Origin: Zestosphaera sp.
Lineage (GTDB): Archaea; Thermoproteota; Thermoprotei_A; Sulfolobales; NBVN01
NCBI GenBank assembly: GCA_038727705.1
Contig: JAVYVJ010000001.1
Span: 469,924-533,923 of the forward strand
DNA length: 64,000 bases
Direction: 5' to 3'
Numbering within the stretch: the first letter of the stretch is position 1; every line of letters begins with the position of its first letter. Below, one piece after another: positions 1-64,000 of this stretch. Position numbers and translations under genes: made by a program. The notes beneath the pieces were generated by a model that did not search any database, was not told the DNA's origin, and saw only the letters and a program-made list of their open reading frames with translations.

Positions 1-1
1 G

Positions 2-298
2 GTGACGTTCTACCCTGTAAGCAATGAGGTGATCGAAGGCGAGATCGTTGACGTGAAGAGGTCTGGTTTATTCGTTAATGTAGGTCCTGTGGACGCGTTC
101 GCTCACGTCAGTCAGTTAGCGGACGATAAGCTGGTGTACGATGAGGCGAGGGACGTCCTGGTCGGCGAGGCGACTAAGGTCACGTTCGCTAAGGGGGACG
201 TCGTCAGGGGCAGGGTTGTTAATGTGTCAATAGCACAACCGGCCCACATAAGGATTGGGCTAACGCTCAGGCAACCGGGTTTAGGAAAGCTAAGGTAG
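2..298 (+). CDS. rpo7: RNA polymerase subunit Rpo7 (RpoE'), C-terminal part
   Basis: This is the C-terminal part of archaeal RNA polymerase subunit Rpo7, which with Rpo4 forms the stalk of the enzyme. The visible 98 residues are the S1/OB-type RNA-binding half: the stretch EGEIVDVKRSGLFVNVGPVD, then HVSQL and the terminal IGLTLRQPGLG are typical of the family. The N-terminal tip domain lies before the window edge, so the first codon shown is not the real start. The stop is followed within 5 nt by spt4, the usual archaeal gene order. Identification is firm from the family signature; the gene is incomplete only because of the window. Confidence 0.93.
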   Translation: MTFYPVSNEVIEGEIVDVKRSGLFVNVGPVDAFAHVSQLADDKLVYDEARDVLVGEATKVTFAKGDVVRGRVVNVSIAQPAHIRIGLTLRQPGLGKLR

Positions 299-302
299 GG
301 TG

Positions 303-527
303 ATGAGGACGTCAGCGACTAAGAGTAGAAAATATCTGTTTAAGGCATGCAGCAACTGCAAGTACCTGGTAGGTAGGGACGAGTCTAAGTGCCCTAACTG
401 CGGTGGAGAGACCTTCACCGAGGATTGGAGGGGGGTAGTGCTGATATTGGATCCTGAGAGATCGCTGGTCAGCAGACACCTGAACATAAGGAAGGAAGGG
501 AAGTACGCCCTGCGTCTAGGGATGTGA
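303..527 (+). CDS. spt4: Transcription elongation factor Spt4 (RpoE'')
   Basis: Small zinc-binding partner of Spt5, which keeps RNA polymerase processive. The product of about 74 residues has the two zinc knuckles CSNC near residue 17 and CPNC near residue 30, followed by the Spt4 core with WRGVVLILDPERS. An ATG at 303 is preferred over the codon at 300 because it follows the rpo7 stop closely and gives the usual family length. It lies directly after rpo7, as in most archaea, and is probably co-transcribed with it and with the ribosomal genes downstream. Confidence 0.93.
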   Translation: MRTSATKSRKYLFKACSNCKYLVGRDESKCPNCGGETFTEDWRGVVLILDPERSLVSRHLNIRKEGKYALRLGM

Positions 528-572
528 ACTTAAAAAACCCTTCACACCTCTTAATTTAATGGTGTGGTAGCG

Positions 573-887
573 ATGAGTCACACGCCGCTGAGGTCAGTGG
601 CTATCGACCAAGGAGTGATAGTTAATGTATTGCTGGAGAAGGCTAACAGAGTGGTCGGGAGGACGGAGGTCATGGGTGAGATCATACACCTTGGTAGAGG
701 AACGCCTAACAGAGGTTTTCTCAGAGAGACGCTTGCCAAGCTATACGGTAGGACACCCGACCACGTAGTTGTGAGGTACGTTAAGGGCGAGTACGGCTCT
801 CATCGCTCAACGTTTAGAGCCAACGTATATGACTCCATAGATAGGCTCAAGTTCTTTGAGCCTGAATACCTAGTCAAGAGGGGCTGA
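573..887 (+). CDS. rps24e: 30S ribosomal protein S24e
   Basis: Archaeal/eukaryotic-type small-subunit ribosomal protein of about 104 residues. The family pattern is visible: NRVVGRTEVMGEIIH, then TPNRGFLRETLAKLYG, DHVVVRYVKGEYGSHRS and the C-terminal FEPEYLVKRG. The ATG at 573 gives the normal N-terminus; an upstream in-frame codon at 564 would add only three residues. It sits between spt4 and rps27ae, which is the standard archaeal order. Confidence 0.93.
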   Translation: MSHTPLRSVAIDQGVIVNVLLEKANRVVGRTEVMGEIIHLGRGTPNRGFLRETLAKLYGRTPDHVVVRYVKGEYGSHRSTFRANVYDSIDRLKFFEPEYLVKRG

Positions 888-890
888 GCC

Positions 891-1058
891 TTGGCCGAGA
901 GACACAAGCTATATGAAGTGGATCCAGGAACGGGCAGGATAAAGCTGAAGAGGAGGATATGTCCTAAATGCGGTAGGATTATGGGGTACTACGCGGGATC
1001 AAGTCCACGTTGGTACTGTGGCTACTGCCACCACGTCGAGTACGTAAGGCAGACATAG
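891..1058 (+). CDS. rps27ae: 30S ribosomal protein S27ae
   Basis: A 55-residue zinc-ribbon ribosomal protein, homologous to the ribosomal half of the eukaryotic ubiquitin-S27a fusion. It has CPKCG at residues 24-28 and CGYC at 43-46, with basic residues (KLKRR) just before the first knuckle. The start is TTG at 891, four bases after the rps24e stop. The gene is small and easily missed, but the zinc pattern and position between rps24e and kae1 make it secure. Confidence 0.92.
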   Translation: MAERHKLYEVDPGTGRIKLKRRICPKCGRIMGYYAGSSPRWYCGYCHHVEYVRQT

Positions 1059-1076
1059 CTGGAACATGGTTAGAAG

Positions 1077-2078
1077 ATGCTTGTCTTAGGTATAGAATCC
1101 TCCGCACATACCCTGGGGGTCGGGATCGTTAAGGATGAGACCCCGCACATAGTAGCGGACGTCAGGTTCGAATATAGACCTAAGGTAGGCGGCATCCACC
1201 CGAAGGAGGCTGCCCAATACTTCATGGACAACGCCCCCCGAGCGCTTAGCAAAGCATTGAGTTACGCAGGGGTGACTATAAGAGACATAGATGCTGTAGC
1301 AGTGGCTCTAGGACCGGGCATGGGACCCTGCCTGAGGGTAGGCGCCACCCTAGCCAGGGGGATAGCCACATACTTTAACAAGCCTCTCATCCCGGTTAAT
1401 CATGCACTAGCACACGTGGAGGTAGGGAGGATGTTATTCCAGTTTAGAGATCCTCTGGTAGTCTACCTATCAGGAGGAAACACACTCATAGCCTCATTCA
1501 CAGAGGGTAGGTACAGAATTTTCGGAGAGACTCTCGACATATCGCTCGGCAACTTCCTCGACACGTTGGCCCGTGAGCTGGGCCTAGCCCCGCCATACGT
1601 GGTCTCGGGACTTCATCAAATTGATCGATGCGCCTCTGAAGGCAGAGAATTCGTAGAACTCCCCTATGTCGTCAAGGGGCAAGACGTCTCGTTTTCCGGT
1701 TTGCTTACGGCAACTCTGAGGCTGGCTAAGGCCGGCGGTGTCGTTCTCAATGACTTATGCTACAGTGCTAGGGAAATAGCGTACTCAGCCGTGATTGAGG
1801 TGAGTGAGAGGGGCGTAGCCCACACTGGGAAGAAGGAAGTGCTCGTGGTGGGCGGCGTGGCATCCAGCCCAATACTTAAGGAGAAGTTCGAAGTGATGAG
1901 CGCAATCAGGAAGGTCAAGTTAGGTATAGTCCCACCGCAGTACGCCGTAGATAATGGCGTCATGATAGCGTGGACCGGGCTCCTCATGTTCAAGCACGGC
2001 GTGGTCGTGAAGCCTGAGGAAGCCCACGTGAGGCAGAGGTGGAAGCTTGACCAGGTTGACGTGCTCTGGCATGCCTGA
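1077..2078 (+). CDS. kae1: KEOPS subunit Kae1 (tRNA threonylcarbamoyladenosine synthase)
   Basis: Catalytic ASKHA-fold subunit of KEOPS that transfers threonylcarbamoyl to A37 of ANN-decoding tRNAs. At 333 residues it has the archaeal length. The metal-binding HxxxH is visible as H109 and H113 in NHALAHVEVGR, the phosphate loop as ALGPGMGPCLRVGA, and the late PQYAVDNGVMIAW supplies the conserved Asp. Its 3' end overlaps bud32 by 8 nt, so the two are translationally coupled rather than fused as in some euryarchaea. The third KEOPS subunit, pcc1, is 3 kb downstream. Confidence 0.96.
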   Translation: MLVLGIESSAHTLGVGIVKDETPHIVADVRFEYRPKVGGIHPKEAAQYFMDNAPRALSKALSYAGVTIRDIDAVAVALGPGMGPCLRVGATLARGIATYFNKPLIPVNHALAHVEVGRMLFQFRDPLVVYLSGGNTLIASFTEGRYRIFGETLDISLGNFLDTLARELGLAPPYVVSGLHQIDRCASEGREFVELPYVVKGQDVSFSGLLTATLRLAKAGGVVLNDLCYSAREIAYSAVIEVSERGVAHTGKKEVLVVGGVASSPILKEKFEVMSAIRKVKLGIVPPQYAVDNGVMIAWTGLLMFKHGVVVKPEEAHVRQRWKLDQVDVLWHA

Positions 2079-2721
2079 GTTGCTAGCGTTGGGTGCCGAA
2101 GCACTCATAGTTAAGGCGTGCTACGATGGCATGACCTCAATCTACAAGGTTAGGGTGGGCAAGCCCTACAGGGATCACAGGTTGGACGCCCTGATCGTCA
2201 GGGAGAGAAGCGAGACCGAAGCTAAGATACTCGCTGAGCTGAGATTGAGGGGACTTAATGTGCCGGCTATCTACTACGTGGACGCAGGCGAAGGGTTGAT
2301 AGTGATGGAGTTTGTGGAAGGGGTTCTGCTCAAGGACCTCGTGTCGAGCGGGGCGAGCAGGGTCTCCAAATACCTGCGAAGCTTGGGAGCGATGGTTGCT
2401 AAGATTCACGAGGCGGGGATAGTGCACGGCGACCTAACCACCTCGAACGTGATAGTGAGTGGTGAGGAGGTGTTCTTGATAGATTTCGGCCTGGCCAGGT
2501 ACTCCAGGAGGTTGGAGGACTTGGCCACTGACATACATCTCTTCATAAGGGCTGTGGAGAGCACGCACTTCGGCCACAAGGAGGTCTTGCTGGGGAGCTT
2601 TGTAAGAGGGTACAGCGACGTCAGCGGTGAGAGCCTGACGGACTCTTTATTAGGTAAGGTTAAGGAGATAAGGCTTAGGGGGAGGTATGTCGAGGAGAGA
2701 AGGGTGCGGAGAGGTCTTTAA
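2071..2721 (+). CDS. bud32: KEOPS subunit Bud32, atypical small kinase/ATPase
   Basis: Small RIO-like kinase that activates Kae1 within KEOPS. The 216-residue product shows the catalytic loop HGDLTTSN at residues 119-126 and the metal-binding DFG at 138-140, and ends in the basic tail RRVRRGL typical of Bud32. ATG at 2071 is chosen because it overlaps the kae1 stop in the way coupled archaeal genes do; the open frame upstream lies inside kae1. Its own 3' end overlaps the next gene. Confidence 0.94.
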   Translation: MPELLALGAEALIVKACYDGMTSIYKVRVGKPYRDHRLDALIVRERSETEAKILAELRLRGLNVPAIYYVDAGEGLIVMEFVEGVLLKDLVSSGASRVSKYLRSLGAMVAKIHEAGIVHGDLTTSNVIVSGEEVFLIDFGLARYSRRLEDLATDIHLFIRAVESTHFGHKEVLLGSFVRGYSDVSGESLTDSLLGKVKEIRLRGRYVEERRVRRGL

Positions 2722-3286
2722 ACTGTATTTAATCTCAAGGAACGCAGGCAAGGTCAGGGAGTTTCAGAGGCTTGGTGTTGAGGAGTGCGTGGATGTAAGC
2801 CCGGCCGAGCTAAGCAAGATTGAAATACAGTCCGACGAGCTATCGGCTATAGCGCTCTACAGCGCTGTGCAGGCCTCACTGCAACTGAGTGATCCGTTCT
2901 TCGTAGAGGACTCGGGGCTTTACATACCCTCCCTAGGCGGTTTCCCAGGCCCCTACAGCAGTTATGTCTACAGGACATTGGGCGTTAGAGGGATTCTGAA
3001 GCTCATGGAGGGACTTACGGAGAGGCAAGCACGATTCGAGTCAGTGATAGTGCTCTACTATCCTGAACATGGCTTCAGACTTTTCAGGGGGGTCGTGGAG
3101 GGTACGATATCTAGGGAGGTCAGGGGGCTCGGCGGTTTCGGCTTCGACCCCATATTCATACCGGATGGGCACAGCAAGACTTTTGCTGAGATGCCGACTG
3201 AGGCGAAAAACTCCCTCTCACATAGGGGGAAAGCGTTCAGGGCCATGGTCGAGTGGTTGAGAACGACTTATAAATCCCAGATATAG
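2687..3286 (+). CDS. XTP/dITP diphosphatase (Ham1/RdgB family)
   Basis: Nucleotide-sanitising pyrophosphatase that hydrolyses ITP, dITP and XTP. It has the phosphate-binding SRNAGKVREF near the N-terminus, the catalytic EDSGLYI around residue 75 followed by GGFPGPYSSY, the substrate loop GFGFDPIF, and a C-terminal SHRGKAF. The ATG at 2687 gives a 35-nt overlap with bud32; no better start lies between it and the conserved LYLISRN segment. The linkage of this gene with kae1-bud32 is common in Thermoproteota. Confidence 0.92.
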   Translation: MSRREGCGEVFKLYLISRNAGKVREFQRLGVEECVDVSPAELSKIEIQSDELSAIALYSAVQASLQLSDPFFVEDSGLYIPSLGGFPGPYSSYVYRTLGVRGILKLMEGLTERQARFESVIVLYYPEHGFRLFRGVVEGTISREVRGLGGFGFDPIFIPDGHSKTFAEMPTEAKNSLSHRGKAFRAMVEWLRTTYKSQI

Positions 3287-3306
3287 GAGATTTAATAGGT
3301 GCTGGG

Positions 3307-3786
3307 ATGAGGAAGGGAAAGGAGAAAGGAAAGTCACACTCTACGAGACCGCCGACGCTAGTACCACCGAAGTGGTTGCAGTACACACCTGAGGAGATAG
3401 AGACCATCATAGTGGAGTTAGCTAGGAAGGGGTACCCACCCTCGATGATTGGAGTGATTCTGAGGGATCAATATGGAGTTCCTCTAGCTAAGGCGGTGTT
3501 GGGTCTAGAGATCACCGAGGTTCTGGAGAGATATGGGATGAACCCAGTGATACCGGAGGATCTCTACAACCTGATAAAGAAAGCAGTCAACCTAAGAAGA
3601 CACCTCAGCGAACATCCTAAGGACACGCATTCCCAGAGAGGTCTCATCGCTGTGGAGTCCAAGATACATAGGCTCATTAAATACTACAAGAGAGTGGGTA
3701 AGCTTCCTTCAGATTGGAAGTACGACCCTGAAGGAGCTAAGATCCTCACTCAGAGGCCCCTAATACCGTACACAGAAGTCAAGTAG
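3307..3786 (+). CDS. rps15: 30S ribosomal protein S15 (S13e type)
   Basis: Archaeal S15, 159 residues, with the archaeal N-terminal extension rich in Lys and the helical signature KGYPPSMIGVILRDQYG, followed by the classic S15 core LRRHLSEHPKDTHSQRGL and IHRLIKYYKR. It binds 16S rRNA in the central domain. A TATA-like TTTAATAG lies before it, overlapping the end of the pyrophosphatase gene. Confidence 0.95.
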   Translation: MRKGKEKGKSHSTRPPTLVPPKWLQYTPEEIETIIVELARKGYPPSMIGVILRDQYGVPLAKAVLGLEITEVLERYGMNPVIPEDLYNLIKKAVNLRRHLSEHPKDTHSQRGLIAVESKIHRLIKYYKRVGKLPSDWKYDPEGAKILTQRPLIPYTEVK

Positions 3787-3829
3787 GGATCACGAATATT
3801 AAGGTTAAGAGTAGTTAGATTAAGCGGGT

Positions 3830-4957
3830 GTGTTTTTGCCCCAGCCGAATAGAGTCATAACTGACGTTGAGGCTTTCCATAGTTTTCTAAACGAGATAAG
3901 GAAAAGCGGGAGGCTAGTCAGGGTTGTGTCGAGCTTCGATGTGGAATCGATCACAGCAGGCGGGGTGCTGTTTAAGGCCCTCAACTCCATGGAGCTAGAC
4001 GCAGAGTTCCTTCCGGACTACATCAGCTTAAGCGCAGATATTGCCGCTAGAGTCATCGGGATTAACATACCCAACACAGACTGCAGTGAATGCCTGATTT
4101 TTCAGGCATCCAGCACCAACCAGACATCACTCTTGAAGCACAATTACGTTGTTAGATACCCCTCACTACTCCCAGGTATAACGAACCTGCTGAACGAGTT
4201 TGTGCCCATCTCCAAAGAGATAAAAGTATTAGTCGCCTCAGCCGTCTGCGCTAAGTACATACCGAGGCTTAAGGAATTGAACCCGAGCGATCATGAGAAA
4301 GAGTTCCTCAGTAAGTTAGGTAGTGAAGGCTTGCTGGAGAGTGTGGATGCCCCGCTAGTGCCGTACTTCACATCACCTACATATACGGCGGATATGGGAC
4401 TCGATCCCTACATAACTTTAACTGCAGCTAAGGGGGGTTTGAGCGAGACGCTGACGGCAGTAGCTGCGGTTTACAAAATCCCGCAGGACAGGCTGAAGCT
4501 TAAGACCCACCTCATTAAATTCAGCTGGTTCGTGAGGGACCTAACTACCTTAGCGTATTTCATGACCTGGTTGCTTGACGTTAGGGGGTATGAGGGCTAC
4601 CTCTCGTCGATGATCAGTCCAGGGCATCTCAGGAAGTGTTACCTTGAATTCATTAGGAACATCAAGTACATGAAATCGTGCCTTGAGCCAGTGTTGAGCG
4701 AGGGGGTGGAAGCGTCCAAGGTCAAGTACGTGGTGATAAAGGGGGACCCCGCCAGACTCTCTGCAACAGTGATAGGTAAGGTGCTCTGGAGCTTCAACTT
4801 AATTGATCCCTCTAAAACACCTGTGATTATAGAGTATAGCGGGAAGCATTACATACCTCTGAGTTACTTAACCCAAAACATCAGACGCGCGTCAGCCCCC
4901 AAGTACGTGGTTCAAGGAGGGTACCTAATAGTGCCTAACGCGTCAGAGGTTCTGTAA
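3830..4957 (+). CDS. DHH-superfamily protein, RecJ/Cdc45-like
   Basis: A 375-residue protein that I place in the archaeal RecJ/Cdc45-like DHH family by context and by weak sequence pattern. The region RVVSSFDVESITAGGVLFKAL occupies the place of the usual D-x-D-G-x-x-S-A motif, but the second Asp is replaced (FDVES), and I see no DHH triad, so it is probably not a nuclease. In crenarchaea a degenerate RecJ-like protein acts as the Cdc45 counterpart with GINS and MCM; the same role is an inference here. It is located between rps15 and pcc1. Start is GTG at 3830, with an in-frame TTG at 3836 as alternative. Confidence 0.68.
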   Translation: MFLPQPNRVITDVEAFHSFLNEIRKSGRLVRVVSSFDVESITAGGVLFKALNSMELDAEFLPDYISLSADIAARVIGINIPNTDCSECLIFQASSTNQTSLLKHNYVVRYPSLLPGITNLLNEFVPISKEIKVLVASAVCAKYIPRLKELNPSDHEKEFLSKLGSEGLLESVDAPLVPYFTSPTYTADMGLDPYITLTAAKGGLSETLTAVAAVYKIPQDRLKLKTHLIKFSWFVRDLTTLAYFMTWLLDVRGYEGYLSSMISPGHLRKCYLEFIRNIKYMKSCLEPVLSEGVEASKVKYVVIKGDPARLSATVIGKVLWSFNLIDPSKTPVIIEYSGKHYIPLSYLTQNIRRASAPKYVVQGGYLIVPNASEVL

Positions 4958-4958
4958 C

Positions 4959-5225
4959 TTGAGAATCTTGGTGAAGATTGAGGTAAGGGAGGGAGATCCA
5001 AAGCTTCTAGAGTCTCTTCACAGGGCTACACTCCCAGACGATATGAAACCTCCGAGAAACTACGCAATAGCTCACGAGGTAGGGGAAGGACGCTTCACGT
5101 ACAGCGCAGTCTACGAGGGTAGCACGTCCTCTGAGGCTGTGAGAACCGCTTCCTCAATAATTGAGGAGTTCTTAAGAATATATAGAATGCTTTCAGGCAC
5201 CATCTTAGAGCACAGGACTCAATAG
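4959..5225 (+). CDS. pcc1: KEOPS subunit Pcc1
   Basis: A small protein of 88 residues resembling Pcc1, the dimerisation subunit of KEOPS that binds Kae1. The family pattern of a strand (ILVKIEV), the block LLESLHRATLPDDM, a second strand pair (YAIAHEVGEG / FTYSAVYEG) and a long C-terminal helix (SSIIEEFLRIYRML) is visible. It starts with TTG at 4959, one base after the preceding stop, so it is very likely translated from the same mRNA. The assignment is supported by the nearby kae1 and bud32. Confidence 0.78.
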   Translation: MRILVKIEVREGDPKLLESLHRATLPDDMKPPRNYAIAHEVGEGRFTYSAVYEGSTSSEAVRTASSIIEEFLRIYRMLSGTILEHRTQ

Positions 5226-5499
5226 GATTTCTGCCACCCGCCTACCCTCTCGAGGCTCAGGTTTCATTATTGTTGATGTTTCGCATTCGTTAATGTTGCC
5301 TGCCCTGCCTTTAGCTCTGCGGACCTCACCTCCACTAGCTTGAGGTGACCCCGCACTCAGGCAGAACCGCACGATCAAGCGACGCTGAGCAACCCCCAAG
5401 ACGTGGTTGGGGTTTACAGGTCGTAGTGACGCGGGGTCCCCGTGAAGGAGGTGCTAAAGTTTTATAAGCTCTACCTGAGAAAGGTATTAGGTCGTGGAG
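5226..5499. other. Non-coding gap with several GC-rich hairpins
   Basis: This 270-nt gap has no credible coding frame but is unusually rich in inverted repeats. There is an ACCTCA/TGAGGT pair with loop around 5323-5346 enclosed by GCGG/CCGC, a CCCCAA/TTGGGG stem with a 7-nt loop near 5396-5414, and a CGGGG-T-CCCCG stem near 5431-5441. A TATA-like TTTTATAAG near 5459 probably serves rps3ae. The hairpins could be a small structured RNA or only a leader or terminator region; I recognise no RNase P, SRP or guide RNA signature. Confidence 0.35.
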
Positions 5500-6120
5500 A
5501 TGTCAAGAGCGCCGCAGGTTAAGGATAAGTGGAAACTGAAGAAATGGTACAAGGTGTTAGCACCAGAGGTTTTTGGGAGCGCCGAGATAGCCACAACCCC
5601 CGCAGAGGATTTCTCCAGAGTCATTGGCAGAACTTTTGAGGTCTCCCTCTTCGACCTCACAGGCGATTTCAGCAAACACCATGTAATGCTTAAATTCCAG
5701 GTGGTTGAGGTCGACGGCGACGTGGCACGCACTCGGTTTAAAGGACACGAGCTGGCTAGGGATTACATGAGATCCCTTATAAGGAGGAAGTCCAGTAAGG
5801 TCAGTGCCATAGTTAACGTGACCACCAGCGATGGTCACACGATGAGAGTCACCGCAATCTCCCTGACTACATACAGGTGTAAGACAAGCCAGAGGAACGC
5901 GATCAGGAGGGAGATGATGAAGGTGCTTGCCGAGAAGGCGTCCCAGATGAATCTCGCTGAATTCATCAAGTCCATAATGTTAGGAACTCTGGCAACCGAC
6001 ATTTTCGTCGCGTGTAAGAAGATATACCCGCTAAGGAAGGTTGAAATATATAAGTCGAAGCTACTTCAAGCCACACCCTCTGAAGGCGGTGAGGAGGTAC
6101 TCCCAGCGCCTCAAGCATGA
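5500..6120 (+). CDS. rps3ae: 30S ribosomal protein S3ae (S1e)
   Basis: Archaeal S3ae/eS1, about 206 residues. The N-terminus KDKWKLKKWYKVLAPEVF, the block VIGRTFEVSLFDLTGDFSKHH and the later RFKGHELARDYMRSLIRRK are hallmarks. ATG at 5500 is preferred to the GTG two codons upstream. It has its own TATA box about 35 nt before the start, so it begins a new transcript after the hairpin-rich gap. Confidence 0.95.
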   Translation: MSRAPQVKDKWKLKKWYKVLAPEVFGSAEIATTPAEDFSRVIGRTFEVSLFDLTGDFSKHHVMLKFQVVEVDGDVARTRFKGHELARDYMRSLIRRKSSKVSAIVNVTTSDGHTMRVTAISLTTYRCKTSQRNAIRREMMKVLAEKASQMNLAEFIKSIMLGTLATDIFVACKKIYPLRKVEIYKSKLLQATPSEGGEEVLPAPQA

Positions 6121-6250
6121 AGCCCAAGTTCTCGGCGTGTGAATACCGTGATGTAGGGCTTGATGAGGACTCATTAATTGTTAGATTGTCCGTAACCTGC
6201 GTTCAGCGGTCGTTTTCTTCAGCCTTTATAATGTATTGCCGCATGGTATA

Positions 6251-7543
6251 ATGGGCGAGTTAATGGAGGCAATACTCCTCGCCGCCGGATACGGTAGAGG
6301 ACTGGAGCCGTTGACCCACACAAGGAATAAGGTCCTGATCCCCGTTATTGATAAGCCATTGCTTGAACATCACATCGATAATCTAGCAACCTTGGGCGTT
6401 GAGAGAGTTGTAATAGTGTCCAACTACATGGCAGATCAGGTGAGCGGGTATGTGAGTAGGTTAGCTGAAAAGGTTTCATGCGATATAAAACTAGTCCTTC
6501 AGGGGAAACCCCTCGGCACTGGCGACGCCGCTAGGCGAGGGCTTGAGGAGGTCAGCTCTGACTATTTTCTAATAATCTATGGAGACGTCTACGTGAGGTT
6601 TGAGGATCTGAAGAATATTGTCAAGCTGGGGAGGAACGTTATCGGTGCTTACGAAGTCAGCGACCCTAGAAGGTATGGCGTTCTAATTAGTGAGGGCTCC
6701 TTACTTAAGGGTATAGTGGAGAAGCCCGAGAGCGCTCACTCCAACCTGGTCAATGCGGGGGTTTATATCCTCAGCCAGAAGTTGGCAAAGTACCTGAATG
6801 ACCTGCCTTTAAGCTCTAGGGGTGAGTATGAGCTGACGGACGCTCTGACGATGTTGGCTAGCGAGGAACCAGTCCACGTCTATAGATTAAGCTACTGGAA
6901 GGATCTGGGAAGGCCTTGGAGCCTGCTTGAGTTAAATAAGGATCTAATGAGTTCCTGGAGCAGGCAGGTGGTCAAAGGTAGTGTAGAGCCTGGCGTCACG
7001 ATCAAGAACCCTGTCTACATAGATGAGGGTGCGGAGGTCCTCTCCGGGACATACATAGTGGGTCCAGCCTACATAGGACGTAACTCCGTGGTGGGGCCAA
7101 ACAGCTATATTAGACCCTACACAGTGATCTCAAGCGGTTCTAAGGTAGGGTATAACGTTGAGGTTAAGGAGAGTGTGTTAATGAGTAAGGTGCACGTATC
7201 ACACCACGCCTACGTAGGAGACTCAATAATTGGTGAAGGTTGTAACCTAGGGGCCGGCACAATAACCGCTAACCTTAGGTTTGATGAGAGGCCTGTAAGC
7301 TATGTCGTGAAGGGTGTGAGGGAGTCCACCGGAAGGGTTAAGTTCGGTGCCGTGTTAGGGGACTTCGTTAAGACGGGTGTAGATGTCTCTCTAATGCCTG
7401 GGGTTAAGGTGGGGGCATACTCATGGATATACCCTGGGGTGGTGGTTACTAGGGACGTTCCACCCTGCAGTGTTTACGTGGGTGAGAATGATTTACGCGA
7501 GCTGAAGGGCGAGTGCAGAGTGGACAGGGGTGTGTGGCTCTAG
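6251..7543 (+). CDS. Bifunctional sugar-1-phosphate nucleotidylyltransferase/acetyltransferase (GlmU-like)
   Basis: The N-terminal 230 residues are a Rossmann-type nucleotidyltransferase with the phosphate loop LLAAGYGRGLEPLT and the substrate block KVLIPVIDKPLLEH; the C-terminal half is a left-handed beta-helix of hexapeptide repeats (for example GVTIKNPVYIDEGAEVLSG and the GAGTITAN turn). This architecture matches archaeal GlmU/ST0452-like enzymes that make UDP-GlcNAc or dTDP-glucose; the exact sugar cannot be read from sequence. The loop has GYGRG where GxGTR is usual. ATG at 6251 follows a TATA box TTTATAAT near 6225. Confidence 0.86.
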   Translation: MGELMEAILLAAGYGRGLEPLTHTRNKVLIPVIDKPLLEHHIDNLATLGVERVVIVSNYMADQVSGYVSRLAEKVSCDIKLVLQGKPLGTGDAARRGLEEVSSDYFLIIYGDVYVRFEDLKNIVKLGRNVIGAYEVSDPRRYGVLISEGSLLKGIVEKPESAHSNLVNAGVYILSQKLAKYLNDLPLSSRGEYELTDALTMLASEEPVHVYRLSYWKDLGRPWSLLELNKDLMSSWSRQVVKGSVEPGVTIKNPVYIDEGAEVLSGTYIVGPAYIGRNSVVGPNSYIRPYTVISSGSKVGYNVEVKESVLMSKVHVSHHAYVGDSIIGEGCNLGAGTITANLRFDERPVSYVVKGVRESTGRVKFGAVLGDFVKTGVDVSLMPGVKVGAYSWIYPGVVVTRDVPPCSVYVGENDLRELKGECRVDRGVWL

Positions 7544-7578
7544 AGATGAGGCGTTGCCACGGATCTTCAGATAATGGC

Positions 7579-7605
7579 GGGGGCGTCCCCCACTCATCAT
7601 CCCGA
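7579..7605 (+). terminator. Hairpin plus T-run after the GlmU-like gene
   Basis: A perfect GGGGG-CGT-CCCCC stem-loop at 7579-7591 is followed by a T-rich stretch (ATTCTTTTT) ending near 7605, 36 nt after the stop of the sugar nucleotidyltransferase. This looks like a stem-loop terminator, although archaeal termination mostly needs only the T-run. The T-run may also contribute to the promoter of the next gene. Confidence 0.45.
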
Positions 7606-7643
7606 CATTCTTTTTAAGACTCGGTGCGTATATTACCACTGAG

Positions 7644-8873
7644 GTGTTATGCCTGCCTCCGAACCCCCCTCTCGTAGGGGTCATAGGCAAAACGAACGTC
7701 GGTAAATCCACTTTCTTTTCCGCGGCAACCATGATAGACGTCAAGATAGAAAACAGGCCTTTCGTGACCATAGAACCGAACATCGGGGTAGCTTACGTCC
7801 GAGTCAAGTGCGTTCATGCGGAGCTGGGGTTGCCTAGGTGCGACGCGAGAAATTCCATATGTGTGAGTGGGGAGAGACTAATACCGGTCAAGCTGATGGA
7901 CGTTGCCGGTCTGATAAAGGATGCTCATAAGGGGAGGGGGTTAGGTAATAAGTTCATGGATGATTTACGGCAGGCTGATGTGTTACTTCATGTAATAGAC
8001 GCCTCAGGCTCCACAGATGAGGAGGGGAGGCCTGTAACGCCAGGCACGTATGACCCGCTGGAGGAGGTGTTAAGCATTGAGACGGAGGTTAACGAGTGGT
8101 TCTACGGTATAATAAGCAGGGACTGGCTCCGTTTTGCTAGAGGGCTTGACGGCATGCCGTGGGATCAGGCGATTGAAGCGATAACCAAGCGGGTCTCAGG
8201 CCTCTCCATACGGCGGGAACACGTGATCCTGGCTTTGAAGGCCAGCGGCCTCGAGATGTCCAAGCCTAGTTCCTGGCGTGATGAGGAGTTGAGGAGGTTC
8301 GTGGTTAAGCTGCGTGAAGTCTCAAAGCCGATGGTGGTGGTTGGCAATAAGGCGGACATCCCTGAATCCGAGGATAACGTTAAACGCCTGACTAAGGAGC
8401 TTAAGGACAGGGTCTTCATCCCAGCAAGCTCTATCTATGAGATGGTCTTGAGGAAGGCCGCTAAGGCTGGGTTGGTGAAGTACTTGCCGGGCGATCCTGA
8501 CTTCACGATAGTAGATGAAGATAAGTTGAACCCTAAACAAAGAGCAGTGCTGGAGAGGGTGAGGGAGTTCATGAGGAAGTTCGGAGGGACTGGGGTGCAG
8601 CAATCCCTGAACACAGCGGTCTTCAAAGTCCTTAACATGATAGTGGTGTACCCTGTTGAGGATCCGCATAAGTACGCCGACAGTAACGGCAACGTGCTGC
8701 CCGACGCTTACCTGGTTAGGAAGGGGGTGACTGCGCAGGAGCTCGCCTACCTAGTGCACACGGATTTAGGGAAGGGCTTCTTATATGCCCTACTGGCTAA
8801 GGAGAGCAAGAGGGTGGGCGCGTCATACGAGTTACGCAACAACGATGTGGTCAAGATAGTCTCGGCTAGATGA
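7644..8873 (+). CDS. YchF/OBG-like GTPase with TGS domain (archaeal type)
   Basis: Translation-associated P-loop NTPase of the Obg family. It has the Walker [10 protein letters not shown] at residues 15-23, the switch [19 protein letters not shown], the base-recognition NKAD near residue 234 and a C-terminal TGS-like domain ([19 protein letters not shown]). The 409-residue length and the KTN variant of the P-loop match the archaeal YchF-type group. Start is GTG at 7644 with a TATA-like TTTTTAAG about 40 nt upstream. Confidence 0.9.
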
Positions 8874-8940
8874 GCCTGCGTCCAAGCACCAAACTCTTTT
8901 AAACCCCGTAGCATCTAATTTGAGGATGTGGGGAAGTAGC

Positions 8941-9612
8941 ATGGGACGCTCAATATACAGCCATATCTCAGAGGCGTGGAAAGATCTCGAATCAGGCGCT
9001 ATGAGAGAACTAATGAGGGAGCGCTACATATCGTGGAGGAGGGGACCTACAGTCGCCAGGGTTGAGAGACCCACAAGGCTTGACAGAGCCAGGGCGATAG
9101 GTTACGAGGCCAAGCAAGGCTTCATAGTGGCTAGGGTCAGGGTTAAGAAGGGAGGCCTGAGTAAGGTAAGACCTAACTCAGGCCGCAGACCTAAGAGGAT
9201 GGGTGTGTATGGTTACGCTCCTGAGAAGCCGCAACAGTTGATAGCTGAGGAGAAGGCGGCCAGGAAGTTCAGCAATGCTGAGGTCCTCGGCTCCTACTGG
9301 GTAGGGGAAGACGGCATTTACGAGTACTTCGAGGTAATCCTGGTAGACCCTGATCACCCAGCGATAAGGTCCGACCGCGACGTAAGCTGGATCGCGTCAC
9401 CATCGCAGAGGGGGAGAGTTTTCAGAGGAAAGACCGCAGCCGGCAGACGCATGAGAGGCCTCCTCGGCAATAGAGGTGTTAAAGGGACTCATCACTGGAA
9501 GTGGAAGAAGAAGGCTAAGGAGAGGGGATTAAAGAGGAGGCATGAAGCCTCAAGAGGCGCGCGCCTCATAGTAACGCGGGATAAGGCTAAGGAGTTAGGA
9601 ATTGAGAAGTGA
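8941..9612 (+). CDS. rpl15e: 50S ribosomal protein L15e
   Basis: Large-subunit protein L15e, about 224 residues, beginning [14 protein letters not shown]. Clear family blocks are [34 protein letters not shown] and the basic C-terminal [21 protein letters not shown] at 8941 fits the known N-terminus; the open frame upstream is leader. A TATA box (CTCTTTTAAACC) lies near 8893. It heads an operon with the exosome-associated RNA-binding protein and two RNase P subunits, as in many archaea. Confidence 0.96.
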
Positions 9613-9614
9613 TC

Positions 9615-10091
9615 ATGCACAGGAATCTCACGTTAACTAATTTAACACTGACAGCGTTCTCACACAGCACTGAGGACCCTGCTAAAGTAAAGCAGGCCGT
9701 GCTTAATCTGCTGCCTCCCGAACTGAGGTCGGGCGTCATCATTGAAGAGCAGGTAGCTAAAGGGCATTACGGCAATCCTATAATATTGATCACGTTCAGG
9801 CTGAAGGAGAGGGAATCCGAGGTACTTGCCTTCAAGCATGTGGTGTGCTCGTTAGCGGTCGTCGACAGATCCCTCCTTATGGCTACCCTGCCTAGACGTG
9901 TCGGAGCTAAGAACTCGGTAATTCATCTGAGGCTCAGTAAACAGGAGGCTCTGCTAGGTAGGGCAATCTTGATGGATGGGGACGACGTCGTCAGGCTCTC
10001 CGCGACTGTAATAGGGGTTAGGAGGGTGGAGGACCTGATTAAGTATATGGAGGGGGTGATGAGGGAGTGCGAGCAAGGTACGTTGACCTAA
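9615..10091 (+). CDS. RNA-binding protein, COG1325 (exosome-associated type)
   Basis: About 158 residues with the dsRBD-like fold seen in COG1325 proteins, which are often encoded with rpl15e and RNase P genes. Supporting features are the N-terminal LTLTAFSHSTEDPAKVKQAV, the central GHYGNPIILITFRLK, and LRLSKQEALLGRAILMDGDDVVRL, shared with ribosomal L5-like folds. The precise function is unknown; a role with exosome or rRNA is inferred from neighbours. ATG at 9615 overlaps nothing; the gene overlaps rnp3 by 25 nt at the end. Confidence 0.8.
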   Translation: MHRNLTLTNLTLTAFSHSTEDPAKVKQAVLNLLPPELRSGVIIEEQVAKGHYGNPIILITFRLKERESEVLAFKHVVCSLAVVDRSLLMATLPRRVGAKNSVIHLRLSKQEALLGRAILMDGDDVVRLSATVIGVRRVEDLIKYMEGVMRECEQGTLT

Positions 10092-10684
10092 GCAATAAAA
10101 TCCCTTCCGAGTCGCTCACGCAACTGACTGAAAAAGCAAACGCCTACGGCTACGGTGCGGTGGCGCTACACGGCCTCACCAAAGTCAGGACGGCTGGAAA
10201 CGTCGTGTTGATCCCTAAACGCGCGCTGAACCTCGAGGCCCCCTCAAGGAGGGAGGAGGGAAGGGCGTTTAAAGTTCTGGTAGCGCGAACACCAGGGGAG
10301 CTGAAGTTAAACAATCGCATCATTAAGTCAATAGACGCTGTGGAAATAGGTCACACGCTCCTCACGAACGGGAGGGTTAAGAAGACCTTCACCAAGCTAG
10401 TTAACGTGGGAAAGCCTGTCGTGATAAATGCGTCAGAGATCATGGACGCATTGCTCATGGGGAGGGATCTCCCAGGCCTGCATGTATTGTTAGGTCTCTA
10501 CGAGAAGAGCTCTCTCCTTCTGTCTTTAGGCAGTGGGGCCCGCACGTTAAGCGAGATGCATCACCCAAGCGTGTATTACGCACTCCTGCTGGAGTTAGGG
10601 CTCTCGGAAGCTAAATCCTTATCAGCGTTAACCACGAATCCACTATCGGTGCTTAGAAGTGCTGGACTCAGCCCTAATGTATGA
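10067..10684 (+). CDS. rnp3: RNase P protein component 3 (Rpp30)
   Basis: TIM-barrel protein subunit of RNase P that works with Pop5 (Rnp2) to support the catalytic RNA in 5' maturation of tRNA. The 205-residue product starts YVDLSNKIPSESLTQLTEKA, followed by the typical YGYGAVALHG strand-turn and the later MHHPSVYYALLLELGLSEAKSL. Start is GTG at 10067 inside the previous gene. Its stop overlaps the start of rnp2, consistent with stoichiometric synthesis of the Rpp30-Pop5 pair. Confidence 0.88.
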   Translation: MRARYVDLSNKIPSESLTQLTEKANAYGYGAVALHGLTKVRTAGNVVLIPKRALNLEAPSRREEGRAFKVLVARTPGELKLNNRIIKSIDAVEIGHTLLTNGRVKKTFTKLVNVGKPVVINASEIMDALLMGRDLPGLHVLLGLYEKSSLLLSLGSGARTLSEMHHPSVYYALLLELGLSEAKSLSALTTNPLSVLRSAGLSPNV

Positions 10685-11150
10685 GGCGCTCCTTGCAGTG
10701 GCTGTGCTGGCCCTAGCGGCCTCGGTGCTAGCTCTATTCTATGTTAGGGTAACGCATAGGAAGCTTAGGCTTATTTCAGATAGTCTTAACTCGAGGACAG
10801 TGAGGCAGGTGATCAGGGGGCTTGAGGCGCGGACGAAGCCTAGGAGGAGGTACATTATTGTGAGGTTCGTGGGGTTGAACGATAACCTAGATTGCAGGAA
10901 ACTCCAGGAGTACGTAGATGAAGCATTCATAGAGTTGTACGGAAAGCTGAATTATTCTAAGGCATCGCCTAAAGTGCTCTACCTAGACACGAACTCGTCT
11001 AGGGCTATAATCAGGGTGCGGGCGCAACATAAGTGGAAGGTGTTAACAGCTCTCGCGGTCCTGGAGAGAAAGGGTCTGGTTGCCTCACTAATTCCTGAAA
11101 GGACCACGGGAACCTACAAGAAGGCCAGAAAGTACTTAAAGACGCCTTGA
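10677..11150 (+). CDS. rnp2: RNase P protein component 2 (Pop5) with N-terminal membrane helix
   Basis: Partner of Rpp30 in archaeal RNase P. The Pop5 core begins near residue 55 with RRRYIIVRFVG and includes CRKLQEYVDEAFIELYG and AIIRVRAQHKWKVLTAL. Ahead of it is a strongly hydrophobic segment, residues 4-24 (EALLAVAVLALAASVLALFY), then a basic linker. This predicts a membrane-anchored RNase P subunit, which is not part of the minimal fold. ATG at 10677 overlaps the rnp3 stop by 8 nt. Confidence 0.84.
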   Translation: MYEALLAVAVLALAASVLALFYVRVTHRKLRLISDSLNSRTVRQVIRGLEARTKPRRRYIIVRFVGLNDNLDCRKLQEYVDEAFIELYGKLNYSKASPKVLYLDTNSSRAIIRVRAQHKWKVLTALAVLERKGLVASLIPERTTGTYKKARKYLKTP

Positions 11151-11253
11151 GTCTAAGGATTATGATGCGGAGGTTCAGGGTTCTGTGAAACCACGCAGCC
11201 CTGAGGAGCGATATTCTCGATTCACATACTACGTAAACATAAAACAGTGTTGA

Positions 11254-11305
11254 TCAGTTCGTCGCGAGATCCTCACCCTTCAGTCTGGAGCGGCGACATC
11301 ATCAC
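11254..11305 (-). ncRNA. C/D box sRNA (candidate 1)
   Basis: Read on the minus strand the order is exactly that of an archaeal C/D guide RNA: C box GTGATGA (11305-11299), 15 nt, D' box CTGA (11283-11280), 3-nt spacer, C' box GTGAGGA (11276-11270), a 12-nt guide TCTCGCGACGAA, and D box CTGA (11257-11254). The 12-nt C'-D spacing is canonical. A TATA box at 11325-11333 lies about 25 nt upstream of the C box. The D guide would pair with UUCGUCGCGAGA, which closely resembles the conserved CGUCGUGAGACAG stretch of 23S rRNA; that target is an inference. Confidence 0.75.
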
Positions 11306-11324
11306 TTAACATAACGTCTACCAC

Positions 11325-11333
11325 GTTTTTAAG
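11325..11333. promoter_or_regulatory. Bidirectional TATA box between sRNA 1 and the gene at 11358
   Basis: GTTTTTAAG at this place has TATA character on both strands. Its centre is about 29 nt before the GTG start of the small plus-strand gene, as expected for a leaderless message, and about 24 nt before the C box of the minus-strand sRNA. Confidence 0.5.
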
Positions 11334-11357
11334 CAGGCTGCATAGCGTGGCGTTTAT

Positions 11358-11666
11358 GTGTCCAGTTGCCTCTTATTCCACGGTGTTAATGAGGGGTTCC
11401 TGGTGGGGGTGTTGAGGGGGATGGAGGAGTTCTCTCATGATTTGAACAGACGCTTGATCATTAGGGTGCTCTCAAGAACACTGTATAACGTTACATCGGG
11501 CCAGGCTGCGCAGAACCATCGAATGGTCTGGGAAAGGCTACTCAAGATATTCCTGCTCAGAGGACGTGATGCGGCTCTTCCCACACAAAAGCCTGACGGA
11601 GGGCTTCTTCATAAGCTATATGGAGGTGAAGCGATGATGGTTCTGACCCTATTAAAGATTGTTTAG
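11358..11666 (+). CDS. Hypothetical protein, 102 residues
   Basis: I do not recognise this protein. It is moderately hydrophobic at the N-terminus and rich in Leu and Arg, with no cysteine pattern or known motif. The main support for a real gene is a TATA box 29 nt before the GTG start, matching leaderless transcription seen elsewhere in the window. Against it, codon use is unremarkable and an alternative ATG two bases upstream leads quickly to a stop. It sits alone between the C/D sRNA and the methylmalonyl-CoA mutase operon. Confidence 0.4.
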   Translation: MSSCLLFHGVNEGFLVGVLRGMEEFSHDLNRRLIIRVLSRTLYNVTSGQAAQNHRMVWERLLKIFLLRGRDAALPTQKPDGGLLHKLYGGEAMMVLTLLKIV

Positions 11667-11720
11667 AACTCGCTTCAGGTCATTTTTAAGTCTCAGACGT
11701 CACTATATATAGGGATTCAC

Positions 11721-12158
11721 GTGACCGCGTCGACCGTAGACACAATGCCTCAAACGATGGGGTTAAGGAGGAAGGTCCTTGTTTCCAAGTTAGGTCTTGA
11801 CGGCCACGATCGCGGGGCTAAAGTCGTAGCGAGGGCCTTACGAGACGCTGGCTTTGAAGTGGTTTATCTGGGGGTCCACAAGTCTCCGGAGGACGTTGTG
11901 GAGGCGGCTGTTGAGGAGGACGTCGCCGCGATCGGCATCTCGATACTCTCAGGCTCCCATCTAGAGCTAGTGGCTGACTTACTCAAACTTATGAGGGAGA
12001 GGGGGGTTCACATCCCGCTCGTCGTCGGCGGGATAATACCGCCGGAGGACTTGAACGAGCTTAAAAGGCTGGGGGTGTTCGACGTCTTCATGCCGGGCAC
12101 GCCCTTAAGGAAGATAGTTGAGGTCTTCGAGAAGGCTTGTGGGGTGAGTAACGCGTGA
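11721..12158 (+). CDS. Methylmalonyl-CoA mutase, cobalamin-binding small subunit
   Basis: B12-binding domain as a separate 145-residue subunit, the archaeal arrangement. The lower-ligand motif DGHDRG (D27, H29, G32) is intact, followed by the Rossmann pattern [16 protein letters not shown] and the GGIIPPEDL loop. Start is GTG at 11721; a TATA box (CTATATATAGG) lies around 11703-11713, just upstream, and implies that the true start could be an in-frame codon a little downstream. The stop overlaps the epimerase start by 4 nt (GTGA). Confidence 0.94.
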
Positions 12159-12565
12159 AGCTCGATCACATAGGTATAGCGGTCAAGAGTCTTGAGGACT
12201 CTCTGAAATTCTATAGGGACGTGCTTGGTCTCGAGCTTGAAGGCGTTGAAGAAGTTCCTGAGGAGAATGTTAGGGTCGCCATGCTCAGAGTCGGCGATAC
12301 GCATATAGAACTCCTTCAAGGAACCAGCCCAGACTCAGCCATCAGCAAGTTCATCGAGAAGAGGGGTGAGGGGATACATCACATAGCTGTTGGTGTGGAG
12401 GACGTTGACAGGGTTGTTGAGGATCTGAAGAGTAGGGGGGCTCTCCTAACTTACGATAAGGCTAAGTTAGTCTCTAAGGGTTCTAGGAAAATTAATTTCA
12501 TACACCCTAAGTCGACAGGCGGTGTTCTGCTTGAGGTAGTTGAGAGGTTGGGTAGCCATGGATGA
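12155..12565 (+). CDS. mce: Methylmalonyl-CoA epimerase
   Basis: Glyoxalase-fold (VOC) enzyme that interconverts (2R)- and (2S)-methylmalonyl-CoA. The 136-residue product starts [20 protein letters not shown] and has the metal ligands in DHIGIAV, HIELLQG, and [11 protein letters not shown], with the final catalytic Glu in VLLEVVER. It lies between and overlaps both mutase subunit genes, so the three activities are made together, for propionyl-CoA metabolism or a carboxylic-acid cycle. Confidence 0.94.
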
Positions 12566-14237
12566 CCTGAAGGACTTAAGAGAGCGTTTTAACGTGTGGG
12601 TTAAGGAGGTCTTGGAGCCCACCCTAAGGAAATCTCCTGAGGCGAAAGCACGCTTCCTCACCGAGGAGGGGCTGGAGGTCAAGGGCCTCTACACACCCCT
12701 AGATACTGAGGGCACTGGATGGAATTACGTTGATAAGCTAGGATTTCCGGGCTCATACCCATTTACACGCGGCGTGTACCCGACCATGTATAGAGGTAGG
12801 GCATGGACTATAAGGCAGTACGCTGGCTTCGGTTCAGCCGAGGACACTAACGAACGTTACAGGTACTTACTAAACATCGGTCAGACAGGCCTTAGCATGG
12901 CTTTCGACCTGCCGACCCAACTCGGCCTAGACCCAGACAACAAGTTAGCCTGGTATGAGGTGGGCAAGGTAGGGGTCTCGATGCCTTCGGTGAGGGAGAT
13001 GGATTTAGTCTTTCAAGGCATACCTATGGATAAAATATCCACATCCATGACCATAAACGCAACGGCGATCGAAGTGCTCTCAATGTATGTCGCGGTGGCT
13101 GAGTCCAGGGGTGTTAGTAGGTCCTTGCTTAGGGGGACCGTGCAGAACGACATTCTGAAGGAGTACATAGCGAGGAATAATTACATATATCCGCCGAGGC
13201 CCTCCATGCGTTACGCGACCGACCTTATAATGTACGCCGCCAAGAACATACCGAAGTGGAATTCCATAAGTATTTCGGGGTATCATTTCGAGGAGGCTGG
13301 TGCCACCCCAGCAATGGAGGTGGCCTTCACGCTGGCCGACGCTATAGAGTATGTTAACTGGGTCATCGAGAGGGGGATGAACGTGGATGAGTTCGCAGGG
13401 CAATTATCGTTCTTCTTCGCGGCTAGAACCAACCTCTTCGAGCAGGTAGCTAAGTTCAGGGCTGCTAGGAGGATGTGGGCCAAAATCATGAAGGACAGAT
13501 TTAATGCAAAGGATCCAAGATCTATGATGCTCAGATTCCACACACAAACTGCAGGGGTCCTGCTGACGGCGCAACAGCCGCTGGTCAACCTGATAAGGAC
13601 TACACTCCAGGCGCTTGCCGCAGTTCTGGGAGGCACTCAGTCATTACACGTTAACTCATATGATGAGGCGCTCTCACTACCTACGGAGGAGTCCGTCAAG
13701 CTCTCGGTCAGGGTTCAGCAGGCCCTACTCTATGAGGCTGGGGTCGTAGACTCGGTGGATCCGCTTGGCGGTTCATACTACATAGAGTGGCTCACGGATC
13801 AGATAGAGGAGAGGGCATGGAGGATGATTGACGAGATAGATAGGCTCGGCGGTATGATTAAAGCGATAGAGCTCGGATACCCGCAGAGGGAGATAGCAAG
13901 GGCTTCTTACGAATGGCAATTGAAGGTTGAGAAGGGGGAGGTACCAATAATAGGTGTGAACACTTTAGTCGAGGAGGAAATGCCCAACGTGAAGATACTG
14001 AGGGTTGACCCTAAAGTCAGGGAGAGGGTGATCGTCAGGCTAGACCAGTTGAAGAGGGAGAGGGACCCTGTCAAAGTCAGGGGGTCTTTAGACAGCCTCA
14101 GGAAAGCTGCCGAGAAGGAGGATGTCAACATCTTCCCCTACATCTATGAAGCGATAAAGAGTAAGGCAACTCTAGGTGAGGTTTCACAGACGCTGAGGGA
14201 AGTCTGGGGAGAGTGGAGGGCTCCAGAAGTCTATTGA
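12558..14237 (+). CDS. Methylmalonyl-CoA mutase, catalytic large subunit
   Basis: TIM-barrel catalytic subunit (about 559 residues) that rearranges methylmalonyl-CoA to succinyl-CoA with the B12 subunit encoded two genes upstream. Typical blocks are PGSYPFTRGVYPTMYRGRAW, RQYAGFGSAEDTNERYRYLL, GLSMAFDLPTQLGLD, QNDILKEYIARN and the substrate-binding SISGYHFEEAGA. ATG at 12558 overlaps the epimerase by 8 nt and is preferred to the TTG at 12540. No MeaB-type GTPase chaperone is seen in the window. Confidence 0.96.
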   Translation: MDDLKDLRERFNVWVKEVLEPTLRKSPEAKARFLTEEGLEVKGLYTPLDTEGTGWNYVDKLGFPGSYPFTRGVYPTMYRGRAWTIRQYAGFGSAEDTNERYRYLLNIGQTGLSMAFDLPTQLGLDPDNKLAWYEVGKVGVSMPSVREMDLVFQGIPMDKISTSMTINATAIEVLSMYVAVAESRGVSRSLLRGTVQNDILKEYIARNNYIYPPRPSMRYATDLIMYAAKNIPKWNSISISGYHFEEAGATPAMEVAFTLADAIEYVNWVIERGMNVDEFAGQLSFFFAARTNLFEQVAKFRAARRMWAKIMKDRFNAKDPRSMMLRFHTQTAGVLLTAQQPLVNLIRTTLQALAAVLGGTQSLHVNSYDEALSLPTEESVKLSVRVQQALLYEAGVVDSVDPLGGSYYIEWLTDQIEERAWRMIDEIDRLGGMIKAIELGYPQREIARASYEWQLKVEKGEVPIIGVNTLVEEEMPNVKILRVDPKVRERVIVRLDQLKRERDPVKVRGSLDSLRKAAEKEDVNIFPYIYEAIKSKATLGEVSQTLREVWGEWRAPEVY

Positions 14238-14285
14238 AGCCAACGTATTAACGACCGTCGATAAACTTCAAGCAGTTGGTCGGAG

Positions 14286-14747
14286 GTGATTTCCTCGGAA
14301 AGCACTCGATACAGGATAGGACTTGATATCGTGCGTTTCAAAGGACATGCCAACGTGAGAGCAACACATGAAACTACTTTCGAGATAACTAAGGATCTCG
14401 AGCTAAGCCCTCGAGGGGACTGCATAATAGGGGTCGGCGCCGACAAGGCGCTGGCAGATCTGAACCGGGAGCTGAGGGAGATCATCAGAAGTAAGGACTC
14501 CCTAGTCGTCATATTGATAATTGATGAGCTCGGGAAACGTGACGTAGTGCTGGGTTCAGGAGACCTGCAACTTGAGTTAAGTGATGGGAGAAGGCTGATA
14601 GTACGGAAGTCCTCATACGTTAACTCAAGCACTCTAGCCATCAGAGCGACCAAGTCTGCGGCAGACCTTAACAGAGAGTTGATAGAGGACTTAAAACGCG
14701 GTGTTCATGCTGAAGCCTATATAATAGGCCTCACCACATACGGTTAG
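14286..14747 (+). CDS. DUF371 family protein
   Basis: Conserved archaeal protein of unknown function, 153 residues. It has the family hallmarks FKGHANVRATHETTFEITKD and LSPRGDCIIGVGADKAL and a C-terminal repeat of the KSAADLNRELI helix. Start is GTG at 14286 with a Shine-Dalgarno-like GGAGGTG overlapping it. Function cannot be inferred from its neighbours. Confidence 0.82.
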   Translation: MISSESTRYRIGLDIVRFKGHANVRATHETTFEITKDLELSPRGDCIIGVGADKALADLNRELREIIRSKDSLVVILIIDELGKRDVVLGSGDLQLELSDGRRLIVRKSSYVNSSTLAIRATKSAADLNRELIEDLKRGVHAEAYIIGLTTYG

Positions 14748-14861
14748 GGCTTCTTAAGGAAGGGCTTATAACTCCTTCATTATGGAGGGGGTTTCGGAGG
14801 TCTCCGCCACTTTGTCGAGGCCTAAGCTTGAGCTATTTATTTAAGCTTGGAGACCCCCATA

Positions 14862-15569
14862 TTGTTGGCTGGGTTTAAGGTGACTTCAAGCGATATCTTT
14901 AAAGCTAGGAGGGAGGAGCTGGTTAGGGAGCTGGTTAGGGAGGGCATCCTCCGAAGCAAGGAGGTCATTGACGCTATGATTAAAGTTCCGAGGGAGGAGT
15001 TCGTTCCCCCGAGGTATAGAGACCTAGCTTACAGCGACACCCCATTACCCATAGGTTTCGGACAGACCATTAGCGCCCCGCACATGGTCGCTATAATGAC
15101 TGAGGCGTTGAAGCCTTCTAAGGGGAACAAGGTCCTTGAAGTGGGTGCTGGCAGCGGATATCAGGCTGCTCTTATCGCCGAGATGGTTAAGCCGGAGGGC
15201 CATGTGTGGACTATCGAGATAGTGCCCGAGCTGGCGAGGTTCGCTGAAGACAACTTAAGGAGGACCGGCTACAGCGACTACGTGACCGTCCTGGTGGGCG
15301 ATGGGAGTAAAGGTTATCCGGAGGCAGCTCCCTACGATAAGATAATAGTTACTGCCGCAGCACCGTCCATACCAACCCCCCTCGCCTCACAGCTCAGGGA
15401 GGGCGGCAGGATGGTGATCCCGGTTGGAACTGCTTACATGCAAGTGCTTAAGATAGTTGAGAAGATGGAGGGCTCTCTAAGTGTAGAGGATTCCATTCAC
15501 TGCGTCTTCGTGCCTTTAGTGGGTGAGTACGGGTTTAAGAGATGGGGGGAGTCCTCAAGCATTTATTGA
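14862..15569 (+). CDS. pcm: Protein-L-isoaspartate O-methyltransferase
   Basis: Repair enzyme that methylates isoaspartyl residues with S-adenosylmethionine. Visible motifs are IKVPREEFVPPRYRDLAYSD, the substrate loop GQTISAPHMVAIM and the SAM-binding VLEVGAGSGYQAAL. The frame is open from TTG 14847, but the TATA box CTATTTATTTAAG at about 14831-14843 would start transcripts near 14865, so a start at TTG 14862/14865 or GTG 14880 is more likely. A C-terminal extension of about 20 residues after the family core is usual in archaea. Confidence 0.92.
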   Translation: MLAGFKVTSSDIFKARREELVRELVREGILRSKEVIDAMIKVPREEFVPPRYRDLAYSDTPLPIGFGQTISAPHMVAIMTEALKPSKGNKVLEVGAGSGYQAALIAEMVKPEGHVWTIEIVPELARFAEDNLRRTGYSDYVTVLVGDGSKGYPEAAPYDKIIVTAAAPSIPTPLASQLREGGRMVIPVGTAYMQVLKIVEKMEGSLSVEDSIHCVFVPLVGEYGFKRWGESSSIY

Positions 15570-15623
15570 GCGACCGTAAAGCTTATAACCTTCGTGTCCT
15601 TCTAAGGTTGTGGCGGATTTGAG

Positions 15624-15749
15624 GTGTTCGCACTCGCTGGCTGGAAAGGGATAGGTAGAGATCTACGTGAAAGACGCGATGTCTTAGACGTCATGAAAAC
15701 ATTATTTTCCTCAAGTACGTATGTCGTGAGTAGCAGGTTAGGTGAGTAG
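15624..15749 (+). CDS. Possible 41-residue protein upstream of rps6e
   Basis: A short frame starting GTG at 15624, with product containing GRDLRERRDVLDVMKTLF and ending SRLGE. It is preceded by a TATA box (GCTTATAAC at 15581-15589) at a suitable distance and ends 4 nt before the ATG of rps6e, which would fit translational coupling. I recognise no family. It may equally be an untranslated leader of rps6e. Confidence 0.33.
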   Translation: MFALAGWKGIGRDLRERRDVLDVMKTLFSSSTYVVSSRLGE

Positions 15750-15753
15750 TCGT

Positions 15754-16404
15754 ATGCCTGAATTCAAAGTGATATTGTCGGATCCGGAGTCCGGGGAGCC
15801 GAAGCCCGTCCTAGTCAAAGTTGTGGGCTCTGATGAGCTCAGCTACGGCGAGGATCAGAAGAATGGCAGGGTTCTGACGGTATGTAGGATCAATCCCAAG
15901 ACAAAGGACATGATTAACGCACCGCTAGGTGTGGCGACTCTCAGAATATGGAAGAACAAAGCCAATAAGGAGAAAGTCAGCTTGAGTGTGAGGCTGGTTG
16001 AGGACGCCTCCGTCCCGGAAGATACGGTAATCGTCCCCTCCGCATTCTTGGCTGAGAAGGTCGGGTCTGACACGTCTTTAGGGGAGGTCTTCAGGGCTAA
16101 GTCGTTCCAGCTCACCATCACCGGTGAGAAAGTTAACGCATTCATAGGTAAAAAGATAGGGGACACCATCACTGCCTCGGTTCTGGGTCTACCGGCAGAG
16201 TGGAAACTGCTCATCACCGGGGGCTCGGACAACTCAGGCTTTCCTATGATAGCGGCGCTGCAGGGAGGAGTTAAGAAGGCACTGCTGCTGTCGGAACCCC
16301 CGGGCTTCCATCCTAAAGACGATGGCGAGCGTAGGAGGAAGTACGTGAGAGGGAATACAATAACGGAGGAGATAGTTCAAATCAACACTAAATTAATCCG
16401 CTAA
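15754..16404 (+). CDS. rps6e: 30S ribosomal protein S6e
   Basis: Small-subunit protein S6e, 216 residues. Family blocks include MPEFKVILSDPESGEPK, the central FIGKKIGDTI and GGSDNSGFPM, then the basic KYVRGNTI segment. ATG at 15754 gives the normal N-terminus. Archaeal S6e is longer here (about 216 residues) than the common 130-residue euryarchaeal form because of the C-terminal GFHPKDDGERRRK part. Its 3' end overlaps the convergent UPF0179 gene by 12 nt. Confidence 0.92.
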   Translation: MPEFKVILSDPESGEPKPVLVKVVGSDELSYGEDQKNGRVLTVCRINPKTKDMINAPLGVATLRIWKNKANKEKVSLSVRLVEDASVPEDTVIVPSAFLAEKVGSDTSLGEVFRAKSFQLTITGEKVNAFIGKKIGDTITASVLGLPAEWKLLITGGSDNSGFPMIAALQGGVKKALLLSEPPGFHPKDDGERRRKYVRGNTITEEIVQINTKLIR

Positions 16405-16830
16405 AACTACCTCCGCAGCCACCATGGATTCTTTGGACGCCCTGCAGTTGACTTTACCCCTCACGCTAACAACCCTCACGGGCAGGCTCTCCCTAACGTA
16501 GGGCGCATTGCATGTGGTGAAATACGGGCACTTCTTCTCACCGCAGTTAACGGGGGTGTAGACGAACTTAAGTCCCTCTAATGCAAGCCTCTTAGGGATC
16601 ACCAAGACTACGGGTTTCTCCTCAACCTCGACGGTTGTTACGTACCCGTAGAGCCTGCAGGGGTTCCTAATGCCCGTGACCCTGATTACTTCGTAAAGGT
16701 GATTCGGCTTAAGCTTATCTACACACACAGCTCTGAACCTGCAACCAACGCATTCCTCAGACGGTTTACCGTGTATGAATACGTGGCCCTCCCTAGCCAC
16801 TATGTGGTTAACCAGAGTTATCGTAGGCAT
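16393..16830 (-). CDS. UPF0179 family protein, cysteine-rich
   Basis: Conserved archaeal protein of unknown function, 145 residues from the ATG at 16830. It has two cysteine clusters, CVGCRFRAVC near residue 28 and CGEKKCPYFTTC near residue 95, which suggest two metal or Fe-S sites, and the phrase HLYEVIRVTG typical of the family. It is transcribed convergently with rps6e and overlaps its end. Confidence 0.85.
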   Translation of the reverse strand: MPTITLVNHIVAREGHVFIHGKPSEECVGCRFRAVCVDKLKPNHLYEVIRVTGIRNPCRLYGYVTTVEVEEKPVVLVIPKRLALEGLKFVYTPVNCGEKKCPYFTTCNAPYVRESLPVRVVSVRGKVNCRASKESMVAAEVVLAD

Positions 16831-16910
16831 TACCGTCACCCAACACTTCCATCCTCTCTTACCTTAAACATCTTTTAACAAAGCGATGCATTTAGGCAGT
16901 TACGAGAGCT

Positions 16911-17969
16911 TTAATCTATCACGCCCGTGACTCGGGCCAGTCTCTCTGCCGCCTCATACGTTAGGCCGCTTTCCCCGAGGATTGTATACCTATCTGGCCT
17001 TATTTTATGGGCTATTGATAGGGCGTTAATAACGTCAACGTCCTTAACCCCCAGCTCCTTCGCGGTTGTTGGTAGTCCTATCCTCTTGAGGACTTTCTTG
17101 ATCTTACGCCATTTAAGCCCGTGGAGGTAGGACATCATTATGGTGCCGACCCCTACCTGCTCACCGTGGAGGGCTGGGTAGCCAGCAACTATGTCTAGAG
17201 CGTGGCTGAAGAGGTGTTCCGACCCGCTAGCCGGCCTGGTGCTGCCGGCTATGCACATAGCGACTGACGAGCTTATCAATCCCTCCACCACCACGCTGAT
17301 CCCATCTGTCTCAGGCTTGGATATCATGTCCGCGTAGTTGATGATGTGTTTAGCTGAGAGCAGGGCGAGCTGTGCTGAATAACCTCCATAATATTCCCCC
17401 TTAAGCCTGTGGGACAGCCTCCAATCAAGAACTGCGGTGAACTTACCTATTAAGTCACCAGCACCTGCCTTGATCGCCCTGCCAGGTGCTGAGGCTATTA
17501 GCTCCAGATCCGCCACAACGGCCATAGGGGGTTTAGCCATCACTGAGGTCACGGACTCACCACCTCTAAGGGAGGCGAAGGGCGATGCTATCCCATCATG
17601 TGATGAGGTGGTTGGGACGCTTATGAAAGGCAAACCTAACCGTGTGGAAAGGCATTTGGCAATATCTATTGGCTTGCCCCCGCCCAGACCTACCACTACG
17701 TCCAGTTGGAGACGTCCTGAGGAGTCTGCAAGGCCGTTAACCTCGCTGACTGAAGGTCTGGAGACCTTGCTTACCTCATACTGGACATCACTGGAGGTCA
17801 GTATCTCGTCCACTACACGACCGACCAAACCCCACACGTTAGGGCCCGTGATTATCAGCACCCGCTTCCCTAATTTCAGCTCCTCAAGCACTTTAGGAAT
17901 CTGCCAAACGACGTTCCTGCCGACCACTATCTTCTTAGGTAAGTCAATCACGTGAGGTTCCTTCTTCAA
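16911..17969 (-). CDS. egsA: Glycerol-1-phosphate dehydrogenase [NAD(P)+]
   Basis: Makes sn-glycerol-1-phosphate, the backbone of archaeal lipids, from dihydroxyacetone phosphate. The 352-residue enzyme has the nucleotide-binding VVGLGGGKPIDIAKCLS, the substrate loop ISVPTTSSHDGIASPFAS and the zinc ligands in AGAGDLIGKFTA and SGSEHLFSHALD ... ALHGEQVGVGT. It is divergent from the proteasome gene across a promoter region with two TATA-like stretches (AACTTATATAG near 17988). Confidence 0.95.
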   Translation of the reverse strand: MKKEPHVIDLPKKIVVGRNVVWQIPKVLEELKLGKRVLIITGPNVWGLVGRVVDEILTSSDVQYEVSKVSRPSVSEVNGLADSSGRLQLDVVVGLGGGKPIDIAKCLSTRLGLPFISVPTTSSHDGIASPFASLRGGESVTSVMAKPPMAVVADLELIASAPGRAIKAGAGDLIGKFTAVLDWRLSHRLKGEYYGGYSAQLALLSAKHIINYADMISKPETDGISVVVEGLISSSVAMCIAGSTRPASGSEHLFSHALDIVAGYPALHGEQVGVGTIMMSYLHGLKWRKIKKVLKRIGLPTTAKELGVKDVDVINALSIAHKIRPDRYTILGESGLTYEAAERLARVTGVID

Positions 17970-18075
17970 CTCTTATACCTAAAGATAAACTTATATAGCG
18001 TGAGAATATATAGTTAATAGTGGACGGAGGCCGTTAATTTAAAAGACTTGACAGATAGATTTTGAGGTGAGGTGG

Positions 18076-18666
18076 ATGAGCGTTTTGCACGGAACAACCA
18101 CAGTAGGTCTTAGGTTGAGGGATTCGGTAGTGATAGCGGCGGATAAGAGAGCTAGTCAAGGATACTTTATCGCCCACAAGAGGGTCAGGAAGATTGTGAA
18201 GATAGATGATCACATAGTAATGTCCATAGCTGGGTTAGTCGCTGACGCGCAGATCCTTGCATCGCAACTCCAATACTTAGCTAGGAAGCACAGGTACGAG
18301 GAGGGGGCTCCAGTGCCTGTGAGAACCCTAGTCTCATATCTGGGGCTCCTGCTCAACGCATACAAATACTTTCCCTTCGAGGTTCAGCTGATTGTAGGCG
18401 GTTACGACACCGAGCCAAGACTCTACGCTGTCCAGTGGTTCGGTGACTACGTTGAGGAGAACTATACGGTCACCGGCTCGGGAAGTCCTGTAGCCGTCGG
18501 CCTAATAGAAAGCAGGTACTCGCCGGGTATGAGTGTTGATGAAGCCGTCAAGCTCGCCCTAGAGGCCATCAGGGCTTCGACAAGGAGGGATGTTTTCAGT
18601 GGTGAGGGCGTGGACGTTGCTGTGGTGAGGAGGGACGCAACGGAATTCCAGACCTTCAGCCTTTAA
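18076..18666 (+). CDS. psmB: Proteasome beta subunit
   Basis: Catalytic subunit of the 20S proteasome. From ATG 18076 the propeptide is only six residues (MSVLHG), and autocatalytic cleavage after Gly6 would expose Thr7 as the nucleophile. The supporting residues D23 and K39 correspond to Asp17 and Lys33 of the mature chain, so this is an active beta subunit. GSGSPVAVGLIES and the final C-terminal region are typical. It lies 5 nt before the aCPSF1 gene, linking protein and RNA turnover. Confidence 0.95.
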   Translation: MSVLHGTTTVGLRLRDSVVIAADKRASQGYFIAHKRVRKIVKIDDHIVMSIAGLVADAQILASQLQYLARKHRYEEGAPVPVRTLVSYLGLLLNAYKYFPFEVQLIVGGYDTEPRLYAVQWFGDYVEENYTVTGSGSPVAVGLIESRYSPGMSVDEAVKLALEAIRASTRRDVFSGEGVDVAVVRRDATEFQTFSL

Positions 18667-18671
18667 GAGGT

Positions 18672-20624
18672 ATGATTCAAGTGACTTTAGTTGATAAAGT
18701 AAGAATGAAGATTTTAGAGGAGATATACAAGAACATACCGCCTGAGGCAGGTCTCACTAAGATAGAGTTTGAGGGGCCCGAGATAGCCATATACCTTAAG
18801 GACGTGAAGTCCGTCCTAGAGAAGGAGGAGCTGATAAAGTCCATAGCTAAGGTTATAAAGAAGAGGGTTGTCGTCAGGGTCGATGAGTCATCACGCAAAG
18901 ACGTTGACGAGGTGCTGCAGATAGTACTCAATGAAGTGCCGCCCGACGCCGGCGTCACTAAAGATGACATCACCTTCGACGAGGTTCTGGGGGAGGTAGT
19001 CATTAAGTCCGTCAACCCTCTAATATTCTTTAAGGATAAACGTCAACTGTATAACAAGATCTTCATGGAGTCAGGGTGGAGGCCGCGCGTAGTGAGGAAG
19101 CCCCCCCTGCGGTCATCGATTCTGGAGTCAACTATAAAGTATTTGGTGACTCAGTCGGATCTAAGGAGGAGAATACTTAGAAGCATTGGCGATCGTATAC
19201 ATAGGGACACACTGTTTAAGGATCCTTACGTGAGGATGACGGCTCTAGGGGGGTTTCAGGAGGTCGGGCGGTCGTCAATACTTCTGGAGACGCAGGAGTC
19301 CAGAATCCTCTTGGACTTCGGGTATAACCCCTCAGCACCCGCGCTCAAGCAGTCAATGCCTAAGCTGGACATCCTTAATCTATCGCTAGAGGATATAGAT
19401 GCGGTCGTGGTTACGCATGCCCATCTCGATCATTGCGGGCTAGTCCCCCTCCTCTTTAAGTTCGGCTATGACGGGCCGGTCTACGCCACAGAGGCTACTA
19501 GGGATCTTATGGTGCTGCTCCAGCTTGACCTGCTGGACATCTCGAGGCGTGAGGGGAGACCGCTGCCTTTCGACCTTCAGGACGTTCATAAGGCTTTGCT
19601 CCATACGATAACCCTCAAATACGGTGAAGTCACCGATATAGCGCCTGACATCAGGCTCACGTTCTACAGAGCAGGCCACATACTGGGTTCGGCTATAGCG
19701 CACCTACATATAGGGATAGGTCTTCATAACGTGGTCTACACCAGCGACTTCAAGTACGGCAAGACTAGACTGCTTGATGAGGCCCATACGGAGTTCCCCC
19801 GAGTAGATACTCTAATAATGGAGTCCACGTACGGGAATGCCACCCAGCTCCCGAGGGAGGAGGCGGAAGCCAAATTCATAGATCTGATTAACCGGACCCT
19901 CACTAGGAAGGGTAAGGTTCTGATACCGACGCTCGCCGTAGGCAGAGCTCAGGAGGTTTTGGCCATCATTGCGGCCGCTATGGATGAAAACAGGATTCCG
20001 GAGGTGCCCGTCTACGTTGAAGGCATGATAAATGAGGTGACCGCCATCCACACCGCGTATCCGGACCTGCTTTCGAGCGAATTGCGTAGTCTGATAAACG
20101 ATGGCAGGAACCCGTTCCTCCATAAGTCGTTCAAAGTAGTTGATACGGGGAAAGCTAGGATGGAGATCATAGATTCGGACGAGCCCGCCGTGATACTCGC
20201 CACCTCAGGCATGCTCACCGGAGGCCCTGCCGTCGAGTACTTCAGAGCGATGGCCTCGGATCCTAAGAACTCCATAATATTCGTCAACTACCAGGTTGAG
20301 GGAACCTTAGGACGTAAGGTAAGAGACGGCGTGAAGAACATCAACCTAGTTGTGGAGGACAAGCTGGAGTCAGTGACCATCAACATGGAGGTCGACGCCG
20401 TAGAGGGTTTCTCGGGACACTCAGACCAGAATCAGCTACTAGCGTATCTGGAGAGTGTGTCACCGAAACCCAAGAAAGTGATACTGAACCACGGAGAGCC
20501 TGAAGCGACTAGCCGACTCTACACCCTGATAGAGGAGAGGAGGAGGAAGAATAAGACATTCCTACCACCAACTACCGAGCTCTACAAGCCTAGAGTGCTC
20601 GACTCACTAGCGCTGGTTGTGTGA
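18672..20624 (+). CDS. fttA: aCPSF1 (FttA), beta-CASP ribonuclease and termination factor
   Basis: Archaeal cleavage and polyadenylation specificity factor homologue of 650 residues. Two KH-like domains fill the first 150 residues (for example VDEVLQIVLNEVPPDAGVTK), followed by a metallo-beta-lactamase domain with the metal motif HAHLDH at about 248-253, the ESTYG block, and a beta-CASP insert with PTLAVGRAQE, then the final HSDQNQL and ILNHGE. Known aCPSF1 proteins cut 3' RNA ends after U-runs and release RNA polymerase; this protein has all required residues. Confidence 0.95.
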   Translation: MIQVTLVDKVRMKILEEIYKNIPPEAGLTKIEFEGPEIAIYLKDVKSVLEKEELIKSIAKVIKKRVVVRVDESSRKDVDEVLQIVLNEVPPDAGVTKDDITFDEVLGEVVIKSVNPLIFFKDKRQLYNKIFMESGWRPRVVRKPPLRSSILESTIKYLVTQSDLRRRILRSIGDRIHRDTLFKDPYVRMTALGGFQEVGRSSILLETQESRILLDFGYNPSAPALKQSMPKLDILNLSLEDIDAVVVTHAHLDHCGLVPLLFKFGYDGPVYATEATRDLMVLLQLDLLDISRREGRPLPFDLQDVHKALLHTITLKYGEVTDIAPDIRLTFYRAGHILGSAIAHLHIGIGLHNVVYTSDFKYGKTRLLDEAHTEFPRVDTLIMESTYGNATQLPREEAEAKFIDLINRTLTRKGKVLIPTLAVGRAQEVLAIIAAAMDENRIPEVPVYVEGMINEVTAIHTAYPDLLSSELRSLINDGRNPFLHKSFKVVDTGKARMEIIDSDEPAVILATSGMLTGGPAVEYFRAMASDPKNSIIFVNYQVEGTLGRKVRDGVKNINLVVEDKLESVTINMEVDAVEGFSGHSDQNQLLAYLESVSPKPKKVILNHGEPEATSRLYTLIEERRRKNKTFLPPTTELYKPRVLDSLALVV

Positions 20625-20743
20625 GTTAAACGACTTATGGATCAGTTATACAGGCTACATGCCCTGTGAGGGGACTTTTAGGAGAGCTTCATGAGCAACT
20701 CTCGGCAGTTGTAGTTAGTAGCTTCTAAGGAGTCTTAGAATAA

Positions 20744-21022
20744 GTGAATGAGCTATATGAGGCCGTGGGAAGCGCAATACTGTATCACAGCTACAGCTAC
20801 GCCTTAACTCACGACATTCAGTCCATGGACAAGGAGACTAAGGTGCTTAAAGAGGTTGACAAACTAGACGCGTTCGATGCCATCGGCTTCGTGGGAATCT
20901 TCCTCTCTACAGCCACGACCATGGAGCAGGTTTTAAGTGGGTCTGTGAGGTATTTCCGTGAGAAGATGCTGAGCCTACATATTCACATATACTGTAATCA
21001 CTTGCAAAGAGGAGGTGCTTAA
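20744..21022 (+). pseudogene. Remnant of an HD-domain phosphohydrolase
   Basis: The product looks like the second half of a small HD-superfamily hydrolase: AILYHSYSYAL and then KVLKEVDKLDAFDAIGFVGIF, equivalent to the usual LxDADKLDAxGAxGxARxF. The metal-binding HD part that should precede it is absent; upstream sequence is interrupted by stops. The tail after YFREKMLSL also departs from the family. I read it as a gene relic at the left border of the accessory segment, though the frame itself is still open. Confidence 0.5.
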
Positions 21023-21047
21023 GCTCATATATAGAGTAGAGACTCTA

Positions 21048-21166
21048 CTAAAATTTCTCGAAGAGGTGCTCGTCCATACCCCAGAGGAGTGAGGCATACA
21101 GGATTGTGTCCTCTATTGCGAGAGTGTTGATTAGACTATTGTCTATAAAACTCTTAACATAATCTT
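21048..21166 (-). pseudogene. C-terminal fragment of an unidentified gene
   Basis: On the minus strand an open stretch of about 39 codons ends in LLWGMDEHLFEKF and a TAG at 21048-21050. The upstream end stops at a TAA, and no start or promoter is present, since the region immediately upstream is the promoter of the HMG-CoA synthase gene. Amino-acid composition looks protein-like but I cannot name a family. It may be a relic or chance. Confidence 0.25.
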
Positions 21167-21174
21167 TTTAAACC
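21164..21174 (+). promoter_or_regulatory. TATA box of the HMG-CoA synthase/CoA-transferase cluster
   Basis: CTTTTTAAACC lies about 38 nt before ATG 21207 and about 23 nt before the alternative TTG at 21192, so the ATG is the better start. An odd palindrome AGTAGAG-A-CTCTACT at 21035-21049 is upstream and could be an operator. Confidence 0.5.
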
Positions 21175-21206
21175 CTATCTACCCCTAGTCTTTGGGGTAT
21201 ACCTTT

Positions 21207-22274
21207 ATGAACTTTAAGGGAGAGATCCCAGCCATCTATGGTTGGGGTTCATACATTCCTGTTTACAGGATTAAACTCGACGAAATAGCTAGGGTGTGGG
21301 GTGATGAACCTGCCAGGGTCAAGAGCGGGCTACAGGTCGAGGAAATCTCGGTGAGGAGTCGAGATGAGGATCAGGTAGTCATCGCGGTAAACGCTGCCTG
21401 GAATGCCTTAAAAAGGGCTCCTGAGGTTAGCCCTAAAGACATAGGCGCTGTGTACGTTGGTTCTGAGTCTAAGCCCTACGCTGTGAAGCCAACAGCAACC
21501 ATAGTTGCCGTTGCCGTAGGTGCACCGGTAACCATCAGAGCTGCTGATTACGAGTTCGCTTGTAAAGCCGGGACGGAGGCCGTCATATCCGTAATAGCTC
21601 AGGTAGCAAGCAGAATGATCAAGTACGGCTTGGCTATAGGCGCTGACACTTCTCAGTCATGGCCTGGTGATGTGTTAGAGTATACAGCAGGCGCGGGCGG
21701 ATCAGCGTACATAATTGGGCCTAAATCCAATACCAGCGTTGCTTACTTTGAGAGTCAATACTCCGTCGCCACAGATACTCCTGACTTCTGGAGAAGAGAT
21801 GAAATCAAATACCCTAGACACATGGGTAGGTTCACAGGAGAGCCAGCGTACTTCAAGCACATCACATTAGCCGCTAACGAGCTAATGAGCAGAGAGGGTC
21901 TTAAGCCAAGCGACTTCGATTATTTCGTGCCGCATCAACCAAATGGGACATTCCCTGTTAGAGTTGCTCTTAGGTTAGGCTTTAAGTTGGAGCAGGTTAA
22001 GCCGGGGCTCATATCACCATGGGTCGGGAACTTCTACTCCGGATCTTCATTAACTGGGTTATCGAGAGTGTTGGATAAGGCCAAGCCTGGTCAGAGGATA
22101 TTGCTGGTCTCATTCGGATCTGGGGCCGGTGCTGACGCTTTCAGCATAGTGTCACAGGAAGCTATAGAAGAGAAGAAGAAGCTGGCACCAACAGTTGATG
22201 AGCAAATCAGCAGAAAGAAATATGTTGATTATTCAACGTATCTAAGGTTCTGGGATAAGATATATGGGGTGTAA
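21207..22274 (+). CDS. Hydroxymethylglutaryl-CoA synthase family protein (copy 1)
   Basis: Archaeal-type HMG-CoA synthase, 355 residues from ATG 21207. The nucleophilic cysteine is in [11 protein letters not shown] (about residue 119) and the catalytic histidine in [26 protein letters not shown] is the CoA-binding family signature. It is followed within 2 nt by a thiolase and then a DUF35 protein; in archaea these three form one complex that channels acetoacetyl-CoA to HMG-CoA for the mevalonate pathway. Here the trio also heads a cluster with a CoA-transferase and a TRAP transporter, so a catabolic role is possible. A second trio is at 57.8 kb. Confidence 0.9.
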
Positions 22275-22276
22275 TC

Positions 22277-23446
22277 ATGAGAGGGGACGTGGCTGTAATA
22301 GGGGTAGGCATGACTAAGTTTGATGAGCATTGGAATAAGCAACTAAGGGATCTCTTTGTTGAGGCGGCTCTAGAGGCTCTTGATGACGCACGCGTGGATC
22401 TTAAGGACGTTAAAGCGATGTTCATTGGTAATATGGGCTCAGGCATGTGGGTTGAGCAGGAGCATTTAGGTCCTTTGTTAGCTGACTACCTAGGGATTCC
22501 TGGAGTGCCATCCTTAAAGGTTGAGTCTGCGTGTGCGTCTTCAGGAATGGCATTTAGATTAGGGTTTATGTCTGTTGCAGCAGGTCTTCATGACATAGTC
22601 CTCGTGGGGGGTGTTGAGAAGATGAGTGATGTGACAACTGGTGAGTCTACACATCACTTAGCGACAGCAGCTGATAGAGAGTGGGAGGCATTCTACGGAG
22701 TGACGTTCCCAGGCCTCTTCGCCTTGATAGCCAGGAGGCATATGAAGCAGTACGGGACTACTAGAGAGCAACTGGCTAAAGTGGCTGTCAAGAACCATAA
22801 ACACGGTTCCTATAATCCTAAGGCGCAGTATCAGAGAGCGATATCGATAGATGATGTCCTCAATTCACCTCTGGTAGCGGACCCGTTAAGGCTACTCGAC
22901 AGCTCACCGATCAGCGATGGTGCGGCGGCCGTTATCATAGCGAGATCCGACATAGCAAGAAGGTTCACGGACACGCCGGTCTACGTACTGGGTAGCGGCA
23001 CTGCAACTGACACGATAGCCCTCCACGACAGAGACGACATAACAATCCTAAGGTCTGTTGTGTTAGCAGCTAAAGAGGCCTACAGCATGGCTAAGGTGGA
23101 GCCTGAGGACGTGAACCTCGCTGAGGTGCATGACTGCTTCACAATAGCAGAGATCCTAGCCTACGAGGATCTGGGTTTTGTCAAAAAGGGTGAGGGTGGT
23201 AGGTTAATTGATGAGGGGATGACTGAATTAGGAGGTAAGATACCGGTGAACCCGAGCGGTGGCTTAAAGGCTAAAGGCCATCCAGTCGGTGCAACGGGGA
23301 TCGCTCAAGTGGTGGAAGTGACATTGCAACTCCGCAATGAGGCTGGTAAGAGGCAAGTGTCTAACGCCGAGATAGGCTTAACGCACAATATCGGAGGTTC
23401 AGGCGCCTCATGTGTTGTCCATATTTTAGGGAGGAGTAGGAGGTGA
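22277..23446 (+). CDS. Acetyl-CoA C-acetyltransferase, archaeal SCP2-thiolase type (copy 1)
   Basis: The 389-residue enzyme has all catalytic positions of archaeal acetoacetyl-CoA thiolase: nucleophile C86 in [10 protein letters not shown]285 in EVHDCF, H335 in GHPVGATG and the final HNIGGSGA. Other family blocks are [20 protein letters not shown] and [13 protein letters not shown]. It is located between HMG-CoA synthase and DUF35 genes, with a 2-nt gap upstream and overlapping downstream, as expected for subunits of one complex. Confidence 0.93.
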
Positions 23447-23451
23447 GACGT

Positions 23452-23871
23452 ATGAGTAACATGTCCGTGCCAAAGGCACCAAGGATATGGCAATTAGCTG
23501 AAAGGAGGTACAGATTAGTAGGTAGTAAGTGTTTAAAGTGTGGGAGGCTCTTCGTAGGATTAAGGAAGGTCTGCCCTCAATGCAAGAGTACGGAATTTGA
23601 GTACGTTGAGCTGAGTAGGAGAGGCAAGATATATTCATACACAGTCATTAGGGCCCCACCCATGGAGAGAGAGAAGTATGGCCCTTACATAATGGCTATA
23701 GTAGAGCTTGATGACGGCTGTAGACTAACTGCAGAGATCGTCGATTGCTCGTCGGAGGAGATCGACATAGGCACTGAGGTTGAAGCGACTTTCAGAAAAA
23801 TTGGCGAGGAGAGCGAATCAGGCATAATATACTACGCCTGTAAGTTTAGGCCGGTGGTAAAGGGGGTGTGA
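23452..23871 (+). CDS. DUF35 zinc-ribbon/OB-fold protein (copy 1)
   Basis: Bridging subunit of archaeal thiolase-HMG-CoA synthase complexes, in which the OB fold contributes to a shared CoA-binding site. It has the zinc ribbon CLKCGRLFVG plus CPQCKS (residues about 25-46) and an OB-fold half with GKIYSYTVIRAPPMER and YACKFRPV. ATG at 23452 is preferred over the GTG at 23443 that overlaps the thiolase stop. Length is normal (about 139 residues). Confidence 0.9.
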   Translation: MSNMSVPKAPRIWQLAERRYRLVGSKCLKCGRLFVGLRKVCPQCKSTEFEYVELSRRGKIYSYTVIRAPPMEREKYGPYIMAIVELDDGCRLTAEIVDCSSEEIDIGTEVEATFRKIGEESESGIIYYACKFRPVVKGV

Positions 23872-23877
23872 AGTGTT

Positions 23878-25077
23878 TTGAAGAAACCTTTAGAGGGTGT
23901 TAGGATTATCGACTTGTCAAGAGTTCTAGCAGGACCTTACTGTACTATGATCTTAGCTGATTTAGGTGCTGAGGTGATTAAGGTTGAGAGGCCAGGAACT
24001 GGGGATGACTCAAGACATTTCACACCATTCATAAATAATCAAAGTGCCTATTTCATTAATATAAACAGAGGTAAGAAGAGTGTTGTAATAGATCTTAAGA
24101 AACCTAAAGGTAGAGAAATATTCTTAAGATTGGTGGAGAAAGCTGATGTGCTTGTAGAGAACTTCGCTCCCGGAACCATGGAGAAGTTAGGGTTAGGTTA
24201 CGACGTGATTAACAAGGTCAATCCGAGAGTAATATACGCGTCTATATCAGGTTTCGGCCAGGAAGGTCCGTATAGAAATAAGACAGCTTACGACTTGATA
24301 GCGCAGGCTATGGGAGGCATAATGAGCATCACTGGGTGGCCTGAATCGCCACCGACCAGAGTGGGCACGGCCATAGGAGATATTCTAGGTGCTCTATACG
24401 CTACCATAGCTATCCTGGCCGCCTTAAAAGCTAGAGAGGTGACAGGGGTGGGAGAGAGGATAGATATAGCGATGGTTGACTGCGTTGTCCAGGCGTGTGA
24501 AGCCTACAACATGATGTGGTTGGTTGAAGGCAGAGTACCTACCAGAATAGGCAATAGGTATGAATTCATTTATCCGTACGATACCTTCAAAGCGAAGGAC
24601 GGCTGGGTTGCTATAGGGGTTGGGAATAACGAAATGTGGAGCAGATTCTGCAAGGCCATAGGAAGGGACGACCTAATAAACCACGAGGACTTCAACACAA
24701 ACATGAAGAGAGTTAAGAACCACGTTAAGGTGAAGGAGATAGTAGAAGAGTGGACATCAAAACTAACTACGAAGAAAATTGCTGAAATACTTGAGAGATA
24801 TGAGATACCAGTCACACCAGTATACACTATGAAAGACGTATGGGGGGACGAACATATAGTCACACATAGAAAGATGTTAGTTAAGATAAATCAGCCAGAG
24901 ATAGGTGAAATGCCGGTCGTTGGAACCCCTCTCAAGATGAAGAATCTAACCTCAGAGGTCGGAGGCCAGGCCCCGCTGTTAGGACAACATACTAAAGAAG
25001 TACTCACGACACTCTTAAACCTTAATGAAGATGAAATAAATAAGCTTGAGGAGGAGGAGGTTATATATTGTCGATAA
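23878..25077 (+). CDS. CaiB/BaiF family III CoA-transferase
   Basis: Family III CoA-transferase of 399 residues with the canonical start LEGVRIIDLSRVLAGPYCTM, the block GAEVIKVERPGTGDDSR, RGKKSVVIDLKKPKGREI and VLVENFAPGTMEKLGLGY. The catalytic aspartate is in TAYDLIAQAMGG (about residue 139). Such enzymes move CoA between carboxylic acids through a mixed anhydride. Its specific acid is unknown; the trio upstream and the TRAP transporter downstream suggest that an imported acid is activated here. Start is TTG at 23878. The base composition is visibly more A+T rich than in the core genes. Confidence 0.92.
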   Translation: MKKPLEGVRIIDLSRVLAGPYCTMILADLGAEVIKVERPGTGDDSRHFTPFINNQSAYFININRGKKSVVIDLKKPKGREIFLRLVEKADVLVENFAPGTMEKLGLGYDVINKVNPRVIYASISGFGQEGPYRNKTAYDLIAQAMGGIMSITGWPESPPTRVGTAIGDILGALYATIAILAALKAREVTGVGERIDIAMVDCVVQACEAYNMMWLVEGRVPTRIGNRYEFIYPYDTFKAKDGWVAIGVGNNEMWSRFCKAIGRDDLINHEDFNTNMKRVKNHVKVKEIVEEWTSKLTTKKIAEILERYEIPVTPVYTMKDVWGDEHIVTHRKMLVKINQPEIGEMPVVGTPLKMKNLTSEVGGQAPLLGQHTKEVLTTLLNLNEDEINKLEEEEVIYCR

Positions 25078-25121
25078 GATATATAAAGCTAAATGTAAGA
25101 TACTAAAGGGGTGTACTTGCT

Positions 25122-26324
25122 TTGAGTGCTAACCCCTTAAGTAAGTATACAACTGGATTGTTAGTGGTTTTAGTAGTTGTTGCGGGTGTTATGGGATATC
25201 TGGCTGGGTCTTCAGCCGCTCCAACAGCTACACTAACTGTAACGAAGTCTGAGACCCGTGTCGTGACGAACATCATAACGCAGACTCAAACACTCATCAT
25301 TACAGGACCGACCACCCCTATAACGACGCCTAAGCCAACAACGCCCACACCAACAACACCCACATTTACACCTCCTGCGCTTTCAAAACCAGTAACATTG
25401 AGGATAGCGACACATAGCATGGGCTCCTCATGGTATATGATGGGGTCAGCCTTCGCGGCGGTGATTAAGGAGTACCTACCTTCGGGTTCCGTCATCGACG
25501 TGATGACAGGTCCTGGTACTATCGGGAACATACCGCTCGTATCAAAAGGGGACGCTGAGCTAGCTATAACTATGGATAGCTACGTGTTCTTTGCAAGAGA
25601 AGGGTTGCCACCTTACGAGACGCCTATCACAAACATAGCCATGGTTGTAAATAGGTTAAGTCCTTACTTCCTGCTGGTGGCTGTTCCTAGGGATTGGGCT
25701 TCAGCGAACAACGTAAGGACCTTCGATGACATTGCTCAAATGATTAAGAACGGTAAGAAAGTCGTCATAGTGACTAGTTCGGTAGGTGGTCTGGACGAGT
25801 ACGCTACGAGGATCATGTTACAACTGTACGGACTGACTTACGATGACGTCAAGAGAGCTGGCGGCGATATAATCTTCGGCGCGACAGATGACTATAGGGT
25901 CGAGGTCTTCCGGCAGGGTCTAGCTCAGGTATTTAGTGATGTGTGCACGTATAATCATCCTACGTGGGAGTCGCTAACTGCCGGGACAGATATAATAGTC
26001 CTTCCGTTGAACGAAACTGTGAGGGAAGGATTTAAAAACTATGGTCTAACGCCCTATGTAGTTGAGAAAGGGACCTATAAGGGTGTGGATGCAGATATAA
26101 AGACCGTGGGTCTCTGGGCTTGCTTGGTAGCCAGCACGGAGGTGCCTAAGGAGGTCATCTATTATGTAACTAAGGCGTTAGTTGAAAACAAAGAGAAACT
26201 CACCGCTTTGTTCGCAGGTTTCAGTCGATTCGATGCAGAGCATGCATATGACTCGCCTGCACCCCTTCATGAAGGAGCGCAACTCTACTTTAGGTCTGTC
26301 GGCCTTTTAAAGGCAACCACCTAA
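25122..26324 (+). CDS. TAXI-family TRAP transporter solute-binding protein
   Basis: Extracytoplasmic binding protein of 400 residues. An N-terminal hydrophobic segment (about residues 11-28, TGLLVVLVVVAGVMGYLAG) anchors or exports it, and a Thr/Pro-rich linker (about residues 60-88) follows, as in archaeal cell-surface lipoprotein-like receptors. The folded domain starts at LRIATHSMGSSWYMMGSAFA and contains GPGTIGNIPLVSKGDAELAI, both diagnostic of TAXI proteins. Characterised members bind small carboxylates such as glutamate or 2-oxoglutarate. Start is TTG at 25122; the permease gene follows after 28 nt. Confidence 0.9.
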   Translation: MSANPLSKYTTGLLVVLVVVAGVMGYLAGSSAAPTATLTVTKSETRVVTNIITQTQTLIITGPTTPITTPKPTTPTPTTPTFTPPALSKPVTLRIATHSMGSSWYMMGSAFAAVIKEYLPSGSVIDVMTGPGTIGNIPLVSKGDAELAITMDSYVFFAREGLPPYETPITNIAMVVNRLSPYFLLVAVPRDWASANNVRTFDDIAQMIKNGKKVVIVTSSVGGLDEYATRIMLQLYGLTYDDVKRAGGDIIFGATDDYRVEVFRQGLAQVFSDVCTYNHPTWESLTAGTDIIVLPLNETVREGFKNYGLTPYVVEKGTYKGVDADIKTVGLWACLVASTEVPKEVIYYVTKALVENKEKLTALFAGFSRFDAEHAYDSPAPLHEGAQLYFRSVGLLKATT

Positions 26325-26352
26325 ATTTTCGTCCAAAAGAGGGTTTTTCAAT

Positions 26353-28251
26353 ATGAGTAATCACAAGCCCGGCGGGATCTTTAACTTAAACCAGATATTA
26401 CTGGGTCAGGACTTTAACCTAAGGCGAGCCTCATTATACGTTACGGGATTAGTATGGACTACATTTCAATTGTATGCTACATACGTCGGTTTCGAGCTCA
26501 CAAGACTTATGATAATCCACATAACGTTCGCTTTGATTTACACCTTTATCTACAAACATCTAAAAATACCTGTGGGTAGAGTAGTAGATGTAGTTTTGAT
26601 AGCCCTTGTGATTGTTACCGGTGCTTACTTCCTCCAAATAGCTGACTTGATAAATGCCAGGATTCCCTACATCACTCCATTGAGTAACCAGGACCTAGTA
26701 TTTGGGACTTTATTAATATTACTGGTTATCGAGGGCGTTAGGAGAGTGGCTGGGTTACCGTTAACTATATTCATATCCGTCATTGCTGTGTACGGTTTCT
26801 TAGGAAGATACATACCAGAGGTAGGACATAGGGTAAGTCCTCAGCTCGTTTTCGAGCAGATAGCTATCGGGACTGCAGGGATCTACGGTACACTACTCTT
26901 CATCTCAGCGACGTACGTCTTCTTGCTAGTAGTGTTTTCATCGCTCTTCAGCAGGACTGGGGTCGGGGATTTCTACATGAAGTTAGCCCTGGTGGGTGTA
27001 GGAAGAGCGAAAGGAGGTGGGGCTAAAGCGACGGTAGTTGCTAACGTCCTCTTCGGGACTATAACAGGTGCTTCGGTCACGGCGGTTCTAGCTACCGGGG
27101 TCTTCACAATTCCACTCATGATGCAACTAGGGTATAGAGCGAGCTTTGCCGGAGGTATAACAGCTCTCGCAGGGACCGGGGCGCAGATAATGCCTCCTAT
27201 AATGGGTACAGCGGCATTCTTAATCGCTCAGGCCTTAGGCGTTAGCTACTGGGATGTGTGTGTAGCCGCTATAATCCCAGCGTTACTGTACTTCACAGCC
27301 ATCTACATATACATAGATCTGATCGCTAAGAAGGAAGGACTCATGGGTGTTACCCAGAGATTAACTTGGAGAGAAACAGTCAAGGACGCCTACCTGCTAG
27401 TACCTCTCGCGGTTTTAGTTTACAGATTAGCGACAACACTCTCGGTGATAAGCGCCGTACTCGACTCCATAATCGCGTGCTTTATAATAGCAGTCATTAA
27501 GATAACTCTCGTAGATAGGAAGCCAAAGGATTTAATGAAGATCCTCAATGGACTGGCTGAAGCTCCTAAGGAGGCAATCACCGTGGCTAACGTTTTGGCG
27601 GGCGTAGGCGTGGTTGTCGGTATACTGTCGATAACGGGTTTAGGAAGCAAGTTAGTCATATTAATATCGAGCTTGTCGATGGGGTTTCTTTGGCTAACAG
27701 TAGCTCTTACCATGTTAGTCTGCTTATTGTTGGGGATGGGCATGCCGACGACGGCTGCTTATGTGCTAACGTCCTCCATAGCAGCTCCAATATTTATATT
27801 TGCCGGGTTTGACCGCATGGCAACTCATCTGTTCATATTCTTCTACGCCTGTTTATCAGCTATTACACCCCCAGTGGCGGTGTCGTCTTACGCGGGCGCC
27901 TCGCTCTCTAAAGCCTCAATAGGGGCAGTGAGTCTAGAGGCTCTTAAAGCCTCAGCACCTCTATACATAATCCCCTGGTACTTCCTGACATACAATGATA
28001 TATTACACCCTAACAGCATTTTCGGGTTAATGCACATAGCTCAAGCCCTAGTAGGGATTGTAACTATAAGCATTGGAACAGCTGGTTATCTACGACGTAA
28101 GCTAAGCCTAGTGGAGAGGGCAACGTTCTTAAGTGTTTCAATACTCATGCTAATACCAAATACTGTGCTCAATCTCATCGGCGTTCTGATATTTGTGTCT
28201 CTGCTAGTTAAAGAGTTCCTCCTAAAACGTGAATCACGTCGAATAACCTAG
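26353..28251 (+). CDS. TRAP transporter fused membrane protein (TAXI type)
   Basis: A 632-residue permease that fuses the small (DctQ-like) and large (DctM-like) membrane components, usual for TAXI systems. Many hydrophobic segments are seen, with the conserved loops GRAKGGGAKATVVANVLFG, GGITALAGTGAQIMPPIMG and the second-half repeat LLGMGMPTTAAYVLTSSIAAP. It would import the ligand with sodium or protons. It probably shares its message with the binding protein gene just upstream. Confidence 0.93.
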   Translation: MSNHKPGGIFNLNQILLGQDFNLRRASLYVTGLVWTTFQLYATYVGFELTRLMIIHITFALIYTFIYKHLKIPVGRVVDVVLIALVIVTGAYFLQIADLINARIPYITPLSNQDLVFGTLLILLVIEGVRRVAGLPLTIFISVIAVYGFLGRYIPEVGHRVSPQLVFEQIAIGTAGIYGTLLFISATYVFLLVVFSSLFSRTGVGDFYMKLALVGVGRAKGGGAKATVVANVLFGTITGASVTAVLATGVFTIPLMMQLGYRASFAGGITALAGTGAQIMPPIMGTAAFLIAQALGVSYWDVCVAAIIPALLYFTAIYIYIDLIAKKEGLMGVTQRLTWRETVKDAYLLVPLAVLVYRLATTLSVISAVLDSIIACFIIAVIKITLVDRKPKDLMKILNGLAEAPKEAITVANVLAGVGVVVGILSITGLGSKLVILISSLSMGFLWLTVALTMLVCLLLGMGMPTTAAYVLTSSIAAPIFIFAGFDRMATHLFIFFYACLSAITPPVAVSSYAGASLSKASIGAVSLEALKASAPLYIIPWYFLTYNDILHPNSIFGLMHIAQALVGIVTISIGTAGYLRRKLSLVERATFLSVSILMLIPNTVLNLIGVLIFVSLLVKEFLLKRESRRIT

Positions 28252-28363
28252 TCCTTCGTTTAAAGACCTCAAGATCTTAAAGAAGACTGTTTCCTCCTTA
28301 ACCCATTGACGTCATCAGTAGACTTAAATCATTGATCATACTAATAGTAATGGGGATACGTGG

Positions 28364-28999
28364 GTGCTCAACACTCAGTGTCTTGACGCAATATTCACGA
28401 GAACTAGTATTAGGAGGTTTAAACTCACTCCTATACCAGATGAAGTTATAATTAAGATCTTGGAGGCAGGCACTAGAGCCCCCACAGCTAGTGGTGGCGA
28501 GCAGTGGTTCTTCATGGTAATAGCTGATGAAGAGACCAGGAAGTCTGTGCATAGACTATTAAGGAGAGCTCACGAGATCTACGCTAGAGATTCCCTGTTA
28601 GAACCCTATTCAGAGGACTCTATAGTAAAGTGGATGAAGAGAATAGATGAAGGTATGTATTATGCACCACTCTATATAGCCGCCTTCCTAGATCTAAGGA
28701 AGAGAATACACAGGGATGAATATCTTCAATATGAGAGAGTGCTCGCGATACAGTCTCTCTCGGCAGCACTTCAGAATATGATTATATCGGCATGGCTCCT
28801 AGGGGTAGGTAGTGTGTGGCTTGGGGTACCCCTTCTACTTAAAGAAGAGTTCGACAGGCTACTTAACCCACCACAAGGGTGTGAACTTCAAGCTGTAATA
28901 GCGTTTGGATACCCGTCGGAGGAACCTAGGTTAAGGAAGAGGAAAAACATTAACGAAGTTGTAGTCTTTAAGCATGGACAGGAGCTTCATAGAGCTTAA
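28364..28999 (+). CDS. Nitroreductase family flavoprotein
   Basis: FMN-dependent oxidoreductase of 211 residues. The N-terminal IFTRTSIRRFKLTPIPDEVI and ILEAGTRAPTASGGEQWFFMV are the FMN phosphate-binding family signature, and AALQNMIISAWLLGVGSVWLG is the second conserved block. The natural substrate is unknown; it may reduce an enoyl or similar intermediate in the pathway of the cluster, which is speculation. Start is GTG at 28364, with TATA-like sequence GACTTAAATC about 40 nt upstream, so it has its own promoter. Confidence 0.88.
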   Translation: MLNTQCLDAIFTRTSIRRFKLTPIPDEVIIKILEAGTRAPTASGGEQWFFMVIADEETRKSVHRLLRRAHEIYARDSLLEPYSEDSIVKWMKRIDEGMYYAPLYIAAFLDLRKRIHRDEYLQYERVLAIQSLSAALQNMIISAWLLGVGSVWLGVPLLLKEEFDRLLNPPQGCELQAVIAFGYPSEEPRLRKRKNINEVVVFKHGQELHRA

Positions 29000-29149
29000 C
29001 ACTAGATAATGTCAGGTTCTCGGTTCCTACGCATTATTGAGATTCGTAAGAACATTACGTACATCATCATGTAGACTCATACGTCATTTAGCTCTCATCC
29101 ATGACGCATGGGAAACTGGTATCATGCTTAAACCTCTCTTCGCTACTAA

Positions 29150-29328
29150 CTTGCAAGTACTGACGTTGTCTTCATGTACGTTAGTCAGAGGATTGAAGAC
29201 CTATACTCAGGCAGGAGCTGGAGGGGAGGGACGCGGTGAGGGAGATCTACAAGCTGAGCGATGCTGAGGTGGACTTCCTCGTGAACACACCCGCAGGCGT
29301 GGGAATCCTCAAAGCAGGGAGGAACTAA
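29150..29328 (+). pseudogene. Relic of a VirB4/TraC-type conjugation ATPase (C-terminus)
   Basis: Two frames together read as the end of a VirB4-like ATPase: first DVVFMYVSQRIEDLYSGR (motif with TQR/SQR-x-x-D), then after a frameshift near 29210 GRDAVREIYKLSDAEVDFLV and NTPAGVGILKAGRN with a TAA at 29326-29328. The KLSDAE-x-x-FL and GVGILxAG pattern is typical of VirB4 C-termini from archaeal conjugative plasmids. There is no start and the main domains are missing, so this is a fragment. The assignment comes from pattern memory, not a search. Confidence 0.45.
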
Positions 29329-29422
29329 AGACATTCACCACACTACATCAATAACTTAATCAACTATTAAGCCGTGGGTGAGGATAAGTTTCCCAGAATG
29401 TAGTGTCTAGAAGGGGATTGAG

Positions 29423-29718
29423 TTGGGCTTTCTGGTCAAGCGTGTTAAGGGGAAGCTATACGTCTACGAGTACGTCAGACTGCCTGACGGCAGGAAGGTC
29501 GAGCGATACATCAGTTCTTTAGAAGAACTGGTTAGGAGTTTTCAGGCCTCACAGCTCGTCGATGACTCGACGCAGGGGAGTTATCGACGCCTCACACCAC
29601 GCATGCTTCGACGCATAGCCCAATACGTCGTCGATAACTTGATGGAGAGTCTAAGAGGACTGGTGGACCGGCCGGGATTTGAACCCGGGGCCTCTCGGAT
29701 GCCAACCGAGCGCTCTTC
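29423..29718 (+). pseudogene. IntN fragment of an SSV-type integrase, merged with tRNA-Ala
   Basis: The frame starts TTG at 29423 with VKRVKGKLYVYEYVRLPDGR and KVERYISSLEELVRSF, which matches the layout of SSV-type tyrosine recombinase N-termini (KGRYYVYK...ERYVGPL...). It then runs straight into the 3' half of the minus-strand tRNA-Ala, where it reads DRPGFEPGAS, the same peptide signature that attP encodes inside SSV integrases. In type I integration the gene is cut at attP, leaving IntN on one side of the provirus or plasmid and IntC on the other. No IntC or second att copy is visible in the window, so only the scar remains. Confidence 0.68.
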
Positions 29719-29737
29719 CAGGCTGAGCTACCGGCCC
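29661..29737 (-). tRNA. tRNA-Ala (anticodon GGC)
   Basis: On the minus strand the 77 nt fold into a standard cloverleaf: acceptor GGGCCGG/CCGGTCC, anticodon stem CTCGG/CCGAG with loop TTGGCAT, T stem CCGGG/CCCGG and an encoded CCA. The G3-T70 pair, the alanine identity element, is present. No intron. A TATA box (29757-29770) lies about 27 nt upstream of the 5' end. Its 3' half doubles as the attachment site of the integrase relic. Confidence 0.96.
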
Positions 29738-29756
29738 ACAATACATAGTTGTCCCC

Positions 29757-29770
29757 AATTTTTAAAACTT
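29757..29770 (-). promoter_or_regulatory. TATA box of tRNA-Ala
   Basis: On the minus strand AAGTTTTAAAAATT is centred about 27 nt before the tRNA 5' end, the standard archaeal distance. Confidence 0.6.
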
Positions 29771-29844
29771 TCGCTTACCCGTCACCCACTTATACGTTTC
29801 AGGTTCAGGGGTCGCATGTCTTTGAATCTTGATGGTGTGGATGT

Positions 29845-31431
29845 ATGACGTGGAGTGGCTCCATACCTCTAGGACTTGCCTTTAAACCTAGAAGGGAGTT
29901 AGGTCGGATTCTGAAGAAGGGACGTCCATCAGATTTAAAGGTGGGTGTTTTCCTGCCTATGCCGTACTCAGCCGCCGTTAACTCCGTCTTCATGCATTTA
30001 GCGTACTCCTACCTGAACAGTATTGAAGGCGTGCGTGCTTTTAGATACGTCTACGACGCTAAGGAGGACGTCGTTGAAGCTCTAGACCTCAACTTAAGCC
30101 CTAAGAAGCTAGATGTTTTGATGATATCGGCGTCATTTGAACTTGACTACCTTTACGTGGCGAGGGCCTTAGCAGGTTTGGGGATCCTCCCTGAGGGAGG
30201 TGAGGGGAGGCCCTTAATAATAGTGGGGGGTGTGGCGCCGACCGCCAATCCACTCCCGCTTGCCAGGATAGCGGACGCCGTTGTAGTGGGTGAGGCGGAA
30301 CCTGTGTTTGATAGGGTGATTGATTGCATGGGTTCCGCCGATCCTCTGAGGAGGTTGAGTGAGGAGGAACATATCGTGACGTTCCCTCCTGAGGGTGTCA
30401 AGCGTAGGGCCATAGTCCACAATCTGGACGACGCCATCACTCCTGAGAGGCAAGTTCACCCGTTAGACGAGGAGCCGACCTACGGCCACGGCATCAGGGT
30501 CGAGGTCTCAAGGGGTTGCAGGAGATTCTGTGCGTTCTGCCTGGAGGGGCATGCAACATTCCCACTTAGGTGCAGATCGCTAGACAGGTTGAAGGGCTTA
30601 ATCTCGAGAGGGCTGGAGACCTCGCCTAAGAGGAGGGTAGTGTTTTACTCGCTTTCCTTCTTCGACGTGCCGCACTCAGAGGAGTTGCTCAGGTGGCTGA
30701 TTTCTGAAGGTGTGGAATATAGCATCCCTTCCTTAAGACCTGATTACCTATCGGAAAGCCGCATAGAGTTGGTTAGATGCGGCGGGCAGAACACTTTAAC
30801 AGTGGCTCCTGAGACGCTGTTGCCCGACGTCTCATGCTCAATAGGTAAGTGCGTGAGTTCTGACCACCTTGAGTCCATATTGGATCACGCCGCCGCCAAG
30901 GGCTTTAGACACGTTAAGCTGTACCTAATCACGGGTTTTCCGTCGGAGGACGCCGAGCTAAGTGTTAGAGCAGTTGGAGACCTTATCAAGGGGTTCCTTA
31001 AGGGGAGGAGGGTTCCACCTAAATTCATTAGGTTAAGCATCAACCCGCTGATACCGAAGCCGTGGACGCCCTTCCAATACCTGCCTGCCTACCACGTGAA
31101 GCAACGGGAGAAGAACCTTGAGGTGTTTAGGAGGTATTTAAGCGGCAGGTTTGTCGAGATCGAGACCTACAGTGTGGAGTGGTCATTCGTTCAGGCCGTC
31201 ATCGCGCTCGGCGATACCGCCGTCTCGGATCTCATAGTGGATTTAGGCATGAGGGGGGTGTCTTTAGGTTCCTTCAGGAGAGTAATCCGTGAATCAGGGT
31301 TAAGCAGACTGGCGTACATCATGAAAGGCTGGAGCGAACCTCCTTGGATGAAATATCTTGACTTAGGCATCGATAGAAGGTACTTAGAAACTAGGTTCAG
31401 GATCTTAAACCCCAATCCCAGTCATGAATAG
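29845..31431 (+). CDS. Radical SAM protein with B12-binding-like N-terminal domain
   Basis: A 528-residue protein. The N-terminal 190 residues have a Rossmann pattern like the B12-binding fold of radical SAM methyltransferases (LDVLMISASFELDY, IIVGGVAPTANPLPLARIAD, VVGEAEPVF), followed by the iron-sulphur motif C225-x3-C229-x2-C232 (CRRFCAFC) and a TIM-barrel with GFRHVKLYLITGFPSED. Substrate is unknown. An 11-codon frame (ATG at 29816, stop TGA at 29848) overlaps the ATG of this gene, so the two are coupled, and the TATA box CTTATAC near 29789 would put the 5' end almost at that upstream ATG. Confidence 0.85.
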   Translation: MTWSGSIPLGLAFKPRRELGRILKKGRPSDLKVGVFLPMPYSAAVNSVFMHLAYSYLNSIEGVRAFRYVYDAKEDVVEALDLNLSPKKLDVLMISASFELDYLYVARALAGLGILPEGGEGRPLIIVGGVAPTANPLPLARIADAVVVGEAEPVFDRVIDCMGSADPLRRLSEEEHIVTFPPEGVKRRAIVHNLDDAITPERQVHPLDEEPTYGHGIRVEVSRGCRRFCAFCLEGHATFPLRCRSLDRLKGLISRGLETSPKRRVVFYSLSFFDVPHSEELLRWLISEGVEYSIPSLRPDYLSESRIELVRCGGQNTLTVAPETLLPDVSCSIGKCVSSDHLESILDHAAAKGFRHVKLYLITGFPSEDAELSVRAVGDLIKGFLKGRRVPPKFIRLSINPLIPKPWTPFQYLPAYHVKQREKNLEVFRRYLSGRFVEIETYSVEWSFVQAVIALGDTAVSDLIVDLGMRGVSLGSFRRVIRESGLSRLAYIMKGWSEPPWMKYLDLGIDRRYLETRFRILNPNPSHE

Positions 31432-31466
31432 CGTGAGGTATGCTAACTTCCTAACTTCCTAAGTGA

Positions 31467-31979
31467 TTACCTCTTCGCTAACCACTCAAGACATACTCTC
31501 CATACTTTATCTCCTGCGTAATGGATGTTCTCTATCGCCTTCCCTTTACGGATTTTCATGATTTCGTCGCCGCTTATGAGCGCCCTCCCCACGCATAAGG
31601 GGGTCTCCCTGGTGGGCCCCCACACAGAGACGACGTCACCCTTCTCAAAACTTGAGACGTGCGTTATGCCTGGCGCCATGACGTCGGCGCCGTTGAGAAC
31701 GTACTTAACCGCACCCTCGTCAACGACTGCACTGTGGGTGCTCTCGAACCCAGACAACTTAATCAGGACTAGAGTCGGGATTTTACCACCGTCCTTAAGC
31801 TCTATCAACGCGGGAACCCCATTGAGGACTATTAATCTACTCACGTTCTTAGCGTCCTCCAGCTCCACAGCGAAGCCTGTGTCCAGCTCACCTAACCTCG
31901 CAAGCAGCTTCGGAAACTTGGACTCAAGGAGGGTGCTGAATTCCCTTACGTCCTTCTTTCTAAGGGCGTATCCCCTCAT
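31467..31979 (-). CDS. PUA-domain RNA-binding protein (MCT-1/Tma20 like)
   Basis: About 170 residues from ATG 31979. The N-terminal pre-PUA part includes ALRKKDVREFSTLLESKFP; the PUA domain at the C-terminus has VKYVLNGADVMAPGITHVSSFEKGDVVSVWG, IRKGKAIENIHYAGDKVW. Eukaryotic relatives (MCT-1, eIF2D) act in translation re-initiation and ribosome recycling. The frame is open further upstream, but a TATA box (TTTTAAATA, around 32008-32018) 30 nt before 31979 indicates a leaderless start at this ATG. It is divergent from the LSm gene. Confidence 0.83.
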   Translation of the reverse strand: MRGYALRKKDVREFSTLLESKFPKLLARLGELDTGFAVELEDAKNVSRLIVLNGVPALIELKDGGKIPTLVLIKLSGFESTHSAVVDEGAVKYVLNGADVMAPGITHVSSFEKGDVVSVWGPTRETPLCVGRALISGDEIMKIRKGKAIENIHYAGDKVWRVCLEWLAKR

Positions 31980-32054
31980 CTTCTCGCTCCAAGCATCACT
32001 GGCTCGGAAATATTTAAAACCAGTGCAGTATAAATCTAGGATCATAAGTGGTAG

Positions 32055-32282
32055 GTGTCGAGAGTGAGTGATGCGGCTCAACGTCTCCTGAACGAGAATG
32101 TAGGGAGGTTAATGCTGGTTAAGCTTAGGGGGAATAAGGTTTTGAGAGGGGTCTTAAGGAGCTTTGACCAGCATTTAAACATCGTTCTGGAGGATACGGA
32201 GGAGATTCTTGAGAACGGGGCCAGAAGGTTGGGCGTTGTGGTGATCAGAGGGGAGAACATAATATTCATGTCTCCTGTTTGA
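32055..32282 (+). CDS. LSm/snRNP-like small RNA-binding protein
   Basis: Sm-like archaeal protein of 75 residues that forms heptameric RNA-binding rings. Sm1 (VKLRGNKVLRGVLRSFDQHLNIVLEDTEE) and Sm2 (VVIRGENIIFMSP) are complete. Start is GTG at 32055 or the in-frame GTG at 32064. It is followed by rpl37e, the usual archaeal pairing. Confidence 0.94.
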   Translation: MSRVSDAAQRLLNENVGRLMLVKLRGNKVLRGVLRSFDQHLNIVLEDTEEILENGARRLGVVVIRGENIIFMSPV

Positions 32283-32301
32283 ATGCTGTGGGTGAGCTCA
32301 G

Positions 32302-32487
32302 ATGAAGGGAACTACGTCGATGGGTAGGAGAAGCAAGGGCAAGACACACATAAGGTGCAGGAGGTGCGGCAGACACTCATACAACGCGGCGAAGGGCTAC
32401 TGCGCGGCCTGCGGCTTCGGGCGCTCGAAACGTGTCAAGAGATACTCGTGGGTTAGCAAGAAGGTCAACGGGGTGAGGATTAAGTGA
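32302..32487 (+). CDS. rpl37e: 50S ribosomal protein L37e
   Basis: A 61-residue zinc-binding ribosomal protein with [20 protein letters not shown] as metal site (residues 19-38) and a basic tail. It begins [19 protein letters not shown], the usual N-terminus. It lies 19 nt after the LSm gene in the same operon. Confidence 0.95.
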
Positions 32488-32596
32488 ATGGATGGGCCTA
32501 CCCAACACAGCATGAAAGCACTCGTGCTTAACGCTTATAACCTCAGACCCACTAGTTGGTATTGGGATCTTTAAATCTCAAGGTGAGTACATACCG

Positions 32597-32887
32597 ATGG
32601 GTTTGAAGAGAATAGTGCTTGACGTACTTAAACCCATTAAGGGTCCAACACTGATAACGCTCGCCAGAAATCTTGCCAGAGTCACCGGCGTGAAGGAAGT
32701 GTCAATAGTCGTTAGTGAGATGGACGTGGAGACCGTGAGTCTCGTGGTCACGGTGAACGGCAATAACATAAATTTCGAGGAGTTGGAGGGAACCTTAAGA
32801 GAGTTGGGCGCAGCCTTGCATAGTATCGATGAAGTGACCTTCGAATCGGAGGCGGTTAGGGAGATCAGGGAGGGCGTTGAGGATTAG
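32597..32887 (+). CDS. DUF211 family protein
   Basis: Small conserved archaeal protein of 96 residues with ferredoxin-like fold. The pattern LDVLKPIKGPTLITLARNLA, VTGVKEVSIVVSEMDVET and ALHSIDEVTF is family-typical. Function is unknown. A TATA box (CTTTAAATC near 32569-32577) gives it a separate promoter. Confidence 0.84.
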   Translation: MGLKRIVLDVLKPIKGPTLITLARNLARVTGVKEVSIVVSEMDVETVSLVVTVNGNNINFEELEGTLRELGAALHSIDEVTFESEAVREIREGVED

Positions 32888-32929
32888 TTAACGTGGTCAG
32901 ATAACCCTCCCCGAAGGTGGTGTCCAGTC

Positions 32930-34075
32930 ATGAGCGTTGAGCTACTGGTCGCTGTCGCTTTGAGTCAGTGGGTATCGTTAACGCTTGCCAGGTACGGCAT
33001 CCCAAACATGGCGGTGTATGTCCTAGCAGGCATGCTCTTAGGCAGCATCGGTTACAGTCACTCCCAAATGACTGACGCGTTGATGCGGGTAGTCCTGCTG
33101 TTCCTCTTTTTCTACGCCGGAGTTAATGTGAACATGGATGCCGTTAGGAAGTATTTTAGGGAGGCCTCCCTACTGACCTCGTTAGGCGTGTCGCTTACTG
33201 CAGCCTTGGTGGCTACCCTCCTCACTTGCTTAGGCGTTGATCCAGTAGCATCTCTAATAGTTGGTGTGACATTAGCTAACACAGCCACCGAGGTGGCCGT
33301 CCTCATGCTGCATGAGTCACGAATAGACCTTGCCGAGCTCAGGAACTTGATTGTGGCAGCGTCCTTCATGGACGATCTGCTTCTAGTGGTCCTTGCTGCC
33401 TTGACGCAGAGCGCCGTGTTTAAGGCTCCGTTGGTGCATGGAGTAGTAACAGTAGTGGCGCACGTGGCCTTCCTCGCAATGTCATTCCTCTTACTCATCA
33501 TAACACCTAAATTCATTGGCAGTTTGTCATGGGAGGGTTACGTGACATTCGCGTCCGCGTTAGCATTTACCACGGCTTTTGCGGCCAGCTCGCTCGGCAT
33601 CTCTGAGTACTTCGGAATGTACGTCGCTGGACTAGCTTTGAGCGCACTTAAGCTTAAGAGCGATCCAACCCTCTCATACTCTACGAAGCTCTACAGTCTC
33701 TTAGATCACTTCACAACCATAGGTCAAGTTTTTCATAATGCCGTTCTTCTTCGTCGCTATAGGGACCTACCTGAACGCTGCGGCGTTCTTTAACTCCTAC
33801 ACACTCCTGCTGCTACCTGTTGCCTTCATTGGCAAGCTTCTCGGCTTCCTTATATACGCACGCGTGGCCACGGACTTAAGCCTTAGTGAGAGCCTCCTAG
33901 GCGTCTCGTGATGAACTCGAGAGGATCTATTGAAACGGTCTTATCCGTCGCCGCGCTTTCAAGTGGACTAATCTCCGGGGAACTCTTCCACGGGGTTGTA
34001 GCGCTGACGGTATTATCTTCCATAATGATACCCCTCATGATTAGGTTAATAATTAACGTGAGATCCATTTATTAG
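32930..34075 (+). pseudogene. Cation:proton antiporter with two frameshifts
   Basis: The reading frame from ATG 32930 encodes about 265 residues of a CPA2-type Na+/H+ or K+/H+ antiporter (GMLLGSIGYSHSQMTDALM, GVTLANTATEVAVLMLHES, helices throughout). Near 33731, at a T5 run, coding passes to another frame (MPFFFVAIGTYLNAAAFFN from 33738), and near 33905 it returns to the first frame (MNSRGSIETVLSVAALSSG, stop at 34073-34075). Translated across the shifts the protein is full length, about 380 residues. The gene is either recently inactivated, split, or carries sequence errors. Confidence 0.7.
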
Positions 34076-34107
34076 CAAGTTCTTATTAAGTTGTATCGGT
34101 CACTATT

Positions 34108-34133
34108 TAGGGGAACCACAATTTCCTGTGGAG
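34108..34133 (-). promoter_or_regulatory. Single mini-ORB-like element upstream of cdc6
   Basis: On the minus strand CTCCACAGGAAAT followed by TGTGGTTCCCC resembles the archaeal origin recognition box core (TCCA-NN-GGAAA). It lies 10 nt before the Orc1/Cdc6 start. Only one copy is present and the G-string typical of full ORBs is missing, so it might be autoregulatory or a chance match. Confidence 0.3.
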
Positions 34134-34142
34134 TGAGTAGAG

Positions 34143-35339
34143 TTGAGCAGCGGTGCGAGAGACATAGTGACTGAGACCCTGATAAGGTCTGAGAGCACGG
34201 TCTTTATGAATAGGGAGGTACTTAGATCTGACTATATCCCCGAGTACCTCCCTCACAGGGAGGAGCAGATCAGGAAGTTGACCGAGGTTCTCTCACCCTT
34301 GCTGAAGGGTGAGAGACCCAGCAATGTCTTCATCTACGGCCTTACGGGGACAGGGAAGACGGCGGTCGTGAAGTACGTGTTGAAGAGGATTGACGAGTAC
34401 GCCAGGAGGGTGGGTAACAATAAGTTCCTTCCAGTCTATATAAACTGCAGGCATGAAAGCACGACATATAGGGTCCTCTCAACCCTGGTTGAGTCGCTTG
34501 GCGGCAAGGTCCCCTTCACAGGACTCTCCACGGCAGAGGTCTTCAGGAGGCTTAAGACCAGAATAAACATGACGGGAAGGATAGTGGTCATAGTTCTTGA
34601 CGAGGTGGATGCCATGGTTAAGAGGGTTGGTGATGAGATCCTCTACAGACTCACTAGAGTGAATGAAGAGCTCGATAAGGGTAAGGTCTCAGTAATAGGG
34701 ATAACCAACGACGTTCGCTTTAGGGAAGGCCTGGATCCTAGGGTAAGGTCAAGCCTTAGTGAGGAGGAGATACTTTTCCCGCCATACGACGCTTTGCAAC
34801 TCTCGGACATCCTGAAGGATAGGGCGTCTAAAGCATTTAAGTCCGGAGTGATTGCCGAGGGCGTGATTGATTACTGCGCGTCCATAGCCGCTAAGGAGCA
34901 CGGTGACGCCAGAAGGGCTCTGGATCTACTCAGGGTTGCCGGTGAGGTCGCCGAGAGGTCGGGCGATGGCGTTGTTAGAATAGAGCATGTGAAGGTCGCT
35001 AGGGAGGAGCTGGAGAACGACATGGTCTCAGCTGTCGTGAGGACGCTGCCCCAACACAGCAAGATGGTTCTGCTATCCATAGCCCTAGCTGGGGGAAGGT
35101 TCAGCAGCACTGGAGATCTCTACATAAAATACCGTGAGATCACCAGGTCTTTGGGTCTTGAGCCCGTTACCCAGCGCAGGGTCTCCGATATAGTGAGTGA
35201 GTTGGAGATGGCTGGTCTAGTCATAGCTAAGGTGGTCAATAGAGGCAGGTATGGTAAAACTAAGGAGGTTGAGCTAGCGGTCGACCGCAATATAATAGTG
35301 AAGTCCTTGAAGGACGATGTTAAGGTGATTACGAAGTAA
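34143..35339 (+). CDS. cdc6: Orc1/Cdc6-type replication initiator
   Basis: AAA+ origin-binding protein of 398 residues. Walker A is GLTGTGKTAVVKYV near residue 64, Walker B VIVLDEVDAM near residue 152, sensor 1 in VIGITND; the C-terminal winged helix includes RRVSDIVSELEMAGLV. These proteins bind origin recognition boxes and load MCM. Start is TTG at 34143. Such genes often lie beside an origin; the short upstream gap holds one ORB-like element. Confidence 0.95.
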   Translation: MSSGARDIVTETLIRSESTVFMNREVLRSDYIPEYLPHREEQIRKLTEVLSPLLKGERPSNVFIYGLTGTGKTAVVKYVLKRIDEYARRVGNNKFLPVYINCRHESTTYRVLSTLVESLGGKVPFTGLSTAEVFRRLKTRINMTGRIVVIVLDEVDAMVKRVGDEILYRLTRVNEELDKGKVSVIGITNDVRFREGLDPRVRSSLSEEEILFPPYDALQLSDILKDRASKAFKSGVIAEGVIDYCASIAAKEHGDARRALDLLRVAGEVAERSGDGVVRIEHVKVAREELENDMVSAVVRTLPQHSKMVLLSIALAGGRFSSTGDLYIKYREITRSLGLEPVTQRRVSDIVSELEMAGLVIAKVVNRGRYGKTKEVELAVDRNIIVKSLKDDVKVITK

Positions 35340-35364
35340 CTCGTGGTGAGTGCGTTAGGAAGGC

Positions 35365-35991
35365 GTGCTGGTCGTGGAGGCCGATCTAATAACTGCAGGA
35401 GTTGACGACGGCTTCTTCCCGCAGGAGTTCAAGGGATTAAAGCTGAAAACCGTGTTGGCAGGGGTATTATGCGTTGGCAGGATCCCTAAGTCCGTTAGGA
35501 TAGACACTATAACGGTGGATGGGGATGATGGAACCGCTAAAGCAGAAGCACTTGTGGAGTGGCTTGAGAGGGACCTCAACGTTGAGGCAGTCGACACACT
35601 CTTTCTCGACGGGGTCACCGTAGCAGGGTTTAACTACGTGGATCCCTTAGAACTCCACAACAATTTGCGTGTGCCGGTCGCGGTCATATTCAAGACTGAG
35701 CTGAAGCTGGATAGGATTAGGAAGGCGTTGATGAATCACTTCACCGACTGGAGGAGGAGGTTCGATTTAATCAAGGATAACTACACAAAATCCTGTGAAG
35801 TAGTGACCCTTAAGAGAAAGTTAAGGATCACGCCATACGGCCTAGGCCTCAACGAGACCGCTAGGATAGTAGTGAGGCTACAGCATCTATCAGCTATTCC
35901 AGAGCCCTTGAGAGTTGCGGATTTAGTGGCGTCGGAACTAACCAAGGGAACCAAACTCCTGGAGGTTCTGAAGTCACGCGCTTCAAGGTGA
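35365..35991 (+). CDS. DUF99 (UPF0215) family, endonuclease V-like
   Basis: A 208-residue conserved archaeal protein with a predicted endonuclease V-like RNase H fold. The pattern GVDDGFFPQEFKGLKLKTVLAGV near the start, IDTITVDGDDGT and the central DTLFLDGVTVAGFNYVD are family features, including acidic residues positioned for metal binding. Start is GTG at 35365, 25 nt after cdc6. The role is not established. Confidence 0.83.
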   Translation: MLVVEADLITAGVDDGFFPQEFKGLKLKTVLAGVLCVGRIPKSVRIDTITVDGDDGTAKAEALVEWLERDLNVEAVDTLFLDGVTVAGFNYVDPLELHNNLRVPVAVIFKTELKLDRIRKALMNHFTDWRRRFDLIKDNYTKSCEVVTLKRKLRITPYGLGLNETARIVVRLQHLSAIPEPLRVADLVASELTKGTKLLEVLKSRASR

Positions 35992-36018
35992 TTTCCCTAG
36001 ATGCGTAAATAACCCTCG

Positions 36019-36786
36019 TCAAGGAATCGGCAGACCTATGCCCTTAAGCACCATCCTTGCTGCAACAAACCAAAGCGTAACAGCGAACCCCTTCTTAAGT
36101 GTGCCGGTCTTAGTTTTCCTAGCTACTGACGCACCGACCTGAGCCCCTATGATTAAGGAGGGCGCTAGCAGAACCAGAAGCTGCAGATCCACATTGCCCA
36201 GAGTGTGATGCGTTAGCGCTGACGTTATGGAGGTTAAGGTGATTGCCATAGACGACGTAGCTACTGCATAGTGGATGGTGACCCCCAGCGAGGTGAGTAG
36301 CGGGACGTTCACCACCCCGCCCCCGATGCCGAGTAGTCCAGCCATGAGTCCTGCAAGGGAGCCGCCTAAGGACAAGATCGCGTAATTCCTTAGGCTCCAC
36401 TTTAACCCGTTCCCATCCAAATCGCTTCTACCTCCTCTGTTTAGGTATACTCTCGCTCCAACGAAGATGAGCAGCAGTCCGAACAATACTCTAAGTGTGT
36501 TTGCGTCCAGCAGGCTGGTCAGTTGCGCGCCGAGGTACGCCGTTATGATGGCGGTCGCAGATAGGAGGAGTCCTGCTCTGTAAATTACATACCTATATCT
36601 CGAGTATGCTAGGGTTGATGAGAGCATGTTAAAGAATATGGCGCTTGCTGAAGTGCCTACAGCCACTTTCATGTCGACTCCAGCGATGTTCAGCAGTGGA
36701 ACTAGCAGGAACCCACCGCCGAGTCCAAACATCGAGCCCAGCACGCCTGCCGCAAACCCCACCAATGGAGCTAGAAAGAGCAACAC
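36019..36786 (-). CDS. TauE/SafE family sulfite/anion exporter
   Basis: Membrane protein of 255 residues with about eight hydrophobic helices and two copies of the family repeat: GVLGSMFGLGGGFLLVPLLN near the N-terminus and GLMAGLLGIGGGVVNVPLL in the second half. Members export sulfite, sulfoacetate or similar anions; the substrate here cannot be read. It precedes nothing in the same direction except the end of the aminotransferase operon; the two genes are separated by 20 nt and probably co-transcribed. Confidence 0.87.
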   Translation of the reverse strand: MLLFLAPLVGFAAGVLGSMFGLGGGFLLVPLLNIAGVDMKVAVGTSASAIFFNMLSSTLAYSRYRYVIYRAGLLLSATAIITAYLGAQLTSLLDANTLRVLFGLLLIFVGARVYLNRGGRSDLDGNGLKWSLRNYAILSLGGSLAGLMAGLLGIGGGVVNVPLLTSLGVTIHYAVATSSMAITLTSITSALTHHTLGNVDLQLLVLLAPSLIIGAQVGASVARKTKTGTLKKGFAVTLWFVAARMVLKGIGLPIP

Positions 36787-36806
36787 TGTTCAACCCTCAA
36801 CCGGAG

Positions 36807-37988
36807 CTAGTGCGTCTCAACCATCCTCTTTAATGCGTTGATTAACGCATGAACGCTCTTGCCGTACGTTGCTGGGTTCTGCCCTGTTCCGATTCTGACG
36901 TAGCCGGGAAGCTCGAAGCACTCGCCAGGGTTGATCAAGATGCTGTATTCTTTGAACAGCTTGTAGGATACTGCTAAGGTGTCGTTGCTCCACGGTATCC
37001 TGGCTAAGAGGTATGCCCCGGCCTCAGGCCAGTATGGATCGATCACGCCTCCTAAGGCGAGCACTCCCTTAAGAACCTCTAGGTTAGTCCTCACCATACT
37101 TCTTGCCCTCTCCCTGAGCCTCTTGACGTTGCCTGATTCAAGTATGATCGACGCTATGTAGGCGCTCAATACTGAGGGCGCTATTGACGTGTAGTCCTTC
37201 ACGCCCCACACTCTATTCACCACCCTCTTATCACCTGCTACCCACCCTATCCTTAAGCCGGGCAGTCCATACACTTTAGAAAGACCTGACACCGACAGAG
37301 CGTGCTCGACGCCCGCGACCTCCAATATGCTTGGCCTATCGGCATGCAGCTCAGACCCCCAGTACACCTCATCAAATACCAACAGCGTTCCAACGTTCTC
37401 GGATTCCCGCGCGAGCTCGCTCAACTCAGCCTCGCTCATGGCGGTTCCTGTAGGGTTGTTAGGGTCGTTCACGAAGAGAGCCTTAGGTCTGTACTTCCTC
37501 ATCAGGTCGAGAGCGTCTTCTAGGGGGAATCTCCAGCTAGGTGGTTTTCTCCATAACGGTATAGAGCGGGCCCCTACCCATCTGAGTAGCCCGGGGATCT
37601 GCATGTAGTTGGGCATGTCGACTAGGACCGTGTCACCCGGCTTAACCGCGCTCAGCAAGCTAGTCAGGTTAGCTTCGGCAGAGCCGTTAGTAACCACCAC
37701 ACCTTCAGCACCTACAGCACCGCCATACAGCTCAGAGATTCTCCCCCTAATGCTGGGGGAGCCTTTAGTCCACCCATAGCCCACCTCAAGACCCGAGATC
37801 TTGCTCAAGTCAACACCGTACTCACTAAGCTCACCAACCGTCAGCGGATGTACACCGCTATCACTGAGCAGGACCTTAGCCGACGTCTCGTGGAGGCTCT
37901 GCCACCTCTCAAGACAGAAGCATGGCAACCCCTCCACCACCTCGCCGAACAGCTCATTTACTAACTCATCAGGAACGCTACAATCCAT
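36807..37988 (-). CDS. PLP-dependent aminotransferase, class I/II
   Basis: Fold-type I aminotransferase, about 393 residues from ATG 37988. The PLP lysine is in SGLSKVYGLPGLRIGW, with the cofactor-binding FVNDPNNPTG and VFDEVYWGSE and the carboxylate Arg in YVRIGTGQNP. The frame is open to ATG 38063, but a TATA-like CCTTAAAC around 38078-38085 would start transcription near 38057, so an internal start at 38009 or 37988 is more likely. The amino acid substrate is unknown. Confidence 0.87.
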   Translation of the reverse strand: MDCSVPDELVNELFGEVVEGLPCFCLERWQSLHETSAKVLLSDSGVHPLTVGELSEYGVDLSKISGLEVGYGWTKGSPSIRGRISELYGGAVGAEGVVVTNGSAEANLTSLLSAVKPGDTVLVDMPNYMQIPGLLRWVGARSIPLWRKPPSWRFPLEDALDLMRKYRPKALFVNDPNNPTGTAMSEAELSELARESENVGTLLVFDEVYWGSELHADRPSILEVAGVEHALSVSGLSKVYGLPGLRIGWVAGDKRVVNRVWGVKDYTSIAPSVLSAYIASIILESGNVKRLRERARSMVRTNLEVLKGVLALGGVIDPYWPEAGAYLLARIPWSNDTLAVSYKLFKEYSILINPGECFELPGYVRIGTGQNPATYGKSVHALINALKRMVETH

Positions 37989-38131
37989 CACAACACCACC
38001 ACGCAACACCTCATGTGACGATCCGCCAGCATGGACACCCGCAATCAAAACCTGCGAAACCATAATAAGCGTAAGTCGAGTTTAAGGCCCGTAATTCTTT
38101 TTAATACCGAACACCCCTAATATCTCTTGGT

Positions 38132-38216
38132 GCGGGGGTGCCCGAGCCAGGTCAAAGGGGTCAGGCTTAGGCCCTGATGGCGCAGGCCTGCGTGGGTTCG
38201 AATCCCACCCCCCGCA
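38132..38216 (+). tRNA. tRNA-Leu (anticodon UAG)
   Basis: A class II tRNA of 85 nt with acceptor GCGGGGG/CCCCCGC, anticodon stem TCAGG/CCTGA with loop CTTAGGC (anticodon TAG), a long variable arm and T arm GTGGG-TTCGAAT-CCCAC. The CCA is not encoded. No intron. Its 3' end is the left boundary of the integrated island, whose right boundary repeats the last nine bases. Confidence 0.95.
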
Positions 38217-38217
38217 C
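38209..38217 (+). repeat. Left direct repeat (attL) at the tRNA-Leu 3' end
   Basis: CCCCCGCAC at the tRNA 3' end is repeated at 45173-45181, with a looser match AATCC before it on both sides. The two copies bracket the island of decayed genes. Confidence 0.55.
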
Positions 38218-38236
38218 TAATTTACTGGTAAAATTA
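38218..38236 (+). repeat. Left terminal palindrome of the island
   Basis: TAATTTACTGGTAAAATTA, nearly identical to the reverse complement of the right-end sequence at 45142-45159. It could be a recombinase arm or core site. Confidence 0.45.
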
Positions 38237-38265
38237 CAAATACTTGTGAGCTGTTGTTTTTGTTG

Positions 38266-38388
38266 ATGGTTGTGACGAAGCCTGATAGGGGTAAGACGCG
38301 TACGATTAAGGATCGCGCTATTTATGTTTATCTGCCTTCGCTTGAGATGGAATCGCTAAAGAAACAGACAAAGAGCCCAGAGAAGTGA
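38266..38388 (+). pseudogene. Fragment of a small DNA-binding protein
   Basis: Forty codons from ATG 38266 read RTIKDRAIYVYLPSLEME, a pattern found at the start of small ribbon-helix-helix-like proteins of archaeal plasmids and proviruses (RAIYVYLPS-x-E). It ends early in a TGA after a change of reading frame; the alternative frame downstream (EVNKALMTFGQYLASQFSKL) may be the lost continuation. I take it as a regulator or recombination accessory relic. Confidence 0.35.
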
Positions 38389-38650
38389 ACAAAGCACTAA
38401 TGACCTTCGGACAATACCTAGCATCACAATTCTCTAAACTAATTCACCATAAAACATACACCCCTAATAAGCGGTTAATTATGGAACAAACAAAGGTGCA
38501 TATTTGTTGTCTCAGCAACAATACAAACCTGTATAACATTAAATGAAAACATTCGCAAAACGCCAGTCTTCTGGCCATTTTTAATGTCCTAAATTATCAT
38601 CGCCTCACCTTAATGAAATGACATAAAAACATGCCTGCGCACGTTTGCTC
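38389..38650. other. A+T-rich gap with no gene seen
   Basis: I see no intact coding frame, RNA gene or repeat array here. A short frame continues the fragment upstream, then only short stop-rich sequence follows. Confidence 0.4.
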
Positions 38651-39013
38651 TTAGCAGCGACTAAACGAATGAGGCTTGCACGTTTTAGGGGCTATTCTTG
38701 AAGTAGAAGCTCCTTGGTATTCAGGATTTACTTTTCCGTGTTTTTCTTTGAGGGTTCCGGTGATTTTACGCCAGTCTTGGGCTATTTTTGGCCATAATTC
38801 GCTGGTCATTAGCTGTTTTGTTACGTATTCTTTTAGTGGTTTTTTCCCGTTTAATTTTTCTTTGTCATCACTCGAAGCTTATGAAGCCTGCGCGTTTCAA
38901 GTATTGGAGCATATGGCCTACTTGATGGCGATCAAGGGATATTCCAAACTTTTCCAGATCTTCTAGGAGGGAGTCAACTGATATTTCGTCTTCTGGGCTC
39001 AGACAGGTGACAG
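38651..39013 (-). pseudogene. Frameshifted gene with a helix-turn-helix-like segment
   Basis: On the minus strand coding continues from the ATPase end as HPEHLAVTCLSPEDEISVDSL, LEDLEKFGISLDRHQVGHML, QYLKRAGFISFE, then stops at a TGA; one base earlier the frame continues as SDDKEKLNGKKPLKEYVTKQ, LMTSELWPKIAQDWRKI and on to a TAA at 38651-38653. The first part looks like a winged-helix DNA-binding segment. The single-base frameshift between the parts and the lack of a start show a decayed gene. I recognise no family. Confidence 0.45.
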
Positions 39014-41689
39014 CTAAATGTTCTGGATGGGCTTTGCAGTTTTGGTGAGGTATATACCCATCTTCTTGGGTGGGATTAGGGTTTGTTCTAGGCGGTAGCC
39101 GTATCTCTTGTAAAACCAGCTTTTAATGATTTCGGCTAATGCCATATAGGCGCCGAGGATTGCGGCTAATGCTATATAGAAGGTTGCTGGAGGCTTTACG
39201 AATCTGAAAATTTCCCCTAATGGTGTGTAGGGAATTATCAGCGTGAATGTTATTACTGCTATGGTGCTGAAAAGCAAGAGTCGACTTGGTTTGCTTTTCC
39301 AGAAGGGCGACTTCCTTGTCCTAATGGCGAAAATTACGAGAGTCTGTGAGGTTAGGGATTCAATGAACCAAGCAGTTTGGAACAGCGGCTCAGAAGCGTT
39401 AAAGATGAAAAGCATTATAAAGAACGTTATGAAGTCAAAAAGGGAGCTGACAGGCCCAAGGCACACCATAAACCGCCTAATAAACTGTATGTCCCACCTT
39501 TTAGGCTTCTCAATGTATTCTTGATCAACCTCGTCTGTAGGTATTGTTGATTGGGAAAAGTCGTAAAGAAGATTGTTAAGTAGTATTTGTATGGGCAACA
39601 TCGGCAGAAAAGGCAGAAACAATGATGCGCCGGCAACGCTGAGCATGTTTCCAAAGTTTGAGCTTACACCCATCATAACATATTTCATGGTGTTGCCGAA
39701 GGCTTTCCTGCCCTCCAAAACCCCGTCGTGAAGCACCCGTAAATCGTTCCGCAAAAGAATTATGTCGGCAGACTCCTTTGCAACGTCAACAGCGTTTTCA
39801 ACGGATATGCCGACATCCGCCGTTTTCAGCGAAGGTGCATCGTTTGTTCCATCACCTAAAAATCCAACGACATGCCCATTGCTTTTTAGAGCGTTTATTA
39901 TTCTGTTTTTCTGGGATGGTGTAACCCTACAGAAAACGTTGGCCTCCTCAACAACTCTTGCAAGGGCATCATCATGCATCTGGGCAATTTCGCTTCCAGT
40001 TACAACCCTCTTTATGTCGAAGCCTAAGTACTCGCAAACCTTTCTTGTTACCAGCTCATTGTCGCCTGTGAGAATTTTCAATTCTATACTGGCGTTTTTA
40101 AGAAGCTGTAAGGCTTCTTTGGCTGTTTCCTTCGGCGGGTCGAGGAAAGCTATGAAGCCTAAAAACACCATTTCCGTTTCGTCGCCTGCCGTGTAAACGG
40201 TTTTGTCCTCCCTTAAACGCCTGTAGGCTACGGCTAAAACCCTGTAGCCCTCAGAGCTAAGCTCAAGATATTTTTGCTCGATATTTCTGCGCACTTCATC
40301 CGTTATTTCAGCTATAACCTCTCCAACCTCGTAATAGGAGCATATCTTAGCGATCTCTTCTGGAGCACCTTTAGTGATCATAAACCGTTGATTTTGATAC
40401 TCGACAACCACGGAGAGACGTTTGCGGACAAAGTCAAAAGGAACCTCATCAACTTTCATATAACCCTTAACATCCACGTCCCTAAATCTTAGTATGGCCT
40501 CATCGAGGGGGCTTTTAATTCCAGTCTGGTGGTAGCTGTTGAGGTAGGAGTAAAGCAGAACCTTATCGTTTTCGTCGCCGTTAAGGTCCACGTGCAGGAC
40601 AAGCTTTATCCTGTTTTCCGTTAGAGTTCCAGTTTTGTCCGTGCATAGGACATCCATGTTTCCGAAATTTTGTATGGCTGCTAATCGCTTGACTATGACA
40701 CCCTTCTTAGCCATCGACACCGCTCCCTTAGAGAGGTTCACAGAGATGATCATTGGCAGAAGCTCCGGCGTCAAGCCCACAGCCAAAGCCACAGCGAAAA
40801 GAAGTGAATCAAGCACGCTTCTCATGTAAAGCGCGTTAATGAAAAACACAAAAAGAACAAGCAGAAAGGTTACCTGCATTATCATATAGCCAAAACTTCG
40901 AATGCCTCTTTGAAACTCTGTTTCAGGCTCCCTTTCCGCAAGTCTCTTGGCGATTTTTCCATACTCTGTATGGCTGCCGGTTTTTACGACAACGGCGGTT
41001 CCAGTCCCGCTCACAACGGAGGTGCCCATAAAAAGATAGTTGTCCCACTTCGTTATCGAAGGGTCGAAACTTTTCAGCTGTAAGCCCGTTTTCTCAACTG
41101 GGAAAGATTCGCCAGTCAATGCAGACTGGTTCACGAACAAGTCCTTCGCACTTATGACGCGAGCATCTGCAGGTACGATATCGCCTGCGGAAAGAAATAT
41201 GATGTCTCCGGGAACTATCTCTGCAAGCCTAACTTCCTTTTTAACTCCGTCCCTCAAAACTGTGGCCGTTGTCGCCACCCTCTGCTTTAGCATTTCAGCT
41301 GCCCTTTCAGCCTTAGACTCCTGATAAAAGTCTAAGATCACGCTAAACAGCACTATAACAAATACAATAACTGTATTTACAACATCTCCAAAAAAGCTTG
41401 AAATCAACCCAGCGATAAGAAGAATTATTACCAACGGACTTTTAAAATGAAAGAGAAAATCAATAATAGCTGCTCTCCTCTTTTTTCTAACAAGCTCATT
41501 GTAACCAAAGTATTCAAGACGTCTTTCCACCTCCTCAGAGGAAAGCCCATTTAATGAGGTCTTTAAGCGTGAAAGGAGCTCTTCAACAGGCAATGTTAAA
41601 ACTTCTTCATCGCTCGGCAGAGCCCAGCCTGAAACCTCGCCAACGCTTGACATTTCTAAATCCTGATCCATCATTATTCCCACCTGCAT
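39014..41689 (-). CDS. mgtA: Magnesium-transporting-type P-type ATPase (MgtA/MgtB family)
   Basis: A full-length P3B-type ATPase of 891 residues, membrane-bound and predicted to import Mg2+ or Ni2+. It carries the phosphorylation site DKTGTLTE (near residue 348), TGDN, the hinge GDGTNDAPSLKTADVGISV and the A-domain TGES. The N-terminus has ELLSRLKTSLNGLSSEEVERRLEYFGYNELV, typical of the MgtA group. Multiple helices follow the MgtA pattern (GLTPELLPMIISVNL in M4). It is the only unbroken gene of the island, has A+T-rich codon use and was most likely acquired from another lineage. A TATA-like region lies around 41720-41760. Confidence 0.93.
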   Translation of the reverse strand: MQVGIMMDQDLEMSSVGEVSGWALPSDEEVLTLPVEELLSRLKTSLNGLSSEEVERRLEYFGYNELVRKKRRAAIIDFLFHFKSPLVIILLIAGLISSFFGDVVNTVIVFVIVLFSVILDFYQESKAERAAEMLKQRVATTATVLRDGVKKEVRLAEIVPGDIIFLSAGDIVPADARVISAKDLFVNQSALTGESFPVEKTGLQLKSFDPSITKWDNYLFMGTSVVSGTGTAVVVKTGSHTEYGKIAKRLAEREPETEFQRGIRSFGYMIMQVTFLLVLFVFFINALYMRSVLDSLLFAVALAVGLTPELLPMIISVNLSKGAVSMAKKGVIVKRLAAIQNFGNMDVLCTDKTGTLTENRIKLVLHVDLNGDENDKVLLYSYLNSYHQTGIKSPLDEAILRFRDVDVKGYMKVDEVPFDFVRKRLSVVVEYQNQRFMITKGAPEEIAKICSYYEVGEVIAEITDEVRRNIEQKYLELSSEGYRVLAVAYRRLREDKTVYTAGDETEMVFLGFIAFLDPPKETAKEALQLLKNASIELKILTGDNELVTRKVCEYLGFDIKRVVTGSEIAQMHDDALARVVEEANVFCRVTPSQKNRIINALKSNGHVVGFLGDGTNDAPSLKTADVGISVENAVDVAKESADIILLRNDLRVLHDGVLEGRKAFGNTMKYVMMGVSSNFGNMLSVAGASLFLPFLPMLPIQILLNNLLYDFSQSTIPTDEVDQEYIEKPKRWDIQFIRRFMVCLGPVSSLFDFITFFIMLFIFNASEPLFQTAWFIESLTSQTLVIFAIRTRKSPFWKSKPSRLLLFSTIAVITFTLIIPYTPLGEIFRFVKPPATFYIALAAILGAYMALAEIIKSWFYKRYGYRLEQTLIPPKKMGIYLTKTAKPIQNI

Positions 41690-41851
41690 CCATATTCGCC
41701 GAATAACTCCAAACCTGGGCTCTTATATTCTTACAAACATAACCATTCATAAAATTCTTTCCACCAACCCACAGTTCTATCAGAAGACTATCAGAGAAAA
41801 TTAGAAAGCCCTAAATACCAGGTTAGATAGTTTGGCTAGAGATATTTGTTT

Positions 41852-42402
41852 ATGAACCTTTGGCGAGACATTCCATGCGGTGAAAAGCCTCCTGAAATCC
41901 TAAACATAATTATCGAAGTTATCAGTGGTTCAAGAGATAAATACGAGTATAATATTAAATGGGAAGCCTTTGCTTTAGACCACATAATACCTTCCTCGGT
42001 GGTTTTTCCTGTTGAGTATGGTTTTGTTCCGCAGACATGGTTTGACGATGAAGATCTGTTGGATATTATGGCGCTCAGTTATGAGCCTCTTGAAGTTGGC
42101 TACCTTGTGAAGGTTAGGTTGTAGGCGCATTAATAATTGAGGACGAGAAGGGCATAGACCCAAAAATATTGTCGGTGCTTGTAAATGACGCAAGGTTTGA
42201 CGGCTACAAGGATATAAGCGACGTGCACTCCCACAAGCTTAGGGAAATCCAAGAATTTTTTGAAAGTTACAAGCGCCTAGAACCCCATAAGTTGGTCAAA
42301 TTTTAAGGAGTGGAAAACGCCAAAGAAGCCATGAAAATCGCGAAATACGCCATCAGAAAATTCCAAGAACTGAAAAGTGAAAGCCAAGCAAACCGTTATT
42401 GA
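41852..42402 (+). pseudogene. Broken inorganic pyrophosphatase (family I)
   Basis: From ATG 41852 the product begins MNLWRDIPCGEKPPEILNII and contains VFPVEYGFVPQTWFDDEDLL, the family I active-site region, then a stop at 42122-42124. One base on, the same protein continues (GALIIEDEKGIDPKILSVLV, NDARFDGYKDISDV, FFESYKRLEPHKLVKF) and stops again at 42304-42306; a third frame holds the C-terminal NAKEAMKIAKYAIRKFQELK. At least two frameshifts make it non-functional. The DDED-LL-D catalytic run also shows Leu where Gly/Pro are usual. Confidence 0.82.
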
Positions 42403-42504
42403 AGCACCAGGAATGATTTTGAACGCATTCCCGCAATCCTGAAAGTTCTTTTGTATTCGTTCTGTTAAGAGACACTAACAGACGTGTGGTGTTTGGTCTA
42501 GGTT

Positions 42505-43215
42505 TTAGACGAGTAGGGTGGCTATTATTCCGCTTAGGAAGATTCCGTCGAATGTTCCTGCTCCGCCTATGCTTGCTATTTTTGCTCCGAGTTTTGGAAT
42601 TTTATGCAGGTTGGTTATTTCTGCTCCTATCAGTAAGCCACTATGATGGGTGCGTTGGAGGGCAGAATGTAGGTTGCTAACGTTGCTGTTAATGGTGGGA
42701 TGAAAGCTGGTGTGGCTATGCCCAGTCCTTGTAACTGGTTTGGCAAGCAAGTGTGTTACTGATGCAACAATTGCTATTCCAATTAAAGCGTAGAGTGTGG
42801 CTGATGGTAGCTTCCAGAGCAGGTAGAGAGATACTAACGTGGGAATTATTGCACCACCATGTTTATGGCGGCAAGTGTGGTTGTTTCTCCACACTCAAAC
42901 TGTGGAATCCTAAAGATTATGCCGAAAAAGCTTACATAATCCTCTTTGACTATTGGAATCACAGCCTTAAGCTTCAACAATGGGATGTTCACATAACTTC
43001 CAAAAAAAGGTAGCCACCAAAATCGGCACGGTCACTTGCGAGCCGAAGCCAACTTGACGAAAAGCAAGACCTACAGCGTCAACGAAAACTAAGCCGACGA
43101 CTAAAACAAGAAACAGCAATAAAATTATAAAAATGCCATAAGTATGAGGGCAATGAATGATTTTCTTACCCAATAATATATCCTCAATACAAATTAAACG
43201 TTCGAAAGGACCCAT
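42505..43215 (-). pseudogene. Broken DUF1614 family membrane protein
   Basis: Across several frames the minus strand encodes a DUF1614-like membrane protein: VGLVFVDAVGLAFRQVGFGS, a frameshift at a T7 run near 43005, GSYVNIPLLKLKAV, IIFRIPQFECGETTTLAAIN, a second frameshift, then GGAIIPTLVSLYLLWKL and the conserved end HKIPKLGAKIASIGGAGTFD. Around 42660-42720 the best frame (GLGIATPAFIPPLTATLATY) ends with loss of about seven residues before the GAEITNL block. Two frameshifts plus a small deletion exclude a simple reading error at one place. Confidence 0.75.
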
Positions 43216-43235
43216 AATGTTGTTTCTCTGTCAAA

Positions 43236-44241
43236 TTATAAGCCTATGCTGTTGATTACGCCGCCTGAGTTGCCATCAATGACTGGATTATCTTATTGCC
43301 TTTATGGTCGTATTGAGCGAACCATATCGGCGCATAAAGCAGTTCAGTTTCTGTAACATCCACATCTGTGTGAAGTTGTTGGATTATATGGTACTGTGCA
43401 TGTGCCTTCTCTGATTGCAATTGGTCTGCAAGAGTTTTCGCCTGATATTTTGCTGCTTCTTCGCCTACGTCTCCGTTCAAAATTTTTACGCTTTTTGGAA
43501 TTTTAGAAATATCAAACAGCATTCTCTCATGCAAGTTGATATTGATAGCTTCTTGGCTGATATTCGTTAAATGCTTTGACAGCTACAATGGCTATGTTGT
43601 AATTATTGTCCTTATGATAGGCTCTTTTTGCACCTGCTTGGCCGGGTCCCATCATAGTGCCAAGCATCACTCCTGCAAGAAGAGGCCCAGTTATTCCTAT
43701 TCCACGTCTTCTGCCGCTCATCGCTGACCCCATAACGCCGAAAAGAGCTGCTGTTGCGGCAATTTCTCCAGCTTGGACTGCTATGCCACTAGCTATTACC
43801 GAAGTTCTTGCTGAAACTGAGACAATCCAGTATGGAGTAAAGCTTAAGTTCATTTCCTCCAGCCTTGATCCTTCGTAAAAGTGTCTATGCAGTAACCCTC
43901 TATCCAATAAGCTGCGAATTTCAGCAATCACCTTAGTCTTGTTCTGCAAGCTTAAGCAGAAGCATTGTCTGCTTATGTATGCCTCTCCACCCCTCGCTTC
44001 CCAATATTACGGCAGTTCCACAGTACTCACAACTTATGACCATCTCACCGAATTTCGGCGTAATTGGAGCACCGCAGTGAGGGCACCTAAGCGACTTAGC
44101 TTCTAAAGAGGCGATAACAGGCTTTGATGGTGCCTGCGGCATAGGTGAAGCAGGAATTCTAGTTCCACATTTGATACAGAATATTGCATCATCTGGAAGT
44201 TGTGCACCACATTTAGGACAATACAAAGACATCACGCTCAC
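43236..44241 (-). pseudogene. Broken zinc-ribbon membrane-associated protein
   Basis: Three overlapping minus-strand frames make one protein: an N-terminal double zinc ribbon (CPKCGAQLPDDAIFCIKCG, then CPHCG and CEYCG), a middle part KVIAEIRSLLDRGLLHRHFY with a Gly/Ala-rich hydrophobic segment, and a C-terminal part ending VIDGNSGGVINSIGL at 43236. The joins near 43940, 43530 and 43285 are frameshifts. Proteins of this layout are known in uncultured archaea, of unknown function. Confidence 0.6.
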
Positions 44242-44276
44242 CTGTTAATAAGAGAACCATTCCCTAGATATATTTA

Positions 44277-44294
44277 CGTTACGGTTACGTAACG
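44277..44294. repeat. Inverted repeat between divergent island genes
   Basis: CGTTACG-GTTA-CGTAACG, a perfect 7-bp inverted repeat with a 4-nt spacer, lies between the zinc-ribbon gene and the divergent gene at 44324. It has the shape of an operator for a dimeric regulator. Confidence 0.4.
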
Positions 44295-44323
44295 CTTAAA
44301 TGTCCCCATAAATGTAGTCTATA

Positions 44324-45031
44324 ATGTACGCTCAGAAAAATAAGTTGACGATGGTGTCATTCACCCATTCGCTAGCCGAAAACTTACCCGACATCGACGC
44401 TCAAACTCTTGCAAAAATCCTCAGAAACGCCCCAATGATAAAGCTCAAACTTACCATAACAGAAGAGATTTTGAAAACCTATATGACCAACCTTTACCAC
44501 TACATTGACGCTATGTACAGCATAATAGTCTCTTTGTTCCCAATGTGGACTTAAAAATTTTCAGAGTACTCAAACCTTGGGAGAAAATAGTTTTGCCATA
44601 CACAGCACTTCGAATAGCTGGGGTGGTGGATCCTTCCGTGGACGTGCTAGAACTTGAACAAAAACTTGCAAGTACTCTACATTCTCTAAAGAGAATCCTC
44701 GACAAAGATTGGTCTGATTGGGAAGAAACTAAACCACCACCGCTCATTAAAGAGATCCCTTTACCTAAACCATTGTTAAAGCCGGAACTCATCATAAAGA
44801 AAGAAGTTTTAGAAACATTAAAAAAACGAAATTAAGCCTTTCATTGAAGAAATCGCAAATATATGCAATAAAGCAGAAGAAACCCTTTACACGATCTCAG
44901 CTGACCATCCAGAGATCCTAGAATTATGCGCACAATCCGCTAAAATCTTCAAAAATTTTTCAAACTCTAAACCTTCGGATCAGCGATTTGCATGTAGACC
45001 ACAGCCGATAAAACCCAGAAATTTGACATAA
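44324..45031 (+). pseudogene. Frameshifted gene of unknown function in the island
   Basis: Three plus-strand pieces appear to be one gene: MYAQKNKLTMVSFTHSLAEN onward (stop near 44552), DLKIFRVLKPWEKIVLPYTAL onward in a second frame (stop near 44833), and EIKPFIEEIANICNKAEETL onward in a third, ending at 45029-45031. The later part is helical and acidic/basic-rich, possibly coiled-coil. I recognise no family. The repeated frame changes indicate decay. Confidence 0.45.
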
Positions 45032-45141
45032 AACTAGGGGTTCAGCGTTTCGATTGCCTTTTTAAACATCCCTTGTTTTACCGAAAAAGTTTATATCACC
45101 GAGACAGCGCTAAAAAGTCGTGACAAAGAAGATAGGAGATA

Positions 45142-45159
45142 TAATTTACCAGTAAATTA
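45142..45159 (+). repeat. Right terminal palindrome of the island
   Basis: TAATTTACCAGTAAATTA; its reverse complement matches the left-end sequence at 38218-38236 except for one inserted A there. Confidence 0.45.
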
Positions 45160-45172
45160 ATGCGTAAATCCT

Positions 45173-45181
45173 CCCCCGCAC
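45173..45181 (+). repeat. Right direct repeat (attR) of the island
   Basis: CCCCCGCAC identical to the tRNA-Leu 3' end at 38209-38217. Only nine bases are perfect, shorter than in most archaeal att sites, which may reflect decay. Confidence 0.5.
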
Positions 45182-45201
45182 CAGCGCTTAAGTAGCGACA
45201 T

Positions 45202-45210
45202 CTTTTAAAT
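45202..45210 (+). promoter_or_regulatory. TATA box of mtnP
   Basis: CTTTTAAAT is about 30 nt upstream of GTG 45238, which therefore is a likely leaderless start. Confidence 0.5.
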
Positions 45211-45237
45211 TTTAAACTTGGGTTTGATAGATATCTG

Positions 45238-46065
45238 GTGGTGCTTCAGGTGTTTGTAAAACCCCCTGCTAGGATCGAGGTGGGCATTATTGGCGGAAGT
45301 GGGCTGTACGATCCAGGGATGTTTGAGGATGTTAAGGAGCTTAAGATATACACGCCATATGGGAATCCCTCGGATAACGTGGTGACCGGTATCTATAGAG
45401 GTAGATCTGTTGCCTTTATCCCTAGGCATGGCAGGGGCCATAAGATACCGCCTCATAAAATCAACTACCGTGCTAACATCTGGGCCCTCAAATCGTTAGG
45501 GGTTAAGTGGATTGTGGCTGTATCAGCCGTGGGATCTCTTAGGGATGACTTCATGCCCGGAGATCTAGTTGCTCCTGACCAATTCATAGATATGACGAAG
45601 AGGAGGGAATACAGTTTCTTCGACGGGCCTGCGGTAGCCCATGTGAGCATGGCCGACCCATTCTGCCCGACACTTAGGTCCTTAATCACGTCAGTGGCTC
45701 AGTCCTTAAGCATAAGGATGCATCCTAGAGGAACTTACGTTTGTATAGAGGGTCCGAGATTTTCGTCCAGGGCTGAATCCAGGATCTGGAAGGATGTGTT
45801 CAAGGCCGACATCGTCGGCATGACTTTAATTCCTGAGATCAACCTAGCTAGGGAAGCTGAAATGCATTACGCCACGATAGCGTTGATAACAGATTACGAT
45901 GTGTGGGCTGAGAAGCCCGTCACGGCTGAGGAGGTGGCTAGGGTGATGTCCGAGAACGTGGTGAAAGCCAAGAAGATACTGGCAGAGCTGATACCTAGGT
46001 TGCCCGGACCTGATGAAAAGGTGAGTTGTGGGTGCGAGACGAGCTTGAGAGACGCCCTGATTTAA
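45238..46065 (+). CDS. mtnP: S-methyl-5'-thioadenosine phosphorylase
   Basis: Purine-salvage enzyme of 275 residues that splits methylthioadenosine to adenine and methylthioribose-1-phosphate. It has [11 protein letters not shown], the phosphate-binding [20 protein letters not shown], and [18 protein letters not shown], with the nucleoside site near [19 protein letters not shown]. The CGC pair near the C-terminus (VSCGCETS) is the disulfide-forming motif that stabilises hyperthermophilic members. Start is GTG 45238 or 45241. It overlaps the next gene by 40 nt. Confidence 0.95.
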
Positions 46066-46931
46066 TTAATGAATTAGCTGGAACGTTAAGCAAAGAGAGA
46101 ATCAATAGCTTAAGAGCCCACGCTTTAGTGATTGCCGGTTTTGTGCGAGACTCCAACAGGGTGATGGTCACCACATGCGATTCCTACGAGTCATCAGCTA
46201 GGTACACGGCGATGGTATTCTCGTCAATAGCCGGTAAGGAGGTTACGTACGTAGACCCTGAAGATCTAATGTATTACATAGCCCCCTACGATGAGGGCAG
46301 GGAGTCGAAGGTCCTGATTTACTCCTCGGAGGAAGGGTTGCAGACCCTTAGCATGCTGATAGACCAGCTAACGTGGACCGGCCACGAGATTCTACTGATT
46401 GCTCAGAAGCAGTTAAGTGAGGAGCTAAAGTACAGGTTGGGCGACAGTAAGCCGGTGAGTTTAGATTCAAGCGAGTGGTTGATTGACACGCATATAGTAG
46501 CGTCGCTTGCCGCAAGCGAGTTAGCTGAGGAGGGTTCAGTGCGTAAGTCAAGAATCATGAGTGAGCTGAACTCCATAGACGCTATCATGATTAAGGATCT
46601 CCTTCAATCATATAGCAACGTTTTAAAAGAATTGAAGATCTTCATCCAAAGGCCCTTCATAACGACTGCCAGCCCTTCAATGTGGGGAGTTGCGGAGGAG
46701 CTGGTCTACAATCACTTCGATAACACCTACTTAGTCCGTCCTGAGGCGGTATACAAGCACGTGAGTAGGGTGAATAGAGTGCTCGTGATATCCACGGATG
46801 TGGAGGAATACTCGCTAAAACAGGTGAGGGCTTTATCCATCACCCGCAATGCTGAGGTATTTCCTCTTTACGTTAGAACCGATCCTATAACCTCACCTAT
46901 CTACGGATTATTGTTGATCAAGTTCCTCTGA
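46026..46931 (+). CDS. SIS-domain-like protein of unknown function
   Basis: A 301-residue protein. The pattern [20 protein letters not shown] followed by [20 protein letters not shown] resembles the sugar-isomerase (SIS) fold, in which SxS-like loops bind sugar phosphates, but the usual G-x-G-x-S motif is missing, and a second half ([20 protein letters not shown]) looks like a degenerate repeat. A product-handling role for the mtnP sugar phosphate would be attractive but is inference. Start is GTG at 46026 inside mtnP or GTG at 46032. Confidence 0.55.
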
Positions 46932-46940
46932 GGGAATTGC

Positions 46941-47648
46941 TTGAGTAAGCTATTCATAATGGGTGCCTCAGGCAAACTAATGCGTCATATAGCGCTCGCA
47001 CTAGTCGACTTACATCAGTTGATTCTACAGTGCAATAAAGGTTGTGAGGAGCTCGCAAGATTCCTGTTGGAGACCTGTGGGAGGAGTGAAGGTAAGGGTG
47101 TAAGTTTAGTAAAGCATGACTTCATCGTGGAGGGTGTTGAGAGTTTAGGAGATAAGATAGGTAATCTGACGAACGCGTTGGATGCAGTGATACTTGGGTT
47201 ACCGGTCTTCAACCAGACCGGATTTCAGAACCTCAGTGAGGACACTGTTAGGAGGGTTATATACCTTAACGTAGTAGTCCCGTTAACCTTGTTGAAGGTG
47301 TTGAGCTCCTTCATGAGAGGGAGGGACTCCCTGATATTGTTGCTCACAGACCTTACCCCGATAAGAGGCTCCACGATATATGAAGGACTCACCCCTTCAC
47401 TACCTACTATAGTGTCGTCCGCGGCTGTTCACGCGTTGATTAGGGAATCGAGAAACTACATTCCAGACAACATTAAGGTTATCGGGATAGCTCTTGACTG
47501 GGTTAGAGTGCCGTCGAAGAGAATGCCTGAGAGCGGCTTCAGGAACGCAGTGGATTTAGAGACCGTCACCGCGTTCGTGAGGAAAATCATAGCGGAACGC
47601 CCTCAAGAGTTGAGTGGGAAGATAGTTGAACTTAGCAATCGCTTTTAA
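46941..47648 (+). CDS. Degenerate short-chain dehydrogenase-like protein
   Basis: About 235 residues. The N-terminus LFIMGASGKLMRHIALAL is a Rossmann dinucleotide loop (GASGxxxRxIA), and later AVILGLPVFNQTG plus LLTDLTPIRGSTIYEG follow the order of SDR strands, but the catalytic Y-x-x-x-K is not present where expected (SSAAVHALIRES). It may bind a nucleotide without being a standard oxidoreductase. It lies 9 nt after the SIS-like gene and is probably in the mtnP operon. Confidence 0.55.
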   Translation: MSKLFIMGASGKLMRHIALALVDLHQLILQCNKGCEELARFLLETCGRSEGKGVSLVKHDFIVEGVESLGDKIGNLTNALDAVILGLPVFNQTGFQNLSEDTVRRVIYLNVVVPLTLLKVLSSFMRGRDSLILLLTDLTPIRGSTIYEGLTPSLPTIVSSAAVHALIRESRNYIPDNIKVIGIALDWVRVPSKRMPESGFRNAVDLETVTAFVRKIIAERPQELSGKIVELSNRF

Positions 47649-47684
47649 ATCCATTCGAATTCGTGAACCTATTCCTGTGGAGTC

Positions 47685-47734
47685 TCAGACGCGGGTTCTA
47701 CTATCACTCAATCAACCCTTGTAAGCCTCATCAT
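47685..47734 (-). ncRNA. C/D box sRNA (candidate 2)
   Basis: Minus-strand order: C box ATGATGA (47734-47728), a 12-nt guide GGCTTACAAGGG, D' box TTGA (47715-47712), 4-nt spacer, C' box GTGATAG (47707-47701), a 12-nt guide TAGAACCCGCGT, D box CTGA (47688-47685). Both guide intervals are exactly 12 nt, the archaeal standard. A TATA box at 47756-47763 is 26 nt upstream of the C box. D' and C' deviate slightly from consensus. Predicted targets would contain ACGCGGGUUCUA and CCCUUGUAAGCC; I cannot place them. Confidence 0.72.
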
Positions 47735-47755
47735 CAAAGTAATAACTTAACAAAA

Positions 47756-47763
47756 CTTTAAAT
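47756..47763. promoter_or_regulatory. Shared TATA box, sRNA 2 and metallophosphoesterase
   Basis: CTTTAAAT is 26 nt from the C box of the minus-strand sRNA and about 32 nt from the ATG of the plus-strand metallophosphoesterase gene. Confidence 0.5.
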
Positions 47764-47791
47764 GCTTGCAGTAACTTCATTCGTGATATGA

Positions 47792-48547
47792 ATGGAAGTA
47801 ATGCCAGGCGTTGAGATAGTGGGTACATCATCAGCGCTTTACTTAAGGAAGTACAAAGCTTTGATTATAGCTGACGTACATATAGGATATGAGGATGAGC
47901 TAGCTTCTAAAGGAATTTACTTACCGCGCTTCCAGTTAAGGAGGACTTTAGATCTGATTGAGAGGCTTCTTAACGAATTGCAAGTCGATAGGCTGATTAT
48001 TGCCGGGGACCTGAAACACAGTTTTGATAGATTAAACCATGCTGAGAGGAGAGAGTTAGCTAGCTTGTTCTCGCACGTCATCCCACGCGTGGAGGAGGTA
48101 ATTGTTGTTAGAGGGAATCACGACAACTACCTCCCCATACTCAAGAGAAGGTTTGATTTTAAGCTGGAGGAGTCCTTCACCGTAGGGGAGTATTTGATAA
48201 TTCACGGCCACAAGACGTTGCCTGAGGGTTCGGCGGGGGGTTGGGATTATCTTATCTTGGGGCATGAACATCCAAGTATAACGTTGAGGGATAGTGTAGG
48301 CAGACTCGGTAAGTTTCCGTGCTTCCTGGTAGGAAAGCTGAGGAGTGCTGGGAAGCCCTTCATAACTCTGCCGGCCACAGGGGCATATCAGACCGGCTCC
48401 AGGATAACTCTGACCCCGGACACCTACATATCACCGGTGCTGAAGCATGAGGCAGTGATCCACGAGATTAAGCCGATCATAGTTGACGAGGATGTAGGGG
48501 TCTTTGAACTTCCATCACTCATGGAGATCGCGGACTACATATTCTGA
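47792..48547 (+). CDS. Calcineurin-like metallophosphoesterase (MJ0037/ Lhr-associated type)
   Basis: A 251-residue phosphoesterase with intact metal motifs: ADVHIG (residues about 28-33), GDLKHSF, RGNHDNY, HGHK and GHEHP. The N-terminal YLRKYKALIIADVHIGYEDE and the region GRLGKFPCFL match the archaeal group that in bacteria is fused or linked to Lhr helicases. Substrate is unproven, probably a nucleic acid or nucleotide end. ATG at 47792 is served by a TATA box 32 nt before. Confidence 0.87.
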   Translation: MEVMPGVEIVGTSSALYLRKYKALIIADVHIGYEDELASKGIYLPRFQLRRTLDLIERLLNELQVDRLIIAGDLKHSFDRLNHAERRELASLFSHVIPRVEEVIVVRGNHDNYLPILKRRFDFKLEESFTVGEYLIIHGHKTLPEGSAGGWDYLILGHEHPSITLRDSVGRLGKFPCFLVGKLRSAGKPFITLPATGAYQTGSRITLTPDTYISPVLKHEAVIHEIKPIIVDEDVGVFELPSLMEIADYIF

Positions 48548-48611
48548 CTAATGTGTGGTCCTGACGTAATTCTTTGAATAGGGAATAACCCTATTTAAAA
48601 GCCTAGGCCCG

Positions 48612-48620
48612 CTTTAAATT
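48612..48620 (+). promoter_or_regulatory. TATA box of tbp
   Basis: CTTTAAATT is centred 20 nt before GTG 48636; the gene for the factor that recognises such boxes is thus itself TATA-driven. Confidence 0.4.
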
Positions 48621-48635
48621 ATTGGGTGTTTAAAA

Positions 48636-49205
48636 GTGGAGATTAGACCCATCATAAGAGTTGAGAATATTGTAGCGACAGCCACTCTCGACCAGAACCT
48701 GGACTTAGGTGCGGTAGCTAGGACCGTGTCAAACGTTGAGTACGACCCTGAGGAGTTCCCGGGACTTATCTACAGGCTGAGTAAGCCTAGGTTGACTGCA
48801 CTCATATTTAACTCGGGTAAGATGGTGATTACAGGAGCTAAGAGCAAGAATCAGTTGATTGAAGGCTTCAAGAAGATAGTCAGGGCTTTCGTCAGGCACG
48901 GCATAATAATAGTTGGGAAGCCTAGGATACAGATACAGAACATAGTTGCATCAGCCAGCTTAGGTGTCGAAGTAGACCTTGAGAAAGCGGCGTTGCTGCT
49001 GCCCAATGTGATGTATGAGCCGGAGCAATTTCCAGGATTGATTCACAGGATGGATGAACCTAAGGTCGTCTTACTGATATTCAGTAGCGGTAAGATGGTA
49101 ATAACGGGGGCTAAGGATGAGGACGAGGTAAATACGGCCGTCCACAGGATTTTCAGTAGACTTAAGGAGCTAGAGTGCGTTAGAGAAATAGCATCGAGTC
49201 TGTAG
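48636..49205 (+). CDS. tbp: TATA-box-binding protein
   Basis: General transcription factor TBP of 189 residues with the two imperfect repeats clearly aligned: repeat 1 with [20 protein letters not shown] and [24 protein letters not shown]; repeat 2 with [20 protein letters not shown] and [24 protein letters not shown]. Start is GTG at 48636. Confidence 0.97.
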
Positions 49206-49303
49206 TAAACCTGTTTTGTACGTTCTGAGTACCGTATAGCTTTATTCGGTATTATGTCGCTTTGCTTAAAGTCAATAGAAGAAGCTGGTGATACACATGT
49301 TAC

Positions 49304-49360
49304 TCAGAGTGAACTGCGATCTTCATCCTCGATCGAGTCCTAGGCTGCCCACCTCATCAT
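49304..49360 (-). ncRNA. C/D box sRNA (candidate 3)
   Basis: Minus-strand order: C box ATGATGA (49360-49354), a 27-nt interval that should include D', C' box ATGAAGA (49326-49320), a 12-nt guide TCGCAGTTCACT, D box CTGA (49307-49304). The C box, C', D and the 12-nt guide spacing are good; the D' box is not clear (possibly CTCGA near 49330-49338). A TATA box (49391-49399) is 35 nt upstream. The D guide would pair with AGUGAACUGCGA; target not recognised. Confidence 0.62.
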
Positions 49361-49390
49361 CAGATATACATGGGATTACAGAGTAAAAAA

Positions 49391-49399
49391 GTTTAAATT
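49391..49399. promoter_or_regulatory. Shared TATA box, sRNA 3 and peptide ABC operon
   Basis: GTTTAAATT is near-symmetric. It is 36 nt before the start of the ABC ATPase gene on the plus strand and 35 nt before the C box of sRNA 3 on the minus strand. Confidence 0.45.
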
Positions 49400-49430
49400 A
49401 GTCTTTCTAATGTTGTTTAGGTGCGTTTAG

Positions 49431-50399
49431 TTGAGTCTGCTGAATGCGGTGCTTGAGGTTAAGGATCTGAAGGTGTACTACCGTACATTGGCAGGAGTTG
49501 TGAGGGCGGTTGACGGGGTCACGCTTACTGTTAGGGAGGGTGAGGTGATGGGTCTTGCGGGGGAGTCCGGGTGCGGTAAGTCTACGCTGGGTTACGCGCT
49601 ACTTGGTCTGATTCCGCCTCCGGGGAGGATTGAAGGAGGCAACGTTGTCATTGACGGCAACGACATAACTAAGATGGGTGAGGGCGACCTAAGAAAGGTC
49701 AGATGGAGTAAGGTAAGCATGATTTTCCAGGGAGCGATGAATGTCCTTAACCCTGTTTACACCATCGAGAAGCAATTGACTGAGGTCTTAATGGTTCATA
49801 AAGGAATAACTCAAAAGGAGGCGATCGGCATTGCTGTGGACGCGTTGAAGGAGGTAGGCCTCAACCCAGAGTTGTTAAAAAGATATCCACACGAATTAAG
49901 CGGTGGTATGAAGCAGAGAGTTGTAATAGCTATGGCATTAATCCTCAAGCCCAGATTCGTGGTGGCCGATGAACCTACAACTGCGTTAGATGTTGTTATC
50001 CAGGCGCAGATAATGAACCTACTAAAGAAGATCAAGGCTGAAGAAAGATCGGCGATGATTTTCATAACTCACGACCTAAGCATAATCGCCGAGATCTCCG
50101 ATAAGATAGCCATAATGTACGCAGGCAAGATAGTGGAGAATGGGCCTTCTGAGGAGATATTTAATGACTCTAAGCACCCGTACACTCAAGGACTGTTAAG
50201 GAGTATACCCAGGCTTAGATCTAAGGAGAAGATAACTTGGATCCCCGGGGTACCCCCGGATCTCAGAAGACCACCAACAGGGTGTAGGTTTAACCCAAGA
50301 TGTCCCCACGTTATGGATATATGCAGACGTGAGGAACCGCCGACCGTTAAAGTTAACGAAGAGCATTACGTTACGTGCTGGTTACACGCGAGGAAATGA
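49431..50399 (+). CDS. dppD: Opp/Dpp ABC transporter ATP-binding protein (DppD type)
   Basis: First of two ATPases of a peptide-type importer, 322 residues. Walker A is GESGCGKST, the Q-loop IFQGAMNVLNPV, the signature LSGGMKQRV, Walker B VVADEPTTALD, and the C-terminal Opp/Dpp extension includes GCRFNPRCPHVMDICR with cysteines that in relatives bind an Fe-S cluster. Start is TTG at 49431. It opens the operon but is separated from the other components by a small opposite-strand gene. Confidence 0.93.
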   Translation: MSLLNAVLEVKDLKVYYRTLAGVVRAVDGVTLTVREGEVMGLAGESGCGKSTLGYALLGLIPPPGRIEGGNVVIDGNDITKMGEGDLRKVRWSKVSMIFQGAMNVLNPVYTIEKQLTEVLMVHKGITQKEAIGIAVDALKEVGLNPELLKRYPHELSGGMKQRVVIAMALILKPRFVVADEPTTALDVVIQAQIMNLLKKIKAEERSAMIFITHDLSIIAEISDKIAIMYAGKIVENGPSEEIFNDSKHPYTQGLLRSIPRLRSKEKITWIPGVPPDLRRPPTGCRFNPRCPHVMDICRREEPPTVKVNEEHYVTCWLHARK

Positions 50400-50418
50400 G
50401 GAATTCCTTTAATAACTT

Positions 50419-50919
50419 CTACTTTCTACCCCTCACAGACTTCATAAGCATTCGTTCAAAATGCATTAGGACTGAGTACATGATCATGACCGTTCCTGCC
50501 GACCATGAGGCTATGGTTGGTAAAAGCAGGTATGATCTGAGGGTCATGAGTAAACCACTTAAACATACTCTTAGTTCTGTGTCTTGATGAGGTACTATGA
50601 ACAGATAGAAGTAGGTGGAATTGTTGACGAAATAGTTGAAGGTTGACTGGGTGACAACGCTGTGAGCTTCCCCGAAGCTGACGCCGTACGATATGTTAAG
50701 AGTGATTCCCTGAGTGCTCACCACGTTCAGTGAGACGTTCTTAAGATTGCCCGGTAAGGAGTAGTTACCCCAATACACAAACAAGGTCCTGAAGGCAGGC
50801 GTGTAAAGATCCCTGCAGTCCTCATAGAGTCTGAGCTCAGGGATCAACAATGCTAAGCCCAGCGCTAGCGATGTAAGCATCAGAGACAGACCCATCAATG
50901 TCACATACACTAACTTCAT
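50419..50919 (-). CDS. Small membrane protein with external domain, unknown function
   Basis: From ATG 50919 a 166-residue product with an N-terminal hydrophobic helix (LVYVTLMGLSLMLTSLALGL), an outside domain of about 100 residues with several N-glycosylation-type sites (NYS, NVS, NIS, NNS), and a second hydrophobic helix near residues 133-153, then a basic tail. I recognise no family. Located within the Dpp operon in the opposite direction and sharing a promoter region with the substrate-binding protein, it may be a companion of the transporter, but this is only positional. Confidence 0.5.
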   Translation of the reverse strand: MKLVYVTLMGLSLMLTSLALGLALLIPELRLYEDCRDLYTPAFRTLFVYWGNYSLPGNLKNVSLNVVSTQGITLNISYGVSFGEAHSVVTQSTFNYFVNNSTYFYLFIVPHQDTELRVCLSGLLMTLRSYLLLPTIASWSAGTVMIMYSVLMHFERMLMKSVRGRK

Positions 50920-50992
50920 CTGCTTCGCCACAGTCTTTATAGCGCTAACATTTATTAGGGATTCAGTAAACTTATATTTTGAGGTGTGTAAA

Positions 50993-53935
50993 ATGAAAAA
51001 ATGTATGTCAATGTTCATAATACTAGCTATATTAGTATCGCTGACCTCTATGATGCCACTTCTGGCTCAACAGCAAACAGTAGGACCTGCGTCAGAGTCT
51101 ATAACCTTTGTAAGGTATCCAGCAGTTCCAGACACCCTGGTCAGTGCATTTAAGAACGGTGAGATAGATGCATACATCTACGGTTTAAGAGGTACGCAGA
51201 TGGACGCCTTTAAAGGAATAGAAGACATTATGTCCTACGTAACGGTGCCTGGAGGTCTTGTAGACCTAGTGCTCAACCCAGCACCCGTAAAGACTGTTGA
51301 CCTTCCCGGCGATTACAGCAGAAAGACTGTTGAGGAGATTGCTTCAATGCTTAAAGTCCCTCCGAACGTCATTGTCCAATACTACTACGATGCAGATAAG
51401 AAGGTGACGTTCGTCGATCTGGCTGCCGATGGTGAGAAAATAAATCCGTTGGGCATCAAGGGGGTGAGGCAGGCAATTAACTACCTTGTTGACAGAGATT
51501 ATATAATAAACTCCATCTACAAAGGCTTCGCATCTCCGATGCAAACATTCCTCTCCGGCTACGATCCGGACTATGCGCTGGTATCTGACATAGTGCTGAA
51601 ATACGGCTTCAAGTATGAACCGCTCTATGCAAAGCAACTGATCACCAGCGAACTGACTGCCGCTGGCGCTTACCTGCAGGGGGGTAGGTGGTATTACGCA
51701 GGCAAGCCAGTAACACTAACCTTCATCATCAGACAAGAGGACGAGAGACTCGATATAGGTAGGCTGATTGCTGCGGCTCTTGAGGACATAGGCTTCACGA
51801 TCAATAAAGTCGAGACTACTTTCGACGTGGCTCTCGGGATAGTTTACGATACAGACCCTGCTGAGTTCCAGTGGCACATCTACACTGAGGGTTGGGGTAA
51901 ATCAGCGCCAGATAAGTATGACTCAGGAACCATTAATCAATTCTGCGCTCCCTGGGTTGGCTACATGCCTGGATGGCAGACCGAAGGCTGGTGGTGGTAC
52001 AGGAACGACCTCATAGACGACCTCGGTTTAAAGATATACAACGGACAGTTCACAAGTCGTGAGGAAAGGAACGAGATGTACAGAACCGTTACTGAGAAAT
52101 GTATTGATGACTCCATAAGGATATGGATAGTAACTAGGATGGACATACATCCAACGCTTAAGACCATGAAAGGTATCACAACGGATCTCGGCGCTGGGAT
52201 GAGATCGCCCTTCAACACTAAAGGTGTCTACATCGAGAATAAGCCAAACCTAGTGTTTGGCACGTTGTGGGTCTACACCGCCAGGACTATATGGAACATC
52301 TACGGTGGTTTCACAGATGTTTACAGTGTCGATATTGAAAGAGCTACCTATGATGCCCTGATGTGGAATCACCCACACAACGGCCTGCCGATATCTATTA
52401 GGGCAAGTTATGAGGTTGAGACTGCCGGTCCTAATGGGAAGCTTTCCGTCCCCTCAGACGCCATATGGTGGGACGCCGGTCAAGGCAAGTGGGTGTACGC
52501 TAACACACTGGGAAGGACTAAGGCAACGAGCGTCGTTAAGTTTGACATGTCTAAGTATTTAGGCAGTAAATGGCACCACGGCCAGACAATCACCTGGGCT
52601 GACATACTCACTAGTTGGGCGCTATGGTTGGACATATGTTACAACAGTACTAAAGCAAATTACGAGACCGCGGTATCAGGACCTAATAAGGTAATCTTCG
52701 ATCAATTTGTAGCCTTAAGAACCGTTGGTAACACGCTGGAGGTCTATGTCAACTACTGGCACTTTGAACCAGCATACATAGCATACTTCGCCACGTTAAC
52801 CCCTATCAACCCAGCAGAGCTCCTCATTGTAGAGAACTACCTAGTCTTCGACGCGAAAAAGTATACGTTCTCAACGACGCTGTCAACTAAGACGGGCCTA
52901 CCCGTACTGAACCCCGTCCCGTTCCCCGATCACGCTGACTCAATAAAGGATGTTGCGGACAGTTGGAGGACCGGCGGCTACGTACCAAGCAAGTACTTTA
53001 CGTTACCTGACGGTAGAAGCCTGGTCAGCGATGCCGAGTGGAGTGGTAGATTGAATGCTCTGTCCTCGTGGATATCCTCACACAACCATGCTTGGATATC
53101 TCAAGGTCCGTTCTATCTCGACACCTTCGACAGGCTTGCTCAGAAGGCAGTCATCAAGGCATTCAGAGACCCCACGTATCCACTCGCGCCAAACTTTTGG
53201 AACTTGGGTGGTATAGTACCTCCGAAACTCACTAACATAATAGCCCCTGCATCGATAGAGATAGAAGGTAATGGAACCGTATCTGCCATGGTGCTTGGTG
53301 TGGGTCCATTTAACCTCAAGTACATATTGAGGGAAAAGGGCACAAATAAGATCTTGTCGGTTGGTATGGGTACTGAGGTAGGACCTGGGGTCTTTAACGT
53401 ATTCATAGGGAAGGACGTTACGTCCAAATTCAGGGCCTACTATTACTACGAGTTGCTGTTGATAGCCACAAGCGAGGCTGCCGCAGTGATCGATACCGCA
53501 ACAATTACATTCGAATCCATGCCATCGTTAGCGAAACTGGAGACAACCCTAAGGGATGCAATAAGCGATGTGTCTAAACAGACGCAGACCCAGATAGAGT
53601 CGCTAAGGGCGTCTCTATCACAAGCTCTAGGAACGATCGGTGAAAATCTGGTTTCGCAACTGTCTGACATAAATAAGAACATGGCATATCTGTTCAACGT
53701 TTCCACTTCTGTCATCAATACCAACGTCAACAGTCAGTTCACCACACTATCAGGTAGAGTGGACAGCGCGTTAAGCAGAGTAGCGACAGTGAGTAGTAAG
53801 GTAGATGACCTAAGTAGCACTGTACAGGGATTAGGTAGCACTGTAGGCACGTTATCAACATATGTAATGATAGTTCTGGTGTTATCCTTAGTTAACTTGT
53901 TGTTGACTGTAGTACTGTTTATCAGGAAAAAGTAA
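50993..53935 (+). CDS. ABC transporter substrate-binding protein (peptide/opine type), membrane-anchored
   Basis: A large extracytoplasmic protein of about 980 residues. N-terminal signal/anchor (SMFIILAILVSLTSMMPLLA), family 5 solute-binding domain with GVRQAINYLVDRDYI and GKPVTLTFIIRQEDERLDIG, and an unusually long C-terminal part. Residues about 850-945 form a heptad-rich coiled coil (TQTQIESLRASLSQALG) and the end is a hydrophobic helix plus IRKK, a membrane anchor typical of archaeal surface receptors. It likely catches oligopeptides or glycans. ATG 50993 is preferred to the GTG at 50984. Confidence 0.9.
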   Translation: MKKCMSMFIILAILVSLTSMMPLLAQQQTVGPASESITFVRYPAVPDTLVSAFKNGEIDAYIYGLRGTQMDAFKGIEDIMSYVTVPGGLVDLVLNPAPVKTVDLPGDYSRKTVEEIASMLKVPPNVIVQYYYDADKKVTFVDLAADGEKINPLGIKGVRQAINYLVDRDYIINSIYKGFASPMQTFLSGYDPDYALVSDIVLKYGFKYEPLYAKQLITSELTAAGAYLQGGRWYYAGKPVTLTFIIRQEDERLDIGRLIAAALEDIGFTINKVETTFDVALGIVYDTDPAEFQWHIYTEGWGKSAPDKYDSGTINQFCAPWVGYMPGWQTEGWWWYRNDLIDDLGLKIYNGQFTSREERNEMYRTVTEKCIDDSIRIWIVTRMDIHPTLKTMKGITTDLGAGMRSPFNTKGVYIENKPNLVFGTLWVYTARTIWNIYGGFTDVYSVDIERATYDALMWNHPHNGLPISIRASYEVETAGPNGKLSVPSDAIWWDAGQGKWVYANTLGRTKATSVVKFDMSKYLGSKWHHGQTITWADILTSWALWLDICYNSTKANYETAVSGPNKVIFDQFVALRTVGNTLEVYVNYWHFEPAYIAYFATLTPINPAELLIVENYLVFDAKKYTFSTTLSTKTGLPVLNPVPFPDHADSIKDVADSWRTGGYVPSKYFTLPDGRSLVSDAEWSGRLNALSSWISSHNHAWISQGPFYLDTFDRLAQKAVIKAFRDPTYPLAPNFWNLGGIVPPKLTNIIAPASIEIEGNGTVSAMVLGVGPFNLKYILREKGTNKILSVGMGTEVGPGVFNVFIGKDVTSKFRAYYYYELLLIATSEAAAVIDTATITFESMPSLAKLETTLRDAISDVSKQTQTQIESLRASLSQALGTIGENLVSQLSDINKNMAYLFNVSTSVINTNVNSQFTTLSGRVDSALSRVATVSSKVDDLSSTVQGLGSTVGTLSTYVMIVLVLSLVNLLLTVVLFIRKK

Positions 53936-54074
53936 GAACCTAAATTGATTTTTAGTCATTTTGGAATACAAACCCTTTTATGACCAAATTCGATCCATAG
54001 ACTAATCAATAGCATCCATCAGCCACCCGTCAAAATCAAGTTAACGTTAAACAGCGAAAATTTTTAAAGCGCCA

Positions 54075-55181
54075 GTGAAAGTAACTGTGGGTGTCGGATG
54101 GTTGGGAGTTGCTGGAATCCTGATACGTAGAGCGGTATTTCTATGCATAGCTCTTATACTAGCTGTATTCCTGACTGGGTTTATTCTGGGGATTACCGGA
54201 TACGTGGACACTATAATCAATGCAATAATAAATGAGGAGGTGCGTGCTTATAGGCAGACCTTAATCATGTTACCACAGAAACCTAACGCCTCTGTGATTG
54301 ATTCCTTGGTTAATCAGCGTAAGAGTGAGTTGATTTCCTACTGGGGTATGGATAAACCTTGGTACGCTAGGATAATACCCATGGCCCTGAACACCTTAAT
54401 GCTTAACTTGGGTAAGACGCAGAGTCCTGAGGTCACCAACGTGGCTGGTCTCCAGCCTTATTCCCCAGTGGCCGACGTTATATCCTCCTGCCTCCCCCGA
54501 ACCATATTCATGATAACATTTGCTGAAATCATTGTCATAGTTATCGCGTTGTTAATAGGACCGTTCGTGGTGTATAGGATAGGGTCGTTCGTAGATAGGG
54601 TTATAGTAGCTTACGCCGCCATCATGAATGCCTTTCCAGTATGGTGGGTGGGCATGTTAACCCTGCTGACGTTAGGCTACCAACTCAGAGTAGCGCCCAG
54701 ACAATTCAGGCCGGTTATAAATGAGATAAATAAGTTCCTCAGTGGCGACCTCACGGCTTTTATTGGAATCCTAAATTATGTATGGCTTCCAATACTAACT
54801 ATAGTGATAGTTTTACTAGGACCCTGGATATATAGCATCAGGGCCATGCTGATTAAAATAGTTAAGGAGGACTTCGTAACCGCCGCAGTGGCTAGAGGGC
54901 TTCCGGAGAAGCAAGTGCTGAGGAGGTACATTATAAGGCCATCAATATCGCCAATACTCACTAACGTCCTGTTAGGACTGGCAGGCACTTTAGGGGGCTA
55001 TATAATCACTGAATCCGTGTTCGACTGGCCGGGCATGGGCACCCTGTACTACGCGGCCATAACCGGTGGCGATGCACCCACTATATTGGCTCTGACATAC
55101 GTCTTCACCCTCGTTTATGTGGTTGCTCGATTCATACTCGAGATCCTCTACGTAGCTTTAGATCCGAGGGTGAGACTATGA
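54075..55181 (+). CDS. dppB: Opp/Dpp ABC transporter permease (DppB type)
   Basis: Inner-membrane permease of about 368 residues with the BPD signature EDFVTAAVARGLPEKQVLRR and about six helices, including GLAGTLGGYIITESVFDWPG. A stretch of about 90 residues lies between the first helix and the rest, larger than in bacterial DppB. A TATA box TTTTTAAAG at 54060-54069 would start transcription near 54091, so the real start may be TTG 54102 rather than GTG 54075. Confidence 0.92.
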   Translation: MKVTVGVGWLGVAGILIRRAVFLCIALILAVFLTGFILGITGYVDTIINAIINEEVRAYRQTLIMLPQKPNASVIDSLVNQRKSELISYWGMDKPWYARIIPMALNTLMLNLGKTQSPEVTNVAGLQPYSPVADVISSCLPRTIFMITFAEIIVIVIALLIGPFVVYRIGSFVDRVIVAYAAIMNAFPVWWVGMLTLLTLGYQLRVAPRQFRPVINEINKFLSGDLTAFIGILNYVWLPILTIVIVLLGPWIYSIRAMLIKIVKEDFVTAAVARGLPEKQVLRRYIIRPSISPILTNVLLGLAGTLGGYIITESVFDWPGMGTLYYAAITGGDAPTILALTYVFTLVYVVARFILEILYVALDPRVRL

Positions 55182-56656
55182 GCCTTGCAAGCAAAGCATA
55201 CGATTCTTGGGTCTGGTTGAGGAAGGAGATCCTGAGCCAGTCTGCCGGCAAGGTGGCATTCGCATTGCTGTTGGCGTTAGTAATTATCTCTGTCTATGCA
55301 GTCATCACTATGCCTCCCGATTATAACAGGTACTGGAATGTAGGGGTTTATTGGAGGCATAACCCTAAGAACGCACCACCTGAGTGGGTCTCTTCACTAG
55401 GCTATGCATGCGTTACACACAGAAGCTATGACCTAAGACTTGCAGAACCAGTCCAGGTAAGCGAGGGCGCGGGAAGGTTAGATATATCATATAACTTGAC
55501 ATACGATCTTGGAGTTAAAGACTACCCTCAGGGAGTTAAGGTAAGCGTCAACATAGGTGTGCCTCAGGGTGTCCGTAATCTAAGACTGGTCTTGAACTTG
55601 ATAAAGCCTGACGGCGTTACCCTAAGGCGTCTGATAGACTACACTGCTGACTTCATAAACACCTCCGTGCTGAAGGTGGACTTCGACGAGCTTGGAGGGC
55701 TCACGTTAGCAATGCTTGAAGCCTACAGAGACTTGGTTTCCCGGATAGATATCAATGAGATCTCGCTCCGTCCCAGTAAGTACCTATTTGGAGCTTTAAT
55801 CCTAACGGATAATAGGGAGGTTGCGGTGACACCTCTTCAGGGTAGGTATGTGTTCAACATACAACTCAGTTTCAGAGTTGATGGAGTATCATCACAGGAC
55901 ATCCTTAAGTATCTGAGAAGGTCTCAAACATTTCTAGTCGTGGTTGTAGGGACTTGCTATGGGATAATGGGCACAGACTATCAGGGTAGGGACTTAGCCG
56001 AGGGCCTATTCTACGGCTTCCCAATAGCTCTTGTTATAGGTCTTTTAGTAGCGCTGATTTCCTCGGCGATAGGAGTTATAGCGGGGCTCGTAAGCGGGTA
56101 CTACGGTGGTTTCATAGACGAGCTCATACAGAGATTTGTAGATATCCTAGGATCGATACCCTTACTACCCATACTGATTCTTGTTGGTAAGTCTATCCAA
56201 GTGACCTACACCGGCGAGAATAAACCTCTTATTATGCTGGCAACCATATTCGCTGTGTTGATAGTGTTCAGCTGGGGTGGCTTAGCGATAGTCATAAGGT
56301 CTATGACCCTTAGCCTAAAGAGCGAGCTATATGTTGAGGCAGCTAAGGCTGTAGGCGCGAGTAATATGCGGATAATCTCCAAACACATACTGCCTCAGCT
56401 AGTACCCTACATAGCAGCCTCACTAGTGTATTCAACTCCTAATGCCATAATAACGGAGGCCGGTCTTTCGGTGCTGGGCATACAGCATGGCTTCCCAACG
56501 TGGGGTAATATACTGTCTGAAGCAAGACTAAACGGAACCATGGCCTATTGGTGGTGGATACTTCCCCCCGGATTCCTGATAGCCATAGTTTCACTCACAT
56601 TCGTTTTGTTGGGTCTCTCACTGGAGAAGGTGGTAGAGCCCAGGTTGAAGAGGTGA
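55178..56656 (+). CDS. dppC: Opp/Dpp ABC transporter permease (DppC type) with large external insert
   Basis: 492 residues instead of the usual 300. After the first helix (VAFALLLALVIISVYAVI) there is an external domain of about 220 residues (including RLDISYNLTYDLGVKDYPQG and TLRRLIDYTADFINTSVL) before the permease core MGTDYQGRDLAEGLFYGFP. The EAA loop is in ELYVEAAKAVGASNMRIISK. It overlaps dppB by 4 nt (ATGA). The insert probably contacts the long binding protein. Confidence 0.92.
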   Translation: MSLASKAYDSWVWLRKEILSQSAGKVAFALLLALVIISVYAVITMPPDYNRYWNVGVYWRHNPKNAPPEWVSSLGYACVTHRSYDLRLAEPVQVSEGAGRLDISYNLTYDLGVKDYPQGVKVSVNIGVPQGVRNLRLVLNLIKPDGVTLRRLIDYTADFINTSVLKVDFDELGGLTLAMLEAYRDLVSRIDINEISLRPSKYLFGALILTDNREVAVTPLQGRYVFNIQLSFRVDGVSSQDILKYLRRSQTFLVVVVGTCYGIMGTDYQGRDLAEGLFYGFPIALVIGLLVALISSAIGVIAGLVSGYYGGFIDELIQRFVDILGSIPLLPILILVGKSIQVTYTGENKPLIMLATIFAVLIVFSWGGLAIVIRSMTLSLKSELYVEAAKAVGASNMRIISKHILPQLVPYIAASLVYSTPNAIITEAGLSVLGIQHGFPTWGNILSEARLNGTMAYWWWILPPGFLIAIVSLTFVLLGLSLEKVVEPRLKR

Positions 56657-56661
56657 ATTAA

Positions 56662-57720
56662 GTGGTTGAGGTTAAGCTCAGAGTGGAGAACCTTAAGAAG
56701 TACTTCCCTATAAAGAGAAGTATAGTTGAAGTTTTAAGTGGTAAGCCTCCTAGGAGTGTTAAAGCTGTTGATGGGATAAGTTTCGAGATCGATGAAGGCG
56801 ATATCTTCTGCCTAGTTGGGGAGTCCGGATGCGGTAAGACGACGACCGGCAGGTTAATAGCTAGGCTGATAGAGGTGTCAGGTGGGAAGGCACTTTATAA
56901 AGTCTCCGACGAGGTCAGGAAGTTAATGAGTCGGGAGGTGTTTGTTGACGGGACCTACGTCAGTTTGTTCGATAAATTGCCGGATAACGTCGATAAGTTA
57001 CTGAAGCGTGATATACAGATAATATTTCAGGATCCTTACGGGTCGCTCAACCCCAGAATGACTATAGGGAGCATTCTTGAGGAGCCTCTGATAATACACT
57101 CCATAGGGTCGAGTAAGGAGGAGAGACAGGAGATAGTTTACAAGGCGCTGAGCGAGGTTAGACTTAGTCCTCCTGAGGAGTTCGTTGAGAGGTACCCGCA
57201 CATGATATCGGGTGGTCAGAGGCAGAGGGTTGCGATAGCCAGGGCGATGATACTTAATCCCTCGCTGGTAGTAGCTGACGAGCCTGTCAGCATGCTTGAT
57301 GTCTCCATAAGGGCTGAGATCCTTCAGTTGATGCTTGACTTAAAGAGCTCGAGGAATCTCTCCTACCTCTTCATAACTCACGACTTAGCCGTGGCTAACT
57401 ACATATGTGGTAAAATAGCCGTCATGTATTTAGGCAAGATAGTTGAGACTGGACCTACGGACAGGGTGATTAACAACCCACGCCACCCATACACCATAGC
57501 GTTGGTCTCTGCGATACCGGAGCCAGACCCATCGAACCGCTTGAAGATTAGGGAAGTTCCGATTAAGGGTGAGATACCGAGTGCGGCTGCCATACCAAGT
57601 GGGTGCAGACTTCACCCAAGATGTCCTTACGCGACTGACGTATGCAGGACGCAGGAGCCGCCTATGGTCGAGGTCGAGTCTGGGCATTATGCATCGTGCT
57701 GGCTCCACGTAAAACAATAA
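56662..57720 (+). CDS. dppF: Opp/Dpp ABC transporter ATP-binding protein (DppF type)
   Basis: Second ATPase of the importer, 352 residues: Walker A GESGCGKTT, Q-loop IFQDPYGSLNPRM, signature SGGQRQRVAIARAMI, Walker B VVADEPVSMLD and C-terminal GCRLHPRCPYATDVCR cysteines. About 45 extra residues (SREVFVDGTYVSLFDKLP) lie between Walker A and the Q-loop, as in archaeal relatives. Start is GTG at 56662, 5 nt after dppC. Confidence 0.93.
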   Translation: MVEVKLRVENLKKYFPIKRSIVEVLSGKPPRSVKAVDGISFEIDEGDIFCLVGESGCGKTTTGRLIARLIEVSGGKALYKVSDEVRKLMSREVFVDGTYVSLFDKLPDNVDKLLKRDIQIIFQDPYGSLNPRMTIGSILEEPLIIHSIGSSKEERQEIVYKALSEVRLSPPEEFVERYPHMISGGQRQRVAIARAMILNPSLVVADEPVSMLDVSIRAEILQLMLDLKSSRNLSYLFITHDLAVANYICGKIAVMYLGKIVETGPTDRVINNPRHPYTIALVSAIPEPDPSNRLKIREVPIKGEIPSAAAIPSGCRLHPRCPYATDVCRTQEPPMVEVESGHYASCWLHVKQ

Positions 57721-57759
57721 AAGCCTTGGCCTTATCTTCATTTACGGGTCCATGTATTG

Positions 57760-58821
57760 ATGCATCACTCACTTAAAGCAGGTATTGTAGGCTGGGGTGC
57801 CTACGTACCTACGTACAGAGTGAGGGCCAAGGACATAGCGCGTCAGTGGGGTTTTGACGAGAGATTGACTGACTCCATATGGATTGAAGAGAAGGCTGTG
57901 GCAGGATCTGACGAGGACACAGTGACGATGGGTTGGTATGCAGCCAGATCCGCTTTAGCCAGGGCTGGCGTGGATCCACAGGACGTCGGGGCAGTTTTTG
58001 TAGGCACTGAGTCAAAGCCCTACGCTGTCAAGCCATCCTCAACAATAATAGCTGACGCCCTTGGAATATCAACCAAGAAGCTCGCCACGGACCTCGAGTT
58101 TGCCTGCAGGGCTGGGAGTGAGGGAGTCAGGCTTGCAGTATCTCTAGTCATGAGCGGGACCGTAAAGTATGGGTTGGCTATAGGTTCTGACACAGCTCAA
58201 GCCAGTCCAGGCGACGTGTTAGAGTTGACGGCCTCCTCAGGCGCGGCAGCATACATCATCGGTAGTTCGGACGAGTCTGTGGCCGTCTTCGATGCCCTAG
58301 TCACTTATGTGACTGACACGCCGGACTTCTGGAGGAGGGAGGGCTCCAAGTACCCAGCACACGGTGAGGGATTCACTGGAGAGCCTGCATACTTCCACCA
58401 CATAACCACAGCCGTCGAGATGCTCATGGAGGAGTCCGGTCTCAGGCCAAGCGACTTCAACTACGCCGTCTTCCACCAACCCAATGGTAAGTTCCCCCTT
58501 CAGGTGGGGAGGATGCTTGGATTTCAGAGGGAGAAGGTGCTTCCAGGGATAGTCACGCCGTGGATAGGCAACACCTACAACGCCTCAGCACTACTTGGGT
58601 TGGCCAAGGTACTCGAGATTGCTAAGCCGGGGGAGAGGATACTAGTCGCACCCTTCGGTTCAGGGGCCGGTGCCGATGCCATGAGTCTCAGCGTAACTGA
58701 TAAGATAATTGACAAAGTTGGTAAGGCGCCGACTGTTGAGGAGCTCATCTCCAGGAAGAGATATATAACGTACGCCGAGTACGCTAAGTTTAGAAACCTG
58801 ATTATCAGGAATGTTGGGTGA
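57760..58821 (+). CDS. Hydroxymethylglutaryl-CoA synthase family protein (copy 2)
   Basis: Second HMG-CoA synthase homologue of the window, 353 residues from ATG 57760. Nucleophile in LEFACRAGSEG (about residue 116), catalytic His in VFHQPNGKFP and [14 protein letters not shown] all intact. It differs from copy 1 in the N-terminal third and looks like a distinct lineage rather than a recent duplicate. It overlaps the next gene and forms a trio with an altered thiolase and a DUF35 protein. Either copy could serve mevalonate synthesis. Confidence 0.9.
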   Translation: MHHSLKAGIVGWGAYVPTYRVRAKDIARQWGFDERLTDSIWIEEKAVAGSDEDTVTMGWYAARSALARAGVDPQDVGAVFVGTESKPYAVKPSSTIIADALGISTKKLATDLEFACRAGSEGVRLAVSLVMSGTVKYGLAIGSDTAQASPGDVLELTASSGAAAYIIGSSDESVAVFDALVTYVTDTPDFWRREGSKYPAHGEGFTGEPAYFHHITTAVEMLMEESGLRPSDFNYAVFHQPNGKFPLQVGRMLGFQREKVLPGIVTPWIGNTYNASALLGLAKVLEIAKPGERILVAPFGSGAGADAMSLSVTDKIIDKVGKAPTVEELISRKRYITYAEYAKFRNLIIRNVG

Positions 58822-59957
58822 TGCTGTTGAGGGCATATGTGTTAGGTAGTGGGGTTACTAAGGTGGACAGACACTACGAGAAGAGTTACCTGGATCTAGT
58901 TGACGAGGCTGTGGCAAAAGCCACCGCAGACGTGGGGTTAAACCTCTTCGATGTTGAGTACCTGATAGTGTCGTCAGCGCTGCCAGAACTTACCATCAAT
59001 CAGGCAGATCCCTCAACCACAATAGCTCAGAACCTGGGTCTCAGTAAGGTTAAGACGCTAACTGTAAGCACGGGTGAGGTCTCCGGCGCCGCAGCCGTTG
59101 ACTACGCCCTGACGCTTGTCAAGTCTGGAAGAGCCCGCAGGGTCTTGGTAGTTGGCTTCGAGAAAATGAGTGAGTACCCGTCTTGGATAATAAACAACGC
59201 CTACAGTAAGATCCTCGAGTATGAGGTTGAGGGTACTAGGAATGTGTCTCCACCCGACTATGCTGCCCTAATTATGAAGGAGTACATGAGGAGATACGGG
59301 GTGTCTAGGGAGGAGATAGTTAAGTGGTCTATTAAAATGCATGAGAATGCTGTTAGAAATCCGAACGCTCAGTTGCCCTTCACCATCACGCTTGACTCGC
59401 TAAGTAAGGCTTTAAGGGTGTCTGAACCCGTGACCATCCTTGACTCCCACCCGATAGGGGACGGCGCAGCAGCGTTGTTCGTAACCAATGATGAGTCTAT
59501 AGGAAGGACCGGCTCAACGCCCGTTGAATTGGTGGACGTGGAGGCCGCCGTTAACGCTCCTCCATACCTCCGCGATGACGTAACCTACTTCACTGCAACT
59601 GCAACTGCATATGAGAAGCTCTCGAAGCGGCATAACCTCAAGATAGATCATAACGTGGCCCTCAACGTATACGACACGTACACCATATATGGTTTCCTTA
59701 CGATTGAGGCTCTCGGACTCTCTGAGAGAGGGAGATCTCCTGAAGTCATAGGAAAGATGCCATACCTTAACGTGGGGGGAGGTCTGAAAGCGAGAGGCCA
59801 TCCTATTGGTGCAACCCCGCTCTATCAGATACATGAGGTGTGTGAGCTATTTAATGGACGCAGTTGGGTTAAGTATGATGGAGATATTGCTTTAGTGCAT
59901 TCGATGTCAGGTCCTGACAACAGCTCGTGGTTGATTTTGCTGAGGGGGTGGGGTTAA
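58821..59957 (+). CDS. Thiolase-like protein lacking the nucleophilic cysteine (copy 2)
   Basis: SCP2-thiolase-fold protein of 378 residues. Aligned to copy 1, the nucleophile C86 is replaced by E86 (TVSTGEVSG), the His of EVHDCF by Y284 (NVYDTY), and the final HNIGGSGA by HSMSGPDN; only GHPIGATP (H327) is kept. Normal Claisen condensation through an acyl-cysteine is therefore not possible. In steroid side-chain degradation, thiolase-like aldolases (Ltp2 type) that pair with DUF35 proteins use tyrosines instead; a comparable aldolase/retro-aldolase or scaffold role is an inference. It is flanked by HMG-CoA synthase and DUF35 genes. Confidence 0.85.
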   Translation: MLLRAYVLGSGVTKVDRHYEKSYLDLVDEAVAKATADVGLNLFDVEYLIVSSALPELTINQADPSTTIAQNLGLSKVKTLTVSTGEVSGAAAVDYALTLVKSGRARRVLVVGFEKMSEYPSWIINNAYSKILEYEVEGTRNVSPPDYAALIMKEYMRRYGVSREEIVKWSIKMHENAVRNPNAQLPFTITLDSLSKALRVSEPVTILDSHPIGDGAAALFVTNDESIGRTGSTPVELVDVEAAVNAPPYLRDDVTYFTATATAYEKLSKRHNLKIDHNVALNVYDTYTIYGFLTIEALGLSERGRSPEVIGKMPYLNVGGGLKARGHPIGATPLYQIHEVCELFNGRSWVKYDGDIALVHSMSGPDNSSWLILLRGWG

Positions 59958-60364
59958 TGAAACACTCGATATCTATATTTTGGCGTTCAAAAGATAACCA
60001 CTACAGAGTTCTGCTGACGAAGTGCGATGACTGCGGCAGACTGTCCGTGCCCAAACGCATTAGATGCCCGTACTGCGGATCGCGCAACGTAAGGGTGTCT
60101 GAAGCCAGGGGCACTGGTGAGTTAATTAACTACGCAATCTCTTACTACAGGGTTGAGGGTCACGAACAGCACCTGCCCAGGATCATAGGCCTTGTGAGGC
60201 TTGACGAGGGACCTCTGATAGTGGGTGAGGTGGTCGACGCGGACCCGGCTGAGCTCACTATAGGCATGCGTGTAGAGGCCGTGTTAAGGAAATACTCAAG
60301 CGATGACCCTAATGGGTTAATATACTATGGGTTGAAGTTTATGCCTGTAATAAAAAAGGACTGA
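59957..60364 (+). CDS. DUF35 zinc-ribbon/OB-fold protein (copy 2)
   Basis: Partner of the thiolase-like and HMG-CoA synthase-like proteins just upstream. About 135 residues with zinc ribbon CDDCGRLSVP and CPYCGS, then OB-fold strands TGELINYAISYYRVEG and the C-terminal YYGLKFMPV. ATG 59957 overlaps the thiolase stop (TAATG). Shares layout with copy 1 but low identity by eye. Confidence 0.9.
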   Translation: MKHSISIFWRSKDNHYRVLLTKCDDCGRLSVPKRIRCPYCGSRNVRVSEARGTGELINYAISYYRVEGHEQHLPRIIGLVRLDEGPLIVGEVVDADPAELTIGMRVEAVLRKYSSDDPNGLIYYGLKFMPVIKKD

Positions 60365-60450
60365 AAATGCTAATACACAATAAAGTAAATCCTTAAAAGC
60401 TTTAGCGACCCTTTAATTATGGTGAGATATCAACGGTTGATTACTTAAAG

Positions 60451-61695
60451 ATGTTTGCTGGGAAGTCTGAGCTATTTAAAGCCTCTGACATTAGGGAGCT
60501 CCTTAAGCTTACTGAGGGGAGAGAAATAATAAGTTTTGGAGGGGGGTTACCGGATCCTCAAACATTCCCAAAGAATGAGCTAGCCGAGATAGCTCAGGAA
60601 GTCATCAATGAGCGCGGTGAGGCGGCACTGCAGTACGGACCTACTCCAGGAGTGACTGAATTCAGGAAAGAGTTGATGAACTTTCTGCGAAGGAAAGATG
60701 TGAGGATCAACAACAACGACGCCCTACTAGTCACCACAGGATCCCAGCAAGCCCTGGATCTAATAGGGAGGGCCTTCATAGAGCAGGGCGATACGATAGT
60801 GGTGGAGTTGCCTACGTACTTAGCGGCCTTAAACGCCTTCACGCCAGCACGCCCGCGAATCATAGGCATTCCTGTGGACGAGAATGGCATGCGTGTCGAC
60901 CTCCTTGAGAAGGAGCTTAAGAAGGTGTATGCTGAGGGTAGGAATGTCAAGTTCATATATACGATACCAGTCGCGCATAACCCAGCCGGCGTCACGTTAA
61001 GTATAGAGAGGAAAAAGGCGCTTCTTGAACTAGCCTCCACATATGATATAGTAGTTATTGAGGACGACCCATACTCGTACTTTACCTACGAAAGCGGGGT
61101 TGACGTGACGCCTCTTAAGACGTTGGACGCTGAGGGTAGGGTCGTATACTTAGGCACGTTCAGTAAGATCCTCTCGCCGGGGTTAAGGATAGGATGGGTT
61201 CTAGGAGATCGTGTAGTCATCGATATGTTTGAAAGAATTAAGCAGGTCACGGATCTACACACCTCCACGCTCTCGCAACACATAGCTCTCGAGGCTATAA
61301 GAAGGGGCGTTGTTGAGAAGACCATAGAGAAGGCTAGGCAGGTCTATAGAGTCAAGAGGGATGTAATGCTTGATTCGCTTGCCGAATATATGCCTAAGAA
61401 TACCTGGTGGCCTAAACCGGTAGGTGGGTTGTTCATTATGATATTCCTCCCATCTCTAGAGGTAAATACGAAGGACATGCTTGCTGAGGCTATCGCTAAG
61501 GGGGTTGCATACGTGCCTGGCGCCTCCTTCTTCGCCAACGGCGGTGGTTGGAATTCGATGCGGCTTAACTTTAGCTTCCCAACTCCAGACAAGATAGCTA
61601 AGGGAGTTAAGATAATAGGGGATCTAGCCAAGGAGAAGATTAAGACACCCTCAGGCCCTATAACGCCTGAAAGTTTCTATAGACCATCGAACTGA
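60451..61695 (+). CDS. PLP-dependent aminotransferase, LysN/2-aminoadipate type
   Basis: Fold-type I aminotransferase of 414 residues resembling archaeal 2-aminoadipate/multisubstrate aminotransferases. N-terminal IISFGGGLPDPQTFP, then LQYGPTPGVTEFRKEL, TTGSQQALDLIGRAF, PVAHNPAGVTL, EDDPYSYFTYES and the PLP lysine in GTFSKILSPGLRIGW, followed by PVGGLFIMIFLP. It is a separate unit with a TATA-like CCTTTAATTAT near 60410. Substrate may be aminoadipate, aromatic or branched amino acids. Confidence 0.9.
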   Translation: MFAGKSELFKASDIRELLKLTEGREIISFGGGLPDPQTFPKNELAEIAQEVINERGEAALQYGPTPGVTEFRKELMNFLRRKDVRINNNDALLVTTGSQQALDLIGRAFIEQGDTIVVELPTYLAALNAFTPARPRIIGIPVDENGMRVDLLEKELKKVYAEGRNVKFIYTIPVAHNPAGVTLSIERKKALLELASTYDIVVIEDDPYSYFTYESGVDVTPLKTLDAEGRVVYLGTFSKILSPGLRIGWVLGDRVVIDMFERIKQVTDLHTSTLSQHIALEAIRRGVVEKTIEKARQVYRVKRDVMLDSLAEYMPKNTWWPKPVGGLFIMIFLPSLEVNTKDMLAEAIAKGVAYVPGASFFANGGGWNSMRLNFSFPTPDKIAKGVKIIGDLAKEKIKTPSGPITPESFYRPSN

Positions 61696-61990
61696 CCTGC
61701 CAACCCCTGATACCCGTTTTTCATTTCACAGAGGCCTGCTTGTCTTCGCAGTTACAAGCCACCACCTACAAACCCACCTTAGGCATTAGAATAATAGCTG
61801 GCATCCTCAGACTTCTGGAGTGCTATATCACTTCGAATTTATCGGCGGGCCTAGATTCCTGAGGTTCACGGCGGCTCGTGGAGAGGGATTCGAGGGGCTG
61901 CTGTGAATCACTCTAGGGCGCCATAGAATAATCCAGGGCGGGGAACGTTTTACGAATTACTACATAATCATATTTACGCGGCAGGATCTG
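61696..61990. other. Intergenic gap, nothing certain seen
   Basis: About 295 nt between the convergent aminotransferase and dehydrogenase-like genes. I see short T-runs that can end both transcripts, but no coding frame, tRNA or convincing C/D guide RNA. Confidence 0.4.
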
Positions 61991-62857
61991 CTAGGTTATG
62001 ATGATCCTTTCGAAGATCTCCAGGGTGCTTATGGCCTGGTTCAAGTCACTGACGAATCCTACTTGAGTGCTCAACATGTATTTACTCACTCTGTCAACGT
62101 AGGTCTTGCCGCGTTCCGGCCTGAAGTAGTTGGGCCTCATCAACTTAATCCTTGATGGAGTGCATTTAAAGCATACGTCCATCACAAAGACCCCCGGCGT
62201 CAGATAGATCCTCCCGCCGTCGTTAAGGACCTCCGTTATATCAATGTCTACATCACCCGCCATGATGAGTAGATCGACCCCCCTCTCCACATCCTCCACA
62301 CTCTTCCTAAGCGGCAGACTTAGCTCACGCAGTTGTTTAACTCGATCTACGTCAAGACAAAGCACCTCAACATTTCTGTGATTTCTGGCGAGCAACCCCA
62401 AAACGTAGGCAGTGAATCCGCAACCGACTATGAGCGTCCTGCTGGATCTTCTCAACAACTTAGCCACCTCGTCAATGTAGCTGAACTCCATGTAGAGGGG
62501 CGTTAACTGCTGTAGATGACTCACCTCCATCCTTACCAAACATTCGGCGGGGACAACCGCGTACTCTGATGCAAGGCCGTCAAGATCCAGGCCAAGAACC
62601 CCTCTACGGGAGTACGGCACTACGCCGTACACCTCGCCAGGCATGACGTTACTTCCAATGCCAGGCTCAGTAACTCTCACAACGCCGAAGCTACCTAAAG
62701 TTAGCCCCGGCCTGATGTTCTTGAGTAAATTCCTGTTCTTGAATGGTGAGTAGATAAGGGAACTTAAGACTTTTACTAATGCACTTCCTGAAGGGATGGG
62801 TGGTATGGGGGCGCTTTCTAAAACTGCTTTGCCATTACTCCACTTAATGCATTTCAG
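61991..62857 (-). CDS. Zinc-alcohol-dehydrogenase-like (MDR) protein, probable CTG start
   Basis: Short medium-chain dehydrogenase-like protein. The first usual start on the minus strand is GTG at 62680, but the frame is open upstream and reads as a standard MDR N-terminus (KCIKWSNGKAVLESAPIPPI, then KVLSSLIYSPFKNRNLLKNI, RPGLTLGSFGVVRVTEPGIG). No ATG, GTG or TTG exists in that extension; CTG at 62857 is at the right place and a TATA box (62889-62899) is about 38 nt upstream. The Rossmann loop is LIVGCGFTAYVLGLLA. The GHE zinc-ligand motif of real alcohol dehydrogenases is lacking, so the enzyme role is uncertain. Confidence 0.6.
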   Translation of the reverse strand: MKCIKWSNGKAVLESAPIPPIPSGSALVKVLSSLIYSPFKNRNLLKNIRPGLTLGSFGVVRVTEPGIGSNVMPGEVYGVVPYSRRGVLGLDLDGLASEYAVVPAECLVRMEVSHLQQLTPLYMEFSYIDEVAKLLRRSSRTLIVGCGFTAYVLGLLARNHRNVEVLCLDVDRVKQLRELSLPLRKSVEDVERGVDLLIMAGDVDIDITEVLNDGGRIYLTPGVFVMDVCFKCTPSRIKLMRPNYFRPERGKTYVDRVSKYMLSTQVGFVSDLNQAISTLEIFERIIIT

Positions 62858-62888
62858 TAAGACCCCACCAATATCCTTAACACCTAAA

Positions 62889-62899
62889 GTTTTTAAGTA
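62889..62899. promoter_or_regulatory. Shared TATA box of the divergent genes at 62857 and 62929
   Basis: GTTTTTAAGTA on the plus strand, TACTTAAAAAC on the minus strand. It is centred 34 nt before GTG 62929 and 38 nt before CTG 62857. Confidence 0.45.
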
Positions 62900-62928
62900 T
62901 CCTGCGTTGGCAGAATCGTGGAGGGAGT

Positions 62929-63633
62929 GTGTACTTCAAAAAGAGGGTGTCGCTGGTCAGCTTGATTAACTCGCCGAACGAGGTCGGTGAGGAGGAGATC
63001 GCTGAACTAATGAGGCAGGGGTTCAAAGAACTCCGCACGCTTGGGAAGCCAAATAAGATCCTCTTAATCTTCAGCCTAGTCTTAGAAGACCCTGTACATG
63101 GACATCAGAGGCTGGCACGCGTTTTAAGGAATGCCTGCAGAACTGAGTGCTACAGTTCTTTCTGGGTTAAATATCTCAACCTCTTCAGACCGACTTACTC
63201 ACCGCTGTTGCTAATGAAAAATTTAGTGGAGGCTTCCTCGAACTCGGCGCTTGAGGAGTTGCTTGCTGAGCTTGTTAGGAGTCTCGAATGCGATGAGCTT
63301 CATGCTTTAAGATATGAAAGATACCTAGAGACAAACCCCTCGCTCATTAAACACTATATAAACACCGTTCTAACGCTGAAGAAGTGTGAGACGTTAATTC
63401 CAGATGCGCTGTCGTTGCTTAACGACTCTATACTATATGACATGCTGAAATATGAAGATGTTAAGGAGATACTCAGAGAGAATAAGTTAAAATTGGTGAT
63501 TAAAAGGAAGGGCTCCACATATAGCGGTGTGGAAATCTACTGTAACGACATGAAGATAGATGCAGCGGACCTCAACATTTTAGGCTTCCTTAAACTACAT
63601 CAACAAATGAATGCATCACAGGTAAGTCAGTAG
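62929..63633 (+). CDS. Hypothetical protein, mostly helical
   Basis: I do not recognise this 234-residue protein. It begins with GTG at 62929 with a strong Shine-Dalgarno-like GGAGGGAG just before. It is leucine-rich and predicted helical through residues 20-160 (ELMRQGFKELRTLGK, LEELLAELVRSLECDE), suggesting a repeat-like helical fold, then a small beta part (KLVIKRKGSTYSGVEIYCND) and a helix-turn-helix-like tail (ADLNILGFLKLHQQMNASQ). No catalytic pattern is seen. Confidence 0.6.
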   Translation: MYFKKRVSLVSLINSPNEVGEEEIAELMRQGFKELRTLGKPNKILLIFSLVLEDPVHGHQRLARVLRNACRTECYSSFWVKYLNLFRPTYSPLLLMKNLVEASSNSALEELLAELVRSLECDELHALRYERYLETNPSLIKHYINTVLTLKKCETLIPDALSLLNDSILYDMLKYEDVKEILRENKLKLVIKRKGSTYSGVEIYCNDMKIDAADLNILGFLKLHQQMNASQVSQ

Positions 63634-63726
63634 GGTCTGGAGCCCCCTGAATGCAGGACCCTAACCACAATAGGGGTTAAGTCTTAAAAGAGCCCTCGCA
63701 GGACAGGGATTTTTTGAGGGGGACTT

Positions 63727-64000
63727 ATGCCTGTGGACGTTATAGTGGTGACAGACGGATCATCGTTCGGCGAGGATGTAGTCAGGCTGGTCTGGGAGGT
63801 CGCTCAGAAGCTGTTTCATGAGTATGGGTTGGAGGTGTATGTGATTCCATACACTTCCAGAGAGTCTAGGGTGATGCTGCTAATCAATAACATCGAGTTC
63901 ATGGTCTCCAGAAAACTAACTCACGAAGAGGTTGAGGATCTAATCCTGACGGCTTGTGAGGGTGATGGCAAGTTGAAGGACATGGCATTCATTGGGGCTG
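63727..64000 (+). CDS. Hypothetical protein, N-terminal part (runs off the window)
   Basis: Starts ATG at 63727 with PVDVIVVTDGSSFGEDVVRL, VWEVAQKLFHEYGLEVYVIP and YTSRESRVMLLINNIEFMV; the alternation of strand and helix suggests an alpha/beta fold such as thioredoxin-like. At least 91 residues; the end is outside the window. A TATA-like CTTAAAAG lies near 63683. I cannot name the family. Confidence 0.6.
   Translation, partial: MPVDVIVVTDGSSFGEDVVRLVWEVAQKLFHEYGLEVYVIPYTSRESRVMLLINNIEFMVSRKLTHEEVEDLILTACEGDGKLKDMAFIGA

Follow-up and report, generated by a model that had tools for sequence, protein, structure and literature searches.

In the integrases of the fuselloviruses SSV2, SSV4, and SSV7 and of the plasmid pXZ1 (N-terminal domain PF07935, catalytic domain PF16795), attP lies inside the gene, where the 3' half of a tRNA is read in frame, and the gene is split on integration. 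The suicidal integrases of the pT26-2 and pTN3 families of Thermococcales are also partitioned on integration, and related ones use many tRNAs; the integrase gene of the pNOB8 type (type II) stays intact after integration (PMC8371274). In Sulfolobus islandicus, solo intN fragments have been described at tRNA genes, tRNA-Ala(GGC) included, and were read as signs of ancestral integration (PMC3718332).

The locus analyzed here, within a stretch of 64,000 nt (hereafter the window), is an integration scar of a type well known from archaea, in this case in an uncultured lineage. It has the same N-terminal domain as the fusellovirus and pXZ1 integrases, with attP inside the gene and the tRNA 3' half in frame, but in its family the N-domain and attP are set further apart, by about 30 extra residues that are probably helical, and only Int(N) survives in the window. 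Likened by description, the S. islandicus fragments are relics of the same kind at the same tRNA isotype in another lineage, whereas the integrases of the Thermococcales lineage resemble the family in their partition and their varied tRNAs. The pNOB8-type integrases have similar tRNA targets in Sulfolobales, but the window holds an N-terminal part only: no intact integrase gene was found beside the tRNA, the frame having only about 79 codons before the tRNA, and no catalytic domain was detected in the genome with PF16795. The record of suicidal SSV-type integrases now includes an uncultured Sulfolobales family and an Int(N) subtype whose linker ahead of attP is longer. The additions are modest, namely this linker and near-identical Int(N)s that end in different tRNAs.

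Integrase N-Terminus Reading into tRNA-Ala(GGC)

Region 29423-29737 of the window is very probably an Int(N)/tRNA junction that arose by SSV-type ("type I" or "suicidal") integration into the 3' half of tRNA-Ala(GGC) (table 1). An open frame on the forward strand (29423-29848) starts with TTG, contains no stop, and crosses the tRNA gene from its 3' end. This opposite-strand tRNA, called by ARAGORN, is intact, and the frame enters its 3' half, which corresponds to an attP located inside the gene. The att core would lie in this 3' half, and attR would be needed to fix its limits.

Table 1. Features at and around tRNA-Ala(GGC) in the window.
Feature	Coordinates	Strand	Remarks
FttA/aCPSF1 (beta-CASP)	18672..20624	+	Left anchor; adjoins tRNA-Ala(GGC) in relatives
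Accessory segment	20678..29053	+	HMGS-like, thiolase, ChsH2-like, CoA-transferase, TAXI receptor, TRAP permease, nitroreductase; absent here in relatives
ABC-transporter ATPase remnant	29065..29148	-	Resembles the interior of a gene located after the cluster in G003; 80% over 86 bp
VirB4/HerA-like ATPase gene, broken 3' part	29203..29325	+	88% identity (41 residues) with the intact gene at tRNA-Ala(TGC)
Int(N)	29423..29659	+	SSV-type integrase codons 1-79, as far as the tRNA; frame stays open to 29848
tRNA-Ala(GGC)	29661..29737	-	Intact attachment target; att core would be in the 3' half
PGFEPGAS codons	29672..29695	+	Residues 84-91; T-arm of the tRNA in frame; alone not diagnostic
B12-binding radical SAM gene	29845..31431	+	Right anchor; 5' side of tRNA-Ala(GGC)

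Taken as a single sequence, the frame matched PF07935, the N-terminal family of the SSV1 integrase (SSV1 ORF D-335), with an E-value of 0.0013 and 19.5 bits, which is under the cut-off of 22. PHROG 23443 was matched at 4.5e-6 and an integrase PHROG at 0.0058. When the protein was compared with 50,697 phage records by tblastn, Sulfolobus viruses accounted for 35 of the 36 records matched; among those listed they are spindle-shaped and related viruses, and the match falls within the integrase gene wherever this is annotated. These matches are individually weak (E-values from 0.03 to >1), and those in two pieces score partly from tRNA-encoded residues. A scan of IMG/VR with the window Int(N) yielded two 14-residue tRNA-encoded matches and nothing else, and no significant match in the PDB was obtained with the Int(N) profile.

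Related frames with 28-47% identity to the window Int(N) were detected in relatives. Multiple alignment of 13 such family sequences, from which the tRNA-encoded residues had been taken out, revealed the pattern VKxVKGKxYVYExxR...YIGPLEE. Each of the 13 members matches PF07935, and tRNA-free profile-profile comparison of the family with the integrase N-termini of SSV2, SSV4, SSV7, and pXZ1 reached 97.9% (E-value = 4.4e-13). Substitutions between close Int(N) pairs are mainly silent (dS 0.29 vs. dN 0.03; dS 0.21-0.35 vs. dN 0.04-0.06), implying protein-level evolution of the frames, either at present or before their integration. At the level of sequence, these comparisons confirm the frame before the tRNA as an SSV-type Int(N), with modest support from the single sequence and strong support from the family.

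The original prediction, that a frame resembling the N-terminus of SSV-type integrases enters the tRNA 3' half and there encodes PGFEPGAS, was therefore borne out, and the similarity to integrase N-termini, whose lack was to count against it, does exist. Its use of PGFEPGAS as a signature of attP has to be abandoned. Many tRNA genes (tRNA-Ala(CGC), Lys, Arg, and others) give the same or PGFEPG-like peptides when read in this register, and at tRNA-Ala(CGC) no Int(N) frame was seen. The peptide is a mere reading of the T-arm and no evidence by itself; it is the upstream N-domain that is diagnostic in the window.

The Int(N) Family in Relatives

The tRNA-free Int(N) model was searched over 60 genomes and 31 loci were inspected, 13 of which had served to build the model. 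Twenty-seven of these loci (14 of the 18 non-model ones) face the 3' end of an opposite-strand tRNA at a distance of 0-219 nt, and the tRNAs concerned are Ala, Val, Gly, His, Leu, Ser, Asn, Tyr, Ile, Thr, and Arg.

In three relatives that share this Int(N) family the partitioned structure is complete: Int(C) comes first, then a repeat (46-63 bp) of the tRNA 3' portion, the body of the element, and finally the tRNA-fused Int(N). L210 (about 7.7 kb) has a tRNA-Gly repeat of 63 bp (97%) and an Int(C) of 299 aa; L211 (about 10 kb) has a tRNA-Leu repeat of 57 bp (98%) and an Int(C); and L212 (about 3 kb) has a tRNA-Gly repeat of 46 bp (100%) and a frameshifted Int(C). When Int(N) and Int(C) of L210 and L211 were computationally joined, the products aligned with SSV integrases over the full length. 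The three loci show the suicidal mechanism (PMC8371274) directly within the family of the window, so that the proposed splitting into IntN and IntC, together with the att direct repeats, can be seen in relatives.

Some Int(N)s are nearly identical but end in different tRNAs. The Int(N) units of L218 (genome G013, Ala) and L226 (G020, Val) are 86% identical in DNA, and three units of genome G005 (L217, L233, and L225, at Ala GGC, Ala TGC, and His) are 83-90% identical; in all of these genomes the DNA homology ends within about 10-70 bp upstream of Int(N). These are natural cases of target switching among Ala, Val, and His tRNAs, and provide natural material on the open question of how suicidal integrases change from one target to another. 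At L273 (G004:C66:1125-1283), an Int(N)-like frame enters tRNA-Val(TAC) from the 5' side, opposite to all others. At L224 (G002:C20) and L281 (G049:C91), SSV-type integrase frames enclose a tRNA-like attP and seem not to have been split; these are possibly free elements of the Int(N) family.

Comparison of the Integration Site

FttA adjoins tRNA-Ala(GGC), or is one gene off, in eight relatives, four of the same genus (G001-G004) and four of the same family (G011, G012, G019, and G020). In G001, G002, and G004 a single gene of about 170 aa separates the two, whereas in the window 9.0 kb of additional DNA follows the end of FttA before the tRNA is reached. The radical SAM gene on the other side of the tRNA has the opposite orientation in G001, G002, and G004 and is missing from this place in G003.

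No Int(N) was found at the tRNA-Ala(GGC) site of G001, G003, and G004, that is, in three of the four same-genus genomes. There is a trace in G002, short broken relics are present in G012 and G019, and full Int(N)s in G013 and G005. Thus, Int(N) is not a conserved neighbor of tRNA-Ala(GGC), and the pattern is one of repeated arrival and decay. The finding that would have spoken against the original prediction, a frame conserved beside this tRNA, is contradicted by these absences, by the broken relics, and by the near-identical Int(N)s at different tRNAs. Solo Int(N)s that are still open after loss of the element (the window, three in G005, and others) might be expressed as small multimerising or DNA-binding proteins which hinder integrases of their own family on arrival or excision. 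We regard such a role as very doubtful, since intact Int(N)s are not kept at a given tRNA among sister genomes.

In the proposed history, attP would have been inside the integrase gene of the element, and recombination would have split this gene, leaving the body of the element on the left and Int(N) joined to a rebuilt, intact tRNA-Ala(GGC). The attR repeat and Int(C), whose place had been further to the left, would since have been lost, and the mobile element at this tRNA would have mostly decayed. Searches of the genome with PF16795 and PF00589 revealed no Int(C) at the locus or elsewhere. The single strong PF00589 match of the genome is on contig C2, far from the window tRNA, and a weak match (C2:55274) was rejected as an integrase, being a coiled-coil-like frame. 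A second tRNA-Ala 3' half, sought genome-wide and over about 80 kb leftward, was not found besides other tRNA genes near the site. At the sensitivity used, neither of the two items which the original prediction proposed to look for was found in the genome. An Int(C) and attR bounding a complete SSV-type integrated element were not seen at the locus, and the combination of direct repeat and Int(N)/Int(C) split, present in L210, L211, and L212, is lacking there and in the whole genome. "Scar" is thus the right term, and with Int(C) and attR gone the remnant cannot excise by itself.

The Segment to the Left

The VirB4 fragment or the 9-kb segment may once have been part of the element. A broader possibility, which we consider somewhat less probable than its opposite, is that the entire stretch 20625-29660 is an integrated element that carried metabolic cargo and was afterwards shortened by deletions. 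This stretch fills precisely the interval from FttA to the tRNA on the side of the element, and its last part, ahead of Int(N), consists of gene pieces scarred by deletions. Its HMGS-like gene, a second paralog present only in the window genome and G003 among ten genomes, is acquired; the CoA-transferase is likewise confined to these two genomes among 60 at the threshold used. On the other hand, positions 21131-29053 and 20678-20964 are 85% and 76% identical, respectively, to contig C5 of the sister genome G003, where the cluster lies inverted and elsewhere in the genome, with no tRNA or integrase within the stretch read. Neither attR nor Int(C) is present at the left end of the segment, and the cluster contains no element gene, the VirB4 fragment being the only virus- or plasmid-typical gene in the left segment. 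The location of the element to the left, as originally predicted, agrees with the extra DNA found exactly there, but its equation with the accessory segment is not supported as stated, given the VirB4 fragment as the piece next to Int(N), the G003 copy, and the missing Int(C) and attR. That the accessory segment was part of the integrated element is possible but unproven.

Integration versus Copying

Int(N) scars were found at about five tRNA genes of the window genome. Apart from that of the window, they include tRNA-Ala(TGC), where Int(N) is broken by deletions and a stop; tRNA-Val(GAC), with an E-value of 6e-14 against the family model, of which it is itself a member; tRNA-Ser(GCT), at the start of contig C3; a degenerate scar at tRNA-Val(TAC); and a doubtful trace at tRNA-Ile(GAT).

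At tRNA-Ala(TGC), an intact VirB4-like gene is located just before the broken Int(N). DNA homology between this locus and the window runs from the VirB4 fragment via the spacer into Int(N), so that VirB4 tail, spacer, Int(N), and tRNA are common to both loci, with different deletions, and the similarity fades directly after the tRNA. Such an arrangement could also have been produced by copying, in which recombination between the 96%-identical tRNA-Ala(TGC) and tRNA-Ala(GGC) genes moved Int(N) and the VirB4 3' end and no integration took place at GGC. A unit of about 330-357 bp in G005, consisting of Int(N) and tRNA only and common to three tRNA loci, points in the same direction. We consider copying unlikely: the TGC copy, with its deletions and stop, cannot in its current form have given rise to the open copy in the window; the identity between the two loci is uneven (about 79-88%), unlike that of one recent copy; and Int(N) units are also found at tRNA-His and tRNA-Val, where tRNA-guided copying is less likely. 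We therefore infer that the site was occupied by integration and not by copying of Int(N) and its flank from another tRNA-Ala locus. Hardly credible is a trivial similarity, with only the T-arm peptide common to integrases and the upstream frame due to chance, because, although many tRNA genes give such peptides and the two-piece tblastn scores are partly tRNA-encoded, the tRNA-free family comparisons remain strong, the profile-profile result contradicts triviality, and close Int(N) pairs show the silent-site bias.

The VirB4/VirB11-Like Block

The VirB4 gene belongs to a block of the secretion, DNA-transfer type, which includes a VirB11-like (T2SSE) ATPase. The block adjoins tRNA-Ala(TGC) in the window genome (L005, C2:516500-536400) and tRNA-Leu(TAA) in G003 (L251, C46). 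Fragments of the VirB4 3' end were detected at two further tRNA loci of the window genome (L303, C2 near 307.4 kb; window 29203-29347), one such fragment lying near tRNA-Val(TAC); an identical internal deletion is found in two of them. A PDB search with a small membrane protein of the block gave nothing significant.

The block was at first favored as an integrated element, as it abuts Int(N) at tRNA-Ala(TGC) and lies beside tRNA-Leu(TAA) in G003. This view was weakened by its distribution: the block is single-copy in every same-genus genome, its identity drops with kinship, and no tRNA lies within 1.5 kb of it in G001, G002, and G004. Judged from this analysis, the block is as likely to be a resident system for DNA import, of the Ced/Ted kind (PMC9905601).

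A further tRNA gene of the window, tRNA-Leu(TAG) (38132-38217), on whose 3' side no Int(N) frame was found, marks the onset of a G+C-poorer region at 38-56 kb (about 0.43-0.47 vs. 0.51-0.54).
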